Shown here in pieces: positions 1-64,000 of a stretch of DNA of 64,000 bases. Each line of letters opens with the position of its first letter. The stretch's first letter is position 1. The stretch covers positions 93,500 to 157,499 of the forward strand of contig NZ_JABEQF010000007.1 in assembly GCF_014174355.1 (NCBI RefSeq). The letters run 5' to 3'. Both the position numbers and the translations under genes were made by a program. The DNA is from Gluconacetobacter azotocaptans. Lineage in GTDB: Bacteria > Pseudomonadota > Alphaproteobacteria > Acetobacterales > Acetobacteraceae. Under the pieces are notes generated by a model. That model made no database searches. It saw nothing but the letters and a program-made list of their open reading frames with translations, and was not told where the DNA came from.

Positions 1-666
1 TGGACCAGCGGCGCGCAACCGGGCAGCGATGCCCGCCTGTCCGACCTGCGGCTGGCCGCCGACGGCAGCGACTTCACTGTTACCCTCAGCAACACCATGG
101 GCGGCCGGCCGATGCCGGTCCGGCTGAACGCGCCGGGGCGGCATCTGGCGCGCAACGCCACGACGGCCCTGGCGGCCGTCGCGGCGCTGGGCGCGGATGT
201 CGCCCGTGCCGCCACAACGCTGGCCGATTTCCGGCCCGGATCGGGGCGCGGCGCGCTGGCGTCCATCCTGGACGGCCGGGCCGCCCTGCTGGACGAAAGC
301 TACAATGCCTCCACCCTGTCCATCCGCGCGTCGCTCGCGGTACTGGGCCTGCTGCCCGCCGCGCGGCGGGTGGCGGTGCTGGGCGATATTCGCGAACTCG
401 GCGCCTTCGCCCGCGCCGAACATGAATCCCTCCTTCCCGCCCTCCTTGACAATGCGGACCTCGTTTTCTGCGCCGGCCCCAATATGAAATATCTGTTTGA
501 CCTGACCCCTCCCTCCCGCCGGGGCGCATGGGCGCCCGATGCGGCGACGCTCGCGCCTCTGGTCCGTGACGCGCTCGGCCAGGACGATGTCGTCCTGGTC
601 AAGGGCAGCCTCGGCAGCCGCATGCGCGACGTCGTCGCCGTCCTTTCGGCGCGAGGCGCGGCCTGA
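1..666 (+). CDS. murF: UDP-MurNAc-tripeptide--D-Ala-D-Ala ligase, C-terminal part
   Basis: MurF adds D-Ala-D-Ala to UDP-MurNAc-tripeptide, the last cytoplasmic step of the peptidoglycan precursor. The frame is open from base 1, so the 5' end, with the ATP-binding loop, lies outside the window; about 221 codons remain. The visible part carries the Mur-ligase C-terminal domain, with the family landmark DESYNAS (positions 294-314) and VLGDIRELG (around 379-405). The TGA at 664-666 overlaps the mraY ATG at 666. The identity rests on these motifs and on the mraY-murD-ftsW neighbours. Partial at the window edge, not broken. Confidence 0.95.
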
Positions 667-1757
667 TGCTGTACAACCTGATCCAGCATCACGCCGCGGC
701 CCACGTCTCCATCCTGAACCTGTTCCGCTACATCACCTTTCGCGCCGGGTCGGCGTGCCTGACGGCGCTGCTGATCTCGCTGGTGCTGGGCAACCCGCTG
801 ATCGCGCAACTGCGCCGGATCCAGCGCGAAGGCCAGCCGATCCGCGCCCTGGGGCCGGAACGGCATATCCTGGAAAAGGCAGGCACCCCCACCATGGGCG
901 GCGTACTGATCCTGGCCGCCCTGTTCGGCTCAACCCTGCTGTGGGCCGACCTGACCAGCGGCTATGTCTGGGCGGTGCTGCTGGTCACGCTGTGCTTCGG
1001 CGCCGTGGGGTTCGCCGACGATTACCTGAAGCTGTCGCGCCGCAACACGGCGGGCGTATCCAAGCGGATGCGCCTGGGCTGCGAATTCGCGGCGTCGCTG
1101 GTCGGCGGTTTCTGGCTGCAAAGCCTGATGCCCGCCGACCTGGCCAACCATCTGGCCTTCCCCTTCCTGAAGGACTGGCTGCTGCCGCTGGGCTTCGCCT
1201 TCCCGCTGTTCGCCATGATCACGATCACGGGCTTCGGCAACGCGGTCAATTTCACCGACGGGCTGGACGGGCTGGCCATCGTGCCGGTGGTGATCGCAGC
1301 CCTGGTGTTCGCGCTGATCGCCTATCTGGTCGGCAACCATGTCTTCGCCGATTACCTGCAACTGCACGCCGTGCCGGGGACGGGGGAGCTGTGCGTCTTC
1401 TGCTCGGCCCTGGTGGGGGCCGGCCTGGGCTTCCTGTGGTTCAACGCGCCGCCGGCCGCCGTGTTCATGGGCGACACGGGGTCGCTGTCGCTGGGCGGCG
1501 CGCTGGGCGCGGTCGCGGTCGCGGTGAAGCACGAGCTGGTGCTGTGCATCGTCGGCGGCCTGTTCGTGGTCGAAACCCTGTCGGTCATCATCCAGGTCTT
1601 CTGGTTCCGCCGCACCGGACGGCGGGTGTTCCTGATGGCGCCGCTGCACCATCATTTCGAAAAGAAGGGCTGGCAGGAACCGAAGATCGTGATCCGGTTC
1701 TGGATCGTCTCCATCGTCCTGGGGCTGTGTGGCCTTGCCACGCTGAAGCTGCGATGA
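666..1757 (+). CDS. mraY: phospho-MurNAc-pentapeptide transferase (lipid I synthase)
   Basis: MraY is the polytopic inner-membrane enzyme that moves phospho-MurNAc-pentapeptide onto undecaprenyl phosphate, giving lipid I. The 363-residue length is normal for the family. The acidic motif GFADDYLK (Asp118/Asp119), [10 protein letters not shown] (Asp198/Asp201), FMGDTGS (Asp270) and the HHH triplet at 328-330 before FEKKGW are all present, and hydrophobic segments alternate along the whole length. The start overlaps the murF stop by one base and the stop overlaps the murD start as ATGA, which implies translational coupling. Confidence 0.98.
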
Positions 1758-3136
1758 CCGCCTTCCCCCCCGACCTGTTCGCCGGACGCCGCTTCGCGGT
1801 CCTGGGCCTGGGCCGCAACGGCGCGCCCGCCGTCCGCGCGCTGGTCGCGATGGGGGCCCGGGTCCAGGCCTGGGACGACGGCCCCGCCGCCCGCGCGGCG
1901 GTGGACGATGTCGCCGGCGTCGGGGTGGCGCCGTTCGATACGCTGGCAGGGTTCGACGCGCTGGTGCTGTCGCCCGGCATCGCGCATGTGCTGCCCCAGC
2001 CCCATCCCGTCGCCCTGATGGCGCGCCAGGCCGCTATCCCCATCCTGTCGGACGCGGAACTGCTGTTCCAGGCCGTGCGCCGGGCAGGATCGCGCGCGCG
2101 CTTCGCCGGCATCACCGGCACGAACGGCAAATCCACCACCACTGCGCTGCTGGCCCATATTCTGCTGGCCTGCGGCATTCCGGTCGCGGCCGGCGGCAAT
2201 CTGGGCCCGGCCGCCTTGTCGCTGCCGCTGCTGCCCGACGACGGCGTGTATGTGCTGGAAATGTCGTCCTACATGCTCGAACGGCTGCACAGCCTGCGCT
2301 TCGACGCCGCGTGCCTGCTGAACCTGACGCCGGACCATCTGGACCGCCACGGCGACATGGACGGCTACCGGCGTGCCAAGCTGCACATCTTCGACCGGCA
2401 GACAGCGGACGACCTGGCGGTGATCGGCACTGACGACGTTTCGGATACGGCGCTGCGCGACGAACTGGCGGCGCAGGGCATTCCGACGATGACCGTGTCC
2501 GGCACCGTGGCCGCCGACCTGACCGGCGCGGGCGGCCTGCTGCGCGACGGTGCCGGCCCGATCGCGACCCTGGCCGACGCCCCTTCCCTGCCCGGCGCCC
2601 ATAATGCGGAAAACGCGGCGGCCGCCGTGGTCATGGCGCTGTCGCTGGGCGCGCCGCGCGCGGACATCGCCGCCGCCCTGCGCAGTTTCCCCGGCCTGGC
2701 GCACCGGCAGAAGCTGATCGACACCATCGACGGTATCCGCTTCGTCGACGACAGCAAGGCGACGAACGCCGACGCGGCGTCGCGGGCGCTGGGATGCTAC
2801 GACCGGCTGGTCTGGATCGCCGGCGGCACCGCCAAGGCCGGCGGGATCGAGGATCTGGCGCCGTTCTTCCCCCGCATCGCGCATGCCTTCCTGATCGGCC
2901 GGGACGCCGCCGGACTGGCCCGGACGCTGGCCGCGCATGGCGTGCCGCACACCATCGCCGAGACGCTGGACCGCGCGGTGCCCGGCGCCTTCGCCGCCGC
3001 GCGCGCGGGCCATGTGCCGGCGGTTCTGCTGTCGCCCGCCTGCGCCAGCTTCGACCAGTTCAGAAGTTTCGAGCATCGCGGCCAGCATTTCGCGGACTTG
3101 GTCCGCAAGCTGCATCCGACAGGGGAGACCGAATGA
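1754..3136 (+). CDS. murD: UDP-MurNAc-L-Ala--D-Glu ligase
   Basis: MurD adds D-glutamate to UDP-MurNAc-L-Ala in the cytoplasm. The 460-residue protein has an N-terminal UDP-binding fold ([10 protein letters not shown] near residue 14), the ATP loop GTNGKST at 122-128, a central [11 protein letters not shown] motif and the C-terminal [12 protein letters not shown] and [11 protein letters not shown] motifs typical of MurD. The frame stays open far upstream, but the ATG at 1754 overlaps the mraY TGA and fits the family N terminus. The TGA overlaps the ftsW ATG. Confidence 0.98.
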
Positions 3137-4311
3137 TGGCCGGCATGTCGCGCGTCGACACGTCCTATCTCGCGCGCTGGTGGCGCAATGTCGACCGGGT
3201 GACGCTGTGCTGCGTCGGCGTGCTGATCGGCTTCGGCTACGTGCTGATGCTGGCGGCAAGCCCCGCGGTCGCCACCCGCATCGGCGCGTCGCGCGACATG
3301 TTCATCCTGAAGCAGGTGGTCTTCCTGACTCTGGCGGGGCTGATCGTGACGGGTACGTCGCTGCTCTCGCCCCGGGGGGTCAGGCGGCTGGCGGCCGTGG
3401 GGTTCGTCCTGGCCGTCGCCGCCACCGCGCTGACGCTGGTCCATGGGGTGGAGATCAAGGGTGCCCGGCGCTGGATCGCCCTGCCGATGATGTCGGTCCA
3501 GCCGTCGGAATTCCTCAAGCCCTGCTTCGCCGTCGTCACCGCGTGGCTGCTGACCGAACGCCGCACGCGTCGCCTGTTCCCCGGCATGCCCATCGCGCTG
3601 GGCCTGTTCGCCGCCATCCTGCTGCTGCTGAAATCGCAGCCCGACATCGGCATGCTCAGCGTCATCACCACCGTCTTCCTGGCGCAGCTGTTCATCGACG
3701 GGCTGAACCTGTTTTTCGTCGGCGCCGGCGTCGGCTGCATGATCGCGGCGTTCCTGGGCGCCTACATGGTGTTTCCGCATGTGCGCTCGCGCGTGGAACG
3801 CTTCCTGCACCCCAATGTCGGCGATCATTACCAGATCGACACCGCACTGCGCGCCTTCGGCAACGGCGGCCTGATGGGACGCGGCCCCGGCGAAGGCCGG
3901 GTGAAGGACCTGCTGCCCGACGCGCACGCCGATTTCGTCTTCGCCGTCGCGGGCGAGGAATTCGGCATGCTGATCTGCCTGTTCATCATCGGCGTGTTCT
4001 GCCTGATCGTCGTGCGGACCCTGCTGAAACTGCTGCGCGAGGACGATCCGTTCGTCGTGGTGGCCTCGACCGGGCTCATCACGGGCTTCGGCCTGCAGGC
4101 CTTCGTCAACATGGGCTCCACCCTGCATCTGATCCCGACCAAGGGCATGACCCTGCCGTTCATTTCCTATGGCGGGTCGTCGGCGATGTCGGTGGCGCTG
4201 ACCATCGGCATGGTGCTGGCCCTGACGCGCCACCGCGTGGGCGAAAGCCGGATTCCGCGCGGCCGCGTGGCCCCGATCCCTGCCCCGGGGCTGCGAAGGG
4301 CCACGGCATGA
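3133..4311 (+). CDS. ftsW: SEDS family cell-division protein / septal peptidoglycan glycosyltransferase
   Basis: FtsW is the SEDS-family polymerase of septal peptidoglycan and works with a class B penicillin-binding protein. About 392 residues with roughly ten hydrophobic helices. Family landmarks are GARRWI followed by [17 protein letters not shown], the GRGPGEG loop, AGEEFGM, and the C-terminal [16 protein letters not shown]. Two consecutive ATG codons (3133 and 3136) compete; the first overlaps the murD stop. The gene sits between murD and murG as in most dcw clusters. Confidence 0.97.
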
Positions 4312-5477
4312 GCGCGCATCCGGATATCGCCACGGGCCGCCGCCCGATCGTCATCGCCGCCGGGGGAACCGGCGGCCATTTCATCCCCGCCGAGGCCCTG
4401 GCACGGGAACTGGCGTCGCGCGGCCACGCCATCGCGCTGATGACCGACCGCCGCGCCGGCCAACGGACCGAGGGCGTGTTCGCCGGTGGCCCGCAATTCG
4501 TCCTGCCGGGGGCCGGCATCGCCGGGCGCGGCCTGTCGCGCGGCCTGCGCGCCGCCGTGGCGCTGGCGCGCGGCGCGGTGCAGGCGCGGGCGATCCTGCG
4601 TCGGCTGGATGCCGCGGCGGTGGTCGGGTTCGGCGGCTACCCGTCGGTCCCGCCGCTGCTGGGCGCGCGCCTGCTGGGCCGGACACGGCCGCTGATCTTC
4701 ATCCACGAAGGCAACGCGGTGCTGGGGCAGGCCAACGCGATGCTGGCGCGCTTCGCCGACGGCATCGCGACCTCGTTCGCGCGGGTCGCCCGGCTGCCGG
4801 CCGGGGCCGCGCCGGCGCTGACCGGCATGCCGGTGCGCGATGCGATCGCGGCCCTGCACGACCAGCCCTATGTCCCGCCGGGCGAGGCCGTGCGGCTGCT
4901 GGTCTGGGGCGGGTCGCTGGGCGCGCGGGTGTTCAGCGACGTCGTGCCCGCCGCCCTCGCGCTGCTGCCGGCCCCCCATCGCGCGCGCCTGCACGTCACC
5001 CAGCAGGCCCGCGCCGAGGATGTCGATCGGGTCCGCGCCGCCTATGCGGACCTGGGCATCCCGGCCACGGTCTCGCCGTTCTTTTCGGACGTGGCCGGGC
5101 TGCTGGGGGCCGCGCATCTGGTGATCGGGCGCGCGGGCGGTTCGTCGGTCGCGGAACTGGCCGATGCGGGGCGCCCCGCCATCCTGGTGCCGCTGCCGAT
5201 CGCGGCCAGCGACGAACAGGGCGCCAACGCCGCCGCCCTGGTCGAGGCCGGCGCCGCCTGGATGATCCGCCAGCCCGATTTCACCCCCCCGGCCCTGGCG
5301 GCGCGGATCGGCGCCCTGCTGGACGAACCGGACGGCCTGGCCGCCGCCGCCCGCGCCGCCCGCACCCTTGCCCGCCCCGATGCCGCGCGCCTGTTCGCCG
5401 ACCTGATCGAAGGATGCTTGCATCCGCAGCCCCGCCCCGCCTATCCGACAGGCGCGAAGACGGAGACCCACGCATGA
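4308..5477 (+). CDS. murG: lipid II synthase (UDP-GlcNAc:lipid I GlcNAc transferase)
   Basis: MurG is a GT28 glycosyltransferase on the inner face of the membrane that adds GlcNAc to lipid I. The 389-residue protein has the glycine-rich loop AGGTGGHF at about residues 18-25, the GFGGYPS motif, [13 protein letters not shown] in the N-terminal domain, and the C-terminal donor-site run [12 protein letters not shown] followed by [14 protein letters not shown]. The ATG at 4308 overlaps the ftsW TGA by four bases, and the stop overlaps murC in the same way. Confidence 0.97.
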
Positions 5478-6919
5478 GAGCCCTGCCCCTTTCCATCGGC
5501 ACCATCCATTTCGTCGGGATCGGCGGCATCGGCATGTCCGGCATCGCCGAGGTGCTGCACATGCTGGGCTATGCCGTCCAGGGCTCGGACATCGCCGAGA
5601 ATGCCAATGTGCTGCGCCTACGCGCGGCCGGCATCGCGGTGACCATCGGCCATGACGCCGCCAATCTGGGCGCGGCCCAGGTCGTGGTGACATCGACCGC
5701 CGTCCGCCGCGACAACCCCGAAGTGGTGGCGGCGCGCGCGCGCCTGATCCCCGTCGTCCGCCGGGCCGAAATGCTGGCCGAGCTGATGCGCCTGCGCTGG
5801 TCGGTGGCCGTCGGCGGCACCCACGGCAAGACGACGACGACCAGCCTGGTCGCCGCCGTGCTGGAAGCCGCCCACCTGGACCCCACCGTCATCAACGGCG
5901 GCATCATCGAGGCGTACGGCACCAACACCCGCATGGGCTCGGGCGACTGGATGGTGGTCGAGGCCGACGAAAGCGACGGATCCTTCCTGCGCCTGCCCTC
6001 GGTCATCACCGTGGTCACCAACATGGACCCCGAGCATCTGGACCATTGGGGCACGGCCGAGGCAATGCAGGCCGCGTACGACCAGTTCGTGTCCAACATC
6101 CCGTTCTACGGCTTCGCGGTCCTGTGCATCGACCATCCGGCGGTGCAGCAGATGATCCCCCGCCTGTCGGACCACCGGATCGTCACCTACGGCTTCTCGC
6201 CCCAGGCCGACATCCGCGCGGAAAAGATCATCACCGACAAGCTGGGCGCGACGTTCGAGGTCGTGGTGACCAACCGCACCCGCAACCGCACCCGCCGCGC
6301 CGGGCCGTTCCGCCTGCCGATGCTGGGCCATCACAACGTGCAGAACGCCCTGGCCGCGATCGCCGTGGGGGTGGAGATGGAAATCGACGACGCCACCATC
6401 CGCTCGGCCTTCGCCGGGTTCCGGGGCGTCAAGCGGCGGTTCACCCGCACGGGCGAAACCGGGGGCATCACCATCATCGACGATTACGGCCACCATCCGG
6501 TGGAAATCGCCGCCGTGCTGAAGGCCGCGCGGCAGGCGGGCGCGCGCAACGTCATCGCGGTGGTCCAGCCCCATCGCTATTCCCGCCTGCAAACCCTGTT
6601 CGGCGAGTTCTGCACCTGCATGAACGACGCCGGCACGGTGGTGGTGGCCGACGTCTACGCGGCGGGCGAGGCCCCGATCGCGGGCATAGACCGCGACGCG
6701 CTGGTCGAGGGCCTGCGCGAACGCGGCCATCGCTCGGTCGTGCCGCTGCCGGGCCCGGAACATCTGGCGGAAATGATCCACGCCGTCGCCCGCCCCGGCG
6801 ATTTCGTCGTCTGCCTGGGTGCGGGAAACATCACCAACTGGGCGCAGGCCCTGCCGAAGGAACTCGCGGCCCTCCAGGCGCCGGCCAGCCCAGGGCGAAA
6901 GGGGGATTTCGCGGCATGA
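5474..6919 (+). CDS. murC: UDP-MurNAc--L-Ala ligase
   Basis: MurC is the first amino-acid ligase of peptidoglycan synthesis. The 481-residue protein has an N-terminal Rossmann motif [12 protein letters not shown] (residues 12-23), the ATP loop GTHGKTT (115-121), [22 protein letters not shown], and the C-terminal [10 protein letters not shown] and VQPHRYSR motifs that separate MurC from MurD and MurF. The ATG at 5474 overlaps the murG TGA, and the stop overlaps murB. Confidence 0.98.
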
Positions 6920-7854
6920 TGGCGGGATTGCGCGCCCTGCTGCCGGACCTGCGCGGCCGCCTGGCCGACGACGCGCCGTTGGGTCCGCGCACCTGGTTCC
7001 GCGTCGGCGGGGCCGCCGAGGCGCTGCTGCAACCGGCCGACGCGCGGGATCTGGCCACCTGCCTGGGCCATTTGCCGCCCGACATGCCGGTGACCGTGCT
7101 CGGCGCGTGCTCCAACGTCATCGTGCGCGACGGCGGCATCGACGGGGTCGTCATCCGCCTGGGCCGCGGGTTCTCGGACATCGTGGTCGAGGACAACGGG
7201 CTGGTGGTCGGCGGCGCCTGCCTGGACATGACCGTTGCCGAACACGCGGCGGACGCCGGGCTGAAAGGCCTGGAATTCCTGGCCGGCATCCCCGGCTCGA
7301 TCGGCGGGGCCGTGGCGATGAATGCCGGGGCCTACGGGTCGGACATCGCGACCGTACTGGATTGGGCCGACATCGTGACGCGCGACGGCAACGGCGTACG
7401 GCTGTCCGGGCCCGCGCTGGGCTTCGGCTATCGCCGTTCGGCCCTGCCGGCCGGGTCGGTCGTCACCCGCGCCCGCCTGCACGGCACCCCTGCCGCGCCG
7501 GCCGCCATCCGGCAGGCCATCGCCCAGATCCGCGACTCGCGCGAGGCCGCCCAGCCCACGCGGGCCCGGACCGGCGGGTCGACCTTCCGCAATCCCGACG
7601 CCGCGATCTCGGACCGCAAGGCGTGGGAACTGATCGACGCGGCGGGCTGCCGGGGCCTGACCCTGGGCGGCGCGCAGATCAGCGAGAAGCACTGCAATTT
7701 CATGCTCAACACCGGTTCGGCGACCGCCGCCGACCTGGAAACGCTGGGCGAGACCGTCCGCCGGCGCGTCCGCGAACGGACCGGCGTGACGCTGGACTGG
7801 GAAATCAAGCGGATCGGCCGCCCCGCCGCCCCGACGACAGGAGACGCGCCATGA
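6916..7854 (+). CDS. murB: UDP-N-acetylenolpyruvoylglucosamine reductase
   Basis: MurB is the FAD- and NADPH-dependent enzyme that finishes UDP-MurNAc. The 312-residue protein shows the FAD-domain entry [13 protein letters not shown], a [13 protein letters not shown] loop, the [18 protein letters not shown] flavin-binding run, and the GGSTFRNP segment carrying the catalytic serine. Length and missing insertions suggest a type II MurB. Two ATGs in a row (6916 and 6919) are possible starts; the first overlaps the murC stop. Confidence 0.97.
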
Positions 7855-8807
7855 CCGCCCCGCACCCGGCCCGGAGCATCACCGTCCTGACCGGCGGCCT
7901 GTCCGCCGAACGCGAGGTCAGCCTGTCCAGCGGCCGGGGCATCAGCGCCGCCCTGCGCGAGGAAGGCTACGACGTCCGCGTGCTGGACGCCGGCACCGAC
8001 CTGGGCGCCATCGTCGCCGACCTGACCGCCCACCGACCCGACGTCGTGTTCAACGCCCTGCACGGCCGCTTCGGCGAGGACGGGTCCATCCAGGGCGTGC
8101 TGGACTGGATGAACATCCCCTACACCCATTCCGGCGTCCGCGCGTCCGCGGTGGCGATGGACAAGGCCGCCGCCCGCGCGGTGTTCACCGCCGCCGGCCT
8201 GCCCGTCGCGGCGGGCGGCGTCATCGACATCGCCGATTTTCCGGCCGCCGACCCCCTGCCCACGCCCTACGTCATCAAGCCGCTGAACGAGGGGTCGTCG
8301 GTGGGGGTGGACATCGTGCGCCCGGGCTCCAACCGCCGCGCCGCCATCGCCGACGCCTGGACCTATGGCCCGAAGGCGCTGGTCGAGGAATTCATCCCCG
8401 GCCGCGAACTGACGGTGGGCGTGATGGGCGACCGGGCGCTGACGGTCACCGACATCACGCCCAACCCCGGCGCCGCGCACGAATTCTACGACTATGCCGC
8501 GAAATACCAGGAAGGTGGCTCGCGCCACGTCCTGCCCGCGCAGATCCATCCCGATGCGTTCGCCCAGGCCCTGCGCATCGCCGTCGTCGCGCACCAGGCA
8601 CTTGGCTGTGCCGGCGCGTCGCGCACCGATTTCCGCTATGACGACACCGCCTGCGGCGACGGGCCGGGGCGGCTGGTGATCCTGGAGGTCAACACCCAGC
8701 CCGGCATGACCGCCACCTCGCTGCTGCCCGAACAGGCCAATGCCTGCGGCATTTCCTACGGCACGCTGTGCCGCTGGATGGTCGAGCACGCAACCTGCCG
8801 CACATGA
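7851..8807 (+). CDS. ddl: D-alanine--D-alanine ligase
   Basis: Ddl makes the D-Ala-D-Ala dipeptide used by MurF. The 318-residue ATP-grasp protein has LTGGLSAEREVSLSSG at the N terminus, HGRFGEDGSIQG, the omega-loop region EFYDYAAKY, EEFIPGRELTVGV, and the metal/phosphate motif EVNTQPGMT near the C terminus. The ATG at 7851 overlaps the murB TGA, and the stop overlaps ftsQ. It is the DdlB-type copy inside the dcw cluster, so precursor and dipeptide supply are made together. Confidence 0.97.
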   Translation: MTAPHPARSITVLTGGLSAEREVSLSSGRGISAALREEGYDVRVLDAGTDLGAIVADLTAHRPDVVFNALHGRFGEDGSIQGVLDWMNIPYTHSGVRASAVAMDKAAARAVFTAAGLPVAAGGVIDIADFPAADPLPTPYVIKPLNEGSSVGVDIVRPGSNRRAAIADAWTYGPKALVEEFIPGRELTVGVMGDRALTVTDITPNPGAAHEFYDYAAKYQEGGSRHVLPAQIHPDAFAQALRIAVVAHQALGCAGASRTDFRYDDTACGDGPGRLVILEVNTQPGMTATSLLPEQANACGISYGTLCRWMVEHATCRT

Positions 8808-9736
8808 CGCGCCACGGGGACAATCGCAATGACCGGCCGTCACGGCTGTCGATCTTCGTCCGGCGGCAACGCCGGATGGTGCGGCCGGTCCTGCTTGTCC
8901 TCGTGCTGGCCGCCGGTGCAGTCGGCGCCGCCGCCGTGCTGCGCGACATGCGCTCCGAAGAGCGCTTCGCCCCGATCCGCGCGAAGCTGGTCAGCCTGCT
9001 GCCGCTGCGCATCACCGCGATCACCATCAGCGGCCGCAACCTGACGACCGAGGCCGCCTTGCAGGACGCGCTGGGCGTGCGGGTCGGCGATCCCGTGCTG
9101 GGCTTTTCCGTCGAGGCCGCCCGCCGGCGAATCGACGCGCTGCCCTTCGTCGACCGGTCGGTGGTCGAGCGGCATCTGCCCGGCACCATCGTGGTGCGCC
9201 TGACCGAACGCCGCCCCTTTGCCGTCTGGCAGAATCAGGGCCGCTTCATGCTGATCGACCGTGCCGGCGCCCAGGTGCGCGACCAGGGCATGACCGGCAA
9301 GGACGCGCAGGCGTTCCTTCAGCTGCCGCTGGTGGTCGGGCCGGACGCCAACGTCGCGGCGGCCGCCCTGTTCGACGCGCTGACCGCCCAACCGGTGGTC
9401 CAGAGCCATGTCACCGCCGCGATCCGCGTCGGCCAGCGCCGCTGGAACCTGCTGCTGCGCGACGGCACGACGGTCCTGCTGCCCGAGGGCGAGGAAATTC
9501 CGGCCCTGCGCCGCCTTGCCGATTTGCAGGCCGGCATGAAGCTGCTGGACCGCCCGGTCATCAGCATCGACATGCGCCTGCCGGACCGCCTGGTGGTGCA
9601 GCAGCCCCCCGCCGACGCCGCCCCCGGCCCCGACGGAAAGCCGGCCGCCGGCAAGACGGCCGACGGCGCGGCGCCCCCCACCGCCCCGAACCCGCCGCCC
9701 GCCGGCGCCGATCCCGCCCCACGGAGGCGCACATGA
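8804..9736 (+). CDS. ftsQ: cell-division protein FtsQ
   Basis: FtsQ is a bitopic inner-membrane divisome protein that bridges early and late division proteins. The 310-residue product has a short basic cytoplasmic tail, one hydrophobic span around residues 25-45 (VLLVLVLAAGAVGAAAVL), then a POTRA-type domain (residues about 65-135, with ITISGRNLTTE and a DRSVVERHLPGTIVV strand) and a proline/alanine-rich tail. The frame is open earlier, but ATG 8804 overlaps the ddl TGA and places the membrane span correctly. Confidence 0.93.
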   Translation: MTRHGDNRNDRPSRLSIFVRRQRRMVRPVLLVLVLAAGAVGAAAVLRDMRSEERFAPIRAKLVSLLPLRITAITISGRNLTTEAALQDALGVRVGDPVLGFSVEAARRRIDALPFVDRSVVERHLPGTIVVRLTERRPFAVWQNQGRFMLIDRAGAQVRDQGMTGKDAQAFLQLPLVVGPDANVAAAALFDALTAQPVVQSHVTAAIRVGQRRWNLLLRDGTTVLLPEGEEIPALRRLADLQAGMKLLDRPVISIDMRLPDRLVVQQPPADAAPGPDGKPAAGKTADGAAPPTAPNPPPAGADPAPRRRT

Positions 9737-11133
9737 ACGATCTGATCGTCGCCCCCCCGACCTCGGAGCAGACGCCGACGCGGCCCGCCCGCCGCCGCCG
9801 CGCGCGCCGCAAGGACCAGCAGACCGCCCTGGTGGCCGGCCCTGCGGGCGGCCGGGTCATCGCCCTGCCGCCGCCGGACGAACCGACGCCGCCGCGCATC
9901 TGGCGGCCGGGCACGTTCGGCGTGCTGGATATCGGGTCGACCAAGGTCATCTGCCTGATCGGCCGGGGCGAGCCCGACGGCACGCTGCGGGTGCTGGGCC
10001 ATGGCTGGCGCCGGTCGCACGGCGTGAAGTCGGGCGGCATCGTCGATCTGCGCGCGGCCGAGGGCGCCATCCGCGCCGCCGTCGGCCAGGCCGAGGACGC
10101 GGCCGAACGGCGGCTGGACAAGATCTACGTCAACCTGTCCAGCGGCCACCCCGAAAGCCGCCTGTTCAACGTCCGCTGGCCGGTCGGCGGGCGCGAGATC
10201 ACGGAAGCCGACGTCCGCCGCGTGGTCACCGAAGGGCGGATGCGCGCGATGAGCGAGGGCCGCTCGACCATCCATACGCTGCCGCTCGATTTCTCGGTGG
10301 ACGAAACGGCCGGCGTCGCCGATCCACGCGGCCATCTGTGCGACCAGCTGACCTCACGGCTGCATGTCATCGACGCCTCGACCACCGCGCTGCGCAATCT
10401 GGAGACGGTGCTGTCGCGGGCCGAACTGAAGATCGAGGAACTGGTATCCGCCCCCCTCGCCTCGGGCCTGTCGGTGCTGGACGCCACCGAGCGCGACCTG
10501 GGCGTGACGGTGGTGGACATGGGCGGCGGCACGACCTCGATCGCCATCTTCGGCGAAGGGCAGCTGCTGCACACCGCCTGCCTGCCGGTGGGCGGGCAGC
10601 ACGTCACCCGCGACATCGCGCATGTGCTGTCCACCTCCATCGACAGCGCGGAATGGCTCAAGACCATGTACGGCTCGGCCGAACTGTCCGCCGACGACGA
10701 TCTGGACCTTCTGCCGGTGCAGCTGATCGGCGACGACGACCATCAATTCGTCAATATTTCCCGGTCCAAAGTCGTTTCGATCATTCGACCGCGAATCGAG
10801 GAAACGCTTGAAATGGTGCGCGACAGGCTGGAATCCGCCGGCGTGGGCCGAGCCACCGACGGGCGCGTGGTGCTGACGGGCGGCGCATCGCTGCTGGATG
10901 GCGTGGGCAACATGGCCGCGCGCATCCTCAACCGCCAGGTCCGCCTGGGCCGGCCGACCGGAATTCGCGGCCTGCCCGAAGACCCGGCGGCCTGGCCGTC
11001 CTTCGCCACGTCGGCCGGCCTGCTGGCCTGGGCGGCGGGCGGCGGCGGCGCGCTGGGCGACATCGATTTTTCCGAACCGCGCGCGCCAGGAATGCTGCGC
11101 CGCATCGTCGAATTCATACGCGACAGGGTATAG
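9733..11133 (+). CDS. ftsA: cell-division ATPase FtsA
   Basis: FtsA is the actin-like protein that anchors FtsZ to the membrane. At 466 residues it is somewhat longer than usual: about 55 residues of Arg/Pro-rich sequence precede the first phosphate loop, VLDIGSTKVICLIG. The second phosphate/adenosine motifs VVDMGGGTTSIAIFG and VVLTGGASLLDG are clear, and the C-terminal RIVEFIRDRV could be the amphipathic membrane helix. ATG 9733 overlaps the ftsQ stop. Whether the N-terminal extension is translated from this ATG is not certain. Confidence 0.96.
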   Translation: MNDLIVAPPTSEQTPTRPARRRRARRKDQQTALVAGPAGGRVIALPPPDEPTPPRIWRPGTFGVLDIGSTKVICLIGRGEPDGTLRVLGHGWRRSHGVKSGGIVDLRAAEGAIRAAVGQAEDAAERRLDKIYVNLSSGHPESRLFNVRWPVGGREITEADVRRVVTEGRMRAMSEGRSTIHTLPLDFSVDETAGVADPRGHLCDQLTSRLHVIDASTTALRNLETVLSRAELKIEELVSAPLASGLSVLDATERDLGVTVVDMGGGTTSIAIFGEGQLLHTACLPVGGQHVTRDIAHVLSTSIDSAEWLKTMYGSAELSADDDLDLLPVQLIGDDDHQFVNISRSKVVSIIRPRIEETLEMVRDRLESAGVGRATDGRVVLTGGASLLDGVGNMAARILNRQVRLGRPTGIRGLPEDPAAWPSFATSAGLLAWAAGGGGALGDIDFSEPRAPGMLRRIVEFIRDRV

Positions 11134-11211
11134 TAAAATCCTTCAGACTGTTGCCCTTAAAAACGCGCGAATCGGTAACCGTACTCTTACGACTCGTCCC
11201 GGGAGACGCCC

Positions 11212-12642
11212 ATGACCCTTAACCTCTCCATCCCGCAGCAGAATCATTCCGACTTCACGCCGCGGATCACCGTGATCGGCGTCGGTGGGGGCGGCACGAA
11301 TGCGGTCGACAACATGATCCAGTCCCAGTTGCAGGGCGTGGAATTCGTGGTGGCGAACACCGACGCGCAGCAATTGTCCCACAGCAAGGCCGATCGCCGG
11401 ATTCAGCTCGGCCCGCATCTGACGCAGGGCCTGGGCGCCGGGGCGAAGCCTGAAATCGGGCGCGCCGCGGCCGAGGAAGCGGCGGACGAACTCGCCCGGC
11501 ACCTCGACGGCGCGCACATGGTGTTCATCACCGCCGGCATGGGTGGCGGCACGGGCACCGGCGCGGCCCCGGTGATCGCGCGCATGGCGCGCGAACGCGG
11601 CATCCTGACGGTGGGCGTCGTCACCAAGCCCTTCACGTTCGAAGGCGTGCGCCGTTCCAAATCCGCCGACAGCGGCATCGCGGAACTGCAGCAGTATGTC
11701 GATACGCTGATCGTCATCCCCAACCAGAACCTCTTCCGCCTGGCCAACGAGCGCACCAGTTGGAAGGATGCGTTCAAGATGGCCGACAACGTCCTGTACA
11801 TGGGCGTGCGCGGCGTGACCGACCTGATGATGGCGCCGGGCCTGGTCAATCTCGATTTCGCCGACATCCGGACCGTGATGGCCGAAATGGGCAAGGCGAT
11901 GATGGGCACCGGCGAAGCCGAGGGCGAGAACCGAGCCATTTCCGCCGCCGAGGACGCCATTTCCAACCCGCTGCTGGAAGACACCTCGATGGCCGGCGCG
12001 CGCGGCCTGCTGATCAACATCACCGGCGGCGAGGACCTGACGCTGTACGAGGTCGACCAGGCCGCCAACCGCATCCGCGAGGAAGTCGCCGACGACGCCA
12101 ACATCATCTTCGGCTCGGCGATCGACCCCTCGCTGAACGGCAGCATCCGGGTCTCGGTCGTGGCCACCGGCATCGACACCCCGGTGATCCGTACGGCCGA
12201 ACCGATTCACCCCGAGGCCGCACCCGAGGCGGCGCAGGCCGCCCCGGCGGCCCCTGATGCCGCCACGCACCATCCCTCGGCCGAGCCCCCGCAGGCCCCG
12301 CCGCGCCACCAGACGCCGAACTTCGTCAACGCGGCGCCGGTCGGCGCGCCTTCGCCCCATTCGGTGCCGCCCCAGGTGGCGCAGCACGGCGCCCGCCCGT
12401 CGCCGCGTTCGCCCCTGTTTTCCGAGGCCCCGCGTCCCGAAGACACGCAGCCCGCGCCCCAGCGCGGCAACAGCCTGTTCAACATCGTCACCGGCGTACT
12501 GCGCCGGGGCGGCCCCCCGGCGCCGGAGGCCCCGCGCGCCGAGCCCGCCCTGCCGGAGCATGAACCCGCCCCGGCCGTGCGGCAGGCCACGGCCGACGAG
12601 GTCGGGCTGGACATTCCGGCCTTCCTGCGCCGCCAGCCCTGA
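11212..12642 (+). CDS. ftsZ: cell-division GTPase FtsZ
   Basis: FtsZ is the tubulin homologue that forms the Z ring. The 476-residue protein has the nucleotide-binding [13 protein letters not shown] and the tubulin signature GGGTGTG at 111-117, followed by the T7-loop region of the GTPase. A long Pro/Ala-rich linker (about residues 320-455) precedes the conserved C-terminal peptide [11 protein letters not shown], which docks FtsA and other partners. The start has GGGAGA six to eight bases upstream. Only 78 bases separate it from ftsA, and a strong hairpin follows the stop. Confidence 0.98.
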
Positions 12643-12654
12643 CCCCCGTCTTGC

Positions 12655-12690
12655 ACCCGCAGTGCCCACCTTGGGCATTGCGGGTTTATC
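12655..12690 (+). terminator. rho-independent terminator after ftsZ
   Basis: A 14-base stem (12655-12668 with 12672-12685) closes on a three-base loop, CCT. Thirteen positions are Watson-Crick pairs and one (12662 with 12678) is a G-U pair when transcribed. A T-rich tract follows (TTTATCTCGTTCTTTAT). It lies 13 bases past the ftsZ stop and would end the dcw transcript before lpxC. Confidence 0.85.
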
Positions 12691-12706
12691 TCGTTCTTTA
12701 TCAGTA

Positions 12707-12721
12707 TGTTACGCCGTAACA
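12707..12721. promoter_or_regulatory. 15-bp perfect palindrome upstream of lpxC
   Basis: TGTTACG and CGTAACA flank a single central C, giving an odd-length perfect palindrome in the ftsZ-lpxC gap, just downstream of the ftsZ terminator and 100 bases before the lpxC start. The length and symmetry suit a dimeric repressor or activator site. A second, looser inverted repeat (GTCGTT and AACGAC, 12777-12793) lies closer to lpxC. No regulator is identified. Confidence 0.45.
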
Positions 12722-12821
12722 GACGGCAATAATGATTGACTGGCCGCAGCCCTCCGTTCCCGTTAGAGATCAGACTGTCGTTCCTGTAACGACTAAACAA
12801 TAATCAACGCAGGGGACGCAG

Positions 12822-13835
12822 ATGGACGGTATGCTGGCAACCTCGGTGGCGCTCCCGAACCGTGGCCCGACGCCTCCCGATAGCCCTACGGCCGACATAC
12901 CGGGCCGTGAGGGCGCCAACCGCCCCGTGTCCCGCACGGCGCGCCAGCAGACGCTGCGTCAGTCCATTTCCTGTGTCGGAACCGGGCTGCATACCGGGCG
13001 ACGGATCACCCTGGCCCTGCATCCGGCGCCGGAGCATACCGGCATCGTCTTCCGGCGCACCGACATGGACGGGCGCGGCATTCCCGCCCGCTTCGACCGT
13101 GTCGCCGACACCCGCCTCAGCACCGTCATCGCCGATCCGCACGATCCCGCCCTGCGGGTCGCGACGATCGAACATCTGATGTCCGCCCTGTCGGCGGGCG
13201 GCGTCGACAATGCCTATGTCGATGTCGACGGGCCCGAGGTTCCGGTCTTCGACGGATCGGCCGCCGATTTCGTTTTCCTGCTCGACTGCGCGGGGCATGT
13301 GGAACAGACGGCCCCCCGCACGGTCATCGAGATCCTGCGCCCGGTCCGCGTCGCCGACGGCGACGCCTTCGCCGAACTCCGCCCGGGGCGCGAGGCCGGA
13401 TTGTCGATGACGATGACGATCGATTTTGCCGCCTCGGCGATCGGCGCGCAGACCTTCGCCATGCGCTTCGACCCGCAGGTGTTCCGGCGGGACATCGCAA
13501 ATTGCCGGACCTTCACCCTGCGTCAGGAAATCGAGGCGCTGCACGCCGCCGGCCTGGCGCGCGGCGGGTCGCTGGACAATGCGATCGTGGTGGACGGCGA
13601 TACCGTCCTCAACCCGTGCGGCCTGCGCCGTCCGGACGAATTCGTCCGTCACAAGATGATCGACGCGGTCGGCGACCTGTACCTGGCCGGTGGCGTGCTC
13701 ACCGGCGTGTTCGCGGGCCATAAATCCGGCCATGCCCTGAACAACCGGCTGCTGCGGACATTGTTCGCCGATCGCGGTGCATGGCGCGTCCGCACCCGCC
13801 CCCCCCAGGCGCAGGCCCTGCGTGTGGCCGCATGA
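12822..13835 (+). CDS. lpxC: UDP-3-O-acyl-N-acetylglucosamine deacetylase
   Basis: LpxC is the zinc deacetylase that commits UDP-GlcNAc to lipid A. The 337-residue protein has GTGLHTG, the first zinc ligand in TIEHLMSAL (His118), the second zinc/Asp motif HKMIDAVGD and the C-terminal AGHKSGHALNN. About 40 residues precede the point where most family members begin (RQQTLRQSI). The ATG at 12822 has an AGGGGAC Shine-Dalgarno site nine bases upstream, so I keep it; a GTG at 12927 would give the short form. Confidence 0.95.
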   Translation: MDGMLATSVALPNRGPTPPDSPTADIPGREGANRPVSRTARQQTLRQSISCVGTGLHTGRRITLALHPAPEHTGIVFRRTDMDGRGIPARFDRVADTRLSTVIADPHDPALRVATIEHLMSALSAGGVDNAYVDVDGPEVPVFDGSAADFVFLLDCAGHVEQTAPRTVIEILRPVRVADGDAFAELRPGREAGLSMTMTIDFAASAIGAQTFAMRFDPQVFRRDIANCRTFTLRQEIEALHAAGLARGGSLDNAIVVDGDTVLNPCGLRRPDEFVRHKMIDAVGDLYLAGGVLTGVFAGHKSGHALNNRLLRTLFADRGAWRVRTRPPQAQALRVAA

Positions 13836-13931
13836 CGGGCAAATTCGGCCACGCTGGCAACGAAAACGACGACACGGCCTTCACCCCGGCCCGCCGCATG
13901 ATATAAGGCAGACCGAACTGGAAGAGCCGGC

Positions 13932-14834
13932 ATGTCATTGCGCAGATTTCGATCCCCCTTCGCTGACCGTCCGACGGGCCGCAATGCCGTCCGACTCGCC
14001 TCACTTTCCGTCATGCTGTTGCTTGCGGCCTGCGCCGGCAAGAAGTCGGCGGACGAGATGGTGTCGCACATGGCGTCGGCCGACACGCTCTACAATAACG
14101 GCATCGACGCCCTGCGCAGCCAGCGTTACGCGCTTGCCGCGGCCGAGTTCGAGGTCCTGCAGCAGAATTATCCCTATTCGGGCTACACGGCCAACGCGCA
14201 GCTGATGGAAGGCTATGCCGACTATCTGCAGGATAAATACCCCGATGCCGTGCAGCAGCTGGACCGCTTCCTGGAACTGCATCCCACCAGCCCCGACGCC
14301 GCCTACGCCTTCTACCTGCGCGCCCTGTGCTACTACGAACAGGTGGCCGACGTGCAGCGCGACCAGCAGGGCACCATCGAGGCCATGAACGCGCTGGAAG
14401 AAGTCATCACCCGCTTCCCGCAGTCGCCCTACGCCCGCGATGCGCAGCTCAAGGTCGATCTCTGCCGCGACCATCTGGCCGGCAAGGAAATGCTGGTCGG
14501 CCGCTTCTACCAGCAGCAGCGCAATTACGAGGCCGCGGTCAATCGCTACCAGCGCGTGATCCAGGATTTCCAGACCACCAACCATGTCCCCGAGGCCCTC
14601 GAACGGCTGGTCGAAGTCTATCTGGATCTGGGCCTGACCGAACAGGCGCGCCGCTCGGCGTCGGTGCTGTCCTTCAACTATCCTGGCAGCAAATGGTACC
14701 GCTACAGCTACAACATGCTGCGCAGCGAACATCTGCTGGCGGCCAACATGCCGGCCCCGACCTCGTCGCAGCACGATGGCGGCACACCCGCGCGGCGCGG
14801 CTTCTTCTCGCGCGCGTGGCACGCGGTCTTCTGA
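13932..14834 (+). CDS. bamD: outer-membrane assembly lipoprotein BamD
   Basis: BamD is the lipoprotein subunit of the BAM complex that folds beta-barrel proteins into the outer membrane. A signal peptide ends in a lipobox, LLLAAC, with the acylated cysteine at residue 34. The mature part is a series of TPR-like repeats (LYNNGIDALRSQRYALAAAEFE, QLMEGYADYLQDKYPDAVQQLD, and two further). The total of 300 residues is near the family length. It sits between lpxC and recN, as in other alphaproteobacteria. Confidence 0.93.
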   Translation: MSLRRFRSPFADRPTGRNAVRLASLSVMLLLAACAGKKSADEMVSHMASADTLYNNGIDALRSQRYALAAAEFEVLQQNYPYSGYTANAQLMEGYADYLQDKYPDAVQQLDRFLELHPTSPDAAYAFYLRALCYYEQVADVQRDQQGTIEAMNALEEVITRFPQSPYARDAQLKVDLCRDHLAGKEMLVGRFYQQQRNYEAAVNRYQRVIQDFQTTNHVPEALERLVEVYLDLGLTEQARRSASVLSFNYPGSKWYRYSYNMLRSEHLLAANMPAPTSSQHDGGTPARRGFFSRAWHAVF

Positions 14835-14874
14835 CCCGCGTGCGGCCCCGCCCCCTCTCGCGCGCGCCCTTCCC

Positions 14875-18721
<3,847 letters not shown>

Positions 18722-18884
18722 TAGATCGCACAAGCGCCCGCGCCGACTGGCGGCAGGGGTGAAAGATGCGCTATGCTGTGTGCCGCATGCCTCATTCCGT
18801 CGCCGGGACCGTCCGTCCCCCCCTTCCGCGCCGCCCCGTCCCCTCGCCCGCGACCGGGCGTGGCGGCATTCGGGGGGCACGGTC

Positions 18885-20231
18885 GTGATCCTGCTTGTCG
18901 GGCTGGTCGCCATCGTCCTGCTGATTGCCGTCAGCATCCTGATCTCGCTGTCCGAAATCTCGTTCGCCGCGGCGCGCGATGTGCGGCTGCGCACCCGCGC
19001 CGAGGCCGGCGATACCCGCGCGGTCAATTTCCTGCGCCTGCGCCGCAACAGCGGCCAGGTGATGACCGTCCTGCAAATCTGCCTGAACGCGGTCGGCGTG
19101 CTGGGCGGCGTCATCAGCAGCGAACTGATCACGCCGCCGCTGGGGCAGATCCTGCATTCGTTCGGCCTCGAGGACACGCTGGCCGGGCATGTCGCCTCCA
19201 CCGTCTCGTTCCTGGTGGTGACGGGCCTGTTCGTGCTGTTCGCCGACCTGCTGCCCAAGCGGATCGCGATGAACGCGCCGGACCGCGTGGCCCTGGCCAT
19301 CGGCTGGTTTCCCGCGCTGGCGCTGCGGGTGCTTTATCCGGCCGTCTGGATCTTCTCCAAAATCTCGGACGTCATCCTGCGCGCGCTGAAGATCCCGGCC
19401 TCGTCGGCGGTCGATCCCGTCACGCCCGAGGATCTGCGCGCCATCCTGGCGGCCGGCACGGCATCGGGCATCCTGCTGGAGCAGGAACACCAGATGATCC
19501 AGAACGTGCTGGGCCTGCAGGACCGTTCGGTCACCTCGGCGATGACCCCCCGGGACGAGATCGTGTTCCTCGACGTGCAGGAAAGCGCCGAGATCCAGCG
19601 CGACAAGGTTCGCGTGCGCCCCTATTCGCGCTACCCGCTCTGCGACGGCGGCCTGGACAATGTCATCGGCTCGATCCGGGCCGAGGACGTTCTGGCGGCG
19701 GTGGTCGAGGACGGGCCGGTCAGCGAGCCCGCCGGCACCAGCCTGCCGGCATCGGGCCAGATCTACCGGATGCGCCGCGACGTGCTGTCGCTGCCCGATA
19801 CGCTCAATCTGTGGGACACGCTGGCGCAGTTCGACACCCACGGCGCGGGCTTCGCCCTGATCGTCAACGAGTACGGGCTGGTCGTCGGGCTGATCACGTT
19901 CAAGGACATCATGGGCGCGCTGATGGACGGACTGGCCAACCCGTTCGAGGAACAGGCGATCGTCCGCCGCGACGAAAATTCCTGGCTGATCGACGGCGCC
20001 GCGCCGATCGGCGACGTGACCCGCGAACTGGGCATCGCCGCCCTGGCCGACGGCCATAATTTCGATACCATCGGCGGTTTCGTCATGCATCGCCTGCGCC
20101 GTATGGCCCGCAAGGCCGACCGCGTCGAGGCCGCGCATTTCCTGTTCGAGGTCGTGGACGTCGAAGGATTCCGCATCAACCAGCTTCTGGTCACCCGCCG
20201 CCCCCGCCGCCTGGACATCGATCTGCCGTAA
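18885..20231 (+). CDS. CorC/HlyC-type (CNNM family) membrane transporter-associated protein
   Basis: The product has the layout of CNNM/CorC proteins: three to four N-terminal hydrophobic segments (residues 1-22, about 60-85, 95-115 and 130-150) matching DUF21, two CBS domains (MTPRDEIVFLDV around 220 and the ILIVNEYGLVVGLIT-like stretch near 330), and a C-terminal transporter-associated fold. Related proteins act in Mg2+ or Co2+ handling; some are annotated as hemolysins with weak support. I chose the GTG at 18885 because it sits directly before the first membrane span; the frame is open upstream to 18609. Confidence 0.85.
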   Translation: MILLVGLVAIVLLIAVSILISLSEISFAAARDVRLRTRAEAGDTRAVNFLRLRRNSGQVMTVLQICLNAVGVLGGVISSELITPPLGQILHSFGLEDTLAGHVASTVSFLVVTGLFVLFADLLPKRIAMNAPDRVALAIGWFPALALRVLYPAVWIFSKISDVILRALKIPASSAVDPVTPEDLRAILAAGTASGILLEQEHQMIQNVLGLQDRSVTSAMTPRDEIVFLDVQESAEIQRDKVRVRPYSRYPLCDGGLDNVIGSIRAEDVLAAVVEDGPVSEPAGTSLPASGQIYRMRRDVLSLPDTLNLWDTLAQFDTHGAGFALIVNEYGLVVGLITFKDIMGALMDGLANPFEEQAIVRRDENSWLIDGAAPIGDVTRELGIAALADGHNFDTIGGFVMHRLRRMARKADRVEAAHFLFEVVDVEGFRINQLLVTRRPRRLDIDLP

Positions 20232-20241
20232 GGAGGCCGTC

Positions 20242-20799
20242 GTGGCGGGAAAAGTGACGCCGAGACGGGTGGGGAGCGTATGGGCGACGATCGTGTTGGC
20301 CGCCTCTGTCGCGAACGCGGCCGAACCTGGCGCCGCACAGCTGCCACCCGCCGTAAGTGCCCTGAAGGGCTGCTGGCAAGGTGATGGGGAAGTGATGGGC
20401 AAGCCCGTCACCATCACACTCAGCGCGAAGCCCATCGTGCAGGACGCGATGTTCGTCGTCGATGTTGATAGCAGCGCGAAAGCCGACGCTCATGATCGCT
20501 ACTCCGCCCATCTGATTTTCGGCGGTGGCAAGCCTTCGACAGGAAATGCCGCCGAGCAGATTGTCGGTTTCTGGGCGGACAGTTTCGGGGGAACGTTCAC
20601 GGCCACTGGCAATGGCGTCAGTCACAAAGACGGCTTCGAGATGGTCTATCGATATCCCGAAGATACTTACGTGAACCGGTGGCGCCTGATTGGCGGTCGA
20701 CTGACCTGGGACATTGCCGCGCGGGACGACAAAGGGAAGGAGACACGCTTTGCCGGATATTCCCTTGCCAGGGCAGAGTGTGCGACCGGGCCATCATGA
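20242..20799 (+). CDS. secreted protein of unknown function
   Basis: The 185-residue product has a signal peptide (positive N terminus, then VWATIVLAASVANAA with a likely cut after ANA). The mature part begins with an LKGCWQGDGEVMGKPVTITL stretch and alternates short beta-like segments, resembling small lipocalin-like or DUF1579-like barrels; this is only a fold impression. It starts with GTG at 20242 behind a strong TAAGGAGG site (20229-20236) that overlaps the end of the CorC-like gene, so it may be translated from the same message. Base composition is less GC-rich than upstream genes. Confidence 0.7.
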   Translation: MAGKVTPRRVGSVWATIVLAASVANAAEPGAAQLPPAVSALKGCWQGDGEVMGKPVTITLSAKPIVQDAMFVVDVDSSAKADAHDRYSAHLIFGGGKPSTGNAAEQIVGFWADSFGGTFTATGNGVSHKDGFEMVYRYPEDTYVNRWRLIGGRLTWDIAARDDKGKETRFAGYSLARAECATGPS

Positions 20800-20935
20800 G
20801 TCCATAAGCTGGACAACGAGCAGTCGTCCGGCCACCCCATGGCTGTCTTGCATGCTCCAGAAGAAAACGTTTCTATATCGTAAATATTATCACTTCTAAA
20901 GAACGTCGAGAAATATTGTTGAAAGGGCTGTTGGA

Positions 20936-21751
20936 ATGGAAAGACCCTTTTTTCCAAGGGCCGATCGACCATTGCAGTTTGGCTTCCTCGTCCTTGTCTC
21001 CATTCTGGTGGTACACGCCATTGACTACCTTCTGCACGAATACGCCCACTCATTCATGGCATGGATTTTAGGTTGGAAACGTGACCCGTTCGCACTGAAT
21101 TACGGAACGGCCAGCATCGACAACATTCTTTTCCAGCAGCAGATCGACGAGAACGTGGAGTACGGCCCAATCTTTGCGAGCCATCACGGCTGGCAAGCCG
21201 CCCTCATTGCGGCGGCGGGGCCTTTGTTTGCGAACGGAGGCACAGCCCTCATCTGCCATTCGTTGATTATGAGGGTAGGGACCATAAGGGCCGGTCGCTC
21301 CACGAGCCGCGGAACCGTTACGGCCGCGTCGCTTTGGTGGCTTATATGGATCGACGCCTTCGCGACGTGCAACGTGTGGAGCTACGCCCCGCTGCGCACC
21401 CTGACAACCCATGCGGATATGGCGCTGCTGGCGCAAGGGCTGGGCATATCGGTCTGGCTGCTTTTCCCGCTTGTCACGTCCTATGCGGGCTGGCTCGTCT
21501 ATCGGATGTCCTACCGCGCACTGCCAACTGTACAAGCTAGCCTTTACCCCGATGACCAGCGTCTGACGCTCAGCATGACGGTGCTCGCTGTGAGTCTCGG
21601 ATTCTTCTCCGTCAGTGGGCTCGGCGGCAATTACGGCGTCTGGTCGGCTTTGATGGATATGGCCAGCCTGTTCCTGCTGCTGCCGGCACTGCTGGCCGGG
21701 CAAGGGCACTCCGCCGAAATCTCGATGCAGGCGGGCCGGCGCCGCCTGTGA
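20936..21751 (+). CDS. M50-like membrane protein with HExxH motif
   Basis: A 271-residue polytopic protein with hydrophobic spans near 14-33, 82-100, 122-140, 158-178, 201-220 and 230-250. A zinc-type motif, HEYAH (residues 34-38), lies at the end of the first span, as in site-2 protease-like proteins. A later N-x-x-S-Y-x-P-L-R-T run followed by an aspartate (THADM) may supply the third ligand, as in distant M50 relatives. The classical NPDG motif is absent, so protease activity is unproven. The upstream 140 bases are AT-rich, and the gene looks less GC-biased than its surroundings. Confidence 0.65.
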   Translation: MERPFFPRADRPLQFGFLVLVSILVVHAIDYLLHEYAHSFMAWILGWKRDPFALNYGTASIDNILFQQQIDENVEYGPIFASHHGWQAALIAAAGPLFANGGTALICHSLIMRVGTIRAGRSTSRGTVTAASLWWLIWIDAFATCNVWSYAPLRTLTTHADMALLAQGLGISVWLLFPLVTSYAGWLVYRMSYRALPTVQASLYPDDQRLTLSMTVLAVSLGFFSVSGLGGNYGVWSALMDMASLFLLLPALLAGQGHSAEISMQAGRRRL

Positions 21752-21775
21752 CGGCACAGAAAAATAGCGCACTGT

Positions 21776-22294
21776 CTACCTGAATCGGCAGGGCCGATCA
21801 GTCGTGGGCGTCTCATCCGTCTGAACGACGATCAACTCCACCGGTCCATCACCGACATTTCCGGCATCGTGCCCGATGTGACCCTGCTGGTCTTTCCGGC
21901 TCAGTTGATCTTCCCCCAGGGACACGTCTCCCGGCCCCATGACGACCTTGTGGCCGTCCATGGCCGTGACATACCACGTGCCCCTGAGCGGAATGATCCA
22001 CTGTACCTTCGGGTCGGGATGCCATGCGCCATTCCAGTGCGCCGGCTGCACGGTAAAGACCACCTGCCCATGGTCGTTCTTCAGCCTGTCCTGCCATTGG
22101 GGACCGGCAGGTTTCGACATGGTCTTGAGATCGAAGTCGCGAACTGGGCATTTCGTCATGTGGCTGATGCCGGCATGGTCCGTCCAGTTATGCCAGTACC
22201 ACATCGTCGGGCGGGGCGGAGGGGTATCGGCGCGAGCGCCCCCACTCGTCCCGACACAGGAAACGAGCCCGGCAAAAACGGCAAAACGTATCAC
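21776..22294 (-). CDS. secreted cupin-domain protein
   Basis: About 172 residues: a signal peptide (MIRFAVFAGLVSCVGTSGGARA) followed by a single cupin-like beta-barrel with GTWYVTAMDGHKVVMGPGDVSLGEDQ. Substrate unknown; relatives are often annotated as secreted cupins. I chose the GTG at 22294 because it overlaps the TGA of the upstream VOC gene (GTGA), which implies coupling, and because it gives a clean signal peptide; a longer frame to 22393 exists but would overlap the VOC gene. Confidence 0.7.
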   Translation of the reverse strand: MIRFAVFAGLVSCVGTSGGARADTPPPRPTMWYWHNWTDHAGISHMTKCPVRDFDLKTMSKPAGPQWQDRLKNDHGQVVFTVQPAHWNGAWHPDPKVQWIIPLRGTWYVTAMDGHKVVMGPGDVSLGEDQLSRKDQQGHIGHDAGNVGDGPVELIVVQTDETPTTDRPCRFR

Positions 22295-22857
22295 CCTGCG
22301 TGCCGTGGCGGCGGCTGATAGCGTTTCTCCGGCGACACCGCATCGAAACGTGCGCGACTGGGCGTGGCCAGCAGTTCGACGATCATTCCCCATGGCGTCT
22401 GTCCATAACAGAAGAAATTTCCCGGACCTTCCTCAAGGGAAGGCTGCTTCTGCGGTTCGGTCAACAACGTGCCGCCTGCCTCGGTGAAACGCCTGCACCC
22501 GGCCTCGATGTCATCGACGTACACGGCAAAATGCTGAACACCGAAATCGCATGGACGCACGGCGGACCGCTGATCCGGTCCGTGCATTTCAAAGAGTTCG
22601 ATGCAAGGCCCGTTACCCAGGGCCACCATGCACATTTCACGCACGACAGTCCCCGCAGCAAGGCCGAGAATCTTTTCCGTCTCCGGCCCTTTCTGCGGAT
22701 GATCGGGCGTGACGTTGCGGTAAAGCGGCACCGCGCCGAAGGCCCGCTCAAGAAACCGGAGGGCATCATCAATGTCAGGAACCGTCACGCCGACATGATC
22801 TATACCGCGTGGCAGACCGGAACGATCGTCTGGGTCTTCCATCATCATCTCTCCCAC
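22291..22857 (-). CDS. VOC-family (glyoxalase/dioxygenase-like) protein
   Basis: A 188-residue protein with the vicinal-oxygen-chelate pattern: GIDHVGVTVPDIDDALRFLE at residues 18-37 with a first His ligand, a CIELFEM strand, FGVQHFAVYVDDIEAGCRRF with the next His, and a final GMIVELL Glu strand. These are the usual metal positions, so the fold is probably intact. The substrate is not predictable. It reads into the secreted cupin gene with a four-base overlap. Confidence 0.75.
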   Translation of the reverse strand: MGEMMMEDPDDRSGLPRGIDHVGVTVPDIDDALRFLERAFGAVPLYRNVTPDHPQKGPETEKILGLAAGTVVREMCMVALGNGPCIELFEMHGPDQRSAVRPCDFGVQHFAVYVDDIEAGCRRFTEAGGTLLTEPQKQPSLEEGPGNFFCYGQTPWGMIVELLATPSRARFDAVSPEKRYQPPPRHAG

Positions 22858-22965
22858 TCCATGCCCAGAAACAACGAGCCGGATGAATGGTGGTTCCGAT
22901 CATGGAATCCTGCGGATACTGCGAGGGCTTTTCGAATCCGTCATTCGGCCGTCGGTATCCCGGCG

Positions 22966-23418
22966 TCAATACTCCGATTTCTCTCCCTTGAGCGGCACCG
23001 ACGTCGGCGTGCCTTTCGTGCCGGAATAGGTCAGGATCACGACGGTCTGTTCGTCGCCCGAGACGCCGCGATGGGGGTCGTTCACGCTCTCGGTGAAGGC
23101 CTCGCCGGTATGGAACGTCTGTTGCTTGCCCGTCGCGCGATCCTGAATCGTCAACTGGCCTGCCAGAACATAGCCCGCGTTCGGAGAGGGGTGAACATGC
23201 CATGGCAGCGCCGTATGCGGCGGGATGGTCAGGCGCAGGACCGTCAGTTGCGGGGGTGTGGTCGGATAATGCTGATAGGCGACGCCGTTCCAGGAATGGT
23301 CGCTCTTGACCAGAATGTCGGCATGCCCCGAGGCCGTCTGTGACTCCGGTCCGGCAGCATGGGCCAGAATGGGGGTGCTCAGCAGAACAGTCGCAGCCAG
23401 GGCGGGCAGAAAGCGCAT
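22966..23418 (-). CDS. secreted cupin-domain protein
   Basis: A 150-residue product with a clear signal peptide (MRFLPALAATVLLSTPILAHA) and a cupin core: the histidine-containing LPWHVHPSPNAGYVLAG and the second motif FTESVNDPHRGV. The two motifs have the His pair and trailing His typical of metal-binding cupins. It lies 108 bases upstream of the VOC-cupin pair in the same orientation, so three periplasmic or small-molecule-binding barrels may form one unit. Function unknown. Confidence 0.75.
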   Translation of the reverse strand: MRFLPALAATVLLSTPILAHAAGPESQTASGHADILVKSDHSWNGVAYQHYPTTPPQLTVLRLTIPPHTALPWHVHPSPNAGYVLAGQLTIQDRATGKQQTFHTGEAFTESVNDPHRGVSGDEQTVVILTYSGTKGTPTSVPLKGEKSEY

Positions 23419-23658
23419 GAAATGTCTCCGCTACAGGATTGGTGCGTCCATGTGGACAGGATCAGGACTCCCGTCGTTGACGCACGAGGCCGGCGAACGG
23501 TTTCTTATGGCAGCCATGCGCGTTGCTGATTGTTCGATGACAGTCTCTGGAAATTACTGCTGCGGCATGGAAAAATTCTTAATATCTTCGATGCTCCGCT
23601 TTCCCGTCACCGCATTTTCATCGGCATTCTTGAATCTGCAAACGGCATAACCGTCTTT

Positions 23659-24288
23659 TCAAACCACTCCCAGGTCCGGAATACCGGGCATGGTGACGAA
23701 GCCCGGCAGCGCCAGCATTCGGCGCATCCAGCGCCGCAGGGCGGGGAAGGCCTCGTGCCCGACCTCCCAGTCGCGGCTGAGGGCGAAGGCCGGGAACAGG
23801 GCGACATCCGCCACCGTCGGGCCGTCGCCCACGAACCACGGGCTGCCGTCCAGCCAGCGCAGGGCCAGATGATCCTCCATGATCCGCAGCGCGGCCGCCC
23901 CCTGACGGCGCAATCCATCGCGGTCGCCCGGCTCGCCGAACAGGAAGATGCGGCGTGCCCGTGTCGCCGCCGCCAGTGGCCCGCCCGCGAATTCCAGCCA
24001 GTGCGCGACCTCGGCAAAACCGCCCGGATCGCGCGGCAGCCATGTCTGCGTTCCATGCGCCAGCGCCAGCAGCGCCGCCCCTGCCCCGCAGACCTCCACC
24101 CCGGCGATCCGCAGCACGGGCAGCACGCCCGCCGGGCTGATAGCGCGGAAGGCCGGGCTGTCCTGCGCACCGCCCGGCACCACGTTCACCGCGACCATTC
24201 GGGCCTGACGCCCCAGCAGCGACAGGAACAGGCGGACGCGATAGCAATTTTCGTCCAGCACGTCGTCATGAAGCACAAGGTCGGTCAT
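23659..24288 (-). CDS. glutathione S-transferase-like protein (possible NdmE-type subunit)
   Basis: A 209-residue GST-fold protein: a thioredoxin-like N-terminal domain (LVLHDDVLDENCYRVRLFL, ISPAGVLPVLRIAGVEVCG) and an alpha-helical C-terminal domain with WFVGDGPTVADVALFP. It follows the Rieske protein with a four-base overlap, so the two are translationally coupled. In the P. putida CBB5 methylxanthine demethylase, a GST-like subunit (NdmE) scaffolds split oxygenase parts; coupling to a Rieske protein here suggests a similar structural role. An ordinary glutathione transferase is the alternative. Confidence 0.75.
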   Translation of the reverse strand: MTDLVLHDDVLDENCYRVRLFLSLLGRQARMVAVNVVPGGAQDSPAFRAISPAGVLPVLRIAGVEVCGAGAALLALAHGTQTWLPRDPGGFAEVAHWLEFAGGPLAAATRARRIFLFGEPGDRDGLRRQGAAALRIMEDHLALRWLDGSPWFVGDGPTVADVALFPAFALSRDWEVGHEAFPALRRWMRRMLALPGFVTMPGIPDLGVV

Positions 24289-25004
24289 GCCGCCGCCTCC
24301 GCGCCCTCGACCCGGTCGCGCAGATCCTGCCCCCAGGCCGCCACCCGCCGCCTTCGGTCCCGGTCGGCATCGGCGCCTCCCGGCCCGGCCACCAGCAGAT
24401 GCAGCATGCAGCGCGCCCGATCGACCGGCAGCACCGCCGCCAGGACCAGCCCGTCGATGTCACGGTCCAGCCCGCCCGCCCGGCTGCCGGCCGGCAGGCC
24501 GATGGCCTGTGCCACCTGCCGCGCCGGGGCCCCGATCGCCAGCGACCGCACGGGCACGCATTGTCCAGCAACGCCGGTGGCGGGGCCGTGCGCGGGCGTG
24601 TCGCCCAGGGCCACCCAGACCAGCCCGTCCTGTTCCGCCGCGACCAGCGGCGCAGCGCGCAACGTCGCCGGGGGCGACAGGTCGGGATGAGCGGGAATAT
24701 GGGCGCATCGTCCATCCGGCCCGAACCGCCAGCCATGATACAGGCACGCCAGCGCGCCGGCGCGCACGACCCCCAGGCTGAAGCGCATGCCCCGATGCGG
24801 GCAGCGATCGTCCCAGACATGCGCCCGCCCGTCGGCATCGCGCCAGACGGCCAGGTCGCGGCCCAGCACGGTACAGCCGGCCACCGTTCCCGGCTCCAGA
24901 TCCATCGACAGCATCAGCGGGTACCAGCCATCCCCCCGGGTGGCCCCCTCGCCCGTCTCTCCTGCCGGCGCGCCCCCGTGCGCCGGCTGCACCCGTTCGG
25001 CCAT
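24285..25004 (-). CDS. Rieske [2Fe-2S] protein with reduced catalytic region
   Basis: A protein of about 239 residues. The N-terminal half is a Rieske domain with all four cluster ligands in the order C-x-H then C-x2-H: Cys68, His70, Cys87 and His90 (CPHRG and CLYHGW). The C-terminal half resembles the oxygenase scaffold (VLAAVLPVDRARCML), but I find no D-x2-H-x4-H iron site, so it probably carries electrons rather than catalyses. I chose the inner ATG at 25004; a TTG at 25106 would overlap the divergent pncA-like start. It is coupled to the GST-like gene and diverges from the transporter operon. Confidence 0.8.
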   Translation of the reverse strand: MAERVQPAHGGAPAGETGEGATRGDGWYPLMLSMDLEPGTVAGCTVLGRDLAVWRDADGRAHVWDDRCPHRGMRFSLGVVRAGALACLYHGWRFGPDGRCAHIPAHPDLSPPATLRAAPLVAAEQDGLVWVALGDTPAHGPATGVAGQCVPVRSLAIGAPARQVAQAIGLPAGSRAGGLDRDIDGLVLAAVLPVDRARCMLHLLVAGPGGADADRDRRRRVAAWGQDLRDRVEGAEAAA

Positions 25005-25105
25005 CCCCCGCATCCTTCCACGCCCGTCCGTTGCGTCCCCCGATAGCCGGACGGGCAAAACCGTGCCATCCCTATCCCATCGCCACAATCCGCAGGAGGC
25101 CGACA

Positions 25106-25711
25106 ATGATCCAGATCACCGGTCACGACGCCCTTCTGATCATCGACGTGCAGAACGATTTCCTGCCGGGCGGCCCGCTGGCGGTGCCGGACGGCGATGC
25201 CGTCGTTCCGGTCATCAATCATCTGACCCGCCTGCCTTTCGGCCAGCAGGCCGCCAGCCAGGACTGGCATCCGCCCGGCCACGCGTCCTTTGCCGGCGCC
25301 CATCCCAAAGGCGCAGCCCCGGCCGGAACCTGGCCCGACCATTGCATCGCCGGCACGCGTGGGGCGGCACTGGCGGCAAGTCTGGACCAGACGCGCATCG
25401 GGCTGATCGTCCGCAAGGGCCGCGCGCCGGATGTCGACAGCTATTCCGCCTTCCTCGACAACGACCGCGTCACGCGCACCGGCCTGGAATACTGGCTGTC
25501 GGGCCTGGGGATACGCCGCGTCTTCGTCGCCGGCCTGGCGCTGGATTATTGCGTGGCCTTCACCGCCATCGACGCAAAGACCCTTGGTTTCGATACGTTC
25601 GTGGTCGAAGATGCCTGCCGTGGGATCGCCCCCGCGCCCGACGCCACCTGGCGCACCTTGGGCGGGCACGGCATCCACCGCGTACGCTCCGGCGATCTGG
25701 CGGGGGCCTGA
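25106..25711 (+). CDS. pncA: isochorismatase-superfamily amidase, PncA/nicotinamidase-like
   Basis: A 201-residue protein with the full nicotinamidase set: catalytic Asp14 (IIDVQNDFLPGG), Lys104 (VRKGRAPDVDSYSAF), Cys149 (LALDYCV), and the metal-site residues Asp53, His55 and His59 (QDWHPPGH). It converts nicotinamide to nicotinate in most relatives. The start has AGGAGG six bases upstream. It leads the operon with the BMP-family transporter, so a different heterocyclic amide substrate remains possible. Confidence 0.85.
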   Translation: MIQITGHDALLIIDVQNDFLPGGPLAVPDGDAVVPVINHLTRLPFGQQAASQDWHPPGHASFAGAHPKGAAPAGTWPDHCIAGTRGAALAASLDQTRIGLIVRKGRAPDVDSYSAFLDNDRVTRTGLEYWLSGLGIRRVFVAGLALDYCVAFTAIDAKTLGFDTFVVEDACRGIAPAPDATWRTLGGHGIHRVRSGDLAGA

Positions 25712-25770
25712 CCAGACCGGCGCGCACTGCAAACGGGGGAAGACCAACAGATGATCGTTCCGGATCGCGC

Positions 25771-26901
25771 ATGACCGGCCGGATGCCGCGGGGGCGGCTT
25801 CTGACACCGCGACGCCGCATGCTGGGGCTGGCTGCCGGGGCGGCAGGCTCCGCCCTGCTGCGCCCGGCTTCGGGACGGGCCACAGGGGCGCCACGCCTGC
25901 TGCCGCCGGTGGCCGAGGCCGATGCGCTGATCGCCTTCGGCCATACCGGCCCCATCACCGACGGCGGCTGGACCGCCGCGCACAACCAGGGCGTGCTGGC
26001 CGTCCGGCAGGCCTTTCCGCGCCTGCGCACCGTCTATGTCGAAAGCATCCCCTATTCCGCCGATGCGACGCGCATCTTCCGCCAGTTCGTGGCCGAGGGC
26101 GCGCAGATGGTCATCGCCACCTCGAACTATGGCGATTTCATCCGCGACGTGTCCGACCGCGCGCCCGAAGTGGCCTTCATGGAATGCGACGGCCACACCG
26201 TCACCGGCAATCTGGGCTGGCATTACATCACCCACTGGTACGCCAGCTACATCATCGGCATCGCCGCCGGACTGATGACCCGGACCAACCGGATCGGCTT
26301 CGTCGGCTCGTTCCCCATTCCCTCGGTCTATGCCGGGGCCAATGCCGTGCTGCTGGGCGCACGCACGGTCAATCCGGCGGTGCGTTTGCAGGCCATCTCG
26401 ATCAACGCCTGGTTCGATCCGCAGGCCGCGACGCAGGCGGGCACGGCACTGGCCGAAAACGGGTGCGACTTCCTGTGCGGCATCATGGACGAACCCGCCT
26501 ATCTGCGCGTGGCCCAGCAGCGCGGCATCAAGGCGGCGATGTGGAATACCGACATGCGGCAATACGGGCCCGACGCCTATGTCAGCTCGGTCATGCTCGA
26601 TTTCCGTTCGTTCTATATCGAACAGGTCCGCCGGCGTCTGGCGGGCACCTGGCAGGCGGCGCCCTGCTTCCTGCCGCTGGGCCACGGCGTGGACCGCGAC
26701 ACATGGGGCAGCAGCGTGCCGCCCGACATCGCACGCCAGGCCGATGCCATGCGTACGCGCATCCTGGGCGGCTACAACCCGTTCCAGGGCCCGATCCGCG
26801 ATGCCGCCGGGCGGATCAGGGTGCCCGCCGGCACCACGATGGACGACGACCATATCTACCAGTGGGACTGGGCGGTGGAAGGGGTCAGCGGCCTTGACTG
26901 A
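25771..26901 (+). CDS. BMP-family ABC transporter substrate-binding protein
   Basis: A 376-residue periplasmic binding protein of the basic membrane protein (PnrA-like) family, whose known members bind nucleosides or nucleobases. A twin-arginine-type leader (RRRMLGLAAGAAGSALL) suggests Tat export. Family landmarks are FGHTGPITDGGWTAAHNQG, YGDFIRDVSDRAPEVAF and GFVGSFPIPSVYAGANA, which lines the ligand pocket. It lies 59 bases after the pncA-like gene, and its stop overlaps the TTG start of the ATPase. Confidence 0.88.
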   Translation: MTGRMPRGRLLTPRRRMLGLAAGAAGSALLRPASGRATGAPRLLPPVAEADALIAFGHTGPITDGGWTAAHNQGVLAVRQAFPRLRTVYVESIPYSADATRIFRQFVAEGAQMVIATSNYGDFIRDVSDRAPEVAFMECDGHTVTGNLGWHYITHWYASYIIGIAAGLMTRTNRIGFVGSFPIPSVYAGANAVLLGARTVNPAVRLQAISINAWFDPQAATQAGTALAENGCDFLCGIMDEPAYLRVAQQRGIKAAMWNTDMRQYGPDAYVSSVMLDFRSFYIEQVRRRLAGTWQAAPCFLPLGHGVDRDTWGSSVPPDIARQADAMRTRILGGYNPFQGPIRDAAGRIRVPAGTTMDDDHIYQWDWAVEGVSGLD

Positions 26902-28483
26902 CGCACCCGCCCCCGGCGAAGCGCCGCCGCTTCCGCCCGGCACGCCGCCTCTCCTCCAGCTTATGGGGATCTCGAAATATTTCCCCGGCGTGATCGCCAA
27001 CGCGGATGTCAGCCTGGACGTCCGCCCGGGCGAAATCCACGCCCTTCTGGGCGAAAACGGCGCGGGCAAGTCCACGCTGATGAACATCGTCACCGGCATC
27101 TACCAGCCCGACGCGGGCGAGATCGTGCTGGACGGCTACACCCGCCACCTGGCCTCGCCGCAGGAGGCCATCCGGGCCGGCATCGGCATGGTGCACCAGC
27201 ATTTCAAGCTGGTGCAGGCCTTCACCGTGGCCGAGAACATCCATCTGGGCTGGCGCGACACGCCCGCCCGGGCCTCGACCAAAGCGCTGGAGGCCCGGAC
27301 CCGCGCCCTGTCCGAACGGTTCGGCTTCGCCGTCCGGCCCGATGCCCGGATCGCGGACCTGTCGGCCGGCGAGCAGCAGCGGGTCGAAATCCTGCGCGTG
27401 CTGGCACGCCGGGCCCGGCTGCTGATCCTGGACGAGCCCACGGCGGTCCTGACGCCCACCGAGGCACGCGACCTGTTCCGCGCCCTGCGCGCCTTCCGCG
27501 CCCAGGGCAACGCCGTCATCCTCATCAGCCACAAGCTGGACGAGGTCATGGACATCTCGGACCGGATCAGCATCCTGCGCGGCGGCCGCAAGATCGGCAC
27601 CTTCGCGACGGCGCACTGCACGCCCGCGATGCTGGCCCGGACCATGGTGGGGCGCGACATCGTCCGCCGCGACCTGCGCGCCCGCCCACCCGGCGCCGCC
27701 CCCGTGGCGGTCCGGCCGGTCATGAGCCTGCGCCACGTCACCACCCGCGACGAACGGGGGGTCGAGACCCTGCGCGACGTGACGCTGGACCTTCACGGCG
27801 GGGAAATCCTGGGCATCGCCGGCGTCGCGGGAAACGGCCAGCGCGAACTGACGCAGGTGCTGACGGGCCTGCTCCCCCCGGACGCCGGCGACGTCCTGCT
27901 GGACGGCGTGCCGGTCGGCGCACCCGACCCGGCGCATTTCGCCCGATCCGGCATCGGCCATATCCCCGAGGACCGGCTGCGCAGCGGCCTGGCCCCGTCG
28001 CTGGGCATCGCCGACAATATGGCGCTGCGTGAATATGACCGCCCCCCGATCGGCGGGCGCGGCGGCTACGCTCCACACGCGGCACAGGCCCTGGCGCGCC
28101 GGATCGCCGACGCGGCCGCCGTCCGCATTCCCGATTACGCCATGCCCATCCGCAACCTGTCCGGCGGCAACCAGCAACGCCTGGTCGCCCGGCGCGAAAT
28201 CCGGATCGCCGAGCGCATCCTGGTCGCCGCCTACCCCAGCCGGGGGCTGGACATCGGGGCCATCGCGACCGTGCTGGGCTACCTGACCGACCTGCGCGAC
28301 CGGGGCGTCGCCGTCGTCCTGGTGTCGGAGGATCTGGAGGAACTGCTGAATGTGGCCGACCGGATCGGCGTCCTGTTCCAGGGCCGCCTGATGGCCACCA
28401 TCGACGCCGCGACGGCGGACATGGAAACCATCGGCCTGCTGATGGGCGGCCGCACCGCCGCGCAGACCGGGGGGGCAATCTGA
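26894..28483 (+). CDS. BMP-type ABC transporter ATP-binding protein (two ATPase domains)
   Basis: A 529-residue protein with two ABC domains in tandem, as in sugar/nucleoside importers. The first has LLGENGAGKSTLM, the ABC signature LSAGEQQRVE and ILDEPTAVLTP; the second has a degenerate Walker A (GVAGNGQRELTQV), the signature LSGGNQQRLVARR and AYPSRGLDIGA. Such asymmetry is normal in the family. I chose TTG at 26894, eight bases inside the binding-protein gene; an ATG at 26963 would remove 23 residues before the first domain. The stop touches the next ATG. Confidence 0.9.
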   Translation: MTDAPAPGEAPPLPPGTPPLLQLMGISKYFPGVIANADVSLDVRPGEIHALLGENGAGKSTLMNIVTGIYQPDAGEIVLDGYTRHLASPQEAIRAGIGMVHQHFKLVQAFTVAENIHLGWRDTPARASTKALEARTRALSERFGFAVRPDARIADLSAGEQQRVEILRVLARRARLLILDEPTAVLTPTEARDLFRALRAFRAQGNAVILISHKLDEVMDISDRISILRGGRKIGTFATAHCTPAMLARTMVGRDIVRRDLRARPPGAAPVAVRPVMSLRHVTTRDERGVETLRDVTLDLHGGEILGIAGVAGNGQRELTQVLTGLLPPDAGDVLLDGVPVGAPDPAHFARSGIGHIPEDRLRSGLAPSLGIADNMALREYDRPPIGGRGGYAPHAAQALARRIADAAAVRIPDYAMPIRNLSGGNQQRLVARREIRIAERILVAAYPSRGLDIGAIATVLGYLTDLRDRGVAVVLVSEDLEELLNVADRIGVLFQGRLMATIDAATADMETIGLLMGGRTAAQTGGAI

Positions 28484-29553
28484 TGGCCCGCATCGTCCAG
28501 CGCCTGCCGTCGGTCTCGCCGGGGCGCGTCCTGGCGTGGCGGGTGGGCGCCGTCATCGCGGCACTGCTGCTGACCACCCTGTTCCTCGCCCTGTCGGGAC
28601 GCGACCCGGCGCTGCTGGCCGAACTGGTCGTGCGCTCGACCGTGGGGTCGCGCTTCGGGCTGGAGGATCTGGCCCTGTTCATGACGCCGCTGGTGCTGAC
28701 CGGCGCCGCCGTCACCGTCACCGGGCGGATCGGCATCTGGAATATCGGGGCGGAAGGCCAGTTCTATGCCGGGGCGATCGGCGCCGCCGGGATCGGCCTG
28801 TTCGTGCATGGGCCGGCCCTGCTGGTCCTGCCGCTGATGACGGTCTGCGGCGTGCTGTGCGGCATGGCGTGGATCCTGGTCCCGACCCTGGCCCGGGCCT
28901 ATGCGGGGGTGAACGAGATCATCACCACCCTGCTGCTCAATTTCGTGGCGGCGCTGCTGACATCCTATCTGGCGGTCGGGCCGTGGCATGACCGCGTGAC
29001 CGGCGCCCTGGCGTCGACCGCGCGGCTGCCCGTCGCAATCCCCGACCTCTGGGGCGTCGTGCATTGGGGCTTCCCGCTGGCGCTGGCGGTGGTGGCGGCA
29101 TTGGCGGCGACGCTGGACCGCACCCGCTGGGGCTACGAGGTCCGGATCAGCGGTGCCAACCCCGAGGCCGCGCGCTACGCCGGGATACCGGTGCGGGCGC
29201 GCATCGTGGCGGTCATGCTGCTGTCGGGCGCGCTGGCGGCCCTGGCCGGCGTGTCCGAGGTCGCCGGCACCGTCCATCGCCTGCAAGGAGGCATCGCCAA
29301 TAATTTCGGCTATTTCGGCATCGTGGTGGCGGTCCTGGCGCGCGGGTCGTGCCTGAACGTGCTGCCGGCAGCGCTGCTGATGGCCTTCATTCTCGATTCC
29401 GGCATCGTGCTGCAAACCCAGCAGCTGACGGCCTCCACGGTGCTGGCCATTACCGGCCTGGTCCTGTTCATGATCGCCATCGGCGACGAACTGGCCCATT
29501 ACCGCCCTGTCTCCACAAGCCGCCTCTCCACCAACAAGGGGGCCGCGCCATGA
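28483..29553 (+). CDS. BMP-type ABC transporter permease, subunit 1
   Basis: A 356-residue inner-membrane permease of the branched-chain/nucleoside type, with about eight to ten hydrophobic spans. Landmarks are GRIGIWNIGAEGQFYAGAIG (residues 82-101), the YAGVNEIITTLLLNFVA loop and SGANPEAARYAGI, the cytoplasmic coupling region. The ATG overlaps the ATPase stop by one base, and the stop overlaps the second permease as ATGA. Confidence 0.9.
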   Translation: MARIVQRLPSVSPGRVLAWRVGAVIAALLLTTLFLALSGRDPALLAELVVRSTVGSRFGLEDLALFMTPLVLTGAAVTVTGRIGIWNIGAEGQFYAGAIGAAGIGLFVHGPALLVLPLMTVCGVLCGMAWILVPTLARAYAGVNEIITTLLLNFVAALLTSYLAVGPWHDRVTGALASTARLPVAIPDLWGVVHWGFPLALAVVAALAATLDRTRWGYEVRISGANPEAARYAGIPVRARIVAVMLLSGALAALAGVSEVAGTVHRLQGGIANNFGYFGIVVAVLARGSCLNVLPAALLMAFILDSGIVLQTQQLTASTVLAITGLVLFMIAIGDELAHYRPVSTSRLSTNKGAAP

Positions 29554-30488
29554 TCGCCCTGCTGACCGGCATGCTGGCCACCGCCGTGCTGGCGGGCGGC
29601 GTGCTGGCGCTGGCCGCGCTGGGCGAGGTCCTGGCCGAACGGGTCGGCGTCACCAACCTGGGTGTCGAAGGCCTGATGTCCCTGGGCGCGGTCGTCGCCA
29701 TCATCACCGTCGCCGCGACCCCCAGTCCGTGGCTGGGCCTGCTGGCCGCCACGGCGGCGGGGACGGCCGGCGGCATGGTCTTCGCCTTCGCCGCCGTCAT
29801 CATGCGCGCCAACCAGGTGCTGTGCGGGCTGGCCGTCGCGTTCATGGGGCTGGGCCTGTCGGCGACCATCGGGCACGATTATGCCGGCATGCCCTCGCCC
29901 GCCACCTTCGGCCATGTGGCCATCCCGGTGCTGTCGGCTCTGCCGGTCGTCGGGCCGGCGATCTTCGCGCAGAATCTGCCGGTCTACCTGATCTATCTGG
30001 TGCTGCCGGCGGCGGCGCACTGGGTGATGTTCCACACGCGGCATGGGCTGAACATGCGCGCAGTCGGCGAAAACCCGGCGGCGGCCGACGCGGCGGGCAT
30101 CGCCGTCACGTCCATGCGGTTCTGGTACGTCACGCTGGGCGCGGGCCTGGCGGGGGCGGCCGGCGGCTACCTGACCCTGACCTACGTGCCCGTCTGGTCC
30201 GAAGGGCTGATCGCCGGGCGCGGCTGGATCGCGCTGGCGCTGGTGATCTTCGCCGGCTACCGCCCGTTCGCCGCCACGCTGTCCGGCCTGCTGTTCGGCC
30301 TGATCACCGCGCTGTCCTTCGTCGGGCAGGCCCGGAACTGGCCGATCGCGCCCGCGATCCTGAACATGCTGCCCTATCTGGGCACCATCGCCTTCATCAT
30401 CGTCCCGGTCGTCGTCTGGCACCGGATGCGCCGCGTCATGGCCGCGCCAGCGGCGCTGGGCGTCCCCTACCACCGCGACATCAGATAG
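29550..30488 (+). CDS. BMP-type ABC transporter permease, subunit 2
   Basis: A 312-residue partner permease: LAALGEVLAERVGVTNLGVEG at residues 24-44, NQVLCGLAVAFMGLGLS, VGENPAAADAAGIAV (coupling loop) and an AGRGWIALALVIFAGYRP segment. With the other permease, ATPase and binding protein it makes a complete importer of the NupABC/PnrABCDE kind. The stop is followed after nine bases by the oxygenase subunit gene, so uptake and oxidation appear to be on one message. Confidence 0.9.
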   Translation: MIALLTGMLATAVLAGGVLALAALGEVLAERVGVTNLGVEGLMSLGAVVAIITVAATPSPWLGLLAATAAGTAGGMVFAFAAVIMRANQVLCGLAVAFMGLGLSATIGHDYAGMPSPATFGHVAIPVLSALPVVGPAIFAQNLPVYLIYLVLPAAAHWVMFHTRHGLNMRAVGENPAAADAAGIAVTSMRFWYVTLGAGLAGAAGGYLTLTYVPVWSEGLIAGRGWIALALVIFAGYRPFAATLSGLLFGLITALSFVGQARNWPIAPAILNMLPYLGTIAFIIVPVVVWHRMRRVMAAPAALGVPYHRDIR

Positions 30489-30497
30489 GTGGAACGC

Positions 30498-31373
30498 ATG
30501 ACCGACACCCGCCACCCCGACCTCGCCGATCCCGACGACCGCGCGGTGCTGGATTGCTGGCACCCCATCGGCTTCCTGGACGGCATCGGCGCCCACCGCA
30601 CACACACGCGCCTGCTGGGCGTCGATCTGACGGCGCGGCGTCATCGCGACGGGGCGATCGTGGTGGGCGCCGCCGGACGAAGCGACCCTCTGCCGGTCGC
30701 CGAACGCTACGGCTGCCTGTGGACCAGCCTGGGCACGCCCCCCGCCGCCCCGCTGTCGATCCCCGACGCCGACGAACCCGACCGCCGCCTGGTCTGCTGC
30801 GGATCGGTCGAAGTCCATGCCTCGGGCCTGCGGGTGATCGAGAATTTCCTCGACATCGCGCATTTTCCCTTCGTCCATACCGGCATCCTGGGGGCCGAGC
30901 CCCAGACCGAAGTGGCCCGCTATCACACCGAAATCCGCCGCGACGTGGACGAAGTCTGGGCGACCGAATGCCGCTTTCACCAACCGCAGGCCGCCCATTC
31001 CTCCCACACCGGTGTCGAGGCGCAGTATGTCTACCGTGTCGCGTCGCCGTTCGTGACGCTGCTATACAAATCCTGCCCGAACGACCCCGTGCGCCCCGAC
31101 GTGATCGCCCTGTTCGTCCAGCCGACCGCGCCGGATCGCTGCCGCGCCCATCCGGTAATGTTCCTGATCGACGACGTGTCGCCCCAGGCGGACCTGATCC
31201 AGTTCCAGCAACGCATCTTCCTGCAGGACCGCATCATCCTGGAAAACCAGCGCCCGCGCCTGCTGCCGCTGGACCCGCGCGCCGAAATCCCCACTCGCGC
31301 CGATTCGCTGTCGGTCGCCTATCGGCGCTGGCTGAAGGAAAAACAGGTGCGCTACGGCGCCGTCCACACATAG
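30498..31373 (+). CDS. Rieske-type oxygenase catalytic subunit lacking the [2Fe-2S] segment (NdmC-like)
   Basis: A 291-residue protein resembling the alpha subunit of vanillate/N-methylxanthine demethylases. It has the mononuclear iron motif D-x2-H-x4-H in ENFLDIAHFPFVH (Asp119, His122, His127). The first 80 residues match the scaffold around a Rieske domain (WHPIGFLDG, then ERYGCLWTSLG), but the segment that should hold C-x-H and C-x2-H is missing, joining the scaffold directly. This is the arrangement described for NdmC (about 283 residues). ATG 30498 has AGGTGG upstream; a GTG at 30489 is also in frame. Confidence 0.8.
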   Translation: MTDTRHPDLADPDDRAVLDCWHPIGFLDGIGAHRTHTRLLGVDLTARRHRDGAIVVGAAGRSDPLPVAERYGCLWTSLGTPPAAPLSIPDADEPDRRLVCCGSVEVHASGLRVIENFLDIAHFPFVHTGILGAEPQTEVARYHTEIRRDVDEVWATECRFHQPQAAHSSHTGVEAQYVYRVASPFVTLLYKSCPNDPVRPDVIALFVQPTAPDRCRAHPVMFLIDDVSPQADLIQFQQRIFLQDRIILENQRPRLLPLDPRAEIPTRADSLSVAYRRWLKEKQVRYGAVHT

Positions 31374-31381
31374 CCGGCAGG

Positions 31382-32503
31382 TCAGGTGGGCCCCACCGGC
31401 AGCGACCAGTACTGGCCCGGCGCCTCGGCCTGCAGGACGTTGAAGCAGATCTTGCGGGCATAGGCCGACGACCCGACGGTGTCGGGCATCCGCCCCAGCA
31501 GCTTCATTTCGTCGACATATTGCGCCACCTGCACCCGCAGGTCGGCGCCCACCGGGCTGACGCCCAGCGTCTCGTGCCGCAGCATCGCGCGCAACTCGTC
31601 CGCCCCCATGCCGGCGATCTGCCCGGCCAGCAGGGTGGCCACCTGGTCCGGCTGGGCCTGGATCCAGCCCGACGCCGCGCGCAACGCCATCACCAGCGCC
31701 ACCGCCGCCGCCGGGTCGGATTGCAGGAAGGCGTCCGACAGGCCGAGTGCGAGGTTCGTGCGTTCGCCATAATGGCCGGTCGTGCTGTTCGCCAGTTCCG
31801 AAAACAGCGGATTGGGCCCGTGCAGAAGCTGCCACGCCAACGGGTCGTGCGCGACCACCGCGTCGATTTCGCCCCCGCGGGCCGCGTCCAGGACATGGTC
31901 GGGCGAGATGACGACCCATTGCACCCCGCTTTCGGGGTCGATGCCCTTGCGCCGCATCATCACCGAAAAAAACAGCCGGTCAGCCATGTCCCGGTCGGTG
32001 AAGGCGATTCGCAGGCCCGCGACATTGTCCAGGCGCGTCACCTTCACCCCCCGGCGCAACAGCAGCCTGAACGCCCCCGACTGCATGCCCGCGACGATTC
32101 GCGCCTGAAGCCCCCCTTCGCGAAACACGTCCAGCCACGTCAGAAGCGGTGCCACCGCGCCAACGCAGTGGCCGCCCCGCAGGTCGGCAATGGTGCCGCG
32201 CCCCGTGCGCGCACCCTCGACCGGCACGACATCCAGGTTGTAACGCTCGAAGAAACGCGCCCGCGCCACCGCGAAGACCAGTGTGTTGGACGTCGGCCAT
32301 GACAGGACCAGCCGGCGGAACCGGCCGTCCAACTGTGCCTTGTAGTAGGCCGGCGGGTGGCGGAACTGGTTGCGGATGACCAGGCCGGCCGTCACCGCCG
32401 CCCCCACGCCCGCCCCCGCGATCAAAGTGCGACGACGCAGCATCAGCCGTTCGGAATGCCCGCTGCCTTCGCCCATGCCGTTCTGCCCCACTCGTTTTCT
32501 CAC
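31382..32503 (-). CDS. NMT1/SsuA-like ABC transporter substrate-binding protein
   Basis: A 373-residue periplasmic binding protein of the NMT1/THI5/SsuA type, with a Tat-like leader (MLRRRTLIAGAGVGAAVTAG, residues 21-40) and landmarks FFERYNLDV, VAPLLTWLDV, NVAGLRIAFTDRD and AARGGEIDAVVAHDPLAW. Relatives bind taurine, sulfonates, nitrate or pyrimidine precursors. No permease or ATPase of its own is adjacent. It converges on the oxygenase subunit gene, nine bases apart. A GTG at 32503 and ATGs at 32476 and 32443 are possible starts; I list the outer one. Confidence 0.75.
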   Translation of the reverse strand: MRKRVGQNGMGEGSGHSERLMLRRRTLIAGAGVGAAVTAGLVIRNQFRHPPAYYKAQLDGRFRRLVLSWPTSNTLVFAVARARFFERYNLDVVPVEGARTGRGTIADLRGGHCVGAVAPLLTWLDVFREGGLQARIVAGMQSGAFRLLLRRGVKVTRLDNVAGLRIAFTDRDMADRLFFSVMMRRKGIDPESGVQWVVISPDHVLDAARGGEIDAVVAHDPLAWQLLHGPNPLFSELANSTTGHYGERTNLALGLSDAFLQSDPAAAVALVMALRAASGWIQAQPDQVATLLAGQIAGMGADELRAMLRHETLGVSPVGADLRVQVAQYVDEMKLLGRMPDTVGSSAYARKICFNVLQAEAPGQYWSLPVGPT

Positions 32504-32551
32504 CTGCCAGGCGCCCTCCTCTACCCGTCAAAAAAAACATCCGGAAGGGGG

Positions 32552-32580
32552 TTTACGTCCAAACCGGACCTCCGCTATAC
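32552..32580 (+). promoter_or_regulatory. probable sigma-70-type promoter of tRNA-Asn
   Basis: TTTACG (32552-32557) and CTATAC (32575-32580) are 17 bases apart and lie 16 bases before the tRNA gene. The boxes match the consensus only partly, but spacing and position fit. Confidence 0.45.
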
Positions 32581-32596
32581 GGTGCCCCGGCGCTGA

Positions 32597-32672
32597 TCCC
32601 GAATAGCTCAGTTGGTAGAGCAAGCGACTGTTAATCGCTGGGTCGTAGGTTCGAGTCCTACTTCGGGAGCCA
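32597..32672 (+). tRNA. tRNA-Asn (anticodon GTT)
   Basis: A 76-base cloverleaf: acceptor TCCCGAA pairs with TTCGGGA, the T arm is TAGGTTCGAGTCCTA, and the anticodon loop in GACTGTTAATC gives GTT. CCA is encoded (32670-32672). It stands alone on the + strand, between the binding-protein gene and the MFS gene. Confidence 0.95.
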
Positions 32673-32749
32673 CCCTTTTCCTGCATATAGCAACAGGCCG
32701 ATTCACCGGCCATGCCGCGGTCGCCAGCCTCCGCCGACGACCTCATGCG

Positions 32750-34033
32750 CTATTGCGCGGGCCGGATATCATCCAGCCGGTCCAGGCGCCGCAGGCCGGG
32801 AAACAGGCGCATCCACACCAGGGTCACGGCGATCGTCCCGACACCGCCCAGCACCACGGCCTCCACCGGGCCGATCAGGCTGGCCAGCATGCCGCTCTCG
32901 AACTCGCCCAACTGATTCGACGATCCGATGAACAGCATGTTCACCGCCGAGACCCGTCCCCGCATCTCGTCGGGCGTGCGCAACTGCACCAGCGCGCCGC
33001 GCACCACCACGCTGACCACATCGGCCGCGCCCAGGATCGCCAGCGCCAGAATCGACAGCGGCATCGACGTCGACAGGCCGAAACCGATCGTCGCAATGCC
33101 GAAAATCGCGACCGCGACGAACATCCACATCCCCGCGTTGCGATTCAGCGGCCAGCGCGCAAAGGCCAGCGCGCAGACCAGCGCACCCATGGCCGGCGAC
33201 ATCCGCAGCAACCCCAGGCCGATCGGGCCGGCATGCAGGATGTCGTTGGCATAGAGCGGCAACATCGCCGTCGCGCCGCCCAGCAGCACCGCGAACAGGT
33301 CCAGCGAGATCGCGCCCAGCATCTCGGGCTGCGCGCGAATGAAATGCAGCCCCCCCAGCACCGTCGCCAGGGTCATCGGACGCCGCACCCGCACCGGCGC
33401 CTCCAGCGTCATGGCCAGCGTGCCCATCATGGCCAGGCCGAACCCCATGGCGCAGGTGCTGTAACAGAACCCGGCCCCGATTCCGTACAACAGCCCCCCC
33501 ATCGACGGCCCCATGATGGACGCCACCTGGAACAGCGAGGACGACAATGCGGCCGCGCGCGGAAAGACCGATGGCGGCACCAGGGCGGGCAGGAAAGTCT
33601 GCTGGCTGGGCATCTCGAACGCGCGAGCGGTGCCGAACAGCGCGACCATCACGTAGATCATCGGCGGCGTCAGCCAGTGGCCGAACGAACCTATGGCCAT
33701 CAGCAGCGCCCCGCAGGCCTCGATCCCCTGGCAGGTCGCGACGATCATGCGCCGGTTGAAATGGTCCGCCACATGCCCCGCCACCAGGGTCAGGCAGAAC
33801 ATCGGCAGGAACTGCGCCAGGCCGACCCACGCCAGCGACCGCGCGCTGTGCGTCAGCATATAGATCTGCCAGCCGACCGCCACGGCCTGGACCTGCGACG
33901 AGAACGAGGACAGGGTCCGCGCCGTCAGGAAGACGACAAAACCCGGATGATCGAGGGGCCGCGAGGAGCTTGGAGGCGGAGGATCGTCGGCCTGGCCGCC
34001 GGATACGGCCTGCGTTTCGGAAGGAGCATGCAT
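32750..34033 (-). CDS. MFS transporter (multidrug/macrolide-exporter-like, MFS_3 type)
   Basis: A 427-residue protein with twelve likely membrane helices. It begins FVVFLTARTLSSFSSQVQAVAVGWQIY and has GHVADHFNRRMI, the cytoplasmic loop 2-3 motif of the family, and GPSMGGLLYG in the fifth helix. Relatives are exporters of enterobactin or drugs; no substrate can be named here. I chose ATG 34033; the frame extends upstream to 34123. It is divergent from csaA, with a 119-base gap that must hold both promoters. Confidence 0.8.
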   Translation of the reverse strand: MHAPSETQAVSGGQADDPPPPSSSRPLDHPGFVVFLTARTLSSFSSQVQAVAVGWQIYMLTHSARSLAWVGLAQFLPMFCLTLVAGHVADHFNRRMIVATCQGIEACGALLMAIGSFGHWLTPPMIYVMVALFGTARAFEMPSQQTFLPALVPPSVFPRAAALSSSLFQVASIMGPSMGGLLYGIGAGFCYSTCAMGFGLAMMGTLAMTLEAPVRVRRPMTLATVLGGLHFIRAQPEMLGAISLDLFAVLLGGATAMLPLYANDILHAGPIGLGLLRMSPAMGALVCALAFARWPLNRNAGMWMFVAVAIFGIATIGFGLSTSMPLSILALAILGAADVVSVVVRGALVQLRTPDEMRGRVSAVNMLFIGSSNQLGEFESGMLASLIGPVEAVVLGGVGTIAVTLVWMRLFPGLRRLDRLDDIRPAQ

Positions 34034-34152
34034 GATGCGGCAACAATAGCGGTCCGCCGCACCTTTTCCACCCGCTATGGATGCCGAATTCCCGGTCACG
34101 GAACCGCCAACGTCCGTTTGCAAAACGGCCGCCGCGCGGGCAAAAGCGTGAC

Positions 34153-34518
34153 ATGACAGACATTGACCCGTCCGGCCCGTCCCCTGCCACGGATATCGAG
34201 ACGTTCGCGCGCCTGGACATCCGCGTCGGCACCGTCGTGGACGCCAGGCCGTTTCCCGCCGCGCGCAAGCCGGCGTACCAGCTGTGGATCGATTTCGGGC
34301 CCCGGATCGGCGTGAAGCGCTCGTCGGCGCAGATCACCACCCATTACACGCCCGATCTGCTGATCGGCCGCCAGGTCTGCGCCGTGGTCAATTTTCCGCC
34401 CCGGCAGATCGGCCCGTTCCGCAGCGAGGTACTGACGCTGGGCATGCCCGACGACAAGGGCGATGTCGTCCTGATCCGACCCGACCAAACCGTGCCTGAT
34501 GGAGGAAAGCTATTCTGA
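34153..34518 (+). CDS. csaA: CsaA-like tRNA-binding/chaperone protein
   Basis: A 121-residue single-domain protein with an OB fold of the tRNA-binding domain: FARLDIRVGTVVDARPFPAARKPAYQL, then the RQVCAVVNFPPRQIGPFRSEVLTLG stretch, read in parts, that is nearly invariant in CsaA. It is suggested to help protein export or to bind tRNA. It overlaps the gpt start by one base, an unusual pairing that suggests coupled expression with purine salvage. Confidence 0.88.
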   Translation: MTDIDPSGPSPATDIETFARLDIRVGTVVDARPFPAARKPAYQLWIDFGPRIGVKRSSAQITTHYTPDLLIGRQVCAVVNFPPRQIGPFRSEVLTLGMPDDKGDVVLIRPDQTVPDGGKLF

Positions 34519-35000
34519 TGGCCACCACCTACGCAACCGTCACCTGGGACCAGCTTCACCGCGACGCCCGCCTTCTGGCCGAGACCCTGATCCCGCGCGG
34601 CCCGTTCAAGGGCATCGTCGCCGTCACGCGCGGCGGACTGATCCCCGCGGCGATCATCGCGCGGGAAATGGATTGCCGCCTGATCGAGACGATATCGGTC
34701 GTCACCTATGACGAGGAGCATCAGGGCAAGCCGCAGGTCGTCAAGGCCCCGGCCGCCGCCGGCGACGGCGAAGGGTTCCTGATCATCGACGATCTGGTCG
34801 ATTCCGGGGTCACCGCGCAGGTCGTGCGGCAACTGCTGCCCAAGGCGCTGTTCGCCTGTCTGTACGCCAAGCCGTCGGGCAAGCCGCTGACCGACCTGTT
34901 CGTCGTCGAGGTCCCGCAGGCAACCTGGGTGCTGTTCCCGTGGGATACCGCGCCGCTGTTCATCCCGCCGCTGGCCCGCAAGTCCGAGACCGCGGGCTGA
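34518..35000 (+). CDS. gpt: xanthine phosphoribosyltransferase (xanthine-guanine PRTase)
   Basis: Gpt converts xanthine, guanine or hypoxanthine to the nucleotide with PRPP. The 160-residue protein has TRGGLIPAAI near residue 38, the PRPP-binding loop LIIDDLVDSGVT at about 87-98, and a C-terminal WVLFPWD, all typical of E. coli-type Gpt. The ATG overlaps the csaA stop. Purine salvage 3 kb from a possible methylpurine uptake locus is suggestive, not proof of a link. Confidence 0.92.
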   Translation: MATTYATVTWDQLHRDARLLAETLIPRGPFKGIVAVTRGGLIPAAIIAREMDCRLIETISVVTYDEEHQGKPQVVKAPAAAGDGEGFLIIDDLVDSGVTAQVVRQLLPKALFACLYAKPSGKPLTDLFVVEVPQATWVLFPWDTAPLFIPPLARKSETAG

Positions 35001-35019
35001 CATCAGGCCGGACACCGCC

Positions 35020-35946
35020 ATGCCCCCCGCCGCGCCCCCCGCCGTTCCCGCGACCGAGGCCTTCAGCCCGGCGACCGCCGACCTCGACACCTGGGCCGTC
35101 CCGGTGCAGGTCGCGTCGCTGTGGGAAGGCCAGATGACGGCGGTGGCGGCCATCCGCCCCGCGCTGGCCGCCATCGCGGCGGCGGTCGAGGCCGCCCTGC
35201 CCCGCCTGCGCGCCGGCGGCCGCCTGATCTATGCCGGGGCCGGCAGTTCGGGGCGGCTGGCCGCGCAGGACGGCGCGGAGCTGGAACCGACGTTCGACTG
35301 GCCGGCCAGCCGGACCATCCTGCTGGTCGCCGGCGGCCCCCGCGCGCTGACCGAGGCGGTCGAGAACGCCGAGGACGACACCGACAGCGCGCGGCGCGAC
35401 ATGCAGGCGGCGCGGGTCGGGCCCGATGACGTCCTGATCGCCCTGGCCGCCAGCGGCCGCACCCCCTACACCCTGGCCTGCGTCCGTTCGGCGACGGCGG
35501 CGGGCGCGCTGACCATCGGGGTGGCCAACAGCGCAGGTTCCGCCCTGCTGGACCTCGCCGCCCATCCGATCCTGATCGAGACCGGCGCGGAGGCGATCGC
35601 GGGATCGACCCGCATGAAGGCCGGCACATCGCAGAAGATCGTGCTGAACCTGCTGTCGACGGCGATGATGGTCGGGTTGGGCCGCGTCCATGCCGGCCGC
35701 ATGGTCGACATGCGCGCCCGCAACGAAAAGCTGCGCCACCGCGCCGTGCGCATGGTGCGCGACCTGACCGGCTGCACCGAACAGGCGGCCGTGGCCGCCC
35801 TGGCCGGCACCGACGGGCGGGTCAAGCCCGCCGTCCTGGTGGTGCACGGCCTGACGCCAGGCGACGCCGCCTCGGCCCTGGCGCGCCATGACGGACGGCT
35901 GCGGGCGGCTCTCCGTTCCGTGACGGCGGGCCCTGGCGGCGGGTGA
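35020..35946 (+). CDS. murQ: N-acetylmuramic acid 6-phosphate etherase
   Basis: MurQ cleaves the lactyl ether of MurNAc-6-P, recycling peptidoglycan sugars to GlcNAc-6-P. The 308-residue protein is a SIS-fold enzyme with YAGAGSSGRLAAQDGAEL (residues 69-86), LIALAASGRTPYTL, and the signature ETGAEAIAGSTRMKAGTSQK, read in parts. It lies 19 bases after gpt. The N terminus has a Pro/Ala-rich stretch instead of the usual TE-rich start, so the true start may be further in. Confidence 0.9.
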   Translation: MPPAAPPAVPATEAFSPATADLDTWAVPVQVASLWEGQMTAVAAIRPALAAIAAAVEAALPRLRAGGRLIYAGAGSSGRLAAQDGAELEPTFDWPASRTILLVAGGPRALTEAVENAEDDTDSARRDMQAARVGPDDVLIALAASGRTPYTLACVRSATAAGALTIGVANSAGSALLDLAAHPILIETGAEAIAGSTRMKAGTSQKIVLNLLSTAMMVGLGRVHAGRMVDMRARNEKLRHRAVRMVRDLTGCTEQAAVAALAGTDGRVKPAVLVVHGLTPGDAASALARHDGRLRAALRSVTAGPGGG

Positions 35947-35966
35947 CGAAATTTTCACGCGGGCGC

Positions 35967-35995
35967 TTGCCAGAGCGCGCAAGGACTCATAGCTT
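35967..35995 (+). promoter_or_regulatory. possible promoter of tRNA-Pro
   Basis: TTGCCA (35967-35972) and TAGCTT (35990-35995) are separated by 17 bases and end 12 bases before the tRNA. The -10 box is poor; support is mainly position and spacing. Confidence 0.35.
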
Positions 35996-36007
35996 CCCCC
36001 GCAGGTT

Positions 36008-36084
36008 CGGGGCGTGGCGCAGCCTGGTAGCGCGCGTGTTTTGGGTACACGAGGCCCCCGGTTCGAGTCCGGGCGCCCCGACCA
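36008..36084 (+). tRNA. tRNA-Pro (anticodon TGG)
   Basis: A 77-base cloverleaf: acceptor CGGGGCG pairs with CGCCCCG, the D arm is GCGCAGCCTGGTAGCGC, and the loop TTTTGGGTA gives anticodon TGG. The T arm has GTTCGAGTC and CCA is encoded. It lies 61 bases past murQ. Confidence 0.96.
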
Positions 36085-36107
36085 GCGGGAAGAAGGAGTT
36101 CCATTCC

Positions 36108-36413
36108 ATGCGGGCCCGAATCTACAAGGAAGCGAAGACCGCCACGCAGTCCGGCCAGGCGAACACCCATGACTGGATTCTGGAATACGGCCAGACGCAG
36201 CCCCGGCAGCAGGATCCGCTGATGGGCTGGACCGGAAGCCGTGATACGCGGTCGCAGATCCGCCTGCGATTCCCCGACCGCGACGCCGCCATTGCCTATG
36301 CGGACCGCCACGCGGTGCCGTACGACCTGGAACTGCCCGTCGCGCGCGTCCGCAAGCCCAAGGTCTATGCCGACAATTTCCGGTACGACCGGGTCCAGAA
36401 CTGGACCCACTGA
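36108..36413 (+). CDS. NADH dehydrogenase accessory subunit, NDUFS4-like (ETC complex I subunit)
   Basis: A 101-residue protein of the ETC_C1_NDUFA4/NDUFS4 family, a supernumerary complex I subunit kept in alphaproteobacteria and mitochondria. It has ARIYKEAKTATQSG at the start, PLMGWTGSRDT, and the C-terminal VYADNFRYDRVQNWTH, which matches the conserved tail (SYADNFx and the final W-T-H). An AGAAGGAG site precedes the ATG. It lies between tRNA-Pro and tRNA-Arg. Confidence 0.9.
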   Translation: MRARIYKEAKTATQSGQANTHDWILEYGQTQPRQQDPLMGWTGSRDTRSQIRLRFPDRDAAIAYADRHAVPYDLELPVARVRKPKVYADNFRYDRVQNWTH

Positions 36414-36444
36414 CCCCGTTCCGGCATAGGAATGCTGGCCCCGC

Positions 36445-36521
36445 GCGCCCTTAGCTCAGTCGGATAGAGCAACAGCCTTCTAAGCTGTGGGTCGCTGGTT
36501 CGAATCCAGCAGGGCGCGCCA
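36445..36521 (+). tRNA. tRNA-Arg (anticodon TCT)
   Basis: A 77-base cloverleaf: GCGCCCT pairs with AGGGCGC, the anticodon stem ACAGC/GCTGT closes loop CTTCTAA, giving TCT, the T arm has GTTCGAATC, and CCA is encoded. The sequence directly downstream turns AT-rich. Confidence 0.96.
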
Positions 36522-37249
36522 TTTTCCGGCATTGCATACGCAAACAGGTTGCACCTGCTTTGCCGTGGGTCGTTGCCAGCCCCCATCCAAATCCGTCGAT
36601 TCCTCCGGGCGCCCCCACCTCGCCGGCCGGCACGGTCCACCCAGCCATCCGGCCTTGGCGGACCATATTTTTTTTCGTTCCGGATACTGCCATACTCCCG
36701 GACGAAGATATGAATAAAATTTATCGTTATTGTAAATAAAATCTCTATACAATATAGAACAATTCGAAATCAAATGACGAACTGACAATTTAAATCGAAT
36801 TTACCATGGATTTTTAAGTATAAATTTCAACATAAATCATATTTTCGTCAAAATTCAGGAATATTTTTCTTCCATTATAGGGTATCTTTCTGTATGAAAG
36901 ATTCCATCTGAATATCAAAACGAAAGGACAGGTTGAACTTTTCAGTTTTATTCGTATCAAAATCGCACCGTTAGTGCGCTTTGTTCTCTTTCAGGCCCAT
37001 AATGCCTGAATGCTCGTCCATGACTCTTTCATGGCGATTTCTTCCTGTGCCTTTATTGTCCGACCATTGGACAGAACTATCGGGCACCGGATCTGCTTCA
37101 GCGCCTATGGCGCGCATCCCTACATGATGATTTCGAAATTGCTGCGTCCCATGGGCCACGATTTCGAATGCAGCTTGCATCGATGCTTCGTAATGAGGCG
37201 AAGCCCCTCATAGTTATGTTGGCTGCCTGTTAAAGAGGAGTATCTCCCC
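36522..37249. other. 728-bp gene-free region, AT-rich in its middle, with three inverted repeats
   Basis: No credible gene. From about 36700 to 36960 the sequence is strikingly AT-rich compared with the rest of the window. Inverted repeats: ATCTTTC/GAAAGAT (36884-36902, loop of five, extendable to ten bases with one mismatch), TTCAGGC/GCCTGAA (36990-37010, loop of seven), and CCATGA/TCATGG (37018-37034, loop of five). These probably include promoter and operator elements of the MFS gene at 37250. Small frames here have no family features. Confidence 0.6.
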
Positions 37250-38590
37250 TTGACGCAGACAGACGTTCTGTCCGACCGCCCCTCCCTGACCGACAGGATC
37301 GGCATTCCACGACCTCTTCTCTGGGGTTTTGTGGGCTTGCTGCTCTTCATGATCGGCGACGGCGTAGAGGCCGGCTATCTGGCGCCCTATCTTGAAAATC
37401 ACGGCCAATCCGCGCGCGACGTGGCGTTCCTGTTCACGGTCTACGGTGTCGCGGTCTCCATCGCCTCCTGGCTGTCGGGCCCGCTGTCCGACCTGTGGGG
37501 GCCGAAGCGGGTCATGTGGATCGGCCTGGCCATCTGGAGCGTGTTCGAAGTGGCCTTCCTGGTCATGGGCCTGCAGGTCGCCAGCTTCCCGATGATGGTT
37601 GCCGCCTATACGCTGCGCGGGCTGGGCTATCCGCTGTTCGCCTATGGCTTCCTGGTCTGGATCGCCGCCGCGACCCCGCCGCGCCAGCTTGGCTCCGCCG
37701 CCGGCTGGTTCTGGTTCGCCTTTTCGGGCGGCCTGCCGACGCTGGGCTCGCTGTTCGCCAGCTTCTCCATTCCTGTTATCGGCGAACTCGCCACCTTCTG
37801 GTCGTCGCTGGGCCTGGTGGTCGCCGGCGGCCTGGTGGCGCTGCTGCTGACGCGCGAACCCACGGGCGCCACCCGTCTGGCCCCGCAGCACGTCTCCGTG
37901 AAGGGAATCTTCTTCGGTTCCCTCAGCATTCTGTGGCGCGAGCCCAAGACGTTCGTGGCCATGATCGTGCGCACCATCGACACGGCGTCGGAATACGCCT
38001 TCCTGGTGATCATGCCGTCCTTCTTCATGAAGGTCGTCGGCTTCACCCTGTCGCAGTGGCTGCAGCTGCTGTCGATCGTGTTCCTCAGCAACATCCTGTT
38101 CAACCTGGTGTCGGGGATGCTGGCCGACCGTCTGGGACATCGCACGGTGGTATCGATCGCCGGCTGCCTGGGGGCGGCGATCTCGGTGCCGGTCTTCTAT
38201 TACGTGCCGATGGCCTATCACGGCAATTTCCTGGTCGCGTCACTGGCCGGCATCTTCTACGGCGCGACGGTCGCGGCCTTCGTGCCGCTGTCGGGCCTGG
38301 TGCCGCAGATCTGCCCGAAGGAAAAGGCGGCCGCCCTGTCCGCACTGGGCCTGGGCGCCGGCGCCAGCACCTGGGTTGGGCCGGCCATCGTCACCTGGTT
38401 CGAAGGCTGGCACGGGATCGAGGGCATCATCTGGATCTTCTCCGGCCTCTATGCCTTCGCCGGCATCCTGACCCTGTACCTCTCCGTTCCCGACCATGCC
38501 CGCGAGGCCGCCTCCACGCCCCAGCGCAAGGATCGGCGCGCCGACCGGAACACGGACGGCATGTACGGCGAAACCCCCGTCCTGCACTAA
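37250..38590 (+). CDS. MFS transporter, RbtT/DalT/CsbX (polyol) type
   Basis: A 446-residue twelve-helix transporter. Its N terminus, RIGIPRPLLWGFVGLLLFMIGDG followed by VEAGYLAPYL (read in two parts), matches ribitol and D-arabinitol transporters, and the GPLSDLWGPKR loop and LADRLGHR motif are the two cytoplasmic MFS loops. Polyol uptake is plausible in an acetic acid bacterium but not shown. The TTG at 37250 has AAGAGGAG nine bases upstream. The long upstream control region suggests regulated expression; no dehydrogenase or regulator gene is adjacent. Confidence 0.83.
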   Translation: MTQTDVLSDRPSLTDRIGIPRPLLWGFVGLLLFMIGDGVEAGYLAPYLENHGQSARDVAFLFTVYGVAVSIASWLSGPLSDLWGPKRVMWIGLAIWSVFEVAFLVMGLQVASFPMMVAAYTLRGLGYPLFAYGFLVWIAAATPPRQLGSAAGWFWFAFSGGLPTLGSLFASFSIPVIGELATFWSSLGLVVAGGLVALLLTREPTGATRLAPQHVSVKGIFFGSLSILWREPKTFVAMIVRTIDTASEYAFLVIMPSFFMKVVGFTLSQWLQLLSIVFLSNILFNLVSGMLADRLGHRTVVSIAGCLGAAISVPVFYYVPMAYHGNFLVASLAGIFYGATVAAFVPLSGLVPQICPKEKAAALSALGLGAGASTWVGPAIVTWFEGWHGIEGIIWIFSGLYAFAGILTLYLSVPDHAREAASTPQRKDRRADRNTDGMYGETPVLH

Positions 38591-38624
38591 TCCAACCCAG
38601 GCCGGCATCATCTGCACGCCCAGC

Positions 38625-38650
38625 CCCGGCCTTCCTCACGGAAGGCCGGG
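38625..38650 (+). terminator. perfect 11-bp hairpin after the polyol-type MFS gene
   Basis: CCCGGCCTTCC (38625-38635) and GGAAGGCCGGG (38640-38650) pair without mismatch around loop TCAC, 35 bases past the stop and before tRNA-Ser. There is no T tract, so it may be a weak or factor-assisted terminator. Confidence 0.6.
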
Positions 38651-38701
38651 TGTCTGCCCAGTTGCATCCCCGACCAAAACCATGAATAAGAATGCCCCGT
38701 C

Positions 38702-38791
<90 letters not shown>

Positions 38792-39089
38792 CTTTGGTCA
38801 AATTGACATTATTTGCGAATGGCTTCCCGCCGAATTTCAAGGGCGCGCAAAGCTCTGCATCCGGGTTTCGACGACGAACACGGCGTGAACCTGCACGGCC
38901 AGGTGAGTGAATTTCGCGATTGGCCGCCTATATAGAGTCGGTCACCGGGAAGCCCGCTTCCTCTTCCACGATACCGCACTGCATCTGCACGACGTATTCC
39001 CCCAACGCCCCCCCCTCATCGACCGGGTAGAGGTCGGGCTTGCCGTCATCGGGGTTTCCGGGCCGCACGCCCACTCACAGGAGCAGCCG

Positions 39090-39485
39090 ATGCAAACAGA
39101 AATCATGATCCTGGCGGCGGGAGCGATGTTGCTCTTCGTGCATATCATTATCCCCTCCACCCTGAAGACCCGGCAATACGGTATCGACTGGAATACCGGC
39201 CCGCGCGACGAGACCATGCCGCCGCTGAATCCCGTCATCGCACGCTTGGCGCGGGCGCAAGCCAATTTCCAGGAGACCTTTCCGATCGCCATCGTGGCGT
39301 TGATCGGCGTGGTGGTAACAGGGCGTGAAAGTGATTTGAGCGCAATCGGTGGATGGATCTGGCTGGCTGCGCGCCTCCTGTACCTGCCGCTGTACGCCTT
39401 CGGGGTCGAGAAGATCCGCTCCATCGTCTTTCTGGTCAGCCTCGTCGGTCTTGGTCTGGTGCTGTACGCACTGGTGTTCGGATGA
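39090..39485 (+). CDS. MAPEG-family membrane protein
   Basis: A 131-residue protein with four hydrophobic helices (about 4-22, 62-80, 86-102 and 110-130) and the MAPEG landmark RLARAQANFQETFPIAIVALIG around residues 50-71, where the helix-2 Asn/Glu pair binds glutathione in eukaryotic members. Bacterial members have no firm substrate. The start has CAGGAG upstream. About 300 bases before it hold no gene that I can support. Confidence 0.85.
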   Translation: MQTEIMILAAGAMLLFVHIIIPSTLKTRQYGIDWNTGPRDETMPPLNPVIARLARAQANFQETFPIAIVALIGVVVTGRESDLSAIGGWIWLAARLLYLPLYAFGVEKIRSIVFLVSLVGLGLVLYALVFG

Positions 39486-39631
39486 CTGCCGGCGGACAAC
39501 CGCGAAATCCATGACGTAAGCGGTCCCGGAAGCCACCGGCACCACCGTCATTTACCCGGCATCAATCACGCCACGCCCATCGTTCTCGTTTCCTCGGATG
39601 GATATGTGACGACGACGAACGTGGGGACCAA

Positions 39632-40385
39632 ATGCGCGATCAGTATGCTGGCGACGTCAGCGATCTTCTCAAATTCGCGTTCCTGCGCGCGCTCGCGGGC
39701 GCGGACCGGATGCTCGGCATCGCATGGTACTATGCGCCGGAAGAGGACGGACGGCAGGATGGACGGCATCTCGAATGGCGCGACGAGGCAGCATGGCGTC
39801 TTCTCGATGAAGAGCTTCACGCGGGGCTCGCCAGGCTTCCGGAACGCAGCCCTGCCGCGCTTGAACAGGCAACGATCTGGCCCAGGGGGCCCTATTTCAT
39901 CGTGAGCCGATGCCGCCGCGTGTGGAGCGGAATGCGTGGGGCACACGCAAGCGCAGCATCCTCGATGGTGCGGACATCATATTTCTCGACCCGGACAACG
40001 GCATCGGAGGGGAAACGGAGAAGCATGCGACCTTCTCGGAAATTCGGCAGCTCCGCAAACCCGAACGCGCCATCGCCTTCATCACCTTCCCAGGCCGAAG
40101 CACGATGCGTTTCTGCAGCGACTGCACGAGCGATTGATGGTCGAGACGGATGCTGGAAACGCCATCACTCTTCGGACGAACGTTTCCCTGCCGCGCACAG
40201 CGGGATCGCGCTTCTACGTGCAACGTCAGCGCTGGTTTACGGTCGTCGATCCTGATGACGAACTGACGGCCAGAGCGCAGGCATTCGCTACCGCCCTGAC
40301 GTCCGTGCCACGCGTTCGGGCGCGTCTGGACGGCGCGGGGTCCAGGGCCTCAGGCCCTGGTGGGTTCGGGCAAAGCCCGGCCTGA
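39632..40385 (+). pseudogene. conserved hypothetical gene interrupted by two single-base frameshifts
   Basis: One protein is spread over three frames. Part 1 (39632-about 39897) begins MRDQYAGDVSDLLKFAFLRAL and ends WPRGPYF. Part 2 (about 39898-40095) runs HREPMPPRVERN, GADIIFLDPDNGIG, AIAFITFPGRS. Part 3 (about 40096-40385) runs HDAFLQRLHERL to FYVQRQRWFTVVDP. Both breaks would be repaired by adding one C (TTC-CAT near 39897 and AGC-CAC near 40095). It resembles a DNA/RNA-associated hypothetical family in which LDPDNG is conserved. A pseudogene or sequencing errors in CC runs are both possible. Confidence 0.75.
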
Positions 40386-40399
40386 CCAGGGCAGCCCAA

Positions 40400-40429
40400 C
40401 CTGCCGGCGCCGCGTACGGCGCCGGCAGG
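40400..40429. terminator. 13-bp perfect hairpin at the 3' end of rhlE
   Basis: CCTGCCGGCGCCG (40400-40412) and CGGCGCCGGCAGG (40417-40429) pair perfectly around loop CGTA. It lies between the convergent ends of the frameshifted gene and rhlE and could act for both. There is no T tract on either strand. Confidence 0.6.
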
Positions 40430-40438
40430 ATATGTGCT

Positions 40439-41716
<1,278 letters not shown>

Positions 41717-42041
41717 GAAAGCGCCTCCCGGCACCAAAATGGCCGGAACCCTCACGACAGAATGAGCATCCGGAATGTCTTGAAAAATACGAAACACGGT
41801 TCGCGACCCTGCATCGCAGGGCACGCTGTCAGTCACCGCAAGCCGTCTGGGAAAGGGAAGATACGCTTGTCCGTCCAGTCCGTGCCCCCCGCGTCAACAA
41901 GGCACGTGCGTACAAGTCAGCATGCGGGACAGGCGCGGGCCATCCACGGGCGGCTTCTACCCGGTCAAGGCCTGTCCCGCAAGCCTTTTCCCAAGGATGG
42001 CCGTTGCCACCGGCATCGGCATGCCGGCGGCACCCGTCGCA
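41717..42041. other. 325-bp intergenic region upstream of rhlE
   Basis: No gene seen. It must hold the rhlE promoter. It contains CCCTGC/GCAGGG around ATC (41807-41821) and a 7-base inverted repeat, CCGGCAT/ATGCCGG, around CGGC (42010-42027) just beyond the nitroreductase stop, a possible weak terminator. Cold-shock or auto-control leaders are known for such helicases, but I see no specific element. Confidence 0.5.
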
Positions 42042-42674
42042 TCAGGCGAAACGGTCGCGCACGCGCACCTGCTCCAGCGTCAGGCGACTGGCCCGGGGCC
42101 GTGCCGCCTGCGTGCCCTTGCCGAGGGCGACGAACATGGTGATCACATGGTCGTCCGGCAGGTTGATCAGCTTCGCCACCGCATCGAAATCGAACCCGTC
42201 CATCGGGCAGGACTGATAGCCCAGGCTGGCGGCGGCCAGCATCATCGTCTGGGCGGCCTGGGCGCAGGACCGCATCGTCTCGTCCCGCTGAACCTGCGGG
42301 CGTCCCTCGTAATACTGGTTGATCAGGCCCGCCATCAGGTCCTGTACATCCTGCGGCGCGTCGGCCCAGTAGTGCGCCGGGTCCTTGCGCCAGGCCTGCA
42401 TGTCCGCGCACATCACGATCAGCACCGAGGCATCGGTGACCTGCGCCTGGTCCCACGCCACCGCGCGGATCTGCCGCCGCAACGCCGGATCGGTCACCAC
42501 GACGAAGCGCCAGTGCTGGATATTGAAGGCGGTCGGGGCCAGCATGCCCGCCGAAAGGATCGTGTCCAGGTCGGCGTCGGGGATGCGATGGTCCGGATCG
42601 TACTGCTTGACCGCGCGGCGTGTCCGGATGGCGTCCAGTGTTTCCATGGGGCGGATATCCTTGTCCTTGGTCAT
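42042..42674 (-). CDS. nitroreductase-family FMN oxidoreductase
   Basis: A 210-residue nitroreductase-fold protein. AIRTRRAVKQYDPDHRIPD is the FMN-contacting N-terminal motif, followed by LAPTAFNIQHWRFVVV and AAASLGYQSCPMDGFD (read in parts), which forms the flavin/substrate pocket. It reduces nitro-aromatics or quinones in relatives; the natural substrate is unknown. M10 (42647) is an alternative start. Confidence 0.88.
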   Translation of the reverse strand: MTKDKDIRPMETLDAIRTRRAVKQYDPDHRIPDADLDTILSAGMLAPTAFNIQHWRFVVVTDPALRRQIRAVAWDQAQVTDASVLIVMCADMQAWRKDPAHYWADAPQDVQDLMAGLINQYYEGRPQVQRDETMRSCAQAAQTMMLAAASLGYQSCPMDGFDFDAVAKLINLPDDHVITMFVALGKGTQAARPRASRLTLEQVRVRDRFA

Positions 42675-42680
42675 CGGTCG

Positions 42681-43601
42681 TTATTCTCGACCGATCGCCC
42701 CGGAATGCAACCGTCCCGCCAGCACCAGCGCGCCCTCGATCGCACCGCCCCGCGGCTCGGACAGGCGGCTTCGGCTCCACGGCGACAGACAGGGCCGCAA
42801 CACGTCCGCCAGACCACCCACCAGGCAGCAGGGCAGGCCCCCGAACCCGTCACCCTCCAGCAACGCGGCCATCAGGCCATCGATCTCGGCCCCCGCCCGG
42901 GCCAGCAGCGCCCGCGCCTGTGCATCGCCCTGCCCGGCGGCGGCGACGATCTGTGGCACCAGGCACGCGAAGTCGGCAGGCCGGGCTCCGACCGCCCAGA
43001 TCATCGGATCGCCGCCATCCGCCCCAGCCCGGTTCCGGATCGCCTCGGTCAGCGCCGTGCGGGGGGTACGGCCGTCGCCTGCGCGCAGCATCAGGCGTAT
43101 CACCTCCAGCCCGATCCAGGCGCCGCCGCCCTCATCGCCCTGCGGAAACCCCCATCCGCCGACCCGGCGGGTCTGGCCTCCGGCCACGGCATATCCCACC
43201 GTGCCGGTCCCGGCGGCGACCATGGCGCCATCCTGTCCGCCATGCGCCCCGACGCAGGACGTATAGGCATCTGTCACGATCTCAATATCCGTGAAAATCG
43301 CCGGAAGGGCCATGAAACGCGCGCGCGCCTCCGGCACCTCGGCCCCCGCCAGCCCCGCGCCGGCCACCAGTCGGCACCCCACCGGCGACAGCCCGGCCTG
43401 CGCCATGGCCTGGTCCAGCGCATCGCGGACCGACCGCCATCCGCATTCGGCATCCGTCGCGATATTGGCGGGGCCGCCCTGCCCCGTGCCCAGGATCGTT
43501 CCGTCCGGCGTGGCCAGGCGCAGGCGCGTCGCCGTTCCCCCGCCGTCGATGCCGACCAGCACGGTGCGCGCGTCTTCGGCCGGCGCGCGGCCTACCGCCA
43601 T
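42681..43601 (-). CDS. BadF/BadG-type ATPase, N-acetylglucosamine/glucosamine kinase-like
   Basis: A 306-residue ASKHA-fold kinase. The N-terminal phosphate loop is GIDGGGTATRLRLA, then DAYTSCVGAHGGQDGAMVAAGTG, GGWGFPQGDEGGGAWIG (phosphate 2) and a C-terminal GLPCCLVGGLAD adenosine loop. The pattern fits glucosamine or GlcNAc kinases used in amino-sugar recycling, in line with the murQ copy in this window, although not adjacent. It is close behind metW on the same strand. Confidence 0.8.
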   Translation of the reverse strand: MAVGRAPAEDARTVLVGIDGGGTATRLRLATPDGTILGTGQGGPANIATDAECGWRSVRDALDQAMAQAGLSPVGCRLVAGAGLAGAEVPEARARFMALPAIFTDIEIVTDAYTSCVGAHGGQDGAMVAAGTGTVGYAVAGGQTRRVGGWGFPQGDEGGGAWIGLEVIRLMLRAGDGRTPRTALTEAIRNRAGADGGDPMIWAVGARPADFACLVPQIVAAAGQGDAQARALLARAGAEIDGLMAALLEGDGFGGLPCCLVGGLADVLRPCLSPWSRSRLSEPRGGAIEGALVLAGRLHSGAIGRE

Positions 43602-43604
43602 GGA

Positions 43605-44210
43605 TCAGCCGCCCCGCCGCCGCAGCAGGAACAACGCCTGCTCGCCGAACAGATTGGCCAGACGGATGGAGCGGCGCCACGGCGCGCGCTCGCCGTCCTC
43701 ATCCACCGCCATCCATTCCTCGACCACGTAGCCCTCTTCCCGGCAGAGCATCAGGAAATCGAGAATCGTACAGGGATGGATGTTCGGCGTTTCGTACCAC
43801 GGCGTGTTCCAGACCGCCGTCATCGGCATCCGCCCGGTCGTCAGCAGCTTCAGCCGCAACTGCCAGTGCCCGAAATTGGGGAACGAGACGATAGCATGGC
43901 GCCCGATCCGCAGCATCTGGCGCAAGACCTCGCGCGGGCGTTCGACGGCCTGCAAGGTGCGTTGCAGCACCACATAATCGAAGGCGTGCCGGGGGTAATG
44001 CGCCAGGTCGTGATCCGCGTCGCCATGCATCACCGGCAACCCATGCGCCACCGAGCGCGTGACCTCCTGCATGTCGATCTCGATGCCCTGGGCGTCGCAG
44101 CCGCGGGTGCGGAACAGATAATCCAGCAGCGCGCCGTCGCCGCTTCCGATATCGAGCACCCGGGTGCCGGGCTGGATCATTTCGGCGATCAGCCGCTGGT
44201 CGAGCCGCAC
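43605..44210 (-). CDS. metW: methionine biosynthesis protein MetW
   Basis: A 201-residue SAM-methyltransferase-fold protein with the Rossmann motif VLDIGSGDGALLDYL and the signature SFPNFGHWQLRLKLL, TPWYETPNIHPCT (read in parts), found in MetW. MetW works with MetX homoserine acetyltransferase. A GTG start at 44210 lies three bases past the metX stop, so the pair is coupled. Confidence 0.93.
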   Translation of the reverse strand: MRLDQRLIAEMIQPGTRVLDIGSGDGALLDYLFRTRGCDAQGIEIDMQEVTRSVAHGLPVMHGDADHDLAHYPRHAFDYVVLQRTLQAVERPREVLRQMLRIGRHAIVSFPNFGHWQLRLKLLTTGRMPMTAVWNTPWYETPNIHPCTILDFLMLCREEGYVVEEWMAVDEDGERAPWRRSIRLANLFGEQALFLLRRRGG

Positions 44211-44213
44211 CGG

Positions 44214-45389
44214 TCAGCCGATCCGCGCATGTTCGGCGGCGCCGGACAGGAAGCCGCGCACCGTGCGGTCGAAATCGGGTTCGTCCAGCAGGAAGGCGTC
44301 GTGGCCCTTGTCGCTTTCGATCTCGACGAACGAGACGTTGGCGGCGGCGCGGTTCAGCGCGCGGGCCAGCATGCGCGCCTGCGACGTGGGGAACAGCCAG
44401 TCCGAGGAAAACGACACGATGCAGAAGCGCGTGCGCGTGCCGTGGAACGGCCGGGACAGATCGCCGTCATGCTCGGTGCCCAGATCGAAATAATCCATCG
44501 CCCGCGTGATCGTCAGATAGGAATTGGCATCGAACCGGTGCACGAACGACGACCCCTGGTGCCGCAGATAGCTTTCGACCTCGAACATCTCGCCGAACAG
44601 CGACAGCGGGTTATCGCCATAGGGGTCGCGGCGGACGCGCCGGCCGAATTTGCGGGTCAGGGCTTCCTCGGACAGATAGGTGATGTGCGCCATCATCCGC
44701 GCGACCGCCAGCCCCCGGGCCGGAACGGCATCGCGTTCCCAGTACCGTCCGCCATGCCAGTCGGGGTCGGCGAAGATCGCCTGGCGGCTGACCTCGTTGA
44801 ACGCGATGTTCTGGGCCGAGTGAAACGGCGACGTCGCGATGGGCATGGCGGCGAACACCATGTCCGGATAGGTCGCGGCCCATTCCAGCACCTGCATGCC
44901 GCCCATCGACCCGCCGACGACGGCGAACAGCCGTTGGATGCCGAAACGGTCGACCAGCAGCTTCTGCGCGCGGACCATGTCGCGGATGGTGACGGGTGGG
45001 AAATCGGTGCCCCACGGCTCGGTCCCGTCGGCCCCCGCCCCCGAGCGCGGCGACCGCGGGCCGGTCGAGCCCATGCAGCCGCCCAGCACGTTCATGCAGA
45101 TGACGAAGAAGCGGTCGGTGTCGATCGGCAGGCCCGGCCCGACCATACGGCTCCACCACCCGGGCTTGCCGGTCAGGGGCTGGGTGTCCGCCAGATACTG
45201 GTCGCCGGTCAGGGCATGGCACACGACGATGGCGTTATCGCGCGCCGCCGACAGAGTGCCATAGGTCCGGTACGCGATCTGCACCGGGGCCAGATGGAAC
45301 CCGCATTCCAGATGAAGCCCCTCGGGGAACACCACGCATTCGTGCTGAAGCAGGGCAGGTACGGTCTGATCCATCGCGCGGGCCGGCAT
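44214..45389 (-). CDS. metX: homoserine O-acetyltransferase
   Basis: MetX acetylates homoserine for methionine synthesis by direct sulfhydrylation. About 391 residues, alpha/beta hydrolase fold. The nucleophile elbow is [12 protein letters not shown], the acidic residue is in SSDWLFPT and the His in [11 protein letters not shown]; the [16 protein letters not shown] motif is a MetX signature. ATGs at 45389 and 45374 compete; no strong Shine-Dalgarno decides. It is upstream of metW on the minus strand. I looked for a SAM riboswitch in the leader and did not recognise one. Confidence 0.94.
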
Positions 45390-45642
45390 TCCGTCGTGAA
45401 CGATTGCAAGGCGCGGACAGGACAGCGTTGCAGACGATACCCTGTCACGACCGCGACGTCGTATGACACCGGCATCCGCCACACGCAACAGTTTGCATGC
45501 CCCACTGGGAAAAGCGGGGGGCCGCCGCCCCCCCTCTCACCGTATCGTGTGCACCTTGTGCGCTTCGCCCCGGATGGCACGACGTTATGGTCGGACCCTG
45601 CCGGCCCCAGGCGGGACGGCACATGCAGGAGGAAACCAACCC

Positions 45643-46074
45643 ATGACCATCACCAAATTCGGCACCGCGCACTGGCAAGGCGGCCTGAAGGACGGCAAGG
45701 GAACCGTCTCCACCCAGAGCGGCGCGCTGTCGGCACTGCCCTACGGGTTCAACACCCGCTTCGAAGGCGTGGCCGGCACCAACCCCGAGGAACTGGTGGG
45801 GGCGGCGCACGCCGCCTGCTTCGCCATGGCCCTGTCGGGCGTATTGGGCGGAGCCGGCCTGACGGCGACCGCGCTGGACGCCAAATCGGTCATCTCGCTG
45901 GAAAAGCAGCCCGACGGCTTCGCGGTGACGGCGGCCCACCTGACCCTGACGGCCACCATCCCCGGCGCGACCGAGGATCAGTTCCAGGACCTGGCCGCCA
46001 AGGCCAAGGCCGGCTGCCCGATCTCGAAACTGCTGAACGCGCCCATCACGCTGGAGGCGACGCTGACGGCGTGA
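45643..46074 (+). CDS. OsmC-like peroxiredoxin
   Basis: A 143-residue OsmC-family protein: a [27 protein letters not shown] run (read in parts) holds the first active cysteine, and [16 protein letters not shown] the second, which together reduce organic hydroperoxides. CAGGAGG lies ten bases before the ATG. Its end overlaps the convergent aroC end by 29 bases. Confidence 0.9.
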
Positions 46075-47149
46075 CGCTCTCGCCGACCTGCGCCCGGTGG
46101 CGCAGCAGATGATCGGCCAGCACGCAGGCCATCATCGCCTCGCCCACCGGGACCGCGCGAATGCCCACGCAGGGGTCGTGCCGGCCCCGGGTCGCCACCT
46201 CGACATTTTCGCCCGATCGCGTCACCGAGGCGACGGGCGTCAGGATCGAACTGGTCGGCTTGACGGCGAAGCGCGCGATCACCGGCTGCCCGGTGGAAAT
46301 CCCGCCAAGGATGCCGCCCGCGTGGTTCGAGGCGAAGGTCAGCCGGCCGTCCTCGATCCGCATCGGGTCGGCATTATCCTCGCCGGTCAGGGCGGCGGCG
46401 GCGAAACCCTCGCCGATCTCGACGCCCTTGACCGCGTTGATGCTCATCAACGCCATCGCCAGGTCGGAATCGAGCTTGCCGTAAATCGGCGCGCCCAGCC
46501 CCGGCGGCACGCCCTCGGCCACGATTTCGATCACCGCGCCGACCGACGATCCCGCCTTGCGCACCGCGCCCAGATAATCTTCCCAGACCGGCACCATCTC
46601 CGGGTCGGGGCAGAAGAACGGGTTGGTGTCCACGGCCTCCCAATCCCAGCGGGCACGATCGACACGATGCGGGCCGATCTGCGTCAGGGCGCCGCAAATA
46701 CGCACCCCCCCGCCCAGCACCTGCCGTGCCACCGCGCCCGCCGCCACCCGCATCGCGGTTTCCCGCGCCGACGACCGGCCGCCGCCGCGATAGTCGCGGA
46801 TGCCGTATTTCAGGTCGTAGGTGACATCGGCGTGGCCCGGGCGATAGCGCTCGGCAATGTCGCCGTAATCGCGCGACCGCTGATCGGTGTTGTGAATCAG
46901 CAGCGCGATCGGGGTGCCGGTCGTCCGGCCCTCGAACACGCCCGACAGGATCTCGACCGCGTCGGGTTCCTGGCGCTGGGTGGTGTATTTCGACTGGCCG
47001 GGGCGCCGCCGGTCCAGCCACGGCTGGATGTCGGCCGCCGACAGCGCCAGGCGCGGCGGGCAGCCGTCGACGACGCAGCCGATGGCCGGCCCGTGGCTTT
47101 CGCCCCAGGTCGTGACCCGGAACAGATGGCCGAAACTATTGTGCGACAT
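46046..47149 (-). CDS. aroC: chorismate synthase
   Basis: AroC makes chorismate from EPSP with reduced FMN, the last shikimate step. The 367-residue protein has [14 protein letters not shown], the [14 protein letters not shown] signature, [20 protein letters not shown], and the C-terminal VKPTSSI and [14 protein letters not shown]. It is followed in the same direction by no gene; the 3' end overlaps osmC-like. FabI is just upstream. Confidence 0.97.
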
Positions 47150-47173
47150 GACCCGGCATCCCCTTCGCGGCCG

Positions 47174-48013
47174 TCAGTCGCCCGAGACGGTGATGTCGGG
47201 CGCCGTGGGGTTCTTCATTCCCACGATGTTATAGCCGGAATCGACGTGATGGATCTCGCCGGTGACGCCCCCCGACAGGTCGGACAGCATGTACAGGCCG
47301 GCGCCGCCGACCTCCTCCAGCGACACGTTGCGCTCCAGCGGCGCGTTGTACTGGTTCCATTTCAGGATATAGCGGAAATCGCCGATGCCGTTGGCCGCCA
47401 GCGTCATGATCGGACCAGCCGAAATGCCGTTCACGCGAATCCCGTCGCGCCCCAGGTCGGCCGCCATGTAGCGCACCGAGGCCTCCAGCGCCGCCTTGGC
47501 CACGCCCATCACGTTGTAATGCGGCATGACGCGCTCGGCCCCCAGATAGGACAGGGTCAGCAGCGATCCGCCCGACGTCATCAGGCGCGCCGCCCGGCGT
47601 GCGACGGCGGTAAAGGAATAGCACGAGATATCCAGCGCGGTCAGGAACGCATCGCGCGGGGTGTCGACATAGCGGCCGCGCAGATACTGCTTGTCGGCCC
47701 AGCCGATGGCATGGACCAGGAAGTCCAGCTTTCCCCACTGCGCCTCGATCTCGGCGAAGGTCGCGTCCATCGCGGCGTCGTCGCTCACGTCGCAGGGCAG
47801 CACCAGCGTCGAGCCCACGCGCTCGGCCAGCGGACGGACCCGCTTGCCCAGGGCCTCGCCCTGATAGGTGAAGGCCAGCTCGCCGCCCTGCGCCGCGACC
47901 GCGTTGGCGATGCCCCAGGCGATCGACCGATCGTTGGCGACACCCATGACAAGGCCCCGCTTGCCCTTCATCAGCGTGCCCGTGGCCGGGACTTTGGACG
48001 TGCCGTCTGACAT
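47174..48013 (-). CDS. fabI: enoyl-ACP reductase FabI
   Basis: FabI performs the last reduction of fatty acid elongation. The 279-residue SDR-type protein has GVANDRSIAWGIA, the nucleotide motif, and the FabI spacing SYLGAER followed by YNVMGVAK (Tyr-x6-Lys), plus the ISAGPIMTLAANGI loop. ATG 48013 has AAGGATCC upstream. aroC is just downstream; divergent pdxH starts 166 bases away. Confidence 0.95.
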   Translation of the reverse strand: MSDGTSKVPATGTLMKGKRGLVMGVANDRSIAWGIANAVAAQGGELAFTYQGEALGKRVRPLAERVGSTLVLPCDVSDDAAMDATFAEIEAQWGKLDFLVHAIGWADKQYLRGRYVDTPRDAFLTALDISCYSFTAVARRAARLMTSGGSLLTLSYLGAERVMPHYNVMGVAKAALEASVRYMAADLGRDGIRVNGISAGPIMTLAANGIGDFRYILKWNQYNAPLERNVSLEEVGGAGLYMLSDLSGGVTGEIHHVDSGYNIVGMKNPTAPDITVSGD

Positions 48014-48179
48014 GATAGGATCCTTGGTCTGGAAATGGCATGATCGGGTTGGGGTCGTGGTTGCACAAGCCGGCGCGTGGGACAAGATCCGGGTTACGCG
48101 ACGCCCCCCGCTTTCGCCGCCTGCGTGGCGGGCCATGACGCTGCGCACCGCCTGCCGCAGAAACTGGACGGAATAACGA

Positions 48180-48779
48180 ATGACCGCCGCGCTGATCGAC
48201 CTTGGGGCAGACCCCTTCACCCTGTTCGCCGCCTGGATGCGCGAGGCCGAGGCGCACGAACCTGCGGACCCGAACGCCATGGCGCTGGCCACCGCCACGC
48301 CGGACGGACGCCCGTCGGTGCGGATGATCCTGCTGAAGGGCGCCGACACGCGGGGCTTCGTCTTCTATACCAACCTCGAAAGCCGCAAGGCGGGTGAATT
48401 GCGGGAAAACCCGCATGCCGCCCTGCTGTTCCATTGGAAGAGCCTGCGCCGCCAGATCCGGATCGAAGGCCCGGTCGAACCCGTGACCGACGCCGAAGCC
48501 GACGCCTATTTCGCCAGCCGGTCGCGCATCTCCCGCCTGGGGGCCATCGCGTCCGACCAGTCGCGGCCGCTGACCGACCGCGCGATCTTCGAGCACCGCC
48601 TGGCGGAACTGGAAGATCGCTATCCCGATGAAACGATTCCCCGTCCGGCGAACTGGTCGGGGTTCCGGCTGGTCCCCGACGCCATCGAATTCTGGCAGGA
48701 TCGGCCGCACCGCCTGCACGACCGCGCCGTCTGGCGCCGTGCGGGCACGACATGGGAGACGACACGACTTTACCCCTGA
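48180..48779 (+). CDS. pdxH: pyridoxamine 5'-phosphate oxidase
   Basis: PdxH makes pyridoxal 5'-phosphate with FMN and oxygen. The 199-residue protein has DPNAMALATATPDGRPSVRMILLKG (read in parts), YTNLESRKAGEL, WKSLRRQIRIEG, and the C-terminal PDAIEFWQDRPHRLHDR signature, all family hallmarks. It is divergent from fabI. Confidence 0.96.
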   Translation: MTAALIDLGADPFTLFAAWMREAEAHEPADPNAMALATATPDGRPSVRMILLKGADTRGFVFYTNLESRKAGELRENPHAALLFHWKSLRRQIRIEGPVEPVTDAEADAYFASRSRISRLGAIASDQSRPLTDRAIFEHRLAELEDRYPDETIPRPANWSGFRLVPDAIEFWQDRPHRLHDRAVWRRAGTTWETTRLYP

Positions 48780-48847
48780 CGGCCTGGCGCCCCCAAGGCA
48801 GACACCGTGGGGCGCCGAACTGCCCTGACGTTCCAACAAAGCTGGAG

Positions 48848-49741
48848 ATGAAAAAATTGAAGAACATACAAAAAATCATGCTGCCGCTAAACGGAACGTC
48901 CAATGCCGAGGCCGCCCTGGCCACCGGCCTGCTGTTCGCCCGGCAATTCGGCGGACACATCTCTGCCCTGCATGTCCGGGCCGACAGCCGCGACGTCGCC
49001 CCCCTGGCCGGCGAGGGCCTGTCGGGCGCGATGGTCGAGGAAATGATGTCCGCCGCCGAGCGCGAGGGCGCCCGCCGCGCCCTTGCGGTGCGCGAGATAT
49101 TCGACCGTTTCACCGCCAGCAACGGCGTGACCGTCACCGGCCCCATTCCCCCCTTCCACGGCAATCCTATCGGCACCGCCACGGCCAGCTTCGTCACCAT
49201 GACGGGGCGCGAGCACGAGGTCGTCACCTTCCGCGCCCGCCTGTCCGACGTCACCGTCGTCCCGCATCCCGACTCCGGCGAAGAGGTCTCGTCATCCGAG
49301 ACGCTGCACGCCATCCTGTTCGATAGCGGCCGCCCGGTGGTCATAGCCCCGCGCCAGCCCCCCGCCACGGCCGGCCGGCGGATCTGCATCGCCTGGAACG
49401 GCACGTCCGAAGCCACGGCGGCGCTGCATCATATCCTGCCATGGGTCTCCGAGGCCGAGGCGGTGCGCATCCTCTATTCCGGCGACTACCAGCGCCGGGG
49501 CCCCGAAGCCCGCCACGCGGCGGAGTACCTGGCCATCCATGGGGTGGACGCCGACCTGGTGGAATTCAGCAACCCCGAGGAAACGGTGGGCGCCGCCCTG
49601 CTGGCCGCCTGTCGCGCGTTCAACGCCGACATGCTGGCGATGGGGGCCTATTCCCATTCGCGTCTGCGCCAGTTGATTCTGGGCGGGGTGACGCGCCACG
49701 TTCTGGAAAATGCCGAATTACCCGTGTTGATGAGCCGATAA
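48848..49741 (+). CDS. tandem universal stress protein
   Basis: A 297-residue protein with two Usp domains. The first starts KIMLPLNGTSNAEAALATG; the second starts RICIAWNGTSEATAALHH and ends with the ATP-binding type motif MGAYSHSRLRQLILGGVTRHVL (G-x2-G-x9-G pattern, read in parts). The first domain lacks that motif. I chose ATG 48848, which has CTGGAG upstream, over an open frame to 48752 that overlaps pdxH. A general stress role is inferred from the family. Confidence 0.87.
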   Translation: MKKLKNIQKIMLPLNGTSNAEAALATGLLFARQFGGHISALHVRADSRDVAPLAGEGLSGAMVEEMMSAAEREGARRALAVREIFDRFTASNGVTVTGPIPPFHGNPIGTATASFVTMTGREHEVVTFRARLSDVTVVPHPDSGEEVSSSETLHAILFDSGRPVVIAPRQPPATAGRRICIAWNGTSEATAALHHILPWVSEAEAVRILYSGDYQRRGPEARHAAEYLAIHGVDADLVEFSNPEETVGAALLAACRAFNADMLAMGAYSHSRLRQLILGGVTRHVLENAELPVLMSR

Positions 49742-49834
49742 TACGGCCACGCGGCCGATTCGACGGAAATCAGACCCATTCGGCATGGATGGTATGATTA
49801 TTACCACGCTCTCATGATGTATATTCCCCTTGAA

Positions 49835-49886
49835 TCTCCCGGGGAGAACGATTACATCGACCTCAAAGCACGATAATTTTTCGTGC
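49835..49886 (+). promoter_or_regulatory. inverted repeats in the cysH leader
   Basis: TCTCCC-G-GGGAGA (49835-49847) is a perfect 13-base palindrome. GCACGA/TCGTGC around seven bases (49868-49886) is a hairpin ending two bases before the Shine-Dalgarno region of cysH. The first could be an operator for sulfur control; the second could affect translation. Neither is assigned to a regulator. Confidence 0.4.
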
Positions 49887-49894
49887 AATGAGGA

Positions 49895-50593
49895 ATGTGG
49901 GCCCTGACAGTGCGTATAGACCCGTCGATCCTGACCGCTATCCACGACGCCGGCGACACGGCGCAGGCCATCCTGCGGACCGTGCTGACCGGCGGCCTGC
50001 GCGGGCGCGTCGCCACCGTGTCGTCCTTCGGGTCGGAATCGGCGGTGCTGCTGGCGATGGTGGCGGATGTGGACCCGGCGACGCCGGTCCTGTTCCTGGA
50101 TACCGGACAGCATTTCCCCGAAACCCTGGCCTATCGCGACCGGCTGGTCGCGCATCTGGGCCTGTCGGACGTCCGCAGCATCCAACCGGCGGCACGGCAG
50201 ATCCGCGACCGTGACCCCGACGGCCAGCTCTGGGCCTTCGACCCCGACGCCTGCTGCGCCCTGCGCAAGGTCGAACCGCTGGACGAGGCCATGATCCCGT
50301 TCGACGCGTGGCTGACCGGCCGCAAGCGATCGCAGGCCGCAACCCGCACCGCCCTGCCCGTCATCGAGCAGGCGGCCGAGGGCCGGATCAAGATCAACCC
50401 CCTGGCCCGCTGGACCCCGGCCGAGCTGGACGCCGAAATGGCGCGGCGCGACCTGCCGCGCCATCCGTTGAGCCTGCGGGGCTATCCATCGATCGGCTGC
50501 GCGCCGTGCACGCGCCCGGTGGCCGAGGGCGAGGACCCGCGCGCCGGACGCTGGGCGGGCCTGTCCAAGACCGAATGCGGCATCCACGCCTGA
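49895..50593 (+). CDS. cysH: phosphoadenylyl/adenylyl-sulfate reductase
   Basis: CysH reduces activated sulfate to sulfite. The 232-residue protein has the PP-loop-like SSFGSESAVLLAM, LDTGQHFPETL, and the C-terminal ECGIH with the catalytic cysteine. Two cysteine pairs, in DACCALRK and GCAPCTR, match the [4Fe-4S] ligands of APS-type reductases, so APS is the likely substrate although PAPS use is not excluded. ATG 49895 directly follows GAGGA; a GTG at 49910 is an alternative. Confidence 0.92.
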   Translation: MWALTVRIDPSILTAIHDAGDTAQAILRTVLTGGLRGRVATVSSFGSESAVLLAMVADVDPATPVLFLDTGQHFPETLAYRDRLVAHLGLSDVRSIQPAARQIRDRDPDGQLWAFDPDACCALRKVEPLDEAMIPFDAWLTGRKRSQAATRTALPVIEQAAEGRIKINPLARWTPAELDAEMARRDLPRHPLSLRGYPSIGCAPCTRPVAEGEDPRAGRWAGLSKTECGIHA

Positions 50594-50640
50594 CCTGTCC
50601 GCCCCTCGTCATTCCATTGTTTCCGAAAGAAGCCCCCGTC

Positions 50641-51435
50641 ATGGACGATCTCGATCAGCTTGAAGCCCAGAGCATCTATATCCTGCGCGAGGCGTACCGG
50701 AACCTGAAGCCGCTGGCGATGCTGTGGTCGCTGGGCAAGGATTCCAACGTCATGCTCTGGCTGGCGCGCAAGGCCTTCCTGGGCCGTGTGCCGTTCCCGG
50801 TGATGCATGTCGATACCGGCAAGAAATTCCCCGAGATGTACCGCTTCCGCGACGAATATGTGCGGAAATGGAACCTGGACCTGCTGCTGGGCGACTGCCC
50901 GCCGGTCGAGGAGATCGACCCGACGCTGCCGCCGGCTGCCCGGTCCGCCGCGCGCAAGACCGCCGGCCTGGCCGCGATGATCGAGAAATACAGCCTGGAG
51001 GGCGTGATCGCCGGCATCCGGCGCGACGAGCAGGCGACCCGTGCCAAGGAGCGCGTGTTCAGCCCGCGCGGTTCCAGCCACAAATGGGACGTGCGCAACC
51101 AGCCGCCGGAATTCTGGGACCAGTACGCCACCCCGCATGAAGAGGGCGTGCATATCCGCGTCCATCCCCTGCTGTCGTGGCGCGAGATCGACATCTGGCG
51201 CTATATCGAGCGCGAGGGCATTCCGCTGGTCGATCTGTATTTCTCGAAGAACGGCCTGCGCTATCGCTCGCTGGGCGACCAGGACATCACCAGCCCGATC
51301 GAAAGCGACGCCGCGACCGTCGCCGAGGTGATCGCGGAACTGCGGACCAGCCGCACGTCCGAACGCGCCGGCCGCGCGATGGACCATGAATCCGAGGATG
51401 CGTTCGAGCGTCTTCGCGTCGCTGGCTATCTCTGA
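50641..51435 (+). CDS. cysD: sulfate adenylyltransferase small subunit
   Basis: CysD is the ATP-sulfurylase catalytic subunit that makes APS from sulfate and ATP. The 264-residue protein has the PP-loop [61 protein letters not shown] and [13 protein letters not shown], all conserved. ATG 50641 lies 47 bases past cysH. CysN, its GTPase partner, follows. Confidence 0.95.
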
Positions 51436-51460
51436 CCCACGGACGGACCGGAACATCATC

Positions 51461-53344
51461 ATGAGCAACGTCCCCGCCGCCGCCCGTCAGGATGCGGCCA
51501 CCCCCATCGTCATCGTCGGCCATGTCGACCATGGCAAGTCGACCCTGATCGGCCGCCTGCTGCACGATACCGACAACCTGCCCGAGGGCCGGGTCGCCCA
51601 GATCGTCGAATCCAGCAAGAAACGCGGCCTGAAGGTCGAATGGAGCTTCCTGCTCGACAGCCTGCAGATCGAGCGTGACCAGGGCGTCACCGTCGATTCC
51701 ACGCGCATCCCCTTCCGGCTGGGCGACCGCGAGTTCGTGATCGTTGACGCGCCGGGCCACCGGCAATTCCTGCGCAATATGATCACCGGCGCGGCCGACG
51801 CCGAGGCCGCGGTGCTGGTGGTCGATGCCGCCGAGGGCGCGCAGGAACAGACGCGCCGCCACGCGATGCTGCTGCGCCTGATCGGCATCCGCCATGTCAT
51901 CGTCCTGATGAACAAGGTGGACCTGCTGGATTACGACCCGGCCCGCATCGCCGAGACCGAGCGCGCCGTCGCCGCCCTGCTGAAGCAGCTGGATATCGAG
52001 GTCAGCCTGTTCGTGCCGGCCTCGGCGCGCGAAGGCGACAATATCGCCAGCCGTTCGCCGCACATGGGCTGGTACCAGGGTCCGACCCTGACCGAGGCGC
52101 TGGCCCTGGTCCCCGCGCCGTCGGGCCGCGCCGACCTGCCGCTGCGCCTGCCGGTGCAGGACGTCTACCGCTTCGACACCAAGCGCGTCGTCGTCGGCCG
52201 GATCGAGCGCGGGCGCGTGAAGGTGGGCGACAGCCTGGTGATCGGCACGCACGGCACGGTGGCGCGGGTCGCGTCGATCGAAAGCTGGCACACCGCCCCG
52301 CAGATTTCCGCCGTCGCCGGGCAGTCGGTGGCGATCACGCTGGAACCCGACGTGATCCCCGATCGCGGCGACCTGCTGCACCAGCCCGGCGAAACGCCGA
52401 TTCGCGCCGCGCGCATCCGCTCGCGCCTGTTCTGGCTGCGGCAGGAGCCGCTGCGCGTCGGCGAGAGCTTCCGCCTGCGCCTGGGCACCGCCGAGCATCA
52501 GGTGACGGTGGCCTCGATCGATTCCGTCGTCCGGCTGGACGACCTGACCGAGCACCCCGCCGACCACGTCCCGCCCGAGGGCTTTGCCGAAATCACGCTG
52601 GCGGCGTCAGAAAGCATTCTGTTCGACGCGTTCGCCCCCGGCACCACCGACGGGCGCGGCGTGCTGGTCGACCGTCACCAGCGCATCGTCGGCGGCGCAC
52701 CGCTGATCGGCCCGGCGGCCATCGCCAGCGGCACCAAGGCCATCCACCCCACCGACAGCACTGTATCGCTGTGGGACCGGGCCCAGGCGCGCGGCCATCG
52801 CGGCGGCGTCTTCTGGATGACCGGCCTGCCCGGCGCGGGCAAGAGCACGCTGGCCCGCGCGGCCGAATCCCGCCTGTTCACCCAGGGTATCGACGTGTCG
52901 GTCCTGGACGGCGACACGCTGCGGGCCGGGCTGTGCGCCGATCTCGGCTTCTCCGAGGAAGATCGCACCGAAAACGTGCGCCGGGCCGCCGCCGTGGCGC
53001 GCATCCTGGCCGAAACCGGGCAGGTGGTGCTGGTCGCGCTGATTTCCCCGCGCGCCGCCGACCGCGACCTGGCCCGCCAGATCGTGGGCGACGGGTTCCA
53101 GGAAATCTTCGTGGACGCCGACCAGACGGTCTGCGAGGCCCGCGACCCCAAGGGCCTGTATGCCGCCGCCCGCGCCGGGCGGATCAGCGGCTTCACCGGG
53201 ATCGACGCCCCCTACGAGGCACCCGCCAATCCCGACCTGCGCCTGGCCACCGGCCAGGACAGCGTCCAGGATGCGGCCGGCCGCCTGGCGTCGCACATCA
53301 CCGGTGCGGTCGTCCTGGGCGACCAGTCCCGCCAGCGGTCCTGA
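51461..53344 (+). CDS. cysNC: bifunctional sulfate adenylyltransferase GTPase / APS kinase
   Basis: A 627-residue fusion. Residues 1-about 430 are CysN: GHVDHGKS (20-27), the DAPGHRQF switch, and NKVDLLDY, followed by beta-barrel domains. Residues about 445-627 are CysC: GLPGAGKS (455-462), then [24 protein letters not shown] and [26 protein letters not shown], read in parts. GTP hydrolysis drives APS formation and the kinase makes PAPS. The inner ATG at 51461 is the natural start; the frame is open back to 51386. Confidence 0.95.
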
Positions 53345-53407
53345 GCACCCGCTTGAGCACGCCACCCGCCGGCGATCGGGCCGCCGCGGCGCCGATCGCA
53401 CGGTGAC

Positions 53408-54304
53408 GTGGTGAACGGCCCCATGCCTTCCGCCCCCCGCCTGCCGGGGCTGTGGCCCCGTCCGCGCGCCCGCACCCGGCGGGACGCGTTGCCGGGGCTG
53501 CATCTGGCGCTGGGGGCGACGATCCTGTGGGTCGGGCTGCTGGTGGTGCTGCCGCTGCTGGCCCTGGCGATCCGCCCGTGGCAGGACGGCGCGGCCCCGA
53601 TGCTGGCCGCCCTGCACGACCGGCGGATGCTGGCGGCGCTGGAGCTCAGCTTCGGCAGCGCCGCGCTGGCGGCGCTGGTCAACCTGCCGCTGGGGCTTCT
53701 GCTGGCCTGGTCGCTGGTTCGCACCCGGCTGCCGGGCCGTCGGGTCGTCGATGCCCTGATCGACCTGCCGTTCGCCCTGCCCACCGCCGTGACCGGCATC
53801 ACGCTGGCCACGCTGTATGGCCCGCATGGCTGGCTGGGGGCGCCGCTGGCGAAACTGGGCGTCCGCGTCGCCTTCACGCCGCTGGGCATCATGCTGGCGC
53901 TGGCGTTCGTGGGCCTGCCGTTCGTCGTCCGCACGCTGGAACCGGTGCTGCGCGACCTGCCGCCGGAACTGGAGGAAGCGGCCACGCTGCTGGGCGCGCA
54001 TCGCCGCCAGATCGTGACGCGCGTCCTGCTGCCGCCCCTGCTGCCGGCGCTGGCCACCGGCTTCGGCCTAGCCTTCGCCCGCGGGATCGGGGAATACGGT
54101 TCGGTCATCTTCATCGCCGGCAACCAGCCCTTCCGCAGCGAAATCGCGCCGCTGCTGGTGGTCATCCGCCTGCAGGAATTCGATTATGCCGGCGCGACCT
54201 CGGTCGGGTTCATCATGCTGCTGGCGGCCTTCCTGTCGCTGGCCGTCATCTCGGCCCTGCGGCGGCGGCTGTCGCGCGGCCTGGGCGGGGGCGAAGCGGC
54301 ATGA
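53408..54304 (+). CDS. cysT: sulfate ABC transporter permease, CysT (CysU)
   Basis: A 298-residue inner-membrane subunit with about six helices, the first near residues 33-53. The permease coupling motif EEAATLLGAHRRQI (EAA-type) is followed by ALATGFGLAFARGIGEYGSVIFIAGN, read in parts, typical of sulfate permeases. Two GTGs (53408 and 53411) and an ATG at 53423 are possible starts. cysW overlaps its stop as ATGA. No sulfate-binding protein gene is beside it. Confidence 0.92.
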   Translation: MVNGPMPSAPRLPGLWPRPRARTRRDALPGLHLALGATILWVGLLVVLPLLALAIRPWQDGAAPMLAALHDRRMLAALELSFGSAALAALVNLPLGLLLAWSLVRTRLPGRRVVDALIDLPFALPTAVTGITLATLYGPHGWLGAPLAKLGVRVAFTPLGIMLALAFVGLPFVVRTLEPVLRDLPPELEEAATLLGAHRRQIVTRVLLPPLLPALATGFGLAFARGIGEYGSVIFIAGNQPFRSEIAPLLVVIRLQEFDYAGATSVGFIMLLAAFLSLAVISALRRRLSRGLGGGEAA

Positions 54305-55119
54305 GCCGGATCCTGCTGGGGCTTGCAACCTATACCATCGTGGCCATCGTCCTGCTGCTGCCGCCGACGCTGGTCTTCGTCGAGGCCCTGCGGCAGGGCC
54401 TGCCGGCGGCGCTGGCCACCTTCGCCGACCCCGACGCGCAGGCGGCGATCTGGCTGACGGTGGAGATGACCGCGCTGTCGGTCGCCGTGAATACCACATT
54501 CGGCATCCTCGCCGCCTGGGCGCTGTCCAAGTTCACCTTTCCCGGGCGCGGCGTGCTGCTGGTGCTGATCGAACTGCCGCTGAGCGTCTCGCCGGTGGTG
54601 GCGGGGCTGGTGTGGCTGCTGCTGTTCGGCAGCCAGGGCTGGTGGGGCGCGGCGCTGGCCCGGCACGGCATCACCATCGCCTTCGCCGCCCCGGGCATCC
54701 TGCTGGCCACGATCTTCGTGACCTTCCCCTATGTCGCACGGACGTTGCTGCCGCTGATGCAGCGCCAGGGGCGCGACGCCGAGGAGGCCGCCCTGCTGCT
54801 GGGCGCCGGTTTCTGGCAGATCCTGTGGCGCGTCACCCTGCCCGGCGCGCGCTGGGCGCTGCTGTCGGGCATCCTGCTGACCACCGCCCGGGCGATGGGC
54901 GAATTCGGCGCGGTCTCGGTCATTTCGGGCCACATTCCCGGCCTGACGGAGACCATGCCCCTGCATATCGAGACACTGTATAATGGCTATCAGACGGTCG
55001 CGGCCTTCGCCATGGCCGCCCTGCTGGCCCTGATGGCCATGACCACCGTCGCCCTGCGCGGCATTCTGGAACGACAGGCCGACAAGGCGGGAGCCGGCAA
55101 GGCGGAGGACTGGGCATGA
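54301..55119 (+). CDS. cysW: sulfate ABC transporter permease, CysW
   Basis: A 272-residue partner permease with six hydrophobic spans. The coupling loop is DAEEAALLLGAGFWQIL and the following ARAMGEFGAVSVISGHIPGLTETMPLHIE, read in parts, is the CysW signature. ATG 54301 overlaps cysT, and the stop overlaps cysA. Confidence 0.93.
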   Translation: MSRILLGLATYTIVAIVLLLPPTLVFVEALRQGLPAALATFADPDAQAAIWLTVEMTALSVAVNTTFGILAAWALSKFTFPGRGVLLVLIELPLSVSPVVAGLVWLLLFGSQGWWGAALARHGITIAFAAPGILLATIFVTFPYVARTLLPLMQRQGRDAEEAALLLGAGFWQILWRVTLPGARWALLSGILLTTARAMGEFGAVSVISGHIPGLTETMPLHIETLYNGYQTVAAFAMAALLALMAMTTVALRGILERQADKAGAGKAEDWA

Positions 55120-56210
55120 GCCTGCATGTGACGGATATCGTGCGGCATGTCGCGGGCCGCGCGCGCCCCATCCTGGACGGCGTGTCGCTGGACATCGCCG
55201 ACAGCGAATTCGTGGCCCTGGTCGGCCCGTCCGGCGCGGGCAAGAGTTCGCTGCTGCGCGTGGTCGCGGGGCTGGATTTCCACCAGGGCGGCGCCATCAG
55301 CCTGGACGGCACGCCCATGGAAGGCCGTCCGGCGCGCGAGCGGCATATCGGCTTCGTCTTCCAGAACTACGCCCTGTTCCCGCACATGACCGTGGCCGGC
55401 AATATCGCCTTCGGCCTGCGGATCCTGCCGCGCCGGCAGCGCCCGGCGCGGGCCGAGATCGCACGGCGGGTCGCGGAACTGCTGGAGCTGATGCACCTGC
55501 CGGGGATGGAGGGCGCCTATCCCGCGCAATTGTCGGGCGGCCAGCGGCAGCGCGTGGCGCTGGCCCGCGCGCTGGCCACCCAGCCCCGCCTGCTGCTGCT
55601 GGACGAGCCGTTCGGCGCGCTGGACCCGATGGTCCGCAAATCGATCCGCACCTGGCTGCGCGGCGTGCATGACCGGCTGGGCCTGACCACCATCCTGGTC
55701 ACCCACGACCAGCACGAGGCCATGGACATCGCCGACCGGCTGGTGGTCATGCAGGACGGGCGCATCGTGCAGACGGCGCCGGCGCCGGTGCTGGAACGCG
55801 ACCCCGCGACCCCCTTCGTCATGCAGTTCCTGGGCGAATGCCTGGCGTTCGAAGGCGTGGTGCGCCGGGGCCGCATGGTCCCGGACGACGGCGACGTCCT
55901 GCCCTTCCCCGCCGAGGCGCCGGATGGACGGGCGACCGCGATGATCCGCCCCTACGACGCCGTTCTGCGGCCCGGCATGGGCCAGGCGCGGGCCGCCCTC
56001 GACCACACGCGCGGCGGCTACGCCCATCTGGACATCGCCATCGGCGAACGCCATGTCACCATCATGCGTCCCGCGGACGAAAGCGAGTACGGGCCGCAGG
56101 CGCGCTACGGGCTCGATATCTCGGCCGCAAGGCTGTTCCGGGACGGGCGGTCGCTGTTCCACGGCCTGGCGGCCTGCGACACCGATGCAGGCGCCAGCCG
56201 GGTGGCATGA
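55116..56210 (+). CDS. cysA: sulfate ABC transporter ATP-binding protein, CysA
   Basis: A 364-residue ATPase: VGPSGAGKSSLLR (Walker A), the Q-loop in VFQNYALFPHM, LSGGQRQRVALARALA, LLLDEPFGALDP, and a C-terminal regulatory TOBE-like region of about 120 residues. ATG 55116 overlaps cysW. A short AT-rich stretch follows, with a CCATCC/GGATGG hairpin (56222-56239). Confidence 0.94.
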   Translation: MSLHVTDIVRHVAGRARPILDGVSLDIADSEFVALVGPSGAGKSSLLRVVAGLDFHQGGAISLDGTPMEGRPARERHIGFVFQNYALFPHMTVAGNIAFGLRILPRRQRPARAEIARRVAELLELMHLPGMEGAYPAQLSGGQRQRVALARALATQPRLLLLDEPFGALDPMVRKSIRTWLRGVHDRLGLTTILVTHDQHEAMDIADRLVVMQDGRIVQTAPAPVLERDPATPFVMQFLGECLAFEGVVRRGRMVPDDGDVLPFPAEAPDGRATAMIRPYDAVLRPGMGQARAALDHTRGGYAHLDIAIGERHVTIMRPADESEYGPQARYGLDISAARLFRDGRSLFHGLAACDTDAGASRVA

Positions 56211-56221
56211 AGGCCCGCACG

Positions 56222-56278
56222 CCATCCGGGTGAGGATGGATCATTATACATTTTATTATTGTGCATTATCCTTGTGCA
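56222..56278 (+). promoter_or_regulatory. hairpin and TTGTGCA direct repeats between cysA and the DUF2849 gene
   Basis: CCATCC/GGATGG (56222-56239) is followed by an AT-rich run that could serve as a weak terminator for cysA. TTGTGCA then occurs twice (56259-56265 and 56272-56278), 13 bases apart, ahead of the DUF2849-cysI-DUF934 unit. The pair may be an activator site of a sulfur regulator; no regulator is identified. Confidence 0.35.
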
Positions 56279-56342
56279 CACCCAGTTAATCCCCTAATGA
56301 CCCGGTGAAACAGGTTTGCCGGCTGACAGAGGACAAATCAGA

Positions 56343-56681
56343 GTGGATGTCAGGAACAACCGCCGCCAGGCGGGCGGGTCGAGCGTCGTGACCGCCAACC
56401 GGCTGCTGGACGGACGGATCGTCTGGCTGGCCGAGGATGGCGCGTGGTCCGGACGCATCGACGCCGCCCAGGTCTTTTCCAATGACGGGATCGAGGCCGT
56501 GATCGACACCGCCACGCGGCGCCAGCAGGCCGATGGCGTCGTCGGCGTCTATGGCGTGCAGATCGGCGACGACAGCACGACGCCCGTGCCGGTCACGGTG
56601 CGCGAGCGCATCCGCGCTTTCGGCCCCACCGTCCACCCGGAATTCGCCACCCTGACCGAGGGCCCGCCCGATGTCCGCTGA
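56343..56681 (+). CDS. DUF2849 protein of the sulfite-reductase operon
   Basis: A 112-residue protein with ANRLLDGRIVWLAEDGAWS and FPVTVRERIRAFGPTVHPEF-like motifs seen in DUF2849, a family usually found directly before cysI in alphaproteobacteria. Its role is not known; partnership with sulfite reductase is inferred from gene order. The GTG at 56343 has AGAGGAC upstream. The stop overlaps the cysI ATG by 11 bases. Confidence 0.8.
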   Translation: MDVRNNRRQAGGSSVVTANRLLDGRIVWLAEDGAWSGRIDAAQVFSNDGIEAVIDTATRRQQADGVVGVYGVQIGDDSTTPVPVTVRERIRAFGPTVHPEFATLTEGPPDVR

Positions 56682-58374
56682 GATCCTCGCCACCCCCGAC
56701 ACCGGTGCCGCGCCGGTCGGGCATTATGCCTACGACCAGGTGGACCGCGCCTTCCTGCACGACCGGGTCGAGCAGTTCCGCGACCAGGTCGCCCGCCGCC
56801 TGTCCGGCGCCCTGTCCGAGGACGAGTTCAAGCCGCTGCGCCTGATGAACGGGCTGTACCTGCAATTGCATGCCTACATGCTGCGGGTGGCCATTCCGTA
56901 TGGCATCCTCGATTCCCGCCAGATGCGCGAACTGGCGCATATCGCACGGACATACGACCGCGATTACGGCCATTTCACCACCCGCCAGAACATCCAGTTC
57001 AACTGGATCCGCCTGGAGGATACGCCCGATATCCTGGCGCGGCTGGCGGCGGTGGACATGCACGCCATCCAGACCAGCGGCAACTGCATCCGCAACATCA
57101 CCTGCGATCAGTTCGCCGGCGCCGCGGTGGACGAATTGCTGGACCCGCGCGTGCATGCCGAAATCCTGCGGCAATGGTCGACGCTGCATCCGGAATTTTC
57201 CTTCCTGCCGCGCAAGTTCAAGATCGCGATCAGCGGCAGCCCCAACGACCGTGTGGCGGCGCGCTTCCACGATATCGGACTGGTGGCCAAGCCCGGGCGC
57301 CATGGTACGGTGTTCGACGTCTTCGTCGGCGGCGGCATGGGCCGCACCCCGGTCGTGGGCGTGCACCTGCGCGACAATCTGCCCGAAGAAGACCTGCTGG
57401 CGTATCTGGAGGCGATGGTCCGCGTCTATAACGAGTACGGACGCCGCGACAACATCTACAAGGCGCGCATCAAGATCCTGGTCCAGGCGCTGAGCGCCGA
57501 AGGCTATCGCGAGAAGGTCGATGCCGAATTCGCGGCGATGGACCGCGCGCGCTATCGCCTTCCGCCCGAAACGGTGGCCGCCATCCGCGCCCGCTTCGGC
57601 ACGCCGGTGCTGGACGCCCCGTCCGACGCCGCCGACCGCCTGGCCGAGGCACGGCGCACCGATGCGCTCTTCGACCGCTGGGTCCGCACCAACACCCATC
57701 CGCACCGTGCGGCGGGCTATATCTCGGCCGTCGTCTCGCTCAAGCCCGATGGGGGCATTCCCGGTGATGCGACCTCGGCGCAGATCGACGCCATCGCCGA
57801 CATCGCGGACCGTTTCTCGTTCGGCGAGATCCGGATCAGCCACATGCAGAACATCGTCCTGGGCCATGTCCGCCAGGACCAGCTGCATGCGCTGTGGCAG
57901 GAACTGGGCCGCGCGGGCCTGGCCAGCGCCAATATCGGGCTGATCGGCGACATCATCGCCTGCCCGGGTCTGGATTACTGTTCGCTGGCGAACGCGCGGT
58001 CGATCCCGATCGCGCAGAAGCTCAGCGCCCGCTTCGCCAACCCCGCTCTGCAGGAACGGATCGGCGACCTGCAGATCAAGATCTCGGGCTGCATCAACGC
58101 CTGCGGCCATCACCATGCCGGGCATATCGGCATCCTGGGGGTGGACAAGAAAGGCGAGGAATTCTTCCAGCTGACGCTGGGCGGTTCGGCCGGCAACGAT
58201 GCCGCCATCGGCCAGATCCTGGGCCCGGCCTTGCCCGAGGATGCGACGGTGGACGCGATCGCCCATCTGGTCGATGCCTATCTGGTCCATCGCACCGACG
58301 GGGAGCGCTTCCTCGACACCTATCGGCGGCTCGGCGCCGCGCTGTTCAAGGATGCCGTCTATGCCCTTGCTTGA
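56671..58374 (+). CDS. cysI: assimilatory sulfite reductase (siroheme, [4Fe-4S]) hemoprotein
   Basis: A 567-residue reductase that takes sulfite to sulfide, of the sulfite/nitrite reductase family. Two ferredoxin-like half domains alternate with two siroheme-binding ones (TTRQNIQFNWIRLED, IRISHMQNIVLGHV). Cluster and siroheme cysteines appear as CPGLDYC (x5 spacing) and GCINACG (x3 spacing). No cysJ flavoprotein is nearby, so the electron donor is probably ferredoxin or another reductase. It overlaps both neighbours, which suggests one transcript. Confidence 0.9.
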   Translation: MSAEILATPDTGAAPVGHYAYDQVDRAFLHDRVEQFRDQVARRLSGALSEDEFKPLRLMNGLYLQLHAYMLRVAIPYGILDSRQMRELAHIARTYDRDYGHFTTRQNIQFNWIRLEDTPDILARLAAVDMHAIQTSGNCIRNITCDQFAGAAVDELLDPRVHAEILRQWSTLHPEFSFLPRKFKIAISGSPNDRVAARFHDIGLVAKPGRHGTVFDVFVGGGMGRTPVVGVHLRDNLPEEDLLAYLEAMVRVYNEYGRRDNIYKARIKILVQALSAEGYREKVDAEFAAMDRARYRLPPETVAAIRARFGTPVLDAPSDAADRLAEARRTDALFDRWVRTNTHPHRAAGYISAVVSLKPDGGIPGDATSAQIDAIADIADRFSFGEIRISHMQNIVLGHVRQDQLHALWQELGRAGLASANIGLIGDIIACPGLDYCSLANARSIPIAQKLSARFANPALQERIGDLQIKISGCINACGHHHAGHIGILGVDKKGEEFFQLTLGGSAGNDAAIGQILGPALPEDATVDAIAHLVDAYLVHRTDGERFLDTYRRLGAALFKDAVYALA

Positions 58375-58864
58375 AAATGGCCGCCTCGTCGAAGATCGCT
58401 GGACCACGGTCGGCAGCGACGACACCCTGCCCACCACCGGCCCGGTGATCGTGCCGCTGGACCGGCTGGAAGACGGGCTGGCCCGCCCGGCCGGCGAGAA
58501 GCTGGGCGTCGCCCTGCCCTCGGACGCCGACGTCGCCGTGCTGCGCGCGGCGCTGCCGCGCCTGGCGCTGGTCGCCGTGACTTTCCCGACCTTCCGCGAC
58601 GGACGCGCCTTCAGCCAGGCGCGGGCCCTGCGCGAGCATCTGGATTTTGCCGGCGAGGTCCGCGTCACCGGCCGGCCGCTGCCCGACCAGTACGAATTCC
58701 TGCTGCGCTGCGGCGCCTCGACCGTCCAGTTGCCCGACGGCGCGGACCCGGCCGTGTGGGCGCAGGCGCATGAACGCTTCACCACCGCCTACCAGCCCTC
58801 GGTGCGCGACGAGCGCGCCGAAGGGTTCGGGCTGCGTCGTTTCCTCGGCCAAGCGGCAAACTGA
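58361..58864 (+). CDS. DUF934 protein of the sulfite-reductase operon
   Basis: A 167-residue protein with the DUF934 layout: LVAVTFPTFRDGRAFSQARALRE (read in parts), GEVRVTGRPLPDQYEFLLRCG and a C-terminal FGLRRFLG. DUF934 members always follow cysI in this cassette and may deliver a cofactor or electrons, but no activity is known to me. The ATG at 58361 overlaps cysI by 14 bases. Confidence 0.82.
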   Translation: MPLLENGRLVEDRWTTVGSDDTLPTTGPVIVPLDRLEDGLARPAGEKLGVALPSDADVAVLRAALPRLALVAVTFPTFRDGRAFSQARALREHLDFAGEVRVTGRPLPDQYEFLLRCGASTVQLPDGADPAVWAQAHERFTTAYQPSVRDERAEGFGLRRFLGQAAN

Positions 58865-58949
58865 CCGGCGGCGCCGTCCCCTTCCGCCCGCCGGCCTGCC
58901 ATGCTACCGGCAGGCGCATGACACGCTGCTTCCCCCTCCAGGGCCGGAC

Positions 58950-60911
58950 ATGCTGAAACGCCTGCTGGCAGGTGGGCGGGGCCGTGCCCTGGCCATCGGG
59001 ATGCTGCGCTCCTATCTGGTCCTGGCGCTGCGCACCACGCGCTGGACGTTCGACATTCACCCCGACGCCCTGCCGGTGCTGACGCCCCGCGACGGACGGT
59101 CCGCGCTGATCGCCTTCTGGCATGAAACACTGGTCCTGACCCCCGCCCTGTGGTGGTGGGCCGCGCGGCGCGACCCCGCGCTGCGCATGCATGTTCTGGT
59201 CAGCCGCAACCGTGACGGGCGGATGATCGCCGACATCGTCGCCCCCTGGGGGGTGGACGTCATCGCCGGATCGACGGAACGTACGGGCCGGAACAAGGGG
59301 GGCGCCGCGGCATTGCGCGGCCTGCTGGGCCAATTGGGCGACGGCAGCCTGGTCGCCGTCACCCCCGACGGGCCGCGCGGTCCGCGCCGCCATGCGCAAC
59401 CGGGGGTCGCGGGCCTGGCCGTGTTGTCGGGCGCGCCGGTGGTGCCGGTGGGGGTGTGGTGCCGGTCCTGGCGACTGGGCACGTGGGACCGGATGCTGAT
59501 TCCGCTGCCGTTCGGACGCGGCCGCGTGGTCTGCGGCGCGCCGGTCATCCCGGCGCGCGGCAACCGGGCGGCCGCGGCGCAGCGCATCGGCGATGCCCTC
59601 GACGCCGCGACCGAAGCCGCCTGCCCCCCGCCTGCCGGGGGCCTTTCACGCCTGTGGGCGCTGCTGGCCACCCTGCTGGCCCCGGCCCTGATCCTGCTGC
59701 TGCGGCGCCGGCTGGCGCGCGGCAAGGAACGGCGCGACCGCCTGCGCGAACGCATGGGCCTGACGGGCCGCCCGCGCCCCGCCGGCCGGCTGATCTGGCT
59801 GCACGCCGCAAGTGTGGGCGAGAGCCTGTCGATCCTGCCGATGATCGACCGCATGATGGCGCGCGATGCGGGGCTGCATGTGCTGCTGACGACGGCCACG
59901 GTCAACGCCGCCGACCTGCTGGACCGCCGCCTGGCCGGCGAGGCATGGGGCGGGCGGGTCATCCACCAGTTCGTGCCGCTGGACGTGCCGCGCTGGATCG
60001 GCCGATTCCTGCGCCATTGGCGCCCCGACGCCGCAGCCCTGACGGAAAGCGAACTGTGGCCCAATCTGATCGAGGCCTGCCATCGCACCGGCGTGCCCCT
60101 CGCCCTGATCAACGCCCGCCTGTCCGACCGCTCGCGTGACGGCTGGCGCAGAGTGCCGGGGCTGGCGCGGCGCATGCTGTCGCGCTTCGGCTGGATCGCC
60201 GCGCGCTCGGCCGAGGACGCTGCCCGGCTGCGCGCGCTGGGTGCCACGCGGATGGACGTGCCCGGCGACCTGAAGGAGGCCGCCGCCCCGCTTCCGGCCG
60301 ACCCGGCACAACTGGCCGGGATCGTGGACGCGATCTCCGGCCGCCCCGTCTGGCTGGCCGCCTCGACCCACGACGGCGAGGAAGAACTGATCGCCCAGGC
60401 CGACCAGGTGATCCGCGCGCGCCATCCTGACCTGCTGACCGTCATCGTCCCCCGCCACCCCGAACGCGGCGCCGCCATCGCGGCTGGGCTGGAGACACCT
60501 CCCGTCCCCCGCCGTGCGCTGGGTGCGACCCCGGGCCCGACCGACCGGTTCTGGGTCTGCGACACGCTGGGCGAGTTGGGCCTGTTCTACAGGGCGGTGC
60601 CGATCGTCTTCATCGGCAACAGCCTGCCCGGCCCCGGGCGGGGCGGGGGCCATAACCCGATGGAACCGGCCCGGTTGGGCGCGGCCCTGGCGTCCGGCCC
60701 GCTGACGGACAATTTCACCGAGGCCTTCGCCCGGCTGGGCGACACCATCGCCATCGTCGCCGATCCCGCCGCCCTGGCCGAGTGGGTGGACGGCCTGCTG
60801 TCCGACCCCGCGCGTCTGGCGCAGTCCCGTCGCCGCGCCGGCCCCGTCGAGGGCGACCCAGACCTGCCGGACCGGATTGCCGCGCGCCTGCTGGCCATGG
60901 CGGGGGGCTGA
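58950..60911 (+). CDS. waaA: fusion of DUF374 lysophospholipid acyltransferase-like domain and Kdo transferase (WaaA)
   Basis: One 653-residue frame joins two proteins usually encoded separately. Residues 1-about 225 are DUF374: FWHETLVLTP (56-65), VTPDGPRGPRR (137-147), with a HxxxxW-like region. Residues about 232-653 are WaaA: one membrane anchor (236-252), then HAASVGES (285-292) with the likely catalytic Glu291, and TESELWPNLI (365-374) with two further Glu. WaaA adds Kdo to lipid IVA. ATG 58950 follows a 85-base gap after DUF934, and the stop overlaps lpxK as TGATG. Confidence 0.85.
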   Translation: MLKRLLAGGRGRALAIGMLRSYLVLALRTTRWTFDIHPDALPVLTPRDGRSALIAFWHETLVLTPALWWWAARRDPALRMHVLVSRNRDGRMIADIVAPWGVDVIAGSTERTGRNKGGAAALRGLLGQLGDGSLVAVTPDGPRGPRRHAQPGVAGLAVLSGAPVVPVGVWCRSWRLGTWDRMLIPLPFGRGRVVCGAPVIPARGNRAAAAQRIGDALDAATEAACPPPAGGLSRLWALLATLLAPALILLLRRRLARGKERRDRLRERMGLTGRPRPAGRLIWLHAASVGESLSILPMIDRMMARDAGLHVLLTTATVNAADLLDRRLAGEAWGGRVIHQFVPLDVPRWIGRFLRHWRPDAAALTESELWPNLIEACHRTGVPLALINARLSDRSRDGWRRVPGLARRMLSRFGWIAARSAEDAARLRALGATRMDVPGDLKEAAAPLPADPAQLAGIVDAISGRPVWLAASTHDGEEELIAQADQVIRARHPDLLTVIVPRHPERGAAIAAGLETPPVPRRALGATPGPTDRFWVCDTLGELGLFYRAVPIVFIGNSLPGPGRGGGHNPMEPARLGAALASGPLTDNFTEAFARLGDTIAIVADPAALAEWVDGLLSDPARLAQSRRRAGPVEGDPDLPDRIAARLLAMAGG

Positions 60912-61894
60912 TGCACCCGCCACGCTTCTGGTCCCAGCCCGACGGCGGCTGGATCGCACGCCTGCTGGCGCCGGCATCCACGCTTTATGCGCTGGGCACC
61001 GCCCGGCGCGTGCGGCGGCCGGGATGGCGGGCGCCGGTCCCGGTCCTGTGCTGCGGCAACCTGACGGCCGGCGGCGCGGGCAAGACGACCCTGGCGCTGG
61101 ATCTGGGACGCCGGCTGGTCGCGCGGGGCCGCACGGTGCATTTCCTGACGCGCGGCTACGGCGGGCGGGTGCGCGGCCCCGTGCGGGTCGATCCGGCCCT
61201 CCACACCGCCGCCACCGTGGGGGACGAGGCCCTGCTGCTGGCGCGCGTGGCTCCGTGCATCGTTGCCGCCGACCGCGCGGCCGGCGCGCGCGCCGCCATT
61301 GCGGCGGGGGCCGACTGCCTGGTCATGGATGACGGTTTCCAGAATCCCGGCCTGTATCAGGACATGCCGCTGCTGGTCGTCGACGGGGCCAGCGGGTTCG
61401 GCAATGGGTACGTGCTGCCCGCCGGCCCCCTGCGCGAGCCGGTGGCGGCCGGCGCGGCCCGGGCCCGTGCCGTCGTCCTGATCGGGGACGATCTGACCGG
61501 GGCATCGGCAGCCCTGCCGGAGAGGCTGCCGGTCCTGCGCGCGCGGCTGGACATGGACGATGCCGGGTGGCTGCTGGACGGACGCTCGGCCGTCGCCTTC
61601 GCCGGCATTGGACGGCCGGACAAATTCTTCGACGGCCTGCGCCGGCAGGGCGTGCCCCTTGCCGCCTGCCTGCCCTTCCCTGACCATCACCCCTATCGCG
61701 ACCACGATCTACGCCGCCTGCGCGACGCCGCCCGCGGGCATGACGCCATTCTGCTGACCACGCCCAAGGACGCCGTCCGCCTGCCTGTGGCTTTCCGGTC
61801 ACAGGTCCGGGCCATGGATGTCCGGCTGGCCTGGGCCGATCCGTCGGCCCCCGACCGGCTTCTCGATCTCTGGCTGGAAGGGGGGCGGCAATGA
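60911..61894 (+). CDS. lpxK: tetraacyldisaccharide 4'-kinase
   Basis: LpxK phosphorylates the lipid A disaccharide at the inner membrane. The 327-residue protein has the Walker A-like GNLTAGGAGKTTLAL at residues 49-63, FLTRGYGGR, and MDDGFQNPGL (Walker B/DDG motif), and a C-terminal FPDHHPYRDHDL. A hydrophobic stretch near the N terminus anchors it. The start overlaps waaA, and the stop overlaps the acyltransferase gene. Confidence 0.93.
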   Translation: MHPPRFWSQPDGGWIARLLAPASTLYALGTARRVRRPGWRAPVPVLCCGNLTAGGAGKTTLALDLGRRLVARGRTVHFLTRGYGGRVRGPVRVDPALHTAATVGDEALLLARVAPCIVAADRAAGARAAIAAGADCLVMDDGFQNPGLYQDMPLLVVDGASGFGNGYVLPAGPLREPVAAGAARARAVVLIGDDLTGASAALPERLPVLRARLDMDDAGWLLDGRSAVAFAGIGRPDKFFDGLRRQGVPLAACLPFPDHHPYRDHDLRRLRDAARGHDAILLTTPKDAVRLPVAFRSQVRAMDVRLAWADPSAPDRLLDLWLEGGRQ

Positions 61895-62823
61895 CCGACA
61901 GAGGCAACTGCGGACCGCGCGTCACGATGCTCATGCGGCTCGAAGCCCTGGCGGCGCGGGTGGCGCTGGGGCTGCTGCGCCGCCTCGGGCCGGTCCGGGC
62001 GTCCGATGTCGGCGGGGCGATCAGCCGCGCGATCGGCCCGCGCCTGCCGGTCTCGCGGGTGGCCGACGCCAATTTGCGCCTTGCCCTGCCGGGGCTGGAC
62101 CGGGCGGCGCGGCGCGCCATCATTCGCGACGTATGGGACAATCTGGGCCGGACGGTCGGCGAATTTCCTCATCTGTCCCGCCTGCCCCGCGACCCGGCCC
62201 ACGGCCCGGGATGGGACATGACGGGGGGCGAGCACCTGGCTGCCCAGGTGGCGCGCGGAGGGGCCGCGATCTTCGTTTCGGGCCATATCGGCAACTGGGA
62301 AATGCTGCCGCCGGCCGTGGCGCATCGTGGCCTGCCGTTCGCATCCTTCTATCGCGCAGCAGCAAATCCCCTGATCGACCGGATGATCCGCACCCTGCGC
62401 GACGAGGCGATGGAACAATCGGTGCCGCTGTTCGCCAAGGGCGCGCGCGGGGCGCGGGGCGCGTTGGCCCACGTCGCCCGGGGCGGGCGGCTGGGCATGC
62501 TGGTGGACCAGAAGATGAACGACGGGATCGAGGCCCGGCTGTTCGGCCACCCCGCGATGACCGCGCCGGCCCTGGCCGCCATGGCGCTGCGTTACCGCTG
62601 CCCGGTCATCCCCGGCTATGTCGAACGCCTGGGTCCCGCGCGCCTGCGCATCCATGTCGAGGCACCGCTGCCCCTGCCCGACACCGGAGACCGCCAGGCC
62701 GATGTCCTGGCCCTGACGCAAGCGGTCAACGACCGGCTGGAACACTGGATCCGCACCCATCCGGGAAGCTGGTTATGGCTGCATCGCCGCTGGCCCAAGA
62801 CCCTGTTCCAGACACGCGCCTGA
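61891..62823 (+). CDS. lpxL: lipid A biosynthesis late acyltransferase, LpxL/HtrB-like
   Basis: A 310-residue acyltransferase of the LpxL/LpxM family that adds a secondary acyl chain to Kdo2-lipid A. Landmarks are GHIGNWEMLP (H-x4-E-type catalytic motif), SFYRAAANPLIDRMI, and LGMLVDQKMNDGIEARLFG. A hydrophobic N-terminal segment near residues 20-35 anchors it. The start overlaps the lpxK stop. LpxL versus LpxM cannot be separated from the sequence alone. Confidence 0.87.
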   Translation: MTDRGNCGPRVTMLMRLEALAARVALGLLRRLGPVRASDVGGAISRAIGPRLPVSRVADANLRLALPGLDRAARRAIIRDVWDNLGRTVGEFPHLSRLPRDPAHGPGWDMTGGEHLAAQVARGGAAIFVSGHIGNWEMLPPAVAHRGLPFASFYRAAANPLIDRMIRTLRDEAMEQSVPLFAKGARGARGALAHVARGGRLGMLVDQKMNDGIEARLFGHPAMTAPALAAMALRYRCPVIPGYVERLGPARLRIHVEAPLPLPDTGDRQADVLALTQAVNDRLEHWIRTHPGSWLWLHRRWPKTLFQTRA

Positions 62824-62890
62824 TGATCGGCAGGTCCAGTTTTTAACAGTTCATGAGCAATTGCACCGTTTCGTGCTCAACATTAAGGCT

Positions 62891-62916
62891 AATGCGTAAC
62901 AGAGCATTGTTTTTTT
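62891..62916 (+). terminator. possible terminator after the lpxL-like gene
   Basis: AATGC/GCATT (62891-62895 with 62904-62908) with an eight-base loop precedes a run of seven T (62910-62916), 68 bases after the stop. The stem is short, so confidence is low. Upstream, TGAGCA/TGCTCA (62854-62879, 14-base loop) is a second inverted repeat. Confidence 0.4.
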
Positions 62917-63031
62917 GCCACATCGTTAAAGTTCTGCCTGTTTGTGCGGCGCTGCCGCTCAGATTCAATTTGGCAAGGTCGTCCGGCGCGCATTAGCGTT
63001 CCTCCACGCTCCCCACCGCGAGGACATTCAG

Positions 63032-63397
63032 ATGCCCATGGCAATGACCCGGAAGGTTGACACCCCGTCTCCGACCAGCTCCTGCAACGTGATTCCCCTG
63101 CGTCTGAGTTTCCTGCCCCGGCATCGGGAATATCTGATGCGGTGGCTGGATGCCGGCGCCTGCATGGGGCTGTGCGACGTCGATGTCGCCGCCCGGTCGG
63201 ATGACGGCCTGATCGAACATGTGCTGGTCTGGGTCCGCGAAAACGCCGATCCCGCCTATCTGGTGCGGCCCGAGGGCATGACCTGGGTCCTGATCGACCA
63301 TCTGCGCGACCATCGCCTGGGCGCGTTCAAAAGCTTCGAGGCCGCGCTGTACGCCATTCGCCCGGTCCTGGCCTGCGGGGCGACGGCGGCGGCCTGA
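63032..63397 (+). CDS. hypothetical protein
   Basis: A 121-residue protein I do not recognise. After a polar N terminus it reads SFLPRHREYLMRWLDAGA, then GLIEHVLVWVRENADPAYLV and GMTWVLIDHLRDHR, with a helix-rich, acidic-basic mixed composition and no membrane segment or signal peptide. A GAGGA site about seven bases upstream supports the ATG at 63032. It follows the lipid A genes after a 208-base gap, so it is probably a separate unit. Codon bias is normal for the genome. Confidence 0.6.
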   Translation: MPMAMTRKVDTPSPTSSCNVIPLRLSFLPRHREYLMRWLDAGACMGLCDVDVAARSDDGLIEHVLVWVRENADPAYLVRPEGMTWVLIDHLRDHRLGAFKSFEAALYAIRPVLACGATAAA

Positions 63398-63426
63398 CCG
63401 CCCCGCGCGACCGCCCCCTTCGGCGG

Positions 63427-64000
63427 TCAGCTTTGGCTTCCGTCCCGCGCCAGGCGTCCTGCCGCCGGGACAACGATCCGCCCACCGCCGCCGGGCTGGA
63501 TCTGGAAGATCGCCATATCCCGCCGCGTCCGACCATCCGGCATCAGGCCGAACACCCCATCCACCCCTGAAAATCCGTCGGGCCGCGTCAGGGCTTCGAC
63601 CGTATAACCGTTCGGCTGTCCCTCGGCCCGGGCGCGATCCAGCGCGCCCACCAGCGCCGCAGAATCGTAGGACAGGTCGGCCAGCGGCGTGGGCATATGG
63701 TGATAGCGCGCCATGAAGATCTGGATGAAGCGCTGGCGGCTGGCGGGATCGGGCGCCGCATACCATGCCCCCTGCAACCGGCCGAGCTTTCCGGCAAACA
63801 CCCCCCACAATTCCGATCCCAGCAGGCGAACCTGCGGCGGGCCGGCCGGCGACCCCGCAACCGGTGATGCCCCCGCCGGGGTTCCGGCCACCTGCACCGT
63901 ATTCAGCGCGTCGATCACCATCGCCAGCTGCAGGCCGGTATCGGCCAGCAACAGGGCGTCGAACGGCGGCGCCCCCAGCCGGGGCGGCGGCGGGGCGGCT
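63427..64000 (-). CDS. periplasmic ligand-binding (penicillin-binding protein activator-like) protein, C-terminal part
   Basis: The 3' part of a minus-strand gene whose start lies beyond base 64000; the frame is open to the window edge, and a TTG at 63951 is internal. It reads APPFDALLLADTGLQLAM, LLGSELWGVFAG, WYAAPDPASRQRFIQIFMARY and LADLSYDSAALVGALD, which is the LivK-like/LpoA-type binding-protein fold. Similar genes next to cell-envelope operons are called penicillin-binding protein activators. The sequence ends in a Ser-rich tail. Partial, function tentative. Confidence 0.6.
   Translation of the reverse strand, partial: AAPPPPRLGAPPFDALLLADTGLQLAMVIDALNTVQVAGTPAGASPVAGSPAGPPQVRLLGSELWGVFAGKLGRLQGAWYAAPDPASRQRFIQIFMARYHHMPTPLADLSYDSAALVGALDRARAEGQPNGYTVEALTRPDGFSGVDGVFGLMPDGRTRRDMAIFQIQPGGGGRIVVPAAGRLARDGSQS

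Follow-up and report, generated by a model that had tools for sequence, protein, structure and literature searches.

The NdmC-type oxygenase of Gluconacetobacter azotocaptans is encoded as two genes accompanied by one for a GST-like helper, and the three products are predicted to make up a single enzyme, likely an N-demethylase of a purine base brought in by an adjacent importer. We give this reading a probability of about 0.6. The genes lie within 8 kb of the 64,000-nucleotide stretch of DNA that we analyzed (the window). Coordinates and Pfam matches bore out the gene inventory of the original prediction, which listed a GST-like protein, a Rieske protein, a PncA-like amidase, a BMP importer, and an oxygenase subunit without a Rieske domain. 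We refer to the stand-alone Rieske protein as RSK and to the catalytic subunit as CAT. The features are as follows.

23659..24288, minus strand: GST-like protein, 209 aa (Pfam GST_C, 39.1 bits); candidate NdmE-like helper subunit
24285..25013, minus strand: RSK, stand-alone Rieske [2Fe-2S] protein, 242 aa (Pfam Rieske PF00355, 79.7 bits)
25014..25105, no strand: 92-bp intergenic region between the divergent RSK and PncA-like genes; promoters presumed
25106..25711, plus strand: PncA-like amidase of the isochorismatase family, 201 aa (Pfam Isochorismatase, 80.8 bits)
25771..26901, plus strand: BMP/PnrA-type substrate-binding protein (Pfam Bmp PF02608, 100.4 bits)
26894..28483, plus strand: ABC transporter ATPase with two ABC domains (Pfam PF00005, two stretches)
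28483..29553, plus strand: ABC permease 1 (Pfam PF02653, BPD_transp_2, 100.7 bits)
29550..30488, plus strand: ABC permease 2 (Pfam PF02653, BPD_transp_2, 115.7 bits)
30498..31373, plus strand: CAT, NdmC-type catalytic subunit, 291 aa (Pfam VanA_C PF19112, 72.1 bits; no Rieske match)

The GST and RSK genes overlap by 4 bp, and 9 bp separate the second permease gene from the start of CAT. The list of open reading frames started CAT at a GTG (30489) and RSK at a TTG (25106); the ATGs at 30498 and 25013, respectively, are more likely to be the true starts. The genes of the cluster carry uninformative names, e.g., 'aromatic ring-hydroxylating dioxygenase subunit alpha'. The importer is complete and resembles other PnrA/BMP-type importers in having a substrate-binding protein (PF02608), a double ATPase (PF00005 twice), and two permeases (PF02653 in two genes). 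We considered and rejected a vitamin B6 transporter: the NCBIfam models for a putative B6 importer hit all four importer parts, all below their cut-offs.

CAT and RSK were complementary in the motifs that they retained. CAT kept the mononuclear-iron motif and lost the ligands of the Rieske cluster, and RSK, as predicted, was a short separate protein of 242 aa with PF00355 as its only Pfam domain and no NdmD-like reductase attached. In a motif scan, DxxHxxxxH was present in 80/80 CATs and CxH..CxxH in 0/80; CxH/CxxH was present in 76/76 RSKs and DxxHxxxxH in 0/76. D119, H122, H127, and D244 of CAT were invariant among 35 sequences; we take DxxHxxxxH and the distal Asp to be the 2-His-1-Asp iron ligands and the bridging Asp of the family. 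Neither CAT nor RSK combined the two sets of ligands (Rieske cluster and mononuclear iron) on a single chain, as SxtT, NdmA, and HpxD do. In the usual Rieske oxygenase, both metal sites are within each alpha chain, as described in section 6 of PMC12445004.

The predicted folds show that CAT and RSK each retain a relic of the missing half. The AF2 model of the last 221 aa of RSK (mean pLDDT of 91.4) consisted of a Rieske domain and a shrunken relic of a catalytic domain. In the CAT model, pLDDT was below 50 at residues 124-135, which include one His of the iron motif, and at residues 253-268. The best PDB relatives of both proteins, by sequence and by predicted fold, were SxtT and GxtA, which differ in having both metal sites on one chain and, from the titles of the PDB entries, in acting on saxitoxin-type substrates.

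All three proteins were most similar to the corresponding parts of NdmCDE. As references we used close homologues of NdmC, NdmD, and NdmE encoded on the Pseudomonas caffeine plasmid pTmex-577K, not the proteins of P. putida CBB5 itself. In comparisons with the Ndm proteins, CAT matched NdmC best, RSK matched the N-terminal part of NdmD, and the GST-like protein matched NdmE. CAT was 45.5% identical to NdmC over 279 columns (95% of the length of CAT). At this level of identity, NdmC relatives may act on a different substrate. RSK aligned almost fully to residues 6-244 of the 588 in NdmD (hhalign probability 100, E = 7.2e-49, 228 columns), and the reductase half of NdmD was missing. The GST-like protein was 36.6% identical to NdmE over 205 aa. 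Best alignment of CAT to a family with its own Rieske protein was not seen; NdmC was closer than the full-length Rieske oxygenases that we compared.

The cluster shares with NdmCDE of P. putida CBB5 a catalytic subunit (about 285 aa) that has no Rieske domain, a Rieske domain on another chain, and a GST-like third protein, and differs in that its Rieske protein stands alone, without the FMN/NADH/[2Fe-2S] reductase half. It also has a BMP ABC importer, and its relatives have purine-deaminase-type neighbors, in contrast to the purine symporter of the caffeine system. A description from 2015 presented NdmCDE as the first Rieske oxygenase in which the Rieske part is split off and fused to the reductase, and the role of NdmE was postulated to be structural (PMC4408171). 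The original proposal that the NdmC/NdmD/NdmE principle takes a new layout here held for sequence, predicted fold, and co-occurrence, and the best reading of these comparisons is that the cluster is a variant of the NdmCDE N7-demethylase in which the Rieske protein stands alone. We rejected the full Pseudomonas caffeine route. Among the genome's ten 3-kb Rieske loci, none encoded a close NdmA or NdmB (best identity about 30%), so the cluster is not part of that route.

The genes for RSK and the GST-like protein accompanied CAT in related loci. A tblastn scan (E <= 1e-3) gave 536 stretches with relatives of CAT, and we examined the best 80 of them. Both GST and RSK genes were within 10 kb of CAT in 76/80, which argues that the grouping is not due to chance, and in the remaining four, the RSK and GST genes adjoined each other elsewhere in the same genome. 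In other genera, the two are overlapping genes on the same strand. All four importer parts were near CAT in 61/80 loci, and no importer was near in the other 19, several of which were ended by contig ends. Co-occurrence across Acetobacteraceae was also found: of 147 genomes, the 17 with CAT were also the 17 with RSK, and all 17 were from Acetobacteraceae. RSK and GST were never missing from the CAT-containing genomes examined for them. The split layout occurs in acetic-acid bacteria and many rhizobia, and the free-standing-Rieske layout is probably commoner than the loci examined (76 loci, the genomes of the four exceptions, and 17 Acetobacteraceae genomes). Homologues of ndmCDE in Sinorhizobium have been mentioned in print; the ndmC-ndmD-gst loci of Sinorhizobium pSymA share the NdmC-like gene, the GST gene, and a divergent BMP importer with the cluster described here, but keep a fused NdmD of 588 aa, and in the S. 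meliloti record, unlike in our cluster, the NdmC-like gene is present as a tandem pair. Among the open-access papers listed, we recognized no description of a free-standing Rieske partner, and passages of PMC12904279 and PMC10579966 did not mention one.

The genes near relatives of the cluster would fit a purine substrate. Among the 80 loci examined, genes of the guanine-, 8-oxoguanine-, or adenine-deaminase type were present in all 49 importer-bearing loci from outside the Acetobacteraceae. A deaminase gene was near CAT in 50 of the 68 non-Acetobacteraceae loci, and 18 of the 19 importer-less loci were also without one. Xanthine-dehydrogenase-family genes were found around relatives, and XdhB in the genome of the window. 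In a look for a guanine deaminase among the 16 amidohydrolase matches of the genome, the one that we examined, beside XdhB, was a dihydropyrimidinase. No deaminase of the types searched was beside the 12 Acetobacteraceae clusters, where the PncA-like amidase is present. In the window and seven related loci, Rfam reported tRNAs and two matches below the gathering scores of their families, and no xanthine (NMT1) riboswitch. The idea of a purine substrate gains from the deaminase genes beside relatives, and judging from these sequences the cluster probably acts on an N-methylpurine.

These neighbors could also serve an oxygenase that hydroxylates a ring carbon of the purine instead of demethylating it, in the manner of HpxDE, a Rieske oxygenase that acts on purines, namely hypoxanthine and xanthine (PMC7373994). 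We consider this unlikely. CAT is far nearer to NdmC (45-49% identity) than to HpxD (30%) and was apart from HpxD in the tree, HpxDE combines an oxygenase with Rieske and catalytic domains on one chain with an adjoining reductase gene, and XdhB is already present in the genome of the window.

The PncA-like gene raises an alternative in which an N-methylated pyridine, e.g., 1-methylnicotinamide, is imported and demethylated and the nicotinamide is then hydrolyzed by the amidase. This gene heads the importer genes and was within 10 kb of CAT in 12/12 Acetobacteraceae loci. Its product passed the NCBIfam nicotinamidase model PRK11609 (180.7 bits, cut-off 174) and was the only one of the genome's eight isochorismatase-family proteins above the cut-off. 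However, a PncA-like gene was found in 0/68 of the other loci, in which CAT retains 60-70% identity and deaminase genes are near in 50, and NAD salvage alone would account for a sole nicotinamidase. We regard this pyridine route as quite unlikely.

Removal of a larger N-substituent is very unlikely. The N6 side chain of a cytokinin, for example, could be removed to yield adenine for a nearby adenine-deaminase-type enzyme, genes for which were present in 42/85 loci; many carriers belong to plant-associated genera, and N-dealkylation by Rieske oxygenases is known. However, the one such deaminase that we scanned scored 349 bits, under the adenine deaminase cut-off of 472.5 bits, the cluster in the window has no adenine-deaminase-type gene, and among the literature matches listed, there was nothing on cytokinin degradation by Rieske oxygenases.

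Lacking the reductase half, RSK must depend on another protein for its electrons. In similarity searches with the NdmD and HpxE reductases, we found no gene of either type in any of the best 80 of 536 loci. The genome of the window has three such places at E <= 1e-30, none near the cluster. Of the 17 genomes with CAT and RSK, nine had a hit that reached E <= 1e-30, and the remaining eight had only weak ones (best E from 1.5e-13 to 7.6e-8).

We propose how the demethylase would work. In ordinary Rieske oxygenases, the electron leaves the cluster of one subunit and reaches the iron in the neighboring subunit, and for this reason RSK and CAT would be seated as alternating neighbors, with the electron path rebuilt between two different chains. 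The GST-like protein may hold the two in register, as proposed for NdmE, and RSK would be reduced by a protein separate from the three. The N-methyl group that the iron-bound oxidant would hydroxylate is most likely the one at N7 of 7-methylguanine or 7-methylxanthine, and the products would be formaldehyde and a normal purine, which would then be deaminated and pass to xanthine dehydrogenase. The least probable alternative is that RSK is a general Rieske ferredoxin for other oxygenases, that CAT has another donor, and that the neighborhood reflects shared regulation rather than a complex; we infer the RSK-CAT contact, and the ten Rieske matches in the genome make other users possible, but the two proteins share the same 17 of 147 genomes, RSK is homologous to the part of NdmD held to serve NdmC, and the overlapping same-strand genes in other genera also speak against it.

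A broader account of the split demethylase is tentative, and we doubt that its four parts are all correct together. First, a Rieske oxygenase would have been duplicated; one copy would have been left with a shrunken catalytic fold that has no iron site, the other with an empty Rieske fold that has no [2Fe-2S] site, and only a mixed oligomer could pass the electron and react. Second, the electrons would come from a donor other than an NdmD-type reductase. Third, the role of the system in soil and plant tissue would be to recover methylated nucleobases, 7-methylguanine for example, from decaying RNA. Fourth, the stand-alone Rieske subunit would have come first, and the fused NdmD of the caffeine pathway would have arisen when such a subunit was joined to a reductase. 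In the Rieske tree, NdmD formed one clade (100/100), full-length oxygenases were on one side of a branch (97/93), and RSK lay between; a single RSK clade was not rejected (AU p = 0.345). Stand-alone and fused layouts were intermixed in the CAT tree, in which 15 of the 29 rows labeled stand-alone were database proteins labeled without sight of their neighborhood and the full-length protein ownRO was on a very long branch.

Based on these comparisons, we believe that the cluster would represent a second solution beside NdmCDE, with the Rieske part free-standing instead of fused to a reductase. It exposes a missing reductase in those genomes that have only weak NdmD-type candidates. Two questions also become accessible to experiment: whether the electron path between subunits runs through mixed oligomers of complementary subunits, and how bacteria of soil and plants may regain nitrogen from methylated purines.

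The window, which its nearest named relatives place in Gluconacetobacter, contains a gene cluster that looks built to work like NdmCDE, the caffeine-pathway N7-demethylase of Pseudomonas putida CBB5. The genes noted originally are real, and form two divergent sets flanking a 92-bp gap (25014-25105):

23659-24288 (-), left set: GST, a GST-like, NdmE-like protein
24285-25013 (-), left set: RSK, a stand-alone Rieske protein, overlapping GST by 4 bp
25106-25711, right set: PncA-like amidase
right set: four-gene BMP-type importer
30498-31373 (+), right set: CAT, a Rieske-less, NdmC-type catalytic subunit, starting 9 bp past the second permease

The sole above-cut-off domain was VanA_C (a catalytic-domain family) in CAT and Rieske in RSK. 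Convergent with CAT and immediately behind it is a gene for an NMT1-like substrate-binding protein (31382-32503, -), an arrangement also present at loci L041, L047, L094, L115 and L117. Xanthine riboswitches have been associated with NMT1-like genes (PMC7373994).

All three proteins had counterparts in NdmCDE. A tblastn search of plasmids with CAT found a P. putida plasmid with an ndm-type gene set: a Rieske-less oxygenase of 284 aa, a 588-aa fusion of Rieske and reductase parts, a GST, formaldehyde-handling genes, two additional Rieske oxygenases, a purine permease and a TIM-barrel protein. We took this set to be an ndm cluster because the fusion protein shares 81% identity with UniProt NDMD_PSEPU. 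CAT was nearer to the plasmid NdmC (45.5% identity, 279 columns) and to NdmC-like proteins on Klebsiella and P. fulva plasmids (48.7-48.9%) than to five full-length Rieske oxygenases including HpxD (24-32%, over partial length). GST was 36.6% identical to NdmE, and RSK matched the N-terminus of NdmD at 40% identity across 120 aa. When 28 RSKs were compared as a profile with 17 NdmDs, the match reached NdmD residues 6-244 of 588, indicating that RSK is more than a Rieske fragment and covers almost all of NdmD outside the reductase. The original prediction of a new layout of the NdmC/NdmD/NdmE principle was largely right. However, one defining feature of NdmCDE, the reductase fusion, is absent from the window's cluster, and we therefore set it apart from NdmCDE in the strict sense.

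A gene annotated as an isopenicillin-N-synthase-type oxygenase adjoins the ndm genes of the Klebsiella plasmid. Look-alikes, judged by eye, lie within the cluster at L059, L063, L066 and L076, and had no NCBIfam match at 1e-15.

CAT and RSK occurred together. Of 147 genomes, consisting of the window's genome and those of relatives, 17 had CAT (E < 1e-60); RSK (E <= 1e-28) was present in these 17 and absent from the remaining 130. Both cut-offs were chosen after gaps in the E-values were seen. Outside the 17, the best CAT match was 6e-27, and the places matched in six further genomes encode full-length oxygenases. In two of the 17, the RSK cut-off additionally admitted a full-length oxygenase through its Rieske domain. 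RSK and GST flanked CAT within 10 kb in 76 of 80 loci (the best 80 of 536 stretches encoding CAT relatives). The exceptions were three Acetobacter and one contig-edge MAG; in all four, RSK with an adjoining GST lies at another site in the genome, which in the MAG also contains a second CAT. Rhizobium, Shinella and Agrobacterium share the gene order RSK-CAT-GST-amidohydrolase-importer, all on one strand; RSK and CAT overlap by 4 bp in each, and CAT and GST by 4, 1 and 4 bp, respectively. In two Sinorhizobium records a fused NdmD replaces RSK, likewise beside a BMP importer.

Several features of individual records were seen. An S. meliloti pSymA record (L161:8977-13237) has a tandem NdmC-like pair, one fused NdmD and one GST, all close to xanthine-dehydrogenase-family genes. 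RSK matches in three Gluconacetobacter genomes (G003, G008, G010) contain one in-frame TGA each, possibly upstream of the real RSK start; no BLAST-aligned RSK stretch of the 80 loci contained a stop. In the catalytic-domain relic of RSK, one histidine (residue 184 in the aligned sequence of the window's RSK) was invariant in 31/31 aligned RSKs. The window's genome also encodes a full-length Rieske oxygenase (L154:7998-9104, -, on contig G000:C1), 54% identical to RSK over the Rieske domain and 33% to HpxD; the adjoining ORF starts, by eye, like an FAD monooxygenase.

NdmD carries its own reductase part and RSK does not, and no NdmD- or HpxE-type reductase was found in the 80 loci. Of the 17 genomes carrying CAT and RSK, nine encoded an NdmD-reductase relative (E <= 1e-30) somewhere. 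The other eight gave best matches of only 1.5e-13 to 7.6e-8, so that at least these eight probably use a different kind of electron donor or a very divergent one.

In a tree, CAT and NdmC grouped together against full-length oxygenases (support 94/90), with stand-alone and fused layouts intermingled; 15 of the 29 "stand-alone" rows are database proteins whose neighbourhoods were not seen. NdmD Rieske domains formed one clade. RSK was placed between NdmD and full-length oxygenases, although an AU test did not reject one RSK clade (p 0.345).

In ordinary Rieske oxygenases, the cluster is described as lying ~12 A from the neighbouring subunit's iron, far closer than the same-chain iron (PMC12445004). 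Since this contact is between subunits, dividing the metal sites between two chains is compatible with the electron path, provided that RSK and CAT would alternate around the ring, an assembly that we predict. NdmE has been proposed to align the parts in NdmCDE (PMC4408171, PMC13237722).

The importer type by itself says little about the substrate, and the neighbouring deaminases are a stronger clue. At least one purine-deaminase-type amidohydrolase was within 10 kb in all 49 importer-bearing non-Acetobacteraceae loci of the 80. In a survey of 85 loci (one representative per type, >=40% identity, partial matches counted), the adenine-deaminase type was found in 42, the guanine type in 40 and the 8-oxoguanine type in 23. 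Representatives exceeded the NCBIfam cut-off of 532 bits for 8-oxoguanine deaminase (604-618 bits) and that of 375 bits for guanine deaminase (408-420 bits); the adenine-deaminase-type protein (349 bits versus 472.5) and an R. johnstonii amidohydrolase (372 bits, 8-oxoguanine deaminase model) fell below. Pointing the other way, none of the three types was found in 18 of 19 importer-less loci or in the 12 Acetobacteraceae loci, which have the PncA-like amidase instead. In the window this protein may simply be an NAD-salvage enzyme, as it alone of the eight isochorismatase-family proteins in the window's genome passes the nicotinamidase model cut-off. Because NdmCDE acts on N7, as reported for 7-methylxanthine (PMC4408171), and guanine-type deaminases recur, we favour 7-methylguanine or 7-methylxanthine as candidate substrate. 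Xanthine from demethylation could be used, since the window's genome has a xanthine dehydrogenase (XdhB, 1311 bits). No guanine deaminase was identified in it: the one of 16 amidohydrolase matches inspected, next to XdhB, was a dihydropyrimidinase.

Scattered ndm homologues have been reported in a survey of the genomes of bacteria from the coffee borer. We recognised no description of the free-standing Rieske layout in the open-access literature searched.
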